From contig JAUVAA010000008.1 of NCBI GenBank assembly GCA_030591965.1, forward strand, positions 1-39,890: a DNA stretch of 39,890 bases, given 5' to 3'. The translations under genes were made by a program, and so were the position numbers. The number at the start of each line of letters is the position of its first letter. The stretch's first letter is position 1. The notes beneath the pieces were generated by a model that worked only from the letters and a program-made list of their open reading frames with translations, did no database searches and was not told where the DNA came from. Shown piece after piece: positions 1 to 39,890 of the stretch. The DNA is from a bacterium. GTDB lineage: Bacteria > Pseudomonadota > Gammaproteobacteria > Methylococcales > Methylomonadaceae.

Positions 1-6
1 AAACCC

Positions 7-75
7 ATAGGATGTGCTGAGGAACGAAGCGCATCAATAGCTCATCGATGCGCCTCCTGCGTCGGCACATCCTAT
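7..75. repeat. Palindromic dispersed repeat, full copy
   Basis: Outer arms ATAGGATGTGC (7-17) and GCACATCCTAT (65-75) are perfect inverted repeats, and an inner pair GCGCATC/GATGCGC lies between them. The core GAGGAACGAAGCGCATC recurs in degenerate form at 6158, 16329 and 18641, so this is a dispersed REP-like family, probably non-autonomous. The remainder of 1-286 holds no gene I can support; a single TTTCGACAGCCTAG (126-139) matches one arm of the MITE-like element at 16056-16306. Confidence 0.75.
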
Positions 76-286
76 AAATTCTTTATCCATAAACAAGGGA
101 AGTAAAACACGTATAAAATGGTTAATTTCGACAGCCTAGGCGCTACGTTCTACCCATCGGCCTTTATAAGTTCTTAAAATAATAGCGGTTTTTTAAATTC
201 CACACTTAACGGTGACATAGCCTTGATTTATGACGCCTAACAGTACCACTGACCGTAGAAAAGAGTCACATTAAACTGATTGCCTG

Positions 287-592
287 CTAGATATAACCAC
301 TATCTAATACCGGCATCACCCAATAATGTATACCAGAACCAGAAAAATCGCGCTTTAAGGCATAAATTAAGCTATTTAACTGCTCTTCCGGTATATATAT
401 TTGAAAACGAATTTGCCTTTGCGTTCCGGCGACTTGTTCGGCTAAAGACATACGAGTGTGATCACTCACATGCGCATTAACCGTTAAACTACTAAAGCCA
501 TCCGCCGCTTCAATCGCCAGCAAGCAATCGACCACCGCATCTTCCAATAAAGGCGGAACATTAATCGTGACTAAATATTCTTGATCCCTCAT
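287..592 (-). CDS. DUF3240 family protein of the metal-efflux operon
   Basis: A 101-residue cytosolic protein with no signal peptide or membrane helix. Overall sequence and position match DUF3240, a small alpha/beta family repeatedly found directly after CzcA/CusA-type RND pumps; its molecular role is not established. The start codon overlaps the RND stop as ATGA, a sign of translational coupling, so it is the last gene of the four-gene efflux operon. The ferredoxin-like length and composition would suit a regulatory or metal-sensing PII-like fold, but that is inference. No metal-binding Cys/His cluster is visible. Confidence 0.8.
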   Translation of the reverse strand: MRDQEYLVTINVPPLLEDAVVDCLLAIEAADGFSSLTVNAHVSDHTRMSLAEQVAGTQRQIRFQIYIPEEQLNSLIYALKRDFSGSGIHYWVMPVLDSGYI

Positions 593-3500
593 ACGCCTTG
601 CTCCTGTTTAGCTTCACCGAACATTTCATACAAAATGGGTAATAAAATTAGCGTTAAAAAGGTCGATGACACTAAACCACCAATCACCACAATTGCTAAT
701 GGTCGTTGAATTTCTGAACCCGGCCCGGTAGCAAATAACATCGGCAATAATCCAAATGCGGTTAAACTCGCTGTCATTAATACCGGACGTAAACGACGCT
801 CAGAACCGACTATTATCACTTCTGATAGCGCCATACCGGTGGCGCGCAATTGATTAAAATAACTCAGCAACACCACACTATTCGGCACTGCAATACCCAA
901 TAAAGCAATAAAACCAATTGATGCTGGCACGGACATATATTCACCTGAAATCCATAAAGCAAACACACCGCCAATCATCGCTAAAGGAATATTAGAAAAC
1001 ACCAAGGTCGCCTGACGTACCGAACCAAAGGTAGTAAATAACAATAAAAAAATCAGCAATAAAGAAACGGGCACCACAATGGCTAGGCGTGCTGCTGCTC
1101 TCTGTTGATTTTCAAACTGCCCTCCCCATTGCACTAAATAGCCTGTCGGTAATTCAACTTGGGCCTGCACAGCTTGTCTGGCTTCATCGACAAAACCAAC
1201 CAAATCACGTCCATCAACATTACTGCGCACGACCACAAAACGCTGACTTTGCTCGCGCTTAATCGATACCATACCATCCACTTTTTCCAATTTAGCCACA
1301 CTGGATAACGGCACTTGTCTACCATTAGGCAAAGCAATTAATAAACTTTCAAAGTTAGCACTATGGCTTTCACCACGTAAAATCAATGGCGTTCTACGCA
1401 CACCTTCTTGCACTATGCCTAATCTCAAACCTTCTACTTGCGCGCGCAAAACCTGCTCTATTTGATCAATATCTAGCCCTAAACGACCTGCGGCTAAACG
1501 ATTAATCGTTAATTGCAAATACTGCATGCCCTCATTTTGACTAGCAAACACATCCACTGACCCTGGAATAGACTTCAGAACGGTTTCTATTTCTGCTGCT
1601 TTGTGATTAAGTAAATCCAAATCAGTACCAAATAATTTCACCGCGACATCGCCTCGCGAACCCGTCAACATTTCCGACACACGCATTTCAATCGGCTGAA
1701 TAAACCCAAAAGCAATACCAGGTGTACCGGCCATGACTTTACGAATTTCCTCAATCAATTCTTCTTTTGTTTCCATGCGCCAAGTTTCCTTAGGCCGCAA
1801 CTCTAAAAATGTATCAGTTTCATTCAGACTCATCGGATCTAATCCAATCTCGTCCGAGCCAACACGCGCAATAATATTTTTCACTTCAGGTACATGTTTT
1901 AAAATATTTTTCTGCACTTGCAAATCTAAGGCTACCGAATCTTCCAGTGTAATTGACGGTAGCTTCTCAATTTGTATAACAATATCACCTTCATCCATGG
2001 TTGGCATAAAGGTGCTACCAATTTGCATAAACACCCCAACCGTGACGACCAACATAACAACAGCAGTCATAAATACTTTATTACGATTATGAATACTCCA
2101 ATGCAAGGTTGGCATATATAATCGATGCATTTGGCGAGCTAACCACGGCTCCTCTATAGCACCCATTTTTAATAAATAAGAAGCAAATACCGGAATCACT
2201 GTCAGTGATAAAATTAACGCGCCAGCCAAAGCAAAGACAATAGTTAAGGCTACAGGCGAAAATAACTTGCCTTCCAAGCCTTGTAAGGCAAGTAACGGTA
2301 AAAATACGATAATAATAATCAAAGTACCTGAAACCACTGGCACAGCGACTTCACGCGTAGCACGGTAAATAATATGCAATCGGGGCAAACGCTGTGATTT
2401 TTGGCCTTGTGAAAATTGCGTTAAAACATTTTCTACGACCACTACCGCCGCATCGACCAGCATACCAATGGCAATGGTTAAACCACCTAAACTCATTAAA
2501 TTAGCCGACATGCCCGTGATGCGCATCATAATAAAGGTAAACAAAGCCGCTAATGGTAAAATCAAGGCAACCACTAATGAAGCGCGCAAATTACCTAAAA
2601 ATAGCACCAATAACACCACCACAAAACCGATAGCTTGTAATAAAGCCTTGTTTACCGATGACAAGGCAGAATCCACCAAACGGCCACGGTCATAAAACAC
2701 GTCAAGGCGAACACCATCAGGTAAACTTTCACTTAATTCATCTAGTTTGGCTTGTACATTTGCCACCGTTTTCCCTGCATTCGCACCACGCAAACTCAAT
2801 ACCAAGCCTTCAACCACTTCGCCAACACCATTACGGCTGACCGCGCCATAACGCGTCAATGCGCCAATTTCCACGCGTGCCACATCACTGACTAAAATAG
2901 GCACACCATTATTATTACCGACCACAATAGATGCGACATCCGCTAAGTTTTTAATGCGTCCTTCGGAGCGCACTAATAAAGCTTCTTCTCCCTCGTTCAA
3001 ACGTCCTGCGCCATCATTACGATTATTGGCTTGCAAGGCATTAACTAATTGCGCGGTACTAATATTACGCGCGCTCATTAATGAATTATCAGGCACCACG
3101 ACAAAAGAGCGTGCTAAACCGCCTAAGGCATTCACATCAGCCACTCCGCTAACGGTACGCAGTGCTGGGCGAATTACCCAATCCAATAAATCGCGGCGTT
3201 CCATTAAAGTGAGGTTACCGCCTTCAATGGTAAACATAAATATTTCACCCAAAGGCGTGGTCATCGGGGCAATTCCACCTTCAACACCCTCTGGTAAATT
3301 AACCCATGCTGTACTTAATCGTTCAGCAATTTGCTGGCGCGCCCAAAAAATATCGGTGCCGTCTTCAAAATCAATCGTAATATCCGTTAAAGAATATTTA
3401 GCAACCGAACGCAACATAGTTTGATGCGGAATACCCAGCAATTCGACCTCAATCGGCGCGGTGATTCTTGCTTCCACTTCTTCAGGCGGCATACCCGCCA

Positions 3501-3654
3501 TTTTGACAATAATTTTTACCTGTGTTGGTGATACATCTGGAAAAGCATCAATTGGAATTTGTTTAAAGGCCGAATAACCACCACCAATTAACAATAAGGT
3601 GACCAGCATCATTAACAATCGCTGGGTTAAGGCAAAACGAATTAAAGCAGCCAT
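589..3654 (-). CDS. Heavy-metal efflux RND permease, CzcA/CusA family
   Basis: An inner-membrane RND pump of 1021 residues, close to the usual 1030-1050 of the HME subfamily. It would use the proton motive force to drive metal ions through the adaptor and outer-membrane channel encoded upstream. Visible signs are the N-terminal helix followed by IPIDAFPDVSPTQVKI, two large periplasmic domains, a mid-protein helix block around IGMLVDAAVVVVENV (the TM4 region carrying the conserved Asp), and a second helix block near the C-terminus ending in LLPILYEMFG. It shares one base with the adaptor gene (TAATG) and overlaps DUF3240 by four. The substrate (Co/Zn/Cd/Ni versus Cu/Ag) cannot be decided by eye; the DUF3240 partner is more usual with divalent-cation exporters. 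Confidence 0.93.
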   Translation of the reverse strand: MAALIRFALTQRLLMMLVTLLLIGGGYSAFKQIPIDAFPDVSPTQVKIIVKMAGMPPEEVEARITAPIEVELLGIPHQTMLRSVAKYSLTDITIDFEDGTDIFWARQQIAERLSTAWVNLPEGVEGGIAPMTTPLGEIFMFTIEGGNLTLMERRDLLDWVIRPALRTVSGVADVNALGGLARSFVVVPDNSLMSARNISTAQLVNALQANNRNDGAGRLNEGEEALLVRSEGRIKNLADVASIVVGNNNGVPILVSDVARVEIGALTRYGAVSRNGVGEVVEGLVLSLRGANAGKTVANVQAKLDELSESLPDGVRLDVFYDRGRLVDSALSSVNKALLQAIGFVVVLLVLFLGNLRASLVVALILPLAALFTFIMMRITGMSANLMSLGGLTIAIGMLVDAAVVVVENVLTQFSQGQKSQRLPRLHIIYRATREVAVPVVSGTLIIIIVFLPLLALQGLEGKLFSPVALTIVFALAGALILSLTVIPVFASYLLKMGAIEEPWLARQMHRLYMPTLHWSIHNRNKVFMTAVVMLVVTVGVFMQIGSTFMPTMDEGDIVIQIEKLPSITLEDSVALDLQVQKNILKHVPEVKNIIARVGSDEIGLDPMSLNETDTFLELRPKETWRMETKEELIEEIRKVMAGTPGIAFGFIQPIEMRVSEMLTGSRGDVAVKLFGTDLDLLNHKAAEIETVLKSIPGSVDVFASQNEGMQYLQLTINRLAAGRLGLDIDQIEQVLRAQVEGLRLGIVQEGVRRTPLILRGESHSANFESLLIALPNGRQVPLSSVAKLEKVDGMVSIKREQSQRFVVVRSNVDGRDLVGFVDEARQAVQAQVELPTGYLVQWGGQFENQQRAAARLAIVVPVSLLLIFLLLFTTFGSVRQATLVFSNIPLAMIGGVFALWISGEYMSVPASIGFIALLGIAVPNSVVLLSYFNQLRATGMALSEVIIVGSERRLRPVLMTASLTAFGLLPMLFATGPGSEIQRPLAIVVIGGLVSSTFLTLILLPILYEMFGEAKQEQGV

Positions 3655-4742
3655 TACTCATCACCGCCCAAGCCAAGTAAGTTTGCTTTTAATGCCACCG
3701 CACCTTTAACTGCAACTTCACTGCGAGAACTTAAATCACCACTAATAATGCTGTCATTCGCCTCTCTACCGATCACTTTAATGGGCTGAGCAGTAAAGCC
3801 GTCCTTAGTACGAATAAATAAATAAGTTACACCTGACGATTGAGCGACAGCAGAATTAGGCACTTTAAATAGCGATTTTTCGCTGTTTTGGCTAATTTTG
3901 ACATTGACCGTTTGCCCCAAACGAACATTACCTTGTGTATCAGTAATTTCAGCTCTCACTAAAACCGTTTGATTCTGCACGTCCACATTTCTACCTAATA
4001 AGAAAATATGTGCAGTTGTGCCTAAGCCTTCAATGACAACTTGATCACCAAGTCGCACTTGAGAAATATGCTGTTGCGGCACACTAATATCCAGCCAAAG
4101 CGTATCAAGGTTAGCGACTCGAAATAAAGGAGCCAAAGCATCAACGCGTTCACCTGCCATTATATTACGTTCTAATATAACGCCAGAAATCGGTGCAACT
4201 ACGTTTAATTGGCTACTCAATTTACGCGTTTTTTCCAAGACTTTAATATCTTTTTCAGATACGCCAGAAATCTCTAATAACTGGCGTGTTTCATTAAAAT
4301 GCGCCATAAAAACGTTGTAGCTGGTTTTAGTTTTTAACCAACGGCGGTCCGCAATAACGCCTTCTTTATAGAGTTGTTGATCGCGCACGTAATCCGCTTT
4401 TGCTAATTGCAAATCATTAATAGAACTCAAATGGTGCTGCTGTAAAGTTAGCCATTCAGCACTTTTTACCGTTGCCAAAAATTGACCTTTGACGACTTCA
4501 TCACCTATGCTGGCGTTAATTTGGCTGACTAAGCCTGCGTAAGACGTACTAACAAAATATTCATTAGCCGGTGGAATAGACACTTTTGCCGGTGCATCCA
4601 ATAAAGGCACAGATTTAATGGGCAGTAATTTGCCCAGTTTAATCCCTAAATTTTCAATCTGAGCCTCTGATATTTTTATTTGCTGTTCTGCTAATAATGG
4701 CGTACTAAAAAAACAAATAGCTAAAACTAAAAATGCTCTCAT
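3654..4742 (-). CDS. RND efflux periplasmic adaptor subunit (membrane fusion protein)
   Basis: A 362-residue adaptor linking the RND pump to the outer-membrane channel. An N-terminal signal peptide (residues 1-18, ending LLA) is followed by a split lipoyl/barrel-sandwich motif around SYAGLVSQINASIGDEVVKG and VVAPISGVILERNIMAGE, a helical hairpin between them (about 100-160), and a beta-barrel domain with WLDISVPQQHISQVRLGD. No Met-rich or His-rich N-terminal metal-binding stretch of the CusB or CzcB kind is visible. It overlaps the TolC-type gene by four bases (ATGA) and the pump gene by one, so the three should be co-translated. Confidence 0.9.
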   Translation of the reverse strand: MRAFLVLAICFFSTPLLAEQQIKISEAQIENLGIKLGKLLPIKSVPLLDAPAKVSIPPANEYFVSTSYAGLVSQINASIGDEVVKGQFLATVKSAEWLTLQQHHLSSINDLQLAKADYVRDQQLYKEGVIADRRWLKTKTSYNVFMAHFNETRQLLEISGVSEKDIKVLEKTRKLSSQLNVVAPISGVILERNIMAGERVDALAPLFRVANLDTLWLDISVPQQHISQVRLGDQVVIEGLGTTAHIFLLGRNVDVQNQTVLVRAEITDTQGNVRLGQTVNVKISQNSEKSLFKVPNSAVAQSSGVTYLFIRTKDGFTAQPIKVIGREANDSIISGDLSSRSEVAVKGAVALKANLLGLGGDE

Positions 4743-5995
4743 GGCATAACTCCTACAGCTTGATTATAAAAGGCAATATTACGCTGTAAACGTATGCCAC
4801 TTTCTTGTGCGTTTTTAATCGACCTATGCGCTTGTGCTTGAACTCTTAAAAAGTCCATCAAATTGATCTCACCCGTTTTAAAACTCATATCCGCCATTTT
4901 TAAATGCTCTTGCGCATTCGCTTGCATTTGCTGAGTAATTTCAAATTGAGCTAATTCCACTTCCAACTCATGCTCTGCTTCATGTAACTGGGCTAATAAA
5001 GCTCGGTATGCATGCATTCTTTCTGTTTCTGCAGCCACATACTCAAGATTAGCTGCGGCAATTTTCGGTGCCAAAAAGGCTCTGCCACCAAAAGGCACAT
5101 TAACTGCAAATGCAATACTGTTAATGGCGCTGTCAGTACGCGAGCCTCTTTCAGTTACACCACCAATAGATACTGTGGTTTGCCCTGAACCTTGCGTTTT
5201 AATCCACTCTACTTGGGCTTTTTTCTCAGCAATCGTGGCATTAATCGCAGCAAGCGCAGGGTGTACTTCATTAATAGTAGTCTTGGTACTTTGCACTTCA
5301 TTAATCTGCTCAGGCATTTTATGCGTCTGAGTCAAAAAATAATAACGCTTACGCGCATGCATAACTTCGGCTTCTTGATGAATTAGCTCCACTTTTTTCT
5401 GTAAGGATTCACTTTGCACTAGTAAAAAATCTGAGCGAGGCAAATCCCCCAACTCAACGCGGCGCTGAACAGTTTTCATTAACTGTTCAGCCAAAGAAAA
5501 CTCTTTTTTCGCCAATTCATGACGTAAATCTTCCAATTTTAACGACCACAAAGCCTCACGCACCAAACCTGCGACTTTTAATTTAATCGACTTAACTTGA
5601 TGCTCTGCACTTTGACCTGCTTGTTCAGCTAACTGCAAACCTGCATCACGCTGCCCCCAGTTCCATACAGGAACTTGAATCGTGCCATCAAACTCATAAG
5701 CACCGAAATCAGAACCAGCAAAATCATCCTTATAATAAGCTTGTATTTGTGGCGCGCCAGAAACCCAGCTACTACCACGCTCTTGTAAAGCATCAGTTTC
5801 TTGGTTCATCGCTGCAATCAAGGCATAGTCGGGGTATTTTTCTAAGGTTTGACTGACTAAATCAGATAAGCTTAATTGCGGGTCAAGGGCAATTAAATCC
5901 ACATGATCAACAATATGCTCCTCTTTAGCCTGAGCTATAGAAAAGCCAAGCAGGCAACTCCATAGCACGGTATAAATAAAGGATTTAACGGGCAT
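4739..5995 (-). CDS. TolC-family outer membrane efflux protein
   Basis: First gene of the efflux operon: 418 residues with a cleavable signal peptide (about 1-23, ending AQA) and the long, Glu/Gln/Ala-rich helices typical of TolC/CzcC channel proteins, in two repeats around residues 60-210 and 240-415. The ribosome binding site AGGAAC lies just before the ATG. In the family these trimers form the outer-membrane and periplasmic tunnel for RND pumps. The CzcC branch fits better than antibiotic channels because the gene is coupled to HME-type partners, but the family assignment from sequence alone is broad. Confidence 0.9.
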   Translation of the reverse strand: MPVKSFIYTVLWSCLLGFSIAQAKEEHIVDHVDLIALDPQLSLSDLVSQTLEKYPDYALIAAMNQETDALQERGSSWVSGAPQIQAYYKDDFAGSDFGAYEFDGTIQVPVWNWGQRDAGLQLAEQAGQSAEHQVKSIKLKVAGLVREALWSLKLEDLRHELAKKEFSLAEQLMKTVQRRVELGDLPRSDFLLVQSESLQKKVELIHQEAEVMHARKRYYFLTQTHKMPEQINEVQSTKTTINEVHPALAAINATIAEKKAQVEWIKTQGSGQTTVSIGGVTERGSRTDSAINSIAFAVNVPFGGRAFLAPKIAAANLEYVAAETERMHAYRALLAQLHEAEHELEVELAQFEITQQMQANAQEHLKMADMSFKTGEINLMDFLRVQAQAHRSIKNAQESGIRLQRNIAFYNQAVGVMP

Positions 5996-6157
5996 TTTTG
6001 TTCCTAATAAAAAGAAAATAATGGTAGTGTTTTTGCATAAATAATCACTATTAAAAAGATCAGGCTATATGCGCTAACCATAATAGAAAATACAACACAA
6101 AAGAAAAAATCAGCAACGGGTAACTACTTAAGAATGAAAATTTAATAATAGGCGAAA

Positions 6158-6183
6158 ATAGGATGAGGAACGAAGCGCATCAT
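6158..6183 (+). repeat. Partial copy of the palindromic dispersed repeat
   Basis: ATAGGATGAGGAACGAAGCG followed by CATC matches the left half of the element at 7-75 with the internal GTGCT lost. It lies in the 5996-6279 gap upstream of the efflux operon. Nothing else there is gene-like. Confidence 0.6.
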
Positions 6184-6279
6184 TGGCAATCGTATCAGAC
6201 ACATGGGTATTATTGAATTTTGAATCCCTTAGCTACAATAAAGCTAAGTTGAACAAGGTGTGCAACACCTTAAAGAGAA

Positions 6280-6672
6280 CTAAATTACTGGGGGTGCGCG
6301 AGGCGCAATAGCAGATAAACTAGTGGAGGGTTTAATAATAAGAGTAGGCGGTGAAAAGCCTATTAATTTATTAATAGCAAAAAAACGAATAAACTGAGCT
6401 TTTGCATCAATAAAAATAGCGCTTAATAGTTCGCCATCTAACAACAGCTTCTTTTGCGTAATAGCTGCCTGCATATCAATAGCCGTACCGATATGCTCAC
6501 TATTAGTAAATGATAAAGCATCGCCTGTATCGTGCCAAACGCGGCTAATTTCATCAATATGGATACCGTTATCATTGTTATCAATCACCTGCACATGCGC
6601 ATGTACCAAGGGCGAAAAGCCTTGCAACACGAGTAAAAGCAATATAATAAAACGACGATATAATAAATTCAT
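6280..6672 (-). CDS. Small secreted/periplasmic protein of unknown function
   Basis: Not recognised as a named family. The ORF opens at 6729, but the Met at 6672 is preferred because it places a standard signal peptide at the N-terminus (MNLLYRRF, a leucine-rich core, then LVHAHV). The mature part is about 100 residues with DNNDNGIHIDE near the start and a hydrophobic, proline-rich tail ending RAPPVI. It has no Cys, and only a few His residues sit near the start of the mature chain. It lies upstream of and co-directional with the metal efflux operon, separated by 284 bases containing a repeat, so a role as periplasmic accessory is possible but unproven. No convincing ribosome binding site distinguishes the start. 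Confidence 0.6.
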   Translation of the reverse strand: MNLLYRRFIILLLLVLQGFSPLVHAHVQVIDNNDNGIHIDEISRVWHDTGDALSFTNSEHIGTAIDMQAAITQKKLLLDGELLSAIFIDAKAQFIRFFAINKLIGFSPPTLIIKPSTSLSAIAPRAPPVI

Positions 6673-6834
6673 AGCGGCATAGTAGGTTAAATTAATGATT
6701 TTGTAAACTACTGTATGACTTAGCATCACTGCCTAGACAGCTTTTATATAGCTTACGAAATAAAAAATACCGTACTAGGAAATGTGGCTTTAGGATGACC
6801 TACACCCAATGCCTTTTCATTTATAACGATGAAC

Positions 6835-7092
6835 TTAAGCTTTGTCTTTACCCTTAATTTCTTTGACGATCTTAACTCCCTTCATGCGTTGCGCATAGAC
6901 AATATCTAACTCTTGCTTTAACTCTTCACTTTGCCCGCCCGTTCCGCATACCTCGAAATCTTTTTGTAACTTTCTTTCCTTTTCCTTTAATTTTTTTAAT
7001 ATCCTTTTTATATCACCCACATGCCTTTCTTTTTCACGCTGATCTGCATCAAAAAAATCTTGTAACTTTTTTAGTAATTTTTTCTTGCCCAC
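6835..7092 (-). CDS. Small lysine-rich coiled-coil protein
   Basis: An 85-residue, very basic protein with heptad-like helices (KKLLKKLQDFFDADQREKER and RILKKLKEKERKLQKDF), a central Cys-Gly-Thr-Gly-Gly break, then a second helix. GTG is the start, supported by AGGAG seven bases upstream. It begins 21 bases after the stop of the Na/Pi cotransporter and is probably co-transcribed with it. I do not recognise a characterised family; the composition suggests a cytosolic binding partner or nucleic-acid/polyphosphate-binding protein, which is inference. Confidence 0.75.
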   Translation of the reverse strand: MGKKKLLKKLQDFFDADQREKERHVGDIKRILKKLKEKERKLQKDFEVCGTGGQSEELKQELDIVYAQRMKGVKIVKEIKGKDKA

Positions 7093-7113
7093 GATGATTC
7101 TCCTATTAACTCA

Positions 7114-8925
7114 CTAACTATCAGAATGCATTACTTTAATTAACTCACTATCATCCAGCGCTAGCTCGCGCTCTGAAGTAGTTGTTTTTTGCTGTTGTAT
7201 GACAAATACAGTTTCTGCCATAGCGACTAAATGCTTTTTTATTTCATACATATACGCACTATCATTAATTAACGAAGTGCCTGCTTCTGGCGTTATTTTA
7301 TGCTCTCTAATTAAGGTATCAATGTCTGCATTCATTTGTTGATCTTGTTCTTTTAGTTTTACTTTGAATACATCGAATGATAATAAGCCGATCTCCTCGC
7401 CTGCTGTTTCAACCTGAAGACGAAATAACTCTAACTGTCTTAATAAATCAGCAATTTGATAACGAATTTTTTCATATTCCCCTTTAACAAAATGGTTAGA
7501 GGAAAAACGCATTTTCAATAAGTTTTTTTGTAAATGCTTAGTATCTTTGATTGCTTCAACAATATGCCGGCTCGCTTCACGTAACCAGTATAAACTTCCA
7601 GACTGCAACATTTCCCAAGTAAAGCTTGCCTGACTAATATAGGCGATAATAGCGCTATAAATCCCTTTCACACTGCGTTCGTAGGCCGCATCGACATCAT
7701 AAGCTGTAATTTTTCTATTTTGTACAATGAGTTGCTGTAAATCCTGTTCAGAAAATACACTACTAGGAGACAGTCCAATTGTTTTTAAAATAATATGACT
7801 GGCATGCTGATACAAGCGTACTGTTTCTTGCCGTACCGCCAAAACTAAAGTATCAGGGAACGCCATTGCCGAATCATTAAGGTATTTAGGTTGATCGATT
7901 TTAATGCTTTCTCCTTGCAATACTCTTTCTAAGAAAGTCACCATTCGACCAATAAAGGGCAACATAATAACAACACCAACCAAATTAAACAGTGTATGAA
8001 AAATGGCTAGTTTAAGCGTGTAATCACTTGCACCTATATTTACCGCTTCTGCGATTAAATCAACCAAGTGAATAAACTGATTTATCATTAGCAAAGCAAT
8101 TACCCCAGTAATGACATTAAACATCAAGTGAGCCCCAGCTAAACGTTTTCCTTCTACACTAGCGCTCATAGCCCCGATAATCGCAGTAATCGTTGTGCCA
8201 ACATTAGAACCAATTGCCAATGCTAAAGCATTATCATAAGTAATTTGTTGCACCGATAACGCGGTAATAATTAATACCATCGTCGCATGACTAGATTGCA
8301 TAACAACCGTTGCCGCAATACCAATTAAAGTAAAAATCAGTAAACCTTTTATACCTGTGAGAGCGTATTGTGCTAAATCAATGGTTTCTCGGAAGGTTTC
8401 AAAACCCTCTTTCATATAAGAGATACCTAAAAATAAAAAGCCCATACCCGCTAAAATAGCCCCTAGCCCTTTTAAAGTTTTATTCTTTTGAAATACCAAC
8501 AAGATACCCAGCACCAACATAGGCATTGCATAAGCGGCAATTTTCACCTTTAAACCAAAGCCAGCAATTAACCACGCGCCAGTAGTCGTTCCTAAATTTG
8601 CACCGAAAATAATGCCAATGCCAGCTGCTAAATCTAATATTCCAACACTTAAAAATGAAATAGTGATGACAGTAACTAAAGAACTGGATTGCATCAATGT
8701 GGTAGAAATAGCACCAAAACTTAGGCTTTTCCATAATTTATCGGTACTGGCACGTAAAATATTTTCTAAAGTACCCCCTGTAAAAGATTGAAACCCCTGC
8801 TCTAAAGACAGCATGCCGAAAAGAAAAATCGCCACACCCGCTGCAATTTGATTAAAATCGGGACTTAACCACAAAGCATACGCTAACAATATGAAAATTG
8901 TGGGTAACAGTATTTTTTTTAACAT
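7114..8925 (-). CDS. Na/Pi cotransporter family protein (NptA/YjbB type, PhoU-like tail)
   Basis: An inner-membrane sodium-dependent phosphate transporter of the PNaS family. The two inverted family repeats each carry a Gln-Ser-Ser motif: LMQSSSLVTVI near residue 60 and VMQSSHATMVL near 210. The membrane part (about 1-330) is followed by a soluble helical PhoU-like domain (about 350-590) ending with an acidic tail. The ORF can start at GTG 8943, but the ATG at 8925 gives the usual MLKK plus hydrophobic helix; neither has a strong ribosome binding site. In YjbB-like proteins this architecture is linked to phosphate export or low-affinity exchange, so the direction of transport is not settled. 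The lysine-rich protein follows it. Confidence 0.9.
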   Translation of the reverse strand: MLKKILLPTIFILLAYALWLSPDFNQIAAGVAIFLFGMLSLEQGFQSFTGGTLENILRASTDKLWKSLSFGAISTTLMQSSSLVTVITISFLSVGILDLAAGIGIIFGANLGTTTGAWLIAGFGLKVKIAAYAMPMLVLGILLVFQKNKTLKGLGAILAGMGFLFLGISYMKEGFETFRETIDLAQYALTGIKGLLIFTLIGIAATVVMQSSHATMVLIITALSVQQITYDNALALAIGSNVGTTITAIIGAMSASVEGKRLAGAHLMFNVITGVIALLMINQFIHLVDLIAEAVNIGASDYTLKLAIFHTLFNLVGVVIMLPFIGRMVTFLERVLQGESIKIDQPKYLNDSAMAFPDTLVLAVRQETVRLYQHASHIILKTIGLSPSSVFSEQDLQQLIVQNRKITAYDVDAAYERSVKGIYSAIIAYISQASFTWEMLQSGSLYWLREASRHIVEAIKDTKHLQKNLLKMRFSSNHFVKGEYEKIRYQIADLLRQLELFRLQVETAGEEIGLLSFDVFKVKLKEQDQQMNADIDTLIREHKITPEAGTSLINDSAYMYEIKKHLVAMAETVFVIQQQKTTTSERELALDDSELIKVMHSDS

Positions 8926-8968
8926 TATTATCAGACCATTCACAAGCTAAGGGGTTTATGAGCTCATT

Positions 8969-8991
8969 ATAAGCTATAATTTGTAGCTTAT
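8969..8991 (+). promoter_or_regulatory. Putative nadK-recN promoter with inverted repeat over the -10 box
   Basis: A perfect -10 hexamer TATAAT (8975-8980) lies 33 bases before the nadK ATG. It is straddled by ATAAGCTA (8969-8976) and TAGCTTAT (8984-8991), perfect 8-base inverted arms with a 7-base spacer. No good -35 box stands out 17 bases upstream. A dimeric regulator could bind the palindrome; the hairpin may also be chance in AT-rich DNA. Confidence 0.4.
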
Positions 8992-9012
8992 TTGCGTTTA
9001 GAAAAAACATCC

Positions 9013-9894
9013 ATGTTGACAGAATTTAAAACGATTGGCATTTTAGGGAAATCCAGCGACTCAAGTATTGCCGAGACCTTAAATGAACTCTACCAATTTC
9101 TAAAGCCGCATTACCAAATTATTATTGATTCTATTAGCGCCCCTTTAGTCCCTGATTTTTCTGGAAACACTATCCCAGCAGAAAAACTAGCTCAGCATTG
9201 TGATGTACTCATTGCCATGGGCGGAGATGGAACTTTTTTATCGGCAGCTCGTATTGCGGCGGGGAATAATATCCCGCTTATCGGCGTTAATCTTGGGCGC
9301 GTAGGTTTTCTGGTAGATATTTCACCCGACAAGCTGTTAAGTAAATTAAACGATATATTGCAAGGTCGGTTTCGTAAAGAAAAACGCTATTTATTACGGA
9401 CTAAAATAATCCGAGATAATCAAGTTATCCACGAAGAGACTGCGGTCAACGAAGTTGTTATCCATCGCTGGGTCACGCCGAGCATGATTGAATTGCAAAC
9501 TACGATTGATGGCGTCTACCTTAATACGCAGCGCTCAGACGGTTTAATCATCTCGACACCCACAGGATCAACTGCTTATGCACTCTCTGCAGGTGGGCCC
9601 ATTATTCATCCTTCCTTGAATGCCTTATTATTAGTGCCACTCAACCCCCATACTTTATCTAATCGCCCTATTGTGATTGATGATAGCTCTGAAATAGAAA
9701 TCAATTTCATCAAAACCAACGAAATTAATGCTCAAGTCACTTGCGATCATATAGCCATCCCTGATGTATTAATCAGTGATACAATTCTGATCAAAAAAGA
9801 CCCTAATCCGATTACCCTACTGCACCCGGAAAATCATGATTTTTTCCACACATTACGTGACAAACTCAGCTGGAGCAGTGGCTACCCAACTTAA
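9013..9894 (+). CDS. nadK: NAD kinase
   Basis: Phosphorylates NAD to NADP in the cytosol. The family signature GGDG is present in AMGGDGTFL (about residue 72), followed by GVNLGRVGFL, and the second conserved block NTQRSDGLIISTPTGSTAYALSAGGP (quoted in part: SDGLIISTPTGSTAYALS) forms the nucleotide site. At 293 residues it has the normal length. The ORF track opens at a TTG (8992), but the ATG at 9013 (MLTEFKTIGILGK) matches the family start, where the first beta strand begins about six residues in. recN follows two bases after the stop, the nadK-recN pairing common in Gammaproteobacteria. Confidence 0.97.
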   Translation: MLTEFKTIGILGKSSDSSIAETLNELYQFLKPHYQIIIDSISAPLVPDFSGNTIPAEKLAQHCDVLIAMGGDGTFLSAARIAAGNNIPLIGVNLGRVGFLVDISPDKLLSKLNDILQGRFRKEKRYLLRTKIIRDNQVIHEETAVNEVVIHRWVTPSMIELQTTIDGVYLNTQRSDGLIISTPTGSTAYALSAGGPIIHPSLNALLLVPLNPHTLSNRPIVIDDSSEIEINFIKTNEINAQVTCDHIAIPDVLISDTILIKKDPNPITLLHPENHDFFHTLRDKLSWSSGYPT

Positions 9895-9896
9895 TT

Positions 9897-11585
9897 ATGC
9901 TACAAAACCTTAATATTATTGATCTTGCCATCGTTGAGTCCTTAGACCTAAATTTAGAAAAAGGCCTCTCTGTACTCACCGGTGAAACAGGCGCAGGTAA
10001 ATCTATTTTACTCACCGCCTTAGGGCTTGCTTTAGGTGAGAGAGCAGATGCAAGCTATGTACGCCCAGGCAGTCAGCGTGCCGAAATTAATTTAAGCTTC
10101 GATTTAAGTGATGCGCCCACTGCACAAGCATGGCTAGAAGAAAATGAATTAGATGCTGATAATCAATGCTTAATTCGTCGCACTATTCGTCAAGATGGTC
10201 GTTCAAAAGCCTATATCAATGGCCGTCCAACGACGCTGCAAGCATTAAAGTTACTTAGCTCACAATTAGTTGAAATTCACGGTCAACATGCACACCTGAC
10301 CTTATTAGAAAGTGATGAGCAACGAGAATTACTCGATAACTATGCACAAAATACCAGCTTACTCGCGGAAACTAATCAAGCCTATTTACAATGGCGTGCT
10401 AACTATTATGAATTAGAAGCGTTAATTAAGTCATCAACAGATCAAAGTAATCAGGAAGATTTATTACGTTATCAACTTAATGAATTGGAGCAACTCGATT
10501 TAGTTAATTATGATTACGCTGCACTTTCTGCCGAACACACTAAGCTGGCTAACTTAGAGCAAATATTAAAAGTTGGGCAAACTCAGCTTGAACTGCTTTC
10601 AGAAAATGAACAACAATCTGCTAATGATTTAGTTAATCAAAGCATTAGCGCTTTAACTGGTTTAAGCGCATTAGCCGGTGAATTTGATGAACCTAATAAG
10701 CTATTAATCGAGGCCCAAATTCAAATTTCCGAAGCCACACAGCAATTACGTCGTTTTCTTGAATCCCAAGAAATTGACCCGCAGCGCATGCAAGAATTAG
10801 ATAATCAAATCAGCATTATTCAAAACCTGTCGCGTAAACATCATGTTCGTCCAGATGATCTGCCTCAAGTTGCCGAGAAGTTAAGCCAAGATTTAGAAAA
10901 TTTAAGTAATAGCACGGAGCGCATAGATGAATTAACCAGCTTTGTGCAGCAAAACCAGCAACAGTATTTTTCCCTAGCGAAAACCCTGAGCCAAAAACGC
11001 ATAATAAGCGCAGAAAAACTATCCGCCCTGATTACTACAATGATTCAAGAACTGGGGATGCCGCAGGGTGAATTTAGCATTAACGTAGCACCTCTGGCGA
11101 TTGAGCAACCTAAAATCAATGGTGCTGACAAAATAGAATTTTTAGTCAGTGCCAATAAAGGATTACCCCTGCGTCCTTTGGCTAAAGTCGCTTCAGGCGG
11201 TGAATTGTCACGTATTAGCTTAGCCATTCAGGTAACGACTAGTCATGATAAAAATGCGGCTACAATGATATTTGATGAAGTAGATTCAGGTATCGGCGGC
11301 GGTATTGCGGAAATTGTCGGGCAGAAATTACGCACTTTAGGTAATAAAGCGCAGGTCTTATGTGTTACTCACCTACCGCAAGTCGCCGCACAAGCACACC
11401 AACATTTATTTGTTTATAAAAGTAATGATGCTGCCATGACCACTTCACAAGTTAGAACCTTATCAACTGAACAGCGCATAGAAGAAACAGCACGTATGCT
11501 AGGTGGAGTGAATATAACAAAATCGACAGTAGCTCATGCTAAAGAAATGTTGCTAGCTGGACAGGGTAAACTAATAGCTCAATGA
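9897..11585 (+). CDS. recN: DNA repair protein RecN
   Basis: An SMC-like ATPase acting in recombinational repair of double-strand breaks. The N-terminal Walker A GETGAGKS (residues about 29-36) and the GQHAHLTLL block after it are intact. Two helical coiled-coil arms (about 150-360) flank the hinge, and the C-terminal half carries the ABC signature SGGELSRISLA and Walker B MIFDEVDSGIGGG, then THLPQVAA. Its 562 residues are typical. It starts two bases after the nadK stop and seems to share its promoter; no LexA box was recognised. It converges on atpG, and a weak imperfect inverted repeat in the 129-base gap (about 11630-11719) could terminate both. Confidence 0.97.
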   Translation: MLQNLNIIDLAIVESLDLNLEKGLSVLTGETGAGKSILLTALGLALGERADASYVRPGSQRAEINLSFDLSDAPTAQAWLEENELDADNQCLIRRTIRQDGRSKAYINGRPTTLQALKLLSSQLVEIHGQHAHLTLLESDEQRELLDNYAQNTSLLAETNQAYLQWRANYYELEALIKSSTDQSNQEDLLRYQLNELEQLDLVNYDYAALSAEHTKLANLEQILKVGQTQLELLSENEQQSANDLVNQSISALTGLSALAGEFDEPNKLLIEAQIQISEATQQLRRFLESQEIDPQRMQELDNQISIIQNLSRKHHVRPDDLPQVAEKLSQDLENLSNSTERIDELTSFVQQNQQQYFSLAKTLSQKRIISAEKLSALITTMIQELGMPQGEFSINVAPLAIEQPKINGADKIEFLVSANKGLPLRPLAKVASGGELSRISLAIQVTTSHDKNAATMIFDEVDSGIGGGIAEIVGQKLRTLGNKAQVLCVTHLPQVAAQAHQHLFVYKSNDAAMTTSQVRTLSTEQRIEETARMLGGVNITKSTVAHAKEMLLAGQGKLIAQ

Positions 11586-11714
11586 TATATACCCCGTTCC
11601 AAAGTCATCAGTTGATAAGTTAACACCAATGAATGAGAGGTTACTTTTTAATCATCTAACGACCTGATTAAATTTGATGGTATCAGCTTTATCGAACCCT
11701 CAAAACCTCATTAC

Positions 11715-12539
11715 TCATTCAATTGCAATATTTTCCGCATTCAACAAAATCACCTCAATTTCCTCAGTGATTTCCTCCTGACGGTATATCTGACTTTTTT
11801 TGTGTAGTTTTTCAGTGGTTTCATCCAGATGTCTGACGGCGTTATCTAAATGCTGCAAACGCTGATTATTTTCTGCAGCTAACGAGGTATATAAAACATT
11901 TTGTAGAGAACTAAAAATAGACTGATCAACCAGTTCCAGTAGAAACTGTGATGGCTGTAGATTTAACAGTGGCTCATTTTTATACTCAGAACTTTGCTTA
12001 ATACCCTTAAGTGGCGGTAATAATGCTTTCAGGGTAATATTCAAATGTTCATCCTGATGAAACAACACCGATAAGTTGAATAGCGCGTATTGATTATGCA
12101 ACTGACTGATGGCATCGCTGACACTGCTTAATACCTGACTAATTTCTTCGCTGCTATTTGCACCGGATAACTCTGTAAAGGCAAGATTGGTGTTTTGCAA
12201 TCGAACACATAATCGACTACCCACGGCAATGACACTATCAGGTTCTGCTTGTGTCAGTTGTTCAATCAAGCTTTCATTAAAATTACCGCAAAAACCTCGT
12301 TCAGAACCAATAATAATCATGATTAATGGCGTACTCATGTCTAGCTCGGGCAAGCCCGGATAAAACTGTAAAAAATCTGCTGCAACGGTTTCAATATGCT
12401 GTACGACTAAACTTTGTGCCTGCCGCAGTCTAATAAGTTTATGCATATCCATAAACGCCATATTTTTCAGCGAATGCAAAATACTGCGAATTTCCGTCAG
12501 GTGGGTAATATGCTGTTGCAGTGCGCGACTTTGGCTCAT
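11715..12539 (-). CDS. atpG: N-ATPase F1 gamma subunit
   Basis: Last gene of the N-ATPase operon. The 274-residue protein has the long N-terminal helix ([24 protein letters not shown]), the Rossmann-like middle with [13 protein letters not shown], and a C-terminal helix around [20 protein letters not shown] that forms the rotor shaft inside the alpha/beta ring. The extreme C-terminus ([19 protein letters not shown]) aligns with the usual RQ..IT.EI.EI ending. The start overlaps the atpA stop (ATGA), so translation is coupled. As in other N-ATPases it closes the operon, unlike housekeeping atp operons where beta and epsilon follow gamma. Confidence 0.92.
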
Positions 12540-14035
12540 ACTGCGTTTGCTTTTTTATCAGATAGAACGTTTACAAGCAATTGTCGCCACTCCTGCAAGT
12601 CGCTGTTTAATGCTAAGGGCGATTCTTGTACCGCCTGTTTTAAGCGTTCCAACTCGTCAGCAATTTGAGCCGGCTGCAAAGTATCAAGTAAGCCGTTGTT
12701 ATAGGCAATTAGCCAAGCCAGTTGAAATTCACTACTTTCTGGTGCTAAGCGATCTTGTTTTAAAAGTTCCCGTAGTAAACGCCCGCTTTTAATCCGCGCT
12801 TCCATTGACGCTTCTAGTTTTTGCCCAAAACGGGAAAAGCTTTCCAGTTCCAGAAACTGCAAATATTCTAGTTTTATTTTGCCCGCTTGATCACGGATTG
12901 CTGGATGCTGGGTTTTACCCCCTATTCGGGACACCGACTTACTAATATCTATAGCCGGGCGAAAGCCGGAAGCAAACAAGTCGCTATCCAGATAAATCTG
13001 TCCGTCGGTAATGGAAATCAGATTAGTCGGAATATAGGCCGCTATTTCTCCTTGTTTAGTCTCAACAATAGGCAGTGCAGTCATGCTGCCACCGCCATGC
13101 GTGGCATTCAATCGAGTAGAACGCTCTAACAATCGGGAATGAACGAAAAATATATCCCCTGGATAAGCCTCACGTCCTGGTGGACGGCGTAGTAATAATG
13201 ATAATTCGCGATAAGTGCGTGCGTGAGTTGCCAAATCATCATATACAACCAAAGTATCATGGCCTTGTTGCATCCAATATTCGGCTAAGGCACAACCTGC
13301 AAACGGGGCGATATATTGTAAACCCGGCAAAGCGGTCGCTTCTGCAACCACGCAAACGGTATAGTCCATCGCGTCATGTTGGCGTAGCAGCTCGATAGTA
13401 TTGACGATAGCCGAGCGTTTTTGACCAATCAATACATAGATGCAAAAGACATTTTTACCTTTCTGATTGATCACGGTATCTATAGCCAAAGCACTGCGCC
13501 CCGTGCCTTCATCACCGACCAATAACTGCCGCTGGCCTTTACCTATCGGAATCAGCGTATCAATAATTTTAATGCCGGTATACAGCGGTTCACGAACAAA
13601 TTCGCGCGCTATAATCGGCGGTGAAGCTTGTTCTAAATTACCACGTACGACATAAGCGGGCTTACTCTGCCCATCTAACGGCGCACCCAACGGATCAATG
13701 ACTCGCCCTAAAAAGGTATCACCAACCGGCACACTCAATGCATTTCGGGCAAGATGAACCAGTGTGCCTGCAGTGAGTGCTTCGGTTTGATAGAACAAAA
13801 TGGCACCAATGAGTTCACGGTTAAGATCGAAAACCATAGCGCGACTGCCATCGGCAAACATCAGAATATCTTCAATAGCTGCCGACGGTAGTCCTTTAAT
13901 CCAAGTAATACCATCGCCCACAGATACCACGACGCCTTGTTCTTTAATGTGTAATTTAGGCTGATAGCGATTTAGCCATTCATGTTGCTTTTGCAGTAGC
14001 TTACTATCAGCATACAAATCAACATCAAAAGTCAT
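12536..14035 (-). CDS. atpA: N-ATPase F1 alpha subunit with Arg in the P-loop
   Basis: A 499-residue F1 alpha subunit: N-terminal beta-barrel, nucleotide-binding domain, C-terminal helical domain. The ATG at 14035 is chosen over the ORF-track GTG (14056) because GGAG lies seven bases before it; this start overlaps the atpF end by 11 bases. The P-loop reads [13 protein letters not shown] where F-type alpha subunits have GDRQTGKTALALD, so the nucleotide-phosphate Lys is Arg (residue 180, CGC codon) and Arg-Gln is Glu-Gly. The later blocks [34 protein letters not shown] (part: [17 protein letters not shown]) and [18 protein letters not shown] are conserved, including the Arg of SVSRIGG. Alpha is the non-catalytic nucleotide subunit, so function may survive. 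Confidence 0.94.
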
Positions 14036-14774
14036 CGGCAAACTCCGCAAAACCACTTAACTCATGCTGCAAATTGGCATGTAATACCCAGGCATCTTTA
14101 TCAATTTTGAGTCCAGCAATCAGTGCTGGATCTAAGCTGTATTGAAACTTTAAGGGCTTATCGATTAATGCAGTAAACTTTTGTTCCAGTTGATGTACCT
14201 GGCTTTCACTGAGCGGATAAACGCTGCTAACTTGAATAGTCAGTGTCGTTTCGCTTTCCGTGGCTTGCAAAATTGATTGGCAGGCTTCTGGCAATTGTTT
14301 TAATTGGCTCAGCAATAAGTCAAACAGGTGCGTTTCCAGCTCTGGCCCAGCAGTCTGTTGCAGTAATAAAGTCGCAAAACGAGCACCATTTTGCAACGCT
14401 AAGGTTTGCTGATGACGTTGTAACTCTTGCTGTTGTCGTTGCAAGGCGGCTTGGTTTTTACTGCGTTCCTGTTCTAGTTCTTTTTGTAATATGACTAAAT
14501 GATGCTGCCGTTCCGTTTCCATTTGCTGATGCAATTGAGTCATGGCATTCTGCTTTTCCAGATTCCATTCCTGCAAACGATTACCATAGCTTTTCTTGAG
14601 TTCTTCCGCTTCCCGACGCATTTGTGCGGCTTCGGCTAAAGATTGGTCAATTTGCTGCTTGCGCTGGGTAATAATATTACGCACAGGTTTGTAAAACAGG
14701 CGCTGTAGTATCCAGACCAGAACCAGAAAATTGATAATTTCCAGTGAAAAAGTGGATAGATTAAATTCCATCAT
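14025..14774 (-). CDS. atpF: N-ATPase b subunit with delta-like C-terminal domain
   Basis: A stator protein of 249 residues, longer than the 156-residue b of E. coli. One N-terminal membrane helix ([20 protein letters not shown]) leads into a long charged coiled coil rich in Gln and Glu (about 40-130). The C-terminal 110 residues, ending [20 protein letters not shown] and [19 protein letters not shown], resemble the C-terminal domain of the delta subunit. N-ATPase operons lack a separate atpH, and this extension is thought to supply the link to F1. It may start at either of two adjacent ATGs (14774 or 14771). Its end overlaps the atpA start. Confidence 0.88.
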
Positions 14775-14786
14775 GAGTCGCCTTGA

Positions 14787-15053
14787 TTAATGAATGATAT
14801 AAGCCAGCAAGGGATTTTTAAACAATACGATCAAAATAATAACCAAGCAGTAAATCGCCAGTGACTCAATCATCGCCAGACCGATAAACAGAGTACGCAT
14901 AATCGAACGTTCTGCTTCTGGCTGCCTTGCCAGCGCTTCCAATGCGCTACTAATAGCTTTACCCATTGCCAAAGCTGGCCCAAGCACACCAATGGCGATA
15001 CCAATGACGGCAGCAATCGTTGAACCTAAAACTATCATAGTGATATCGCTCAT
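14787..15053 (-). CDS. atpE: N-ATPase c subunit with incomplete Na+ site
   Basis: The rotor-ring proteolipid: 88 residues, two membrane helices and the polar loop ARQPEA. Helix 2 has the ion-binding carboxylate in IESLAIY (Glu63, Ser64, Tyr68), which matches the Na+ ligand set of Ilyobacter tartaricus and of N-ATPases. In helix 1 the position of the Ilyobacter Gln32 (GPGVGQG), Glu in many N-ATPases, is Met30 here (GPALAMG, codon ATG at 14964-14966). A hydrophobic residue at this place is what H+-type rings such as E. coli have, so ion choice is uncertain and H+ is plausible. AGGA lies six bases before the start. Confidence 0.94.
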   Translation of the reverse strand: MSDITMIVLGSTIAAVIGIAIGVLGPALAMGKAISSALEALARQPEAERSIMRTLFIGLAMIESLAIYCLVIILIVLFKNPLLAYIIH

Positions 15054-15055
15054 AA

Positions 15056-15721
15056 TTATTCCTTTGAATTAATTTGTTGAGATTGCATGGCGCTGGCTAG
15101 ATAAATCAAAGCCAGCATGCCGAAAATATAAGCCTGTACCAAGGCTTCAATAATGTGCAGCATTAAAATAGGGATTGGCGCTAGAAAGCCAGCGACTAAA
15201 ACAATCAACATCGCTGCCATTTCCAGACTCATAACATTACCGAATAAACGTATCGCCAGCGCCAGCGTGCGCGTCAATTCACTAATAATATGAAATGGCA
15301 ATAACATCGGTGTTGGCTGTAGATAATGATGCAGGTATTTTTTTAAGCCCTGAGTACGAATACCAAACCAGTGTACGGATAAAAACACCAGTATCGCCAA
15401 TGCCGAAGTAACCGATAAATCGCCTGTAGGCGAGTGCAATCCGGGGATCAATCCCACCATATTGGCTATAATAAGAAACACCCATAAAGTAGAAATAAAC
15501 GGCATAATAAGCCGCCCATGTTCTGGTGTTACTTCTAAAACTGCTTCCTCCATCGCCTCGAAAATCCCTTCAATGACGGTTTGCATGCCACTGGGTAACA
15601 TCTTCATGTGCCTAGTAGCTAGCCAAACCAGACTGATAATAAATACCATCACAGCCCAAGTAGAGATAACCGAGGCATGAATGCTTAGCTGACCTAGCGA
15701 TAGAGAATACCCTTCATCCAT
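15056..15721 (-). CDS. atpB: N-ATPase a subunit
   Basis: The membrane stator subunit that forms the ion half-channels against the c ring. Its 221 residues contain about five hydrophobic helices. The essential Arg is present in SELTRTLALAIRLFGNVMS (Arg of AIRLFGN), and the final helix block contains IIEALVQAYIFGMLALIYL. The N-terminal part is short, as in N-ATPase a subunits, compared with 271 residues in E. coli. It starts four bases after the atpQ stop and ends two bases before the atpE start, so no space remains for atpR, which normally sits between atpQ and atpB. Confidence 0.93.
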   Translation of the reverse strand: MDEGYSLSLGQLSIHASVISTWAVMVFIISLVWLATRHMKMLPSGMQTVIEGIFEAMEEAVLEVTPEHGRLIMPFISTLWVFLIIANMVGLIPGLHSPTGDLSVTSALAILVFLSVHWFGIRTQGLKKYLHHYLQPTPMLLPFHIISELTRTLALAIRLFGNVMSLEMAAMLIVLVAGFLAPIPILMLHIIEALVQAYIFGMLALIYLASAMQSQQINSKE

Positions 15722-15725
15722 ACAC

Positions 15726-16001
15726 TTAATCCTGTTCTTTGATTAATAGGTAAACATTGATTGCGCCAATAAACACACCCAATATCAATAAATTCAGCGT
15801 CCAGCTCATCGAATAGCCTGTTTCTAAACTATCCAACCAGGCTCCTAAATAAGCACCGCCAACAATAGGTAATACCAATACCAGCCCCAGAGTCCCTAGA
15901 TACAATGTCTGCGCCAGAATACTGCTTTGTTCACTACGCGCTTTTTTAATGCGTTTGACCTGATTATCTACCTGTCTCTGTAAGCGTTGTTTTTTATTCA
16001 T
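15726..16001 (-). CDS. atpQ: N-ATPase AtpQ (AtpI-like small membrane protein)
   Basis: A 91-residue protein with a basic, Gln/Lys-rich cytosolic N-terminus (KKQRLQRQVDNQVKRIKKARSE) and two membrane helices (about 29-51 and 63-85) separated by LDSLETGYSMSW. It matches the AtpI/ATPase gene 1 family, called AtpQ in N-ATPase operons and thought to help with assembly or Mg/Ca handling. AGGA is eight bases upstream of the ATG. It is followed closely by atpB but preceded by a 404-base gap, so it may depend on its own promoter or on read-through from atpC. Confidence 0.85.
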   Translation of the reverse strand: MNKKQRLQRQVDNQVKRIKKARSEQSSILAQTLYLGTLGLVLVLPIVGGAYLGAWLDSLETGYSMSWTLNLLILGVFIGAINVYLLIKEQD

Positions 16002-16055
16002 ATTACGCGTCCTATTTGAATGCTGTAATTGTTTTGAACATAGGGAACTGAGGTG

Positions 16056-16306
16056 GGCTGTCGAAATTCTCTGGATTTAATCAAATGTTACTTTCTTACT
16101 TTATGGATATTATAAAGGTAACTAAACCCTAAGCTACTTTGAAAAAAGTAATTTTAATAAAGAGCTTGTCATCCGACCTAAGGAGGAATCTTGAGCCTTA
16201 GTGCAAAGACAATATCTCTCCTATCATCGAGATGACGTGTTTTCTATTGTTTGTAGCCAATAATCAGGACAGTAATGCTCTTAATAAAAAGTCTTTTTCG
16301 ACAGCC
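16056..16306. repeat. MITE-like element between atpC and atpQ
   Basis: GGCTGTCGAAA (16056-16066) and TTTCGACAGCC (16296-16306) are perfect 11-base inverted ends around 251 bases with no ORF. The right end continues as TAGTGCTAAGGTACG, similar to the sequence after the same motif at 126-139, so this end sequence is repeated in the window. No transposase and no clear target duplication were seen. The gap 16002-16405 contains this element, a nested palindrome, a partial dispersed repeat and a G8 tract, and no coding sequence I can support. Confidence 0.55.
16168..16236. repeat. Imperfect palindromic repeat (GTCATC...GATGAC)
   Basis: GTCATCCGACCTAAGGAGG at the left and TCTCCTATCATCGAGATGAC at the right form imperfect inverted arms of about 26 bases around a short loop. 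This has the form of small palindromic elements scattered in many proteobacterial genomes. It sits inside the larger 16056-16306 unit and could fold in the atp transcript. Confidence 0.55.
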
Positions 16307-16328
16307 TAGTGCTAAGGTACGTTTAGCA

Positions 16329-16356
16329 TGATGCGCTTCGTATCTCAGCAACACTC
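16329..16356 (-). repeat. Partial copy of the palindromic dispersed repeat, inverted
   Basis: Read on the minus strand this is GAGTGTTGCTGAGATACGAA followed by GCGCATC, a degenerate match to the left half of the element at 7-75. It lies between the MITE-like element and atpC. Confidence 0.5.
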
Positions 16357-16405
16357 TATTTCATTTTTTACATCAGTTTTCACTTACGTGGGGGGGGATG
16401 TACTA

Positions 16406-18219
<1,814 letters not shown>

Positions 18220-18573
18220 TCAATCTAAACGTCGCATAAAAAAGAAACCCGCTACAGCTCCCCATGCCAGCATAAGTAGATCATGGATAATCATCTCAAA
18301 GCTTAAACTATCAATATCTCGAATGTAATCAAAAATATCATCTGAAACAAGAAAAGCCAGAATAATATACAAGGCAATTTTTATTGATATTTTCTCCTCA
18401 TACCAGCCCCATATACTAAGAATGGCAAACCCAATAAAAAACCGCACCAGTTTATGGGTTAGCATTTCTAAGCTAAACGTATCTATATGGAATGCAGAAT
18501 CCACAAAGTAAAAAACGATAACACCCATGCCAAGCACTGCATAAAATAATTTCATAGTATTCGTAATTTCCAT
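18220..18573 (-). CDS. Unrecognised four-helix membrane protein heading the N-ATPase operon
   Basis: A 117-residue hydrophobic protein I cannot place in a family. Four membrane helices are likely at about residues 8-25, 43-60, 64-80 and 97-113, with acidic loops (DSAFHIDTF, DDIFDYIRDIDS) and a short basic C-terminus (MRRLD). Its stop lies 24 bases before the preferred atpD start and the atpD ribosome site falls in that gap, so the two are very probably co-transcribed. The usual N-ATPase operon begins with atpD, and the small membrane subunit AtpR is missing here; whether this protein substitutes for it is speculation. The start could be Met1 or Met7. Confidence 0.75.
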   Translation of the reverse strand: MEITNTMKLFYAVLGMGVIVFYFVDSAFHIDTFSLEMLTHKLVRFFIGFAILSIWGWYEEKISIKIALYIILAFLVSDDIFDYIRDIDSLSFEMIIHDLLMLAWGAVAGFFFMRRLD

Positions 18574-18640
18574 AGACTGTTAATAGCTCATGTTACGCAT
18601 GCGTCCATCTCACTGCCATTAAGTTAATAAGGCAAAAGGC

Positions 18641-18696
18641 ATAGGATGTGCTAAGGCACGAAGCGCATCTTTCGCGACTTGATGGTAGTGATGCGC
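18641..18696. repeat. Palindromic dispersed repeat, longer copy
   Basis: ATAGGATGTGCTAAGGCACG then AAGCGCATC, with the inner inverted partner GATGCGC at 18690-18696, matches the element at 7-75, but the outer right arm is not recognisable. It lies upstream of the N-ATPase operon and downstream of the broken regulator gene. Confidence 0.65.
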
Positions 18697-18773
18697 CCAT
18701 CTTCGTTTTTGTAGTTTACCACGGTTCAAAATCCCTTCTGAGGCCTGAATGGCGCACACTTTTTGTGAACCTA

Positions 18774-20156
18774 TTAATCACATTTTAAATGATATTTCTG
18801 CACTCGATAACGTAAGGTTTCTCTTGTTGAGCCTAACATTCTTGCTGCGGCAGTCACATTGTAATCGGTCAATTCCAATACTTTTTGTAAGATATACTTC
18901 TCCATACCTTGTAAAGTCAAACTACCATCCAGTGGGATATGTAACTGCTGAGAATTTTCTGCTAACACGGGCATCGTATCCGCTTGTTTTTTGCTAGGTA
19001 ACTGCAACCATTGCAATGGGAACTCCTGACCTTCGGCCAATAACACAGCGTTCGATAACATTACGTAGCTCACGTGTATTGCCGGGCCAATGATAAGAGT
19101 ATAATTGCGTCCAGGTTTCCTCGGATAAATTAGCGTTCACTTTCTTGCCCGATTTAGCATTAAATTCTGCAATAAATTCGGGAACGAGTTCTTTCATATC
19201 CTCCAGCCTATCCTTTAATGGCGGAATATTCACTGAGAGTACACTAAGACGATGATACAAATCTTCTCTAAATTTACCCTCTGCTACCTGCTGGGATAAA
19301 TCACGATTTGTCGCGGCTATAATTTGTACATCGACATCAATTTCAGTTTCGCCACCTAAGCGGCGAATTTTCAATTCTTCCACTGCTTTAAGTAGTTTGC
19401 TTTGTAAACCTAATTCCAGCTCACCGATTTCATCCAAAAACAAAGTGCCTTGATGCGCTTGCTCAAACAATCCCCTATGTCTTTTCTTGGCATTGGTAAA
19501 CGCGCCAGCTTCAAAACCAAATATTCAGATTCCAAAAGATCATGCGGTAAAGCGGCACAGTTAATCTCTACCAGCGGTTTTGTGCTACGTTTGCCACTAT
19601 AATGTAAGATTTTAGCTAATAAATCTTTGCCAGTCCCCGTTTCACCTCTAATGACTAAACTGGAAAAAGGCACTTGGATAATTCTAGTTAACATCGACCT
19701 CAAGGTTTTATTACTGTCGCTGCCCCCTAGAAAAGAGTTTGCTAAATATTTCGTATGGCTGCTTTGCGCTTCTTGCGATAAACGATGCTGAGCTTTGGCG
19801 CTGCGAGCTGCCCCTTCAATTTGTAAGTTGAGTCGATTTAAATCGCAAGGCTTTTCAATAAAATCAAAAGCGCCTAAACGTAATGCCCGTACTGAATCTG
19901 AGATACTGCCATAGCCTGTTAAAAACAGCCATTCACTACATTCAATTGGCTTATCGCGCATTTCTTCTAAAAAATCTAGTGTATTACCATCGGGGAAATT
20001 CATATCCGACAAAATGGCGATAGGATCGATTTTTTGTGCTAATAAAATCTGCCGTGCATCGCCAAGAGATTCAACCCACTCGACTTCCCAAGCTTGTTTC
20101 CTAAAAATTATCTGGGGCTTGGTGGAAGGCCGCGAATGTTGAGCCGATGTTAGCAT
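18774..20156 (-). pseudogene. Broken sigma-54-dependent (NtrC-type) response regulator
   Basis: Three ORF fragments together make a receiver, AAA+ and Fis-type HTH protein. The receiver keeps the phospho-Asp (AILSDMNFPDG), Thr (FLTGYG) and Lys (FIEKP), but its first strand with the acidic pair is missing, as if about 30 residues were lost. The AAA+ part has Walker A GETGTGKD, then a one-base loss near 19520-19524 after DLLESE. The middle frame reads GAFTNA (usually GAFTGA), FLDEIGEL, AATNRDL and WPGNTRELRNVIERC. A second indel near 19041-19046 returns to the first frame for LLAEGQ and the HTH NVTAAARMLGSTRETLRYR. No histidine kinase gene is adjacent. Sequencing error is possible, but N-terminal loss as well favours decay. 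Confidence 0.8.
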
Positions 20157-20299
20157 TACAGGTTATCAGAGCTAATGACGACTGGGATGAGTATTGGGGG
20201 AAACCGGCAGAAGCTGCTTAATATCCCCCGTACTTTTAATCACACCCAGTCGTGATCGTGATTTTAACGAGATAGTAAATCATTTATCAAAAACTGAAA

Positions 20300-21451
20300 T
20301 TATGACTCTAATAAGTCATCAGAAAATACGGCAACTTGATTCTTACCCGAATCCTTTGCTTTATACATGGCTAAATCAGCATAATGAATAAAGCTATCAA
20401 TATCCTCACCTTGCTCTTGTAGTATCTGCTGTGTTACACAAAACATGCCAATGCTGGCACTAATTGAAACTTGTTGCTGGTTAAATATCCACTGCAATGA
20501 CTCGACTGCCTTGCAAACTCTTTCAGCAAAAATCAAACCATTACTAGAGTTTGACTGAGAAAATAACACGACAAATTCTTCACCACCAAAACGTGCAACA
20601 ACGTCTGTATCACGCATTTCTCTTTTTAAGGTGTTAGCCACATCAACTAAAACTTGATCACCACAATTATGACCGTACTTATCATTGATTACCTTAAAAG
20701 AATCTAAATCTATCAGCAATATACATAGTGCCTCGCCATTACGCGCTGCCCTAGCAACGGACTGCGTTACTTGTGTATAAAAAAAACGCCTATTATATAA
20801 GCCCGTTAAACTATCTTTCATCGATAAACTTTCGTAACGTCTTTTAAGCTCACTTGCCTCATCTAATGCATTCTCTAAATGCTTTGTTTTTTGCGCAATA
20901 TGCAATTCCATTTTCTTTAATAAACGGAAATTACTGATTAATTGCCCAAGCATATTTTTATAAATTGCTAATAGGCGAATATGCCAATCAGAAAAATAAT
21001 GCGCTTCAGGGTGGGAGATATTTAGCACCCCAAATAATTCACCTAAAGCCATAACGGGTACACTAATAATAGAGCCAGGGGCAAATGCCTTATCCGCGGA
21101 AGCAAAGCGCTCATCATTATGGCAGTCAGGGCAATTTTGTAGTTCGCCCAGTTGTGCCGCTAAACCAATAATCCCTTCACCAATTTTGAAGGTTACTGGG
21201 CTATGTGCCCCATGCTCACCACTTGATGCTTCGCCAGCACTCAGGCCAGTTAAATTAACTAGGCAATCATCTTTAGTTTTAATAAAAAAAGAGCAGCGTT
21301 CCATATCTTGGTTGCTAATTAAGATACTCAGTGCATTTAACACCAGATCTTTTTCACTAGTATTATGCTGATGGTTCTCTATTTCAGATAAACTTCTGAC
21401 TACTGATAATGAATTCAACAAGTCAATAAGTATATCTTGAAAATCGAGCAT
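20300..21451 (-). CDS. GAF-GGDEF diguanylate cyclase
   Basis: Predicted to make cyclic di-GMP. Residues about 20-175 look like a GAF sensory domain (VTFKIGEGIIGLAAQ, SIISVPVMALGELFGVLNI), followed by a short coiled linker and a GGDEF domain starting SLKDSLTGLYNRRFF (as SMKDSLTGLYNRRF). The active site is GGEEF, and RDTD five residues upstream is the RxxD product-inhibition site, so an active, feedback-controlled enzyme is expected. The ATG at 21451 has GAGG five bases before it; the ORF-track ATG at 21481 is also possible. The gene directly follows the HDOD gene (5 bases or less to the longer start), implying one signalling unit. No membrane helix is seen. Confidence 0.9.
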   Translation of the reverse strand: MLDFQDILIDLLNSLSVVRSLSEIENHQHNTSEKDLVLNALSILISNQDMERCSFFIKTKDDCLVNLTGLSAGEASSGEHGAHSPVTFKIGEGIIGLAAQLGELQNCPDCHNDERFASADKAFAPGSIISVPVMALGELFGVLNISHPEAHYFSDWHIRLLAIYKNMLGQLISNFRLLKKMELHIAQKTKHLENALDEASELKRRYESLSMKDSLTGLYNRRFFYTQVTQSVARAARNGEALCILLIDLDSFKVINDKYGHNCGDQVLVDVANTLKREMRDTDVVARFGGEEFVVLFSQSNSSNGLIFAERVCKAVESLQWIFNQQQVSISASIGMFCVTQQILQEQGEDIDSFIHYADLAMYKAKDSGKNQVAVFSDDLLES

Positions 21452-21485
21452 ATCAACCTCGCCTACGTCCTTAAATCCCATAGAT

Positions 21486-22349
21486 TTATTTACCTATCAT
21501 CGTTTTTACTAATGCGTTTAAATCGTCCATTTTTTCACATACATCTACTTTAATGCTTAATATTTCTGACTCTTTTATCGCTAAAGCTTGCATTAAAGCT
21601 AGACCTTCACTAGGTATACCTTCTTTATCATGGCGCATCATTTTTACCAAGACATTAGCCAACTTCAATAAGCTAATCATAGGTAAAACCTCGCCCTGAT
21701 AGTCGGCATCCATATAATGCTTCACCACCTGTTGAAAGACATCAGGTAATCCCCAGCGCTCTAATAAATAGCCCCCCATCTCATATTGATCAATCGTATG
21801 ATACTGCGCCATCAGCTCACCTAAAGTAAGCTCATCTTTTTTCTCTAACAGTAATAATTGCTCCATCTGTTCAGGGTATACATGTACTGCGGCTAGCAAT
21901 CCAATATGCAACAAAATACCAGAAGTATACGCTAGCGATGGCTCTAAAGATTCTTGCTTTAATAGTGTGGCGATTTTTTGAGCACTGACAGCCGTTAATA
22001 AAGTATTAAGCCAAAACCGTTCCGATTCAAAATGACTACAGCGACTACTGTCCAGCGCAGTACCAAGCAAAATACTTAAACTAAGGCTTTTAACCAACTT
22101 CAGACCCAAAACATTAATAATGGCGACTTTTAAGCTAGTAACTGTACTAGGGTAACCAAAATAAGCAGAATTTGCCAAGCCTAACAGTCGCCCGACAAGA
22201 ATAGGCGATGTTGATAACAACTCAACCAGTTTCTCTAACTCAATATCAGGATCATTAAGCGCCGTTAAAATACGCGCACTCTCCCTAGGTAAAGGCGGTA
22301 AATTCTTTAATTTAGAAATTTCCAACTGCATGAGCTGAGTCGATGACAT
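21486..22349 (-). CDS. HDOD domain protein
   Basis: A 287-residue protein whose first 210 residues match the HDOD domain, a relative of HD phosphohydrolases usually lacking complete metal ligands and acting in signalling. Typical stretches are LPPLPRESARILTALNDPD, LLSTSPILVGRLLGLANSAYFG and YTSGILLHIGLLAAVHVYP. The C-terminal 60 residues are helical. It sits between ygfX (51 bases upstream) and the GAF-GGDEF gene, a common HDOD plus c-di-GMP pairing. Whether it is still part of the sdh transcript or has its own promoter in the 51-base gap cannot be read. Confidence 0.9.
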   Translation of the reverse strand: MSSTQLMQLEISKLKNLPPLPRESARILTALNDPDIELEKLVELLSTSPILVGRLLGLANSAYFGYPSTVTSLKVAIINVLGLKLVKSLSLSILLGTALDSSRCSHFESERFWLNTLLTAVSAQKIATLLKQESLEPSLAYTSGILLHIGLLAAVHVYPEQMEQLLLLEKKDELTLGELMAQYHTIDQYEMGGYLLERWGLPDVFQQVVKHYMDADYQGEVLPMISLLKLANVLVKMMRHDKEGIPSEGLALMQALAIKESEILSIKVDVCEKMDDLNALVKTMIGK

Positions 22350-22400
22350 AACACTTTTATCCTAATTTTAATGATGCTTAAATCATTATACGCCCTGATT

Positions 22401-22832
22401 TTATCGTTCTGTCAGCGATATAATTTTTAAAGTAACTCTAAGCTGCCGGTATATTTCTGCAGGCACAGCATCTTGGAAAACTAATAAACTACGTCGCTTC
22501 TTATCAATCAGTACGTGTAAAACAATAAGCCATTCACTGACCACGCTAGAGCCTAAAACTTGTACCTCTACGAAATCAGCTTTATCCAATAGCTGCCAAG
22601 AGAATTGAGTAGTATGCTTTAAAATAAATAAATAAAACTCTTGCTTATAACGATATAACTGAAAATACAAACTACCGAAGATCAAGGATATAAACAACAA
22701 CTTCAACCCAAAGAAAAGAGATAGCATCAATACACTAAGTATAGCTAAACTATGCGTAAGTATAATTAAAATAAGCAAATAGCGTGACTGCTTAACTTCA
22801 ATCAATAAAGGTGCTTCGGATTTTGCTGACAA
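22401..22832 (-). CDS. ygfX: YgfX-family membrane protein
   Basis: A 143-residue protein with a basic N-terminal segment (LLIEVKQSRYLL), two adjacent membrane helices (about 20-58) and a soluble C-terminal half (SEWLIVLHVLIDKKRRSLLV, VPAEIYRQLRVTLKI). Length, layout and position right after sdhE match YgfX, partner of SdhE (YgfY) in many Gammaproteobacteria and described as CptA toxin in E. coli; that toxin role is debated. The TTG start (22832) lies inside the end of sdhE, so the genes overlap by 35 bases; a later start is possible. Confidence 0.8.
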   Translation of the reverse strand: MSAKSEAPLLIEVKQSRYLLILIILTHSLAILSVLMLSLFFGLKLLFISLIFGSLYFQLYRYKQEFYLFILKHTTQFSWQLLDKADFVEVQVLGSSVVSEWLIVLHVLIDKKRRSLLVFQDAVPAEIYRQLRVTLKIISLTER

Positions 22833-23043
22833 GTTGCTTTAATCCTTCCGTCTCTGGCGTGCCATTAGCAAAAAAATAAGCCAATAAGGCATCATCCTCT
22901 AAAGCTAATAATTCCAAAAATAAATGCTGTTCAGAGCTAGCTGCCGTAATATAACTACCTTCAAGATAACGGCATAAAACCGCATCCAACTCTTTAGCAC
23001 CGCGCCGACATTGCCAGCGCAGGCGTTTTAACTCTAAATTCAA
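22798..23043 (-). CDS. sdhE: FAD assembly factor SdhE
   Basis: An 81-residue helical protein that promotes covalent FAD attachment to SdhA. The hallmark RGxxE motif is present as RRGAKELD, followed by LFLELLALEDDALLAYFF. The start is TTG, supported by AAGG seven bases upstream within the end of sdhB (stop at 23047), a rare start codon that may lower its yield relative to the enzyme subunits. It directly follows its client genes, sdhA and sdhB, as expected for a dedicated maturation factor. Confidence 0.93.
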   Translation of the reverse strand: MNLELKRLRWQCRRGAKELDAVLCRYLEGSYITAASSEQHLFLELLALEDDALLAYFFANGTPETEGLKQLVSKIRSTFID

Positions 23044-23046
23044 TGC

Positions 23047-23832
23047 CTAACCTTCCTGCCTGACTAATAACATTTTCTTAATTTCAGCAATAGCTTTTGC
23101 GGGATTTAAGCCTTTTGGACAAGTATCAGTACAATTCATAATCGTGTGACAGCGATACAGTTTAAACGGATCTTCTAATTCATCTAAGCGGTCGCCGGTG
23201 TTTTCATCGCGACTATCATTAATCCAGCGATACGCTTGCAATAATACTGCCGGTCCTAAATAGCGTTCACTATTCCACCAATAACTCGGGCAACTGGTCG
23301 AACAACAGGCGCACAGTACACACTCATACAGCCCATCTAATTGCTTGCGCTCGTCAACACTCTGTAAGCGTTCACTATCGGCTGGCGCAGGGGTTTGCGT
23401 TTTTATCCACGGTTTAATCGATGAATATTGCGCATAAAAATGCGTCATATCGGCAACCAAATCTTTTACGACATCCATATGCGGCAGTGGAAATATTTTC
23501 ACCGTACCTTTAATATCAGAAATCGGCTTAATACACGCCAAGGTATTTTTACCATTCACATTCATCGAACAAGAACCACATACGCCCTCACGACAAGAGC
23601 GCCTGAAGGTTAAAGTGCTATCAATTTCATCTTTAATTTTGATAATTAAATCTAACACCTTCGCGCCGCATTGATCCAAGTCAATTTCATAACTATCAAT
23701 ACGGGGATTTTCATCAGTGTCAGGATCCCAACGATAAACTTCTACACGTTTAATACGTTTCGCATCTCTAGCCGCCGGAAAATATTTACCTTTTTGTACT
23801 TTTGAATTTTTTGGTAAAGTAAATTCGACCAT
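23047..23832 (-). CDS. sdhB: Succinate dehydrogenase iron-sulfur subunit
   Basis: Electron-transfer subunit of complex II, 261 residues. Three cluster motifs are visible: the [2Fe-2S] set [15 protein letters not shown] with a later Cys (TLACIKP), then [16 protein letters not shown] for [4Fe-4S], and [17 protein letters not shown] for [3Fe-4S]. The N-terminal 20 residues ([20 protein letters not shown]) extend a little beyond the E. coli protein. The gene starts on the sdhA stop (TAATG, one-base overlap), and sdhE follows three bases after its end. Confidence 0.97.
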
Positions 23833-25616
23833 TAGTAAACCCTCTTTTTCGGTGGAATCATCTCAATATCATCGGTCAAGGTATACATGTGCACAGGCCG
23901 GTAATCAATTTTCACTTTGTTATTATCAATCCATAATAAAGAGTGCTTTAACCATTGATTATCATCTCTTTCTGGAAAATCATCGCGCGCATGTCCACCA
24001 CGGCTTTCAGTACGGTTTGCAGCCGCACCCATCGTTACCAGCGATAAATCCAGTAAATTATCTAGCTCTAAGGCTTCGACTAAATCAGTATTCCAAATTA
24101 ATGAACGGTCGCTAATTTTAATATCTGTAAATGAATCACGCACTTTGGCAATTTCTTTCTCGCCTTTCGCCAAAATATCAGCCGTCCTAAAAACTGCCGC
24201 ATGATTTTGCATCGTATGCTGCATATTTAACCGGACTTCAGAGACTTTCAAGCTCCCTTCAGCATTACGAATCTTCTCAAAACGCGCCAAAGCAGCATCA
24301 TACGCACCTTCTGCCAAAGGCTTGTGCGCTGTTCCCGGCTTAATTAATTCCGCACAGCGTATCGCTGCCGCACGCCCAAATACGACAATATCCAACAATG
24401 AATTAGAGCCCAAACGGTTCGCGCCATGCACCGAAACACAAGCACCCTCACCTATGGCCATTAATCCCGGAATCACAGCATCAGGGTTACCAGCCTTTAA
24501 AGTCACCACTTCCGCTTTATAGTTAGTGGGAATGCCGCCCATATTGTAATGTACGGTTGGAATAATCGGAATTGGCTCTTTAGTGACATCAACACCCGCA
24601 AAAACGCGTGCCGTTTCAGAAATCCCAGGTAAACGCTCATGTATCAGCTCAGGATCTAAATGCTCGATATGTAAAAAAGCACAGTCTTTATTGTCTCCTA
24701 CACCACGCCCGGCATTTACTTCCATAGTAATCGCACGACTGACCACATCGCGCGAGGCTAAATCTTTGGCATGTGGTGCATAACGTTCCATAAAGCGCTC
24801 ACCTTCAGAGTTGGTTAAATAACCGCCTTCTCCACGCACGCCCTCAGTAATTAAACAGCCCACGCCATAAATACCGGTGGGATGGAACTGAATAAATTCC
24901 ATATCCTGCAAAGGTAACCCTGCACGTAAAACCATCGCGCTACCATCACCGGTCACAGTATGTGCCGAGGTGCTCGAAAAATAACAACGCCCATAACCGC
25001 CAGTTGCTAAAACTACGGTATGTGCTTTAAAGGCATGCAAGGAGCCATCATCTAAGCACCAGGCTAAGACACCACGACAAACACCTTCTTCCATGATTAA
25101 ATCAAGCACTACATACTCAATAAAAAACTCAGCCTCATGCTTTAATGCTTGTTGATATAAAGTATGTAAAATCGCATGACCAGTAACATCTGCAGCCGCA
25201 CAAGTGCGTTGCGCTGTACCCTCACCAAAATGCGTAGTCATACCACCAAAAGCGCGCTGATAAATTTTGCCATCGGGGTTACGCGAAAAAGGCACGCCAT
25301 AATGCTCTAACTCTAAAACCGCGGGAATCGCTTCACGGCACATATATTCAATAGCATCCTGATCACCCAGCCAATCCGAACCTTTGACGGTATCATACAT
25401 ATGCCAGCGCCAATCATCTTCGCCATTATTACCCAAAGCGGCACTAATACCGCCTTGTGCCGCGACAGTATGACTGCGTGTTGGAAATACTTTGGAAATA
25501 CAGGCTGTTTTTAAACCTTTTTCTGCCATACCAAAAGTTGCACGTAAACCCGCACCACCCGCACCAACGACCACAACATCGTATTCATGCTCAATAATTT
25601 TATATTTATCTTTCAT
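23832..25616 (-). CDS. sdhA: Succinate dehydrogenase flavoprotein subunit
   Basis: Catalytic subunit of complex II, 594 residues, oxidising succinate to fumarate. The dinucleotide-binding motif [15 protein letters not shown] opens the protein; [17 protein letters not shown] contains the His region for covalent FAD, and FHPTGIYG and [13 protein letters not shown] carry the substrate-site residues. The C-terminal block [19 protein letters not shown] is the conserved family ending. It begins two bases after sdhD. The maturation factor gene sdhE is downstream in the same operon. Confidence 0.98.
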
Positions 25617-25618
25617 TT

Positions 25619-26002
25619 TTAGCCTACTGAAATAGCGATGCGGACAGCAAAAACCAGCGCAGCAATCGCCGCCCCCATAAACGTCAATTTAACCAACCAA
25701 ACGGTGACAATTTTCAGCCACTCAGGGCTTAAATAATCCTCAATAACCACTTGCAAACCCAAGGCCGCATGATAAAAACCGACAAAAGCCCAAGCAATTA
25801 ATAAAGTAAAGTTCAGCGGACTGACCAACCACTGTTTTATTTCAGGATAAGACGCATGAAACAACTGCTGAACAAAGAGAATTAGCCAGAAAGATAAAGG
25901 AATTAAAGCGACTGCGGTAACACGCTGCATCCACCAATGTTTAGTACCACTTTTAGCAGACCCTAATCCGCGCGCTTTCGCTAGAGGAGTTTGATATTTC
26001 AT
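25619..26002 (-). CDS. sdhD: Succinate dehydrogenase membrane anchor subunit
   Basis: A 127-residue protein with three membrane helices (about 27-48, 63-86, 101-124), anchoring SdhAB to the inner membrane and shaping the quinone site. The N-terminal [20 protein letters not shown] and the mid-helix [18 protein letters not shown] match SdhD, the latter with the haem-ligand His and the conserved D-Y. It lies two bases after sdhC and two before sdhA. Confidence 0.94.
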
Positions 26003-26004
26003 AA

Positions 26005-26391
26005 TTAGCCTCCCATTTGTACAAATAAAAAGCTCATGCCCGTTAATGCCACCGAGCCAAACAACTCTAAAATAATATAGTAATTCATTAATAGCTTGTC
26101 GTAGCTTTCACCAGCATCCCAGAATAAATGCCGTATGCCATGACATAAATGAAAAAATAAGGCGTAAATAATTAGCCACAGCGCAATTTCAACTAAAGGC
26201 TGCTGAATAAAGGTTTGCATAGCATTAAAGCTACTCGCACCACATTGAATCATTGCCAAACTGACAACAAATAACATCAAGCCAGCCGTCAACAACACGC
26301 CCGTCATTCGATGGGTAACAGAAACAACAGCGGTTAAGGGTAAACGATAGACTTGTAAATGAGGGGAAAGCGGTCTTTTTCTCTGTTCCAT
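26005..26391 (-). CDS. sdhC: Succinate dehydrogenase cytochrome b556 subunit
   Basis: First gene of the sdh operon, 128 residues, three membrane helices. RPLSPHLQVYRLPLTAVVSVTHRMTG is the family start (part: SPHLQVYRLPLTAVVSVTHR), with the Ser and Arg near the quinone, and HLCHGIRHLFWDAG contains the haem b ligand His. With SdhD it binds haem and ubiquinone. A promoter candidate sits about 40-65 bases upstream. Confidence 0.95.
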   Translation of the reverse strand: MEQRKRPLSPHLQVYRLPLTAVVSVTHRMTGVLLTAGLMLFVVSLAMIQCGASSFNAMQTFIQQPLVEIALWLIIYALFFHLCHGIRHLFWDAGESYDKLLMNYYIILELFGSVALTGMSFLFVQMGG

Positions 26392-26426
26392 AGCACCATT
26401 TCACTAGACTTAGAATTAAGCTTCCA

Positions 26427-26456
26427 ATAATACAGCTTAGCTATAGATTATTCCAA
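26427..26456 (-). promoter_or_regulatory. Putative sdh operon promoter
   Basis: On the minus strand TTGGAA (26451-26456), an 18-base spacer and TATTAT (26427-26432) resemble a sigma-70 promoter, placing the start about 30 bases before the sdhC ATG. No operator was recognised nearby. Confidence 0.4.
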
Positions 26457-26556
26457 AATAATTTGTGCTCATCGCTTCAAGTACATGCTTTAGCTAACAC
26501 GATAAAAGGAATTTAGGGGAGGAAGTAAATATTACATTGACTAACAATCAATACAT

Positions 26557-26603
26557 AAAAAAATAGGCCGAATAAGTTAAATAATTTAACTTATTCGGCC
26601 TAT
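26557..26603 (-). terminator. Rho-independent terminator of the DUF1097 gene
   Basis: Perfect 18-base arms (26563-26580 and 26586-26603, GGCCGAATAAGTTAA and complement) with a 5-base loop are followed on the minus strand by T7 (A7 at 26557-26563 on the plus strand). It ends transcription from the DUF1097 gene before the sdh promoter. The rest of the gap 26392-26788 holds the sdh promoter candidate and a degenerate palindrome, no gene. Confidence 0.85.
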
Positions 26604-26657
26604 CAATCTAACAGGTAACTTCTGATTATTCACGGGCAAATACATATAAAAATATCG

Positions 26658-26730
26658 CCATTCCCGAAGTCTTTTATCGGGAATCCACGTTAAACATAGA
26701 TTCCTACTAACAGCACGCAGGAGTGACGAG
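26658..26730. repeat. Degenerate palindromic element
   Basis: ATTCCCGA (26660-26667) pairs with TCGGGAAT (26677-26684), followed by CCACG, AGATTCCT and CAGGAGTGACG, the layout of small interspersed ATTCCCG/CGGGAAT elements common in proteobacteria. It would lie in the 3' untranslated region of the DUF1097 transcript. Confidence 0.4.
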
Positions 26731-26788
26731 CTGAAAAAACAGCCTGTACCCTTTAATAATGAGAAGTTAATCTAACAGAAAACTAAAC

Positions 26789-27316
26789 TTATTCTGCGAT
26801 TGTTGTTAATTTCGCTGCTAATTTAACGGAAGCAATCGCGAAGCCTAAACCTAGAACAAGCGAGAAAGAAACAATAAACAAAGGATTATCCCAACCAACA
26901 TTCAATAAAACGTCCGTAGAAAGTTTTCCAGGTGTTTGTAATAAATAAGCAAAAGTTGCTGAATAGCCAAGTACGCTAGCAGGAATAGTTGCTAGAGCAG
27001 GTACGTTTGCTGCTAAACACATCGCGATAACAGTTACTGTCACAATAACAGCAGCCATTAATGGAAAACCAAGCATAGCATCTGGTGAAATAGTAGCGAT
27101 TTCATACGCTGCATAAGTAGCTACAAACACACCAAAAACACTGCATACAGCAGTATTAACAGCGGCTTTATTATCGCCACCTAAGGCAAAATAAGCTGCC
27201 CATGTAATGGTTAATGCCCAAATTAAAAATACACCACTGAGAGGGCCAACCGCTAAAAATGTTGCTAATCCCGCTAAAAGCCCAATACTTACAGACAGCG
27301 CTGAAAGACCATTCAT
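26789..27316 (-). CDS. DUF1097 family membrane protein
   Basis: A 175-residue inner-membrane protein with about five to six helices, Ala/Val/Thr-rich, and almost no soluble part. The overall pattern (SIGLLAGLATFLAVGPLSG, NPLFIVSFSLVLGLGFAIAS) matches DUF1097, whose function is unknown; E. coli YcdZ belongs to this family. GGAG lies eight bases before the ATG. It stands alone: its own terminator is 186 bases downstream and folP is more than 200 bases upstream, so it is a single-gene unit. A transport or small-solute role is possible, but nothing in the sequence shows the substrate. Confidence 0.85.
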   Translation of the reverse strand: MNGLSALSVSIGLLAGLATFLAVGPLSGVFLIWALTITWAAYFALGGDNKAAVNTAVCSVFGVFVATYAAYEIATISPDAMLGFPLMAAVIVTVTVIAMCLAANVPALATIPASVLGYSATFAYLLQTPGKLSTDVLLNVGWDNPLFIVSFSLVLGLGFAIASVKLAAKLTTIAE

Positions 27317-27514
27317 ATTAATATCTCCATAGTATCACCTCTTTTTGATAAAACTTTGTGGCGAGATGGATACCACAAAATCTAAATTAAATATGGCTTG
27401 CTAGGCTAATAAACTGCCTACCACGCAATATTGCTCGCTGATTTAAACATACATAATTGACCGGTGCAATTTAAGCCTCTTACTTGCCGGTAAATAAAGC
27501 AAAGCTTAGCGCTA

Positions 27515-27544
27515 AGGAACGGGGATTATTGAATTCTCGTTCCT
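27515..27544 (-). terminator. Hairpin after folP
   Basis: AGGAACG (27515-27521) pairs with CGTTCCT (27538-27544) four bases after the folP stop. There is no T-run, so it is either a weak terminator or an RNA-stabilising stem; an adjacent TTAGCGCTAA palindrome adds to the structure. Confidence 0.35.
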
Positions 27545-27548
27545 ACTC

Positions 27549-28388
27549 TTAGATAGAAGCCTGTTTTATCGCCCATGCCACGTCTGCTGCTTGCTTATTT
27601 TCCTTAACATCATGGACTCGAAACATTTGCACCCCCTGCATAACGCCTAAAGCAGTCGTGACCGCTGTTGCTGTCACTAATTCCATTGGTTCAGTAACGG
27701 CACAGAGACTGCCCATAAACCGTTTACGACTCGTGCCTAATAAAACCGGATAGCCAGTACCGACAAACTTATCTAAATGCGCTAATAAATCCAAATTATC
27801 CTGTTTGCGTTTACCAAAACCAATACCGGGATCAATGGCTATATTGTGCTTTTTTACACCTGCCGCTAAAGCCAGTTCAATTCGCACTCGTAAATGAGTT
27901 AACACTTCACTCACCACGTCCTCATAATAGGGCTCCTGTTGCATGGTTTTCGGCTGACCTCTAATATGCATTAAGATAATCGGCACATCGCGCTTAGCGG
28001 CAACAGAAAATATCATTTTATCTTGCAAACCCGCTGAAATATCATTGATCAGCGTTGCACCTGCGTCCAGCGCCGCATCAGCCACCGCACTTAAGGTTGT
28101 ATCGATACTAATGGCAATGCTAGTTGATAATTCTTGGCGTATCGCAGTTATAACCGGTACGACACGTTGTATTTGCTCTTCTGCGGAAACAGGCTCTGAT
28201 CCGGGGCGTGTGGATTCGCCCCCTATATCAATAATATCCACACCCTGCTCTATCATTTGCCGCGCTTGCTCTACCGCACTGGATGTATCGGCATAGTGAC
28301 CGCCATCAGAAAAACTATCGGGGGTGACATTAAGAATTCCCATAATCAACGGATGGGTTAAATTATTAAACATAAGATCTTTGCTCAT
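27549..28388 (-). CDS. folP: Dihydropteroate synthase
   Basis: Joins p-aminobenzoate to the hydroxymethyl-dihydropterin pyrophosphate in folate synthesis, and is the sulfonamide target. All family motifs are intact: MGILNVTPDSFSDGG, IDIGGESTRPGS, INDISAG, DPGIGFGK, LLGTSRKRFMG and the final FRVHDV. The ORF opens at TTG 28427; the ATG at 28388 (MSKDLMFNN) is preferred, giving 279 residues, though ATG 28373 is also possible because no ribosome site is clear. ftsH and glmM, frequent neighbours, are absent. Instead it is divergent, across 129 bases, from an H4MPT/methanofuran cluster that includes a DHPS-like paralogue. Confidence 0.96.
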   Translation of the reverse strand: MSKDLMFNNLTHPLIMGILNVTPDSFSDGGHYADTSSAVEQARQMIEQGVDIIDIGGESTRPGSEPVSAEEQIQRVVPVITAIRQELSTSIAISIDTTLSAVADAALDAGATLINDISAGLQDKMIFSVAAKRDVPIILMHIRGQPKTMQQEPYYEDVVSEVLTHLRVRIELALAAGVKKHNIAIDPGIGFGKRKQDNLDLLAHLDKFVGTGYPVLLGTSRKRFMGSLCAVTEPMELVTATAVTTALGVMQGVQMFRVHDVKENKQAADVAWAIKQASI

Positions 28389-28517
28389 ACAAATTTTATT
28401 AAGAAATACGCCAATATGACAGGGCAACGTATATAATAAGCGGTTATTTAACCAAAGCTCAGAGGGTACAGAGCCTTATCGCTCTTCCTCGCTGTAAAAC
28501 TTATTATACAGATAGTT

Positions 28518-29054
28518 ATGACTTCACCGCGTATTGCATGGGCCGTTACTGGCTCCGGACACTATATTGAAGAGTGCATAGAATTTATGCTGACTTTAGA
28601 TAATGTCGATTTATATCTAAGCCAAGCTGGTGAAGAAGTACTAAAAATGTATGGTATTCAGATTAACGATTTACGCGACCGCGTGCGTATTTACCGCGAT
28701 AAGGCTGCCTCTGCCCCTCCGGTCGGTTTATTTTATAAGGGTTATTACCACACACTTGTCGTCGCACCAACGACCTCTAATACGGTTGCCAAGTGCGTGT
28801 TAGGCATTGCTGATTCACTGGTCACTAATCTCTATTCACAAGCAGGCAAGTGCCGCATTCCTAATATTGTTTATCCTTGCGATATTGCCCCAGAAATGAA
28901 AACCACTGCTCCGGGTGGCGAAGTAATGGTTTACCCGCGCAATATAGACCTAGAAGCCACCAATAAATTACGCGACATTGAATACACAACCGTCGTGGAA
29001 AGTGTCGATGAACTGATTATTGCCGTACAACAACGAATTGCCTCGCTAGCATGA
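28518..29054 (+). CDS. DmrB/AfpA-like flavoprotein (putative dihydromethanopterin reductase)
   Basis: A 178-residue Rossmann-like flavoprotein beginning RIAWAVTGSGHYIEE, with the FMN-binding stretch LVVAPTTSNTVAKCVLGIADSLVTN and PCDIAPEMKTTAPGGEVMV. This matches the archaeal flavoprotein/DmrB group, which can reduce dihydromethanopterin to the active tetrahydro form. No DmrA-type gene is in view, so this could be the reductase for the bacterium's H4MPT, which is inference from family and context. It is the first gene of four, each overlapping the next by four bases (ATGA), and shares the 129-base divergent region with folP. Confidence 0.82.
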   Translation: MTSPRIAWAVTGSGHYIEECIEFMLTLDNVDLYLSQAGEEVLKMYGIQINDLRDRVRIYRDKAASAPPVGLFYKGYYHTLVVAPTTSNTVAKCVLGIADSLVTNLYSQAGKCRIPNIVYPCDIAPEMKTTAPGGEVMVYPRNIDLEATNKLRDIEYTTVVESVDELIIAVQQRIASLA

Positions 29055-30439
29055 GTGAACATATCCTATTTTTAACCGGTAAATTAGCGGAAAAGCAATT
29101 GCATCAGATTTTAGAGAAGATGCAGCCGGAATTTACTTATACGGTACATCAAATTGGCGTTAAAGTGGCGGCACTGATGACTGCAGACATGATTGGCCGC
29201 CGTTTAAAAGATACCTTTAATGCTGACCGAATTATGGTTCCAGGGCGTTGCCGTGGCGATTTAGAGGCGCTGTCAACGTTATTAAACACGCCCGTTGAAC
29301 GTGGTCCCGATGAATTAAAAGATCTGCCGCTTTATTTTGGCAAACAAGCGCATAAAATTGATCTCAGTCATTACGATGTCAAAATTTTTGCGGAAATTGT
29401 TGATGCGCCTAATGTGAGTGTCGATGAAGTCGTTAAGCGTGCTTACTATTATAAAGAAAACGGCGCTAACGTCATTGACATAGGCTGTTTACCTGATACA
29501 CCTTTTGCGCATATGGAAGATATTATCCGCACTCTCAAACAAGAAGGCTTTTTAGTTAGCATTGATTCTTTGCAAACAGATGATTTATTGCGTGGTGCAA
29601 AAGCCGGTGCTGATTATATGCTGAGTTTGCACGAAAGCACGCTATGGGTAGCTGATGAAGTTGATGCTATACCGATTATCATTCCAGAAAAACATACCGA
29701 TTTAAGCTCTTTAGATAATGTGATTGCTATCTTGCAGAGTAAAAACAAGCCGTTTATTGTTGACCCTATTCTTGATCCTTTGCATTTTGGCTTTACTGAT
29801 TCAGTCGTTCGTTATCATACGGTCCGACAAAAATATCCTGATATTGAAATGATGCTCGGTGTCGGTAATATTACTGAACTCACCCATGCTGATACCGCGG
29901 GTATGAACGCTTTATTATTAGGTATGTGTTCAGAACTCAATATTAAGCATATTTTAGCCACAGAAGTTAGCCAGCATGCTTGCCGCGCTATTAAAGAAGC
30001 TGATTTAGCACGACGCATTATGTATGCAGCCAAAGAAAACAATACACTGCCGAAACATATCGATCCTGGCTTGATGGCCTTACATGAGCCTTCACCCTTC
30101 CCTTATTCATTGGATGAAATCAAGGAATTTGCAGACCAAGTCAAAGATCCGAGTTTCCGTATTCAAATTAGTGCAGAAGGCGTGCATATTTATAATCGCG
30201 ACGGCATGCATAACGCCATTGACCCTTTTGATTTATACCCTAAACTCAAGGTTGAAGATGATGCCGGACATGCTTTTTATTTAGGCGTTGAATTAGCACG
30301 CGCAGAAACTGCTTGGCAATTAGGCAAACGCTTTAACCAAGATCAATCCTTAGACTGGGGTTGTGCTGCAAAAGTGAGCGAACAAACTGTTGATTTACAC
30401 ACCTTCAAACCCGCTGGAACTACATTTACAAAACCATGA
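29051..30439 (+). CDS. DHPS-like H4MPT biosynthesis protein (DUF6513 plus pterin-binding barrel)
   Basis: A 462-residue protein: an N-terminal alpha/beta domain of about 120 residues (DUF6513-like, EHILFLTGKLAEKQLHQILE) followed by a TIM barrel related to dihydropteroate synthase (GANVIDIGCLPDTPF, VSIDSLQTDDLLRGAKAGADYMLSL in part, FIVDPILDPLHFG, EMMLGVGNITELTHAD) and an extra C-terminal region. The DHPS catalytic loops NVTPDSFSDGG and ESTRPG and the final RVHD are not present. In methylotrophs this family is confined to H4MPT gene clusters, and it probably handles a pterin or ribofuranosyl-aminobenzene intermediate; the exact reaction is unknown to me. Overlapping ATGA junctions join it to both neighbours. 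Confidence 0.85.
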   Translation: MSEHILFLTGKLAEKQLHQILEKMQPEFTYTVHQIGVKVAALMTADMIGRRLKDTFNADRIMVPGRCRGDLEALSTLLNTPVERGPDELKDLPLYFGKQAHKIDLSHYDVKIFAEIVDAPNVSVDEVVKRAYYYKENGANVIDIGCLPDTPFAHMEDIIRTLKQEGFLVSIDSLQTDDLLRGAKAGADYMLSLHESTLWVADEVDAIPIIIPEKHTDLSSLDNVIAILQSKNKPFIVDPILDPLHFGFTDSVVRYHTVRQKYPDIEMMLGVGNITELTHADTAGMNALLLGMCSELNIKHILATEVSQHACRAIKEADLARRIMYAAKENNTLPKHIDPGLMALHEPSPFPYSLDEIKEFADQVKDPSFRIQISAEGVHIYNRDGMHNAIDPFDLYPKLKVEDDAGHAFYLGVELARAETAWQLGKRFNQDQSLDWGCAAKVSEQTVDLHTFKPAGTTFTKP

Positions 30440-31002
30440 TTCAAGAAACCATTGTTACCACACAAAATAGCGCCGGCGAAACGCATATTGCTCCTATGGG
30501 CATACACGCTGCCGGTGATGAATTTGTTATTCTCCCCTTTAAGCCCTCAGTGACTTTAGATAATATTTTGGCTAATAAAACCGCCATTATTAATTACACG
30601 GATGATGTAAGAGTTTTTGCTGGCAGTTTAACAGGGCACCGTGACTGGCCTTTACGAAAAGCTAAAAAAGTAGAGGGTTATTTCTTAAGTGATGCTTTAG
30701 CGCATTGCGAAGTCGAACTAACCCATGTTGATGACGACCCAGTACGTCCTAAGTTATTCTGTCGTGCTATTCGTAGCGTCAATCATGCTCCGTTTCCTGG
30801 CTTTAATCGTGCGCAATTTTCAGTTTTAGAGGCAGCTATACTACTAAGCCGCATTACTCGTTTATCACCGGCAAAAATTCATACAGAATTGGAGTATTTA
30901 CATATAGGTTTTAACAAAACAGCAGGGCCACGCGAAAGGGAAGCCTGGGGCTGGGTCACTAAAGCTATCGAACAGAAATTAAGAGAGTTACAAGCACAAT
31001 GA
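30436..31002 (+). CDS. DUF447 family protein of the H4MPT/methanofuran cluster
   Basis: A 188-residue cytosolic protein matching DUF447, found in methanogens and in H4MPT-using bacteria. The N-terminal part (IVTTQNSAGETHIAPMGIHA, FVILPFKPSVTLDNILANK) has the split-barrel look of flavin reductase or pyridoxamine-oxidase-like domains, and the C-terminal half is helical (LLSRITRLSPAKIHTELEYL). The biochemical step is not established. Overlap of four bases with genes on both sides shows tight coupling to the cofactor cluster. Confidence 0.85.
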   Translation: MIQETIVTTQNSAGETHIAPMGIHAAGDEFVILPFKPSVTLDNILANKTAIINYTDDVRVFAGSLTGHRDWPLRKAKKVEGYFLSDALAHCEVELTHVDDDPVRPKLFCRAIRSVNHAPFPGFNRAQFSVLEAAILLSRITRLSPAKIHTELEYLHIGFNKTAGPREREAWGWVTKAIEQKLRELQAQ

Positions 31003-31676
31003 GTAAAATGCTTGCCAGCGTTAATAGCCTAGAAGAAGCACTAATAGCACAACACGCTAAGGTTGATATTATTGATTTAAAACAACCTGCCCGAGGTGCT
31101 TTAGGTGCTTTGGATATTGCCGATGTCCAAACGATTGTTACCGCACTCAAACAAACCAGCCCAATCAGCGCGACTGTGGGCGACTTGCCCATGCAAGCCG
31201 AGCTAATTTTTAATGCCGTAGAAAAAATGGCTGAGACTGGCGTAGAGTATATAAAAATAGGTTTTTTTCCTGATAGCGACTGGGCAACGATTATTAATCA
31301 ACTGCAAGTTCTAACGCAACGTGGTTTAAAATTAATCGCCGTATTATTTGCCGATCAGCAGCCTGATTTAAAGAGTATTTCGTTATTTTCACAGGCCGGA
31401 TTTAACGGTGTCATGCTTGATACGATGAACAAGACTAATGGCTCATTAACACAAGTTATGCCTTTTGCAACAATTCAAGGGTTTGTTAAATCAGCACAGC
31501 AACAACAATTGCTTTGTGGTCTAGCGGGATCACTGCGAGAGGCTGATATTGCTACGTTGCTACCTTTACAAGCTGATTATTTAGGCTTTAGAGGGGCTTT
31601 ATGCGTAAACCATCAGCGTACGGCTGAGTTGGATTCAGAATCTTTATTGCGAATTAAAGCCGTTCTCAAGAATTAA
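30999..31676 (+). CDS. mfnB: (5-formylfuran-3-yl)methyl phosphate synthase, MfnB-like
   Basis: A 225-residue TIM-barrel enzyme (former DUF556) that in methanogens condenses two glyceraldehyde-3-phosphate into the furan precursor of methanofuran. The lysines reported as important in the Methanocaldococcus enzyme have matches here: Lys28 in DIIDLKQPARGALGAL, Lys86 in YIKIGFF and Lys145 in DTMNKTNGSL. The C-terminal phosphate-binding end reads ADYLGFRGALC. It closes the four-gene cluster. Methylotrophs use a methanofuran variant as formyl carrier in formaldehyde oxidation, so this gene fits the C1 role of the cluster. Confidence 0.92.
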   Translation: MSKMLASVNSLEEALIAQHAKVDIIDLKQPARGALGALDIADVQTIVTALKQTSPISATVGDLPMQAELIFNAVEKMAETGVEYIKIGFFPDSDWATIINQLQVLTQRGLKLIAVLFADQQPDLKSISLFSQAGFNGVMLDTMNKTNGSLTQVMPFATIQGFVKSAQQQQLLCGLAGSLREADIATLLPLQADYLGFRGALCVNHQRTAELDSESLLRIKAVLKN

Positions 31677-31708
31677 TTTCCACTGTTTCTTGCTTGTATG
31701 AGCTAACG

Positions 31709-31942
31709 AGGTATGTGGTGGATACCCTACTTATATATCTATCCACGCAACATGGAACACCTAAAAAGTAGGGCGGATTTTAGTCTGCCATTGCTAAAAA
31801 GCAGCTAGTATTTTAAGCCAGTACAATTTATGTAGGGTATGCACCGCATACCTTATTACACCGAAAGGTACGCAATACGTACCCTACCTTAATGTTTCGC
31901 CTTCAGTGTAAGCCCTAAAAAGCGGACTAAAGTCCGCCCTAC
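31709..31942. repeat. Nested palindromic repeat cluster (GTAGGG family)
   Basis: The outer pair GTAGGGCGGATTTTAGTCTGC (31768-31788, first 20 shown in essence) and its inverted partner at 31922-31942 match with two mismatches over 21 bases. Inside, 31832-31852 and 31867-31887 (GTAGGGTATGCACCGCATAC type) are a second inverted pair, and 31709-31730 is a third relative in opposite orientation. This MITE-like nest fills most of the 31677-31983 gap between convergent mfnB and the radical SAM gene; no coding sequence is seen there. Confidence 0.75.
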
Positions 31943-31983
31943 AAATATGATGAACGCCCCGTATTAAATCTGACTTAGCGATT

Positions 31984-33882
31984 TCAATACAAACACCGCG
32001 CAATATAATCTTCCTCTATACGCGTTTCACTTACCTGCTCATCAAACCAAAACGATACGGGATATTCAAAACCCATATTATGCATATAGTTATATAAAGC
32101 TTTTTTCAGACCAATACCTAAAAAATCATGATCCGTTTGTACGGAATCCATATAATCTACATCATTTTCTGCAAATAAAACATTTTCATTTGGTATGAGC
32201 TTAATTCCATATATTTCAGGGTTCAAACCCACCGGACTATGAATAGTCGCTGCAAACCGATGCCAGTAAGCTGAATGAATACAGCCATTAAGCATTAATT
32301 GGCGCACATACTCTAAAGCATCGACTGTTTCTTGTTCAGTTTGACTGGGAAAACCATACATCAAATACGCATGAACTAAAACTCCTGCATCAGTAAATGC
32401 TTTGGTGATTTTAGCCACTTGAGCAACGCTGACACCTTTTTGCATTAAAGTGAGCAATCTATCTGAGGCGACTTCTAATCCTCCACTCACGGCAATACAG
32501 CCAGAATCCGCTAATAATTGACATTTTTTTGCTGTAAAGGTTTTTTCAAAACGAATATTGCCCCACCAAGTAATAACTATATCTTGCTCGATTAGTTTTT
32601 TCGCTAAAGCAAATAAAGCTTTAGGCGGTGCTGCTTCATCAACAAAATGAAAACCAGTTTGCCCTGTTTCGGCAATTAAAGTTTGAATGCGTTGCACGGT
32701 AATATCCGCGCCCGCATCATCGTATTTGCCAATATAATCCAAACTAATATCGCAAAAACTGCATTTTGCCCAATAACAACCATGGGCAATCGTGATTTTA
32801 TTCCAACGGCCATCACTCCAAATCCTATGCATAGGATTAAGCACTTCACATAAAGACAAGTACTTATCAATAGGCAAGCCCTCATAACTGGGTGTGCCTA
32901 CGTCTTTTTGAGCAATATCATGCAACGTTGACTGAGCATTGAAAACGACTTTTCCTGCTTGTAAATAATAGGTTCTGAGCAATTCCTCATGCTGCCGCTC
33001 GCCTTTAAAATATTCTAATAAGGTTAATAAAGGTCGTTCACCATCATCGAGGCAAATATAATCAATAGTTTCAAAAATTCGCGGCTCTTTTAGTGCGCGT
33101 AACTCGGTATTGATAAAGCCACCACCCAAGATTACTTTTATATCTGGCGCATATTGTTTGCAATATTTAGCCGCTTGTAATGCGCCCAACATATTCCCCG
33201 GAAAAGGCACACTAATCCCTAATACTGTTGGAGATTCCTGATCTATATATTGCTGTAGTAATTGCTCGATAAGCAGTTCTGTATAACTAGGTTCTGGCGC
33301 ATGTAATGTATTATATAAATCATCAAAACTAGGATTAGAGGCGGCAAGCCGTTCTGCATAACGAGACACTTCAAAATGCGGGTCGATGCCTTCAGTAATG
33401 ACTGCTGCAATATCATTAATAAATAAGGTCGCTAAATATTTGGCTTTATCTTGTACGCCTAATTGCCCAAAAGCTTGCTCCAACACTTCAGCATTCATTT
33501 CTTCCATTTGTTCCAGCGATTCAAACTGCGGGCCTTCCGGTAAAAAATTACGCTTAGCGATACGCAAAGCTAAGCTTGGATCTTTTCCCTGTAAAAAACG
33601 AATAACGCCATCAATACATTGATAATATTGCTCATAATTTGCTAAAAAATTATAGATGCTATCCGGCAAATCGTCGTCATCAACGCTGGCAAAATTGGTT
33701 TCTAGTTGATCCAGTAATTTTTCTAATCCTTGACGCGAGAAGATACTTAATAACAGATCAATAGCCAAATCACGTTGCGCTACCGCATATCCTTCTTGCT
33801 TTAGAAAGCCCGTTAAATACGCTGTGGCTGGATACGGTGTATTTAACTGAGTCATCGGCGGGGTTATTAATAATACTTTCAT
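31984..33882 (-). CDS. B12-binding domain radical SAM protein, function unknown
   Basis: A 632-residue protein combining a cobalamin-binding-like Rossmann domain (MKVLLITPPMTQLNTPYPATAYL at the start and VLGISVPFPGNMLGALQAAK near 225, LGGGFINTELR near 255) with a radical SAM barrel. The cluster motif is HGCYWAKCSFCDI near residue 370, spacing CX4CX2C and not CX3CX2C, followed by FHFVDEAAPP and SGGLEVASDRLLTLMQKG. About 180 residues of helical sequence are inserted between the first strand and the B12-like part. The ending NMGFEYPVSFWFDEQ is unassigned. Methyltransfer to an unactivated carbon is a usual job of this superfamily. The neighbour gdh is only 15 bases upstream, so they may be one transcript. 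Confidence 0.82.
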   Translation of the reverse strand: MKVLLITPPMTQLNTPYPATAYLTGFLKQEGYAVAQRDLAIDLLLSIFSRQGLEKLLDQLETNFASVDDDDLPDSIYNFLANYEQYYQCIDGVIRFLQGKDPSLALRIAKRNFLPEGPQFESLEQMEEMNAEVLEQAFGQLGVQDKAKYLATLFINDIAAVITEGIDPHFEVSRYAERLAASNPSFDDLYNTLHAPEPSYTELLIEQLLQQYIDQESPTVLGISVPFPGNMLGALQAAKYCKQYAPDIKVILGGGFINTELRALKEPRIFETIDYICLDDGERPLLTLLEYFKGERQHEELLRTYYLQAGKVVFNAQSTLHDIAQKDVGTPSYEGLPIDKYLSLCEVLNPMHRIWSDGRWNKITIAHGCYWAKCSFCDISLDYIGKYDDAGADITVQRIQTLIAETGQTGFHFVDEAAPPKALFALAKKLIEQDIVITWWGNIRFEKTFTAKKCQLLADSGCIAVSGGLEVASDRLLTLMQKGVSVAQVAKITKAFTDAGVLVHAYLMYGFPSQTEQETVDALEYVRQLMLNGCIHSAYWHRFAATIHSPVGLNPEIYGIKLIPNENVLFAENDVDYMDSVQTDHDFLGIGLKKALYNYMHNMGFEYPVSFWFDEQVSETRIEEDYIARCLY

Positions 33883-33897
33883 TGCGCAGCTCTAATC

Positions 33898-36800
33898 TTA
33901 ATTACCATAAACGGTTAAATTCCAACTTGTCCCCAAGATCACAACAATTTTTTCCAACTGTACATTTTCATCTGCTTCTGCAGAATTAATCATAGCAATA
34001 TAACGCTCAAATGCGACGGCATTTTTTTCGCGCCAAGATTCCAATTTCAGTGCAATACTCTTGCCTTCTTCTGTCAATACACTTTGCAATAACACACAAC
34101 AAACTTGATGATATTCATCAATCATTGAGCGCCGAGAAAGTGCCTGCCAAGTCGTCTCTTGAGGTAATAAAATAATTTGACTACGTAGCCAAGCAAGATT
34201 CAACACTTCATCCTGATAAAACAGCCCCTTAGTGACTTCCTGTAAAGAACAATGACTTTTCTTGTGCACTTTGACCGCATTTAAACAAGAAAATAAAATG
34301 TCTATTTGAGCAATTTTTAAGGCTAATACCGCACTGACACCTGCCTTAATTAAATCATCAACAGTCTTATCAATATATTTTTGCTCTTTATCAGTGATAA
34401 GGCCATTCAAGTTATCCGCTAATTCGGCAATACTTTGAACATAATGACTACCTCCTTCACCTTGAGGTTCATTACGTGAACACCAATACATAGCACGTTC
34501 AATTAACTGCCTAAGACGCAGTTTAATATCATCTAATACTGATTTACTAACTACACCATCTAACTCAGTCTGCATCTTCCAAATCAAATCAATCTCAAAA
34601 ATACGACACACCCAGCTATAGGTATTGACTAAGCCCGATGCAGAACAACTTAACTCTTCCATAAAGCGGTGTGGAAAAACAATACCTAAACGATTAATCA
34701 AACTATTAATTAATCGATTGGCAACGATTTCTTTGCCTAAGCGATGCTCTTGGATTTCTTTAGCGTACACTTCCTGTAAAGGCTCAGGAAAATAAGCCGA
34801 CAACTCATGCTGATACAAGGTCAAATTAATATGCTTTGACTCAGACAGTAACTTTGTTTTAAATAACAGCTTGGTATAAGCGAGTAATACAGAAATTTCC
34901 GGACGGGTCATACCTTTACCGGAAATTTTACGTGTTTGGATTTCCTTATCGTTAGGTAGTTTTTCTAAAGCACAATTCAAATGTGCTTTAGTCTCTAAAG
35001 TCGTCATTATGTGCTTTAAAGCAGGCAACTGTTGCACTGATTCATTTTGAATCATGGTAATCGCATGATTTTGCTGATAGTTATTCAATAGTACCAACTC
35101 GGCAACTTGATCTGTCATGCTTTCTAGCAATGCATCACGCTGCTTAGCCGTCATATCGCCTTGTAGCAATAAACCATTTAACAGAATTTTTATATTCACT
35201 TCATGATCTGAACAATCCACGCCACCTGAATTATCTATCGAATCGGTATTAATACAACCTTTATTCAAGGCATATTCAATACGGCCTCTTTGAGTAAGCC
35301 CTAAATTACCGCCCTCACCCACGACTTTACAACGTAATTGCTCGCCATTAATACGCAAAGCATCATTGGCTCGATCACCGACATCGCTATTGAGCTCAGA
35401 ACTGGCTTTAACATAAGTACCTATGCCGCCATTCCAAAGTAAATCCATCGGCGCAGTCAAAATAGCTTTAATCAATTCATTAGGTGATAATTTCTGTGCT
35501 TTAATTTCCAGCACTTCCCTGGCCGCATCACTTAAGACTATCACTTTATCCTGGCGCGAATAAACACCGCCACCTGCAGAAATCAGGCTGGCATCATAAT
35601 CACCCCAGCCTGATTTTTTTAAATTAAATAAACGTTGTCGTTCTTGGAAGCTAGTGTCTGTATTCGGATTGGGATCAAGAAAAATAGACTCATGATTAAA
35701 TGCCGCGAGTAATTTAATTTTATTAGATAACAACATACCATTACCAAAAACATCCCCTGCCATATCGCCTATACCGGCGACAGTAAAGGCATTATGCTGA
35801 ATATCTATCCCTAATCCATCAAAATGGTGCTGTACTGAAACCCAAGCTCCACGCGCAGTAATACCCATTTCTTTATGGTCGTAGCCAGCAGATCCGCCTG
35901 ACGCAAAAGCATCGTCTAGCCAAAATTGGTAGCTTTGAGACAGCTCATTCGCATAATCCGAAAAGCTTGCCGTCCCTTTATCCGCAGCCACTACTAAATA
36001 AGGGTCATCACCATCATAGCAATTAATTTGTTTGGGTTTGAGCACCTGATTTCCTGCATAGTTATCAGTAAGATCTAATAATCCTCGAATAAGAATGCGA
36101 TAACAAGCGACACCTTCGGCAAAGAAATCCGCTTTGGTACATACAGTTTTAACGACAAAACCGCCTTTAGACCCTGTTGGTACAATAACTGCATTTTTAG
36201 TCATCTGTGCTTTCATTAAACCTAGCACTTCAGTTCTAAAGTCTTCACGTCGGTCAGACCAACGCATACCTCCCCTGGCAACAGCACCACCGCGTAAATG
36301 TATCCCTTCCATTCGAGGCGAATAAACAAATATCTCGAAATAAGGAATTGGCGATGGAATTTCGTCAATTTTTGCCGAATTAAACTTAATAGAAAAATAA
36401 GGAACACCCTTTTCATCAACCGTTTGATTGAAAAAATTAGTTCGTTCAGCCGCTAAAATTAAATTCAAATAACGCCTAAGAATACGGTCTTCATCCAAAG
36501 ATTTAACTTGTTCAATCAAGCCTGAAATTTCTGCTAAAAGTCCCTCGGTATCCGTTACGCTTTCTGAAAACTTAAAGCGCGCAGTAAATAATTGCACCAG
36601 TAATTTAACAACATTGGCATTATGGATTAAAGTTTGTTCGACATAACTTTGACTAAAAGTAATGCCAATCTGTCTTAAATAAAAATACAAGGCTCTAAGA
36701 ATATTCACTTCGTGCCAATTTAAACCAGCATTAATCACTAAGGCATTAAATCCATCGTTTTCCACACGCCCCGCCCAGCATTGCTCAAAAGCTTCTTGAA

Positions 36801-38685
36801 AACGAGGTTTTAATGATTCTAAATCTAACTTAGCAACATGCGCATAGCCCAAACCGAAATCATGAATCCAAAAGCGTTTATCTTGACCTTTTTTAGCAAT
36901 TTGATAAGGATGTTCACTGCAAACTTTAACCCCCATGTTTTCCAGCATAGGCAGGCTACGCGATAATGAGGCTAATTCTCCAAAGCAGTACAATTTAAAA
37001 TATAATTGCTTTTGTTCTGTAGCTGTTAGTGGACTATACAAAACACCTAATACCGACAATTCAGCCTGCGCCATTTTCTCAAAGCGCTTTAAATCCAATA
37101 AGGCATTGCGTGCTGAAACAGATTCTTTATAGGCCTCTGAAAAGCCATCACAATAGGCTTGCAAATAATCATTTGCTTCCGCTTCACCGTAGGAAAAGTG
37201 CAGTTCTTCTGCTAATTCATCATGCCAATTCGATAAAGCCGCAACTATCCGTTGCTCTATGTCTTTAACATCATAAACAATGCAGCATTTTTCTTTACTA
37301 TGAATAATAAAATGCACTCGAGCGAGTATCGACTCGCTCAGTTTGACACTAAAGTCCGTATCACTACCTTTAAAAACATCCAATAAAATATCTTGAATTT
37401 TTTCCCGTGATTGAGTGTTATAGCGCTCTCTAGGAACAAAGATTAATAAGGAAATAAAATGTCCATAAACTTCATGGCGCACAAAGACACGCACACGCTG
37501 TCGTTCTTGTAATTGTAATACCCCGATGGCACAACCGTACAGAGCATCTACATTAGCTTGAAATAATTCATCTCTAGGCAATGAATTTAACACATATAGC
37601 AAAGACCGAGTGCTATGCGTGCGATGTCCTTTTTCAAAACGCTCGATTAAGGTTTTAATTTTACTGCGTACAATAGGAATCGTATTCAATTCACAAGAAT
37701 AAGCTGAAGAAGCATACAGACCTAAAAATCGTTTTTCACCAACCAATTGCCCTGTATCGTCATATTGCTTGACTCCGATATAGTCCATAAAAACGGGACG
37801 ATCCACCCTTGCTTTACTGGTTGCCTTAGTAATCAGTAGCGGTTTAGTTGTATTTAATAATTGATAAACATCCAAGCTGATCGGCATAAAATTTTGCTCA
37901 GGAATCGTGGCAATATTATCGCGTAAAACGCCTAAGCCGCTACCTGGCACGACACTAAAACCTATTTCCTCTCCTTGCTTAATCAGCCGATATTCCCTGT
38001 AAGCCAAAAAGATAAAATGATTATTTTGTAACCACTGCAAAAACTCAATGGGCTCTTGTAACTCGGGCTGGTTCTTACCTCTTAATACCTCGGTCTCAGC
38101 TTGCACTTTAGCAAGGCAAAGCTGCCAATCTTCAGTCGCCGCACGAACATCCTGTAAAACACTTTGCAAACTACTTTTTAATTGTGCAATAAACTCAATA
38201 TTACTTTGCCTATTAATTTCTATATGCAAGACACTTTCCAGCTGCGCGCCTTTTTGTTGAGCATCAAAAACGTTTAATAATTTGCCTTGCTCATCCCGAC
38301 TTACCCAATATAAAGGGTGTAATACCAATTGATTAACCAGTCCATAGCGATTTATTTCCATCGTGATAGATTGCAAGATAAAAGGTCTGTCAGGCAATAC
38401 AATTTCAATTACCGTATGCGTACTTTGCCAACCGTGCTCCTCTACCGAGGGGTTATAAATATTGACTTGTTCCTTTTTCGCTGGCACAGCTAAAAATAAA
38501 TTCCAATGAGATAACACCGCGCCATATAAATCATCTAAAGTTCTATCAGCAATATCGTCAAATACATCATCGTTAAAATATTGCTGTGCAAACAAAATTA
38601 AGGATTCAACTTGCTGATCATGCATTTTTTCACGAATAAATTGCACTAATGCATCCAACAAAACTTTATTATTTTTATATTCCAT
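33898..38685 (-). CDS. NAD-specific glutamate dehydrogenase, large (180-kDa type)
   Basis: A 1595-residue cytosolic enzyme converting glutamate to 2-oxoglutarate and ammonia with NAD, of the GDH180 family also known from Pseudomonas and Streptomyces. The N-terminal half carries ACT-like regulatory regions; the catalytic core around residues 800-1150 shows RGGAVARGGMRWSDRREDFR (20 residues), VPTGSKGGFVVK, DKGTASFSDYAN, GYDHKEMGITARGAW and GIGDMAGDVFGNGML. The C-terminal part is helical (MTRPEISVLLAYTKLL). Length agrees with the family. It is followed by the radical SAM gene after 15 bases and preceded by a 150-base AT-rich gap to a divergent gene. It probably feeds amino-acid nitrogen and carbon into the TCA cycle. 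Confidence 0.96.
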   Translation of the reverse strand: MEYKNNKVLLDALVQFIREKMHDQQVESLILFAQQYFNDDVFDDIADRTLDDLYGAVLSHWNLFLAVPAKKEQVNIYNPSVEEHGWQSTHTVIEIVLPDRPFILQSITMEINRYGLVNQLVLHPLYWVSRDEQGKLLNVFDAQQKGAQLESVLHIEINRQSNIEFIAQLKSSLQSVLQDVRAATEDWQLCLAKVQAETEVLRGKNQPELQEPIEFLQWLQNNHFIFLAYREYRLIKQGEEIGFSVVPGSGLGVLRDNIATIPEQNFMPISLDVYQLLNTTKPLLITKATSKARVDRPVFMDYIGVKQYDDTGQLVGEKRFLGLYASSAYSCELNTIPIVRSKIKTLIERFEKGHRTHSTRSLLYVLNSLPRDELFQANVDALYGCAIGVLQLQERQRVRVFVRHEVYGHFISLLIFVPRERYNTQSREKIQDILLDVFKGSDTDFSVKLSESILARVHFIIHSKEKCCIVYDVKDIEQRIVAALSNWHDELAEELHFSYGEAEANDYLQAYCDGFSEAYKESVSARNALLDLKRFEKMAQAELSVLGVLYSPLTATEQKQLYFKLYCFGELASLSRSLPMLENMGVKVCSEHPYQIAKKGQDKRFWIHDFGLGYAHVAKLDLESLKPRFQEAFEQCWAGRVENDGFNALVINAGLNWHEVNILRALYFYLRQIGITFSQSYVEQTLIHNANVVKLLVQLFTARFKFSESVTDTEGLLAEISGLIEQVKSLDEDRILRRYLNLILAAERTNFFNQTVDEKGVPYFSIKFNSAKIDEIPSPIPYFEIFVYSPRMEGIHLRGGAVARGGMRWSDRREDFRTEVLGLMKAQMTKNAVIVPTGSKGGFVVKTVCTKADFFAEGVACYRILIRGLLDLTDNYAGNQVLKPKQINCYDGDDPYLVVAADKGTASFSDYANELSQSYQFWLDDAFASGGSAGYDHKEMGITARGAWVSVQHHFDGLGIDIQHNAFTVAGIGDMAGDVFGNGMLLSNKIKLLAAFNHESIFLDPNPNTDTSFQERQRLFNLKKSGWGDYDASLISAGGGVYSRQDKVIVLSDAAREVLEIKAQKLSPNELIKAILTAPMDLLWNGGIGTYVKASSELNSDVGDRANDALRINGEQLRCKVVGEGGNLGLTQRGRIEYALNKGCINTDSIDNSGGVDCSDHEVNIKILLNGLLLQGDMTAKQRDALLESMTDQVAELVLLNNYQQNHAITMIQNESVQQLPALKHIMTTLETKAHLNCALEKLPNDKEIQTRKISGKGMTRPEISVLLAYTKLLFKTKLLSESKHINLTLYQHELSAYFPEPLQEVYAKEIQEHRLGKEIVANRLINSLINRLGIVFPHRFMEELSCSASGLVNTYSWVCRIFEIDLIWKMQTELDGVVSKSVLDDIKLRLRQLIERAMYWCSRNEPQGEGGSHYVQSIAELADNLNGLITDKEQKYIDKTVDDLIKAGVSAVLALKIAQIDILFSCLNAVKVHKKSHCSLQEVTKGLFYQDEVLNLAWLRSQIILLPQETTWQALSRRSMIDEYHQVCCVLLQSVLTEEGKSIALKLESWREKNAVAFERYIAMINSAEADENVQLEKIVVILGTSWNLTVYGN

Positions 38686-38835
38686 GTTTTTACTCCCAAT
38701 ATTTACGCAATCGCTTTATATAAATAGGCTTTGCAGCAGATTAAACCATCATATAACTATTTTCTGCTCGCTTCATAAAATAATACATCATATTATAGGC
38801 ACCTACTCTGACTACTCGTATTTAAAGGATGTCTA

Positions 38836-39453
38836 ATGGCTTTAACAGAACAACAAAAACAAAAAAAAGCGCAGCAAAAAAAGCAAAAACGCAAATCGGC
38901 TACATCAGCAAACTCAACACAGCTATTACAAGAAAAGCTAGCTCCGTATATTGAGCACCCTTTTTACGAATGCCTAATACCGCATAATTTATTTGAAGCC
39001 GGTATCGGTAATATTCTCGTGAGCAGAATTTCCCCCCAAGGTGAAGTGGCTGTATGTTCTTTTATTGTCGATGTTTACTGTCTAGGGGTAAAAAAAGCAT
39101 TATTTAAAACGATGCCAATCCCTGAGTATGAAAAAGTGTTTAAACCAGGAATTGTCGAATCACATGGCGGCTATGCCTTTACTAAAATAAAGCCCGCCTG
39201 CGCAAAAAAACTACTTGATGGCGCAACACAATATGCGAAAGATTTAGGTTTTAATAGCCACGCCGATTATCACGCGCTAAAAACCATCTTTGGTGAGGAA
39301 AAGCTTGGTTTCTGTTGGTCTCGCTACCGTTACGGTAAAGATAAGATGCCATCTTACATACGAGGACCGAATGAATCTACGGCAGATGCCAATAAAATCG
39401 TTGCCACTTTAGAAAAATCTTGCGGGCTAGGAAATTTTCATTTTCATTTATAA
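38836..39453 (+). CDS. Conserved-looking cytosolic protein of unknown function
   Basis: A 205-residue protein I do not recognise. A highly basic, Gln/Lys-rich N-terminal tail (TEQQKQKKAQQKKQKRKSA) precedes a compact domain with HPFYECLIPHNLFEAGIGNI, VAVCSFIVDVYCLGVKKALF, HGGYAFTKIKPACAKKLLDG and a Cys-containing end. There is no signal peptide or membrane helix. AAAGGATG just before the ATG supplies the ribosome site. It is divergent from the glutamate dehydrogenase gene. The tail could bind nucleic acid or ribosomes, but that is only composition. Confidence 0.75.
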   Translation: MALTEQQKQKKAQQKKQKRKSATSANSTQLLQEKLAPYIEHPFYECLIPHNLFEAGIGNILVSRISPQGEVAVCSFIVDVYCLGVKKALFKTMPIPEYEKVFKPGIVESHGGYAFTKIKPACAKKLLDGATQYAKDLGFNSHADYHALKTIFGEEKLGFCWSRYRYGKDKMPSYIRGPNESTADANKIVATLEKSCGLGNFHFHL

Positions 39454-39466
39454 ACGAAAATGAAAA
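39435..39466 (+). other. AT-rich hairpin over the stop codon of the unknown gene
   Basis: TTTTCATTTTC (39435-39445) and GAAAATGAAAA (39456-39466) are perfect 11-base inverted arms with a 10-base loop that contains the TAA stop. No T-run follows on the plus strand, so a classical terminator is doubtful. Confidence 0.35.
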
Positions 39467-39576
39467 AAAAGATTAACCACAGAGAATATAAGAATACCTT
39501 TCCGTCTCTATGGTTAAAGTCTTTAAGCTTCAATTAGGTGAACATAAAGCAACATTCACTTAAATAAAACGCCTTT

Positions 39577-39828
39577 TTATGCGACAAAATCTGCCTGCGG
39601 TAAGCCCAAATGAAAACCTTGGGCATAATCAATGCCCATTTCACGCAACCTTTGCATAACAGACTCTGACTCAACAAACTCAGCTAAAGTTTTCATACCT
39701 AACTCTTGGCATAACTGATTTAAGGTTTTAACTAAAGCATTATCCACTTTGGAGTTTAATATATTAACGCCATGTTCGACTTTAATTTTAAGCTGAACTG
39801 ATAAAAAGTTGAAGGCATGATAACTCAA
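39577..39828 (-). pseudogene. Remnant of an EAL-domain c-di-GMP phosphodiesterase
   Basis: The 83-residue ORF matches only the C-terminal third of an EAL domain: LKIK for the expected LKID, NSKVDNALVKTLNQLCQELG, KTLAEFVESE and DYAQGFHLGLPQ. The upstream parts including the EAL motif are absent; the same frame hits TAA six codons before the apparent TTG start, and the plus-strand gene begins beyond. The LKID Asp is lost (LKIK). This is a truncated, decayed fragment, not a working enzyme. Confidence 0.7.
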
Positions 39829-39873
39829 GCGTACAGTTATTTTTTACGAAAAGTAACTTATCGGAGAGCCATC

Positions 39874-39890
39874 ATGCCAGTAGAAGACTT
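39874..39890 (+). CDS. Start of a plus-strand gene cut by the window end
   Basis: An ATG at 39874 is preceded by GGAGAG with five bases spacing and opens a frame MPVED that runs off the window. Product unknown. Confidence 0.45.

What the first reader, a model, noticed from the sequence alone, without database searches (positions are those of the whole stretch)
14787..15053. N-ATPase c subunit has lost the helix-1 Na+ ligand
The operon is of the N-ATPase type, whose rings are usually predicted to bind Na+ with a Gln or Glu in helix 1 plus Glu-Ser and Tyr in helix 2. Here helix 2 keeps Glu63, Ser64 and Tyr68 (IESLAIY), but helix 1 has Met30 (GPALAMG) where Ilyobacter has Gln32 and many N-ATPases have Glu. 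A hydrophobic residue there is the E. coli H+-ring state. So this enzyme may have switched to H+ or lost Na+ preference while keeping the rest of the site.
Basis: partly seen in the sequence, partly recalled or inferred. Interest (0 to 1): 0.6.

Follow-up and report, generated by a model that had tools for sequence, protein, structure and literature searches.

The report
Proton-type rotor in AtpR-less N-ATPase
A methane-oxidising bacterium carries a second rotary ATPase whose ion-binding ring lacks two of the groups that hold sodium, so it most likely pumps protons; this is the fixed state of a large, already partly described group of these enzymes and not an oddity of this species.

Summary
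atpE (minus strand, 14787-15053) encodes Met30 at the helix-1 position of Ilyobacter Gln32 / Fusobacterium Glu32, with Glu63, Ser64 and Tyr68 kept. Met30 is invariant in 108 of 108 related N-type c subunits from several phyla, although neighbouring helix-1 residues vary. These form one supported clade (SH-aLRT 100), separate from the classical Glu30 N-ATPases. The clade lacks atpR: 0 of 104 operons with the atpQ-atpB interval in view have it, against nearly all Glu30 operons. Five related methanotroph genomes carry both types. H+ coupling is the best reading (about 0.8). "Lost" is not proven, because the root among the N-type clades is unresolved. The Glu30-AtpR link is mostly one deep split (3 independent contrasts, p 0.5), with exceptions. 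Glu30 itself is no proof of Na+: the B. pseudomallei Glu30 ring is H+ specific (PMC5376962). The same variant was described for Nitrospiraceae in 2025 (PMC12342949), and ProAD predicts about half of N-ATPases to use H+ (PMC11738941). This is a new member of a known kind.

The parts
14787..15053 (-). atpE, c subunit, 88 aa, Met30/Glu63/Ser64/Leu65/Tyr68
   Evidence: NF009998 111 bits, TIGR03322 102 bits, both below cut-off; PF00137
14964..14966 (-). codon of Met30 (ATG), helix-1 position of Ilyobacter Gln32
14859..14867 (-). codons of Glu63-Ser64-Leu65; Leu65 replaces the water-holding Thr67
   Evidence: ligand roles from PMC3692424
15056..15721 (-). atpB, a subunit, 221 aa
   Evidence: NF009954 341 bits, above cut-off 272
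15726..16001 (-). atpQ, AtpI-like membrane protein, 91 aa
   Evidence: PF09527, above cut-off; the next gene atpB begins 4 bases later, so there is no room for atpR
16024..16309 (.). 286-bp insertion between atpC and atpQ with inverted ends GGCTGTCGAAAA/TTTCGACAGCC
   Evidence: absent in congener L211 (23 bp there); repeat ends at about 15 other genome places
16406..16843 (-). atpC, epsilon subunit
   Evidence: TIGR03166, NF004871
16807..18219 (-). atpD, beta subunit
   Evidence: TIGR03305 584 bits, TIGR01039 above cut-off
14025..14774 (-). atpF, b subunit fused to a delta-like C-terminal part, 249 aa
   Evidence: TIGR03321; TIGR01145 (delta) matches residues 158-238
12536..14056 (-). atpA, alpha subunit
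   Evidence: NF009884 720 bits, above cut-off
11715..12539 (-). atpG, gamma subunit

Best explanation
This is an intact, AtpR-less N-type rotary ATPase (atpD-C-Q-B-E-F-A-G) kept beside the F-type synthase, and it most likely pumps H+ at the expense of ATP. Its c ring binds one H+ per subunit on Glu63, helped by Ser64 and Tyr68. Met30 fills the helix-1 side of the pocket, and Leu65 removes the seat of the Na+-coordinating water. Na+ would keep only Glu63, Ser64 and a backbone carbonyl out of five ligands, too few to compete with H+. Shown: sequence, operon, clade-wide conservation, absence of atpR. Inferred: ion choice and pumping direction.
For: Two of the five Na+ ligand elements in F. nucleatum/I. 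tartaricus (residue 32 side chain, water on Thr67; PMC3692424) are absent. PMC2359735 states that all predicted Na+ rings have a polar residue at the Thr67 position and that loss of one ligand in a single-hairpin c likely hampers Na+ binding. Leu at that position is what the Spirulina ring 2wie has (alignment; that it is an H+ ring is general knowledge). Met30 and Leu65 are both 108/108 in the clade. The same Met..ESLAIY site is in the F-type c of Nitrospirota; in G1039, G1075 and G1084 it is the only ring found in the genome. Five genomes hold one Met30 and one Glu30 operon each, so the types are probably not redundant. Published prediction for the same site in Nitrospiraceae: H+ (PMC12342949).
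Against: I found no measurement for any Met30 ring. Ser64 and Tyr68, which serve Na+ sites, are invariant. The host has Na+-NQR (NqrA), so a Na+ cycle is possible. Modelling cited in PMC10532065 claims that three polar ligands can suffice in Methanosarcina acetivorans.
Confidence: 0.8

Rival explanations
1. The ring is promiscuous: it prefers H+ at neutral pH but still carries Na+ through Glu63, Ser64 and a backbone carbonyl when Na+ or pH is high.
For: Ser64 and Tyr68 are invariant. All rings characterised so far are intrinsically H+-selective and differ by degree (PMC3692424). Partial ligand sets are argued to suffice in M. acetivorans (PMC10532065). NQR present.
Against: Both the helix-1 ligand and the water-holding Thr are missing, and PMC2359735 holds that losing one ligand in a single-hairpin c already hampers Na+ binding.
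Confidence: 0.14
2. The operon is decaying and the enzyme is not made: atpR is missing and a mobile-element-like insertion separates atpD-atpC from the rest.
For: 286-bp insertion at 16024-16309; only 1 of 17 congener genomes has the operon.
Against: All eight reading frames are intact, atpR is absent in the whole clade, and the congener operon is collinear at 85-88% DNA identity.
Confidence: 0.05
3. An add-on to the best explanation: absence of Glu30 is mechanistically tied to absence of AtpR, because AtpR arginines are needed only for rings with two buried glutamates.
For: 0/104 Met30 operons and almost all Glu30 operons have AtpR; Gammaproteobacteria genomes 0/10 against 7/7; L235 has Gln30, Leu65 and no AtpR within the Glu clade. 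The AtpR-two-Glu idea is in PMC9927469 citing Dibrova 2010.
Against: Only 3 independent contrasts, sign test p 0.5. L230, L232 and L234 have Met30 with AtpR; L254 has Glu30 without AtpR.
Confidence: 0.3

Closest known systems
AtpR-less N-type ATPases of Nitrospiraceae (PMC12342949, 2025)
   Same: No Glu32, Thr67 replaced by Leu, no atpR, atpQ of PF09527, rest of the genes N-type, predicted H+
   Different: Host is a methanotroph (Methylobacter-like); here the Met is shown to be invariant across phyla and the clade is supported by a tree
Burkholderia pseudomallei N-type ATPase, c17 ring (PMC5376962)
   Same: N-type operon; its ring was measured to be H+ specific
   Different: Has Glu30 and an atpR gene, like the other N clades
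Methylacidiphilum N-like operon atpDCQBEF:HAG (PMC6688271)
   Same: Second ATPase of a methanotroph, no atpR, no full Na+ motif
   Different: Different gene order (atpDCQBEF:HAG); that c is reported to lack ESTxxY; its sequence was not compared here
Ilyobacter / Fusobacterium Na+ F-type c rings (1yce, 3zk1)
   Same: Glu65, Ser66 and Tyr70 equivalents kept
   Different: They have Gln/Glu32 and Thr67; here Met and Leu

Membership tests
N-ATPase, classical (atpDCQRBEFAG, Na+ motif) | present beside a standard F-type (or A-type) ATPase | tested here: met
   own-genome PF00137 search finds F-type c (L003) and V/A-type K (L002) besides atpE
N-ATPase, classical (atpDCQRBEFAG, Na+ motif) | beta and epsilon genes first; delta absent or fused to b; atpQ of PF09527 | tested here: met
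N-ATPase, classical (atpDCQRBEFAG, Na+ motif) | atpR (PF12966) between atpQ and atpB | tested here: not met
   4 bases between atpQ and atpB; no PF12966 match in the genome
N-ATPase, classical (atpDCQRBEFAG, Na+ motif) | complete Na+ motif in c (Gln/Glu32, Glu65, Ser/Thr66, Thr67, Tyr70) | tested here: not met
   Met30 and Leu65
N-type clade by phylogeny | a and alpha subunits group with N-type, not F-type | tested here: met
   tree with F-type outgroup, split support 100
AtpR-less Met30 N-type subgroup (as in Nitrospiraceae, PMC12342949) | no Glu32, Thr67 to Leu, no atpR, remaining genes N-type | tested here: met
   Nitrospira loci L070, L089, L093, L097 carry the same Met..ESLAIY site
AtpR-less Met30 N-type subgroup (as in Nitrospiraceae, PMC12342949) | H+ coupling | not testable with these tools
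   needs a labelling or transport assay

The most novel reading that the evidence does not exclude
Met30 is under strict selection because its side chain takes part in the site, for example by packing against protonated Glu63 or setting its pKa, so that the Met30/Leu65/AtpR-less clade is a functionally distinct H+-pumping rotary ATPase subclass that works alongside the Glu30/AtpR subclass in the same cells.
Probability: 0.2. Interest if true: 0.5.

Novelty: new member of a known kind. Interest (0 to 1): 0.28.

Why it matters
Annotators and papers often read 'N-ATPase' as 'Na+ pump'. A large clade including methanotrophs, nitrifiers, Legionella, Microbulbifer and Geobacter relatives lacks both the helix-1 ligand and the water-holding Thr, so salt-adaptation stories built on its presence alone would be unsafe. 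Genomes with one operon of each type offer a clean test of what Glu30 and AtpR are for.

Tried and rejected
Single-species loss or sequencing error: rejected, all close relatives share Met30. A strict rule 'Met30 means no AtpR': rejected, three Desulfobacterota-group loci have Met30 with AtpR and one Glu30 operon lacks it. Coevolution of Glu30 and AtpR: left open, too few independent contrasts. Apparent absence of AtpR in L153/L190: an AtpR-like reading frame lies in the gap below the profile threshold, so it is not counted as a loss; L157 could not be judged because no atpQ was found next to it. Met-type loci with long atpQ-atpB gaps: L050 holds what reads as a toxin-antitoxin pair, and L124 shows no frame that the AtpR profile matches. 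Attempts to centre genome searches on loci failed for syntax. The Dibrova 2010 paper is not held, so its statements are cited through others. No structure prediction was run: a single hairpin model would not show the inter-subunit site.

Full report
Observation. Alignment to solved rings places Met30 opposite Glu32 of the Fusobacterium nucleatum Na+ ring (3zk1). The same alignment shows that the residue after Ser64 is Leu65 where F. nucleatum has Thr67.

Operon. The genes run atpD, atpC, atpQ (PF09527), atpB, atpE, atpF with a delta-like C-terminus, atpA, atpG. atpQ and atpB are 4 bases apart, so the atpR gene of the classical atpDCQRBEFAG order is absent, and no PF12966 match exists in the genome. 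The genome also has an F-type c with neighbouring a, b and delta genes (L003) and a V/A-type double-hairpin K subunit (L002). The nearest named relatives are Methylobacter and other Methylococcaceae. A congener has a collinear operon at 85-88% DNA identity; only one of the 17 congeners searched has it.

Distribution of residue 30. All relatives at 66% identity or more have Met30, including Microbulbifer, Legionella, Vibrio nereis, Nitrosomonas, Geobacter, Nitrospira and Desulfuromusa. A second group at about 50% identity has Glu30. In 108 Met-type N c subunits Met30 and Leu65 never vary, while positions 24, 25, 28 and 32 in the same helix do; in 63 Glu-clade sequences the counts at position 30 are 58 Glu, 3 Met and 2 Gln. 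Part of the sample was found with a pattern that includes Met30, but the genome searches that do not depend on it give the same split.

Tree. A tree of a plus alpha subunits, leaving out c, recovers the Met30/Leu65 operons as one clade (SH-aLRT 100). Its sister is a small Leu30 group that also lacks AtpR (98), and both lie apart from a clade with mostly Glu30 and EST (97) and a clade with Glu30 and ET (99), which mostly have AtpR. The order of these three at the base is unresolved, so 'lost' cannot be asserted. Met30 arose a second time inside the Glu clade (L230, L232, L234, with a Gln30 sister L229); there AtpR is kept.

AtpR. Where atpQ and atpB are both in view, 104 Met-type operons have a median gap of 18 bases and no AtpR; Glu-type operons mostly have gaps of about 230-335 bases that hold it. 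In Gammaproteobacteria genomes the counts are 0 of 10 against 7 of 7. L235 has no AtpR and has Gln30 and Leu65 within the Glu clade. But L254 has Glu30 without AtpR, and the tree offers only three independent contrasts (p 0.5). The association is real but mostly inherited; a causal link is a hypothesis.

Mechanism. In F. nucleatum, Na+ is held by residue 32, Glu65, Ser66, the Val63 carbonyl and a water that also contacts Thr67 (PMC3692424). Here residue 32 and the Thr are both nonpolar. PMC2359735 notes that all predicted Na+ rings keep a polar residue at the Thr67 position. H+ coupling is therefore the best reading. The same Met..ESLAIY site occurs in F-type c subunits of Nitrospirota; in three of those genomes it is the only ring found. 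Five genomes of one related genus keep one Met30 and one Glu30 operon each, which argues that the two types do different work. The host has NqrA, so a Na+ cycle may exist and does not decide the matter. The pump direction (ATP-driven export) is the general presumption for N-ATPases (PMC11738941) and was not tested.

Known work. Burkholderia pseudomallei's Glu30 ring is H+ specific (PMC5376962), so Glu30 alone does not mean Na+. PMC12342949 describes Nitrospiraceae N-type operons without E32, with T67 to Leu and without atpR, and predicts H+. ProAD lists 893 H+ and 914 Na+ N-type ATPases by motif (PMC11738941). What is added here is the cross-phylum invariance of Met30, the tree, the AtpR survey with its exceptions, and the extension to methanotrophs. 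I rate it a new member of a known kind.

Noticed in passing
window 16024-16309: 286-bp insertion with inverted ends between atpC and atpQ, absent in congener L211; about 15 other genome places match its end. Looks like a MITE or insertion-sequence end; it may split the operon transcript.
   Followed up: partly
L197:5763-6029 (same as L161): Orphan c-subunit-like gene, 54% identical to the window's c, with Glu63 replaced by Gly, Met30 by Ala and Tyr68 by Ala, open frame intact, no atp genes around it and response-regulator-like genes beside it.
   Followed up: partly
L230, L232, L234, L229: Independent change of position 30 to Met (and Gln in the sister) inside the Glu30 clade, with AtpR retained.
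   Followed up: partly
L050:4595-5324: Two small reading frames that look like an AbrB/PIN toxin-antitoxin pair inserted between atpQ and atpB of a Methylobacter N-type operon.
   Followed up: no
L051, L052: N-type operon split: beta, epsilon and atpQ lie on the strand opposite to a, c, b, alpha and gamma.
   Followed up: no
G000:C95 (L002): A third rotary ATPase, V/A-type, in the same MAG; its K subunit has two hairpins. The MAG is 6.5% contaminated, so membership is not certain.
   Followed up: no
window 18220-18573: 117-aa membrane-protein-like frame upstream of atpD with no Pfam or NCBIfam match; among the loci held only the congener L211 has it.
   Followed up: partly
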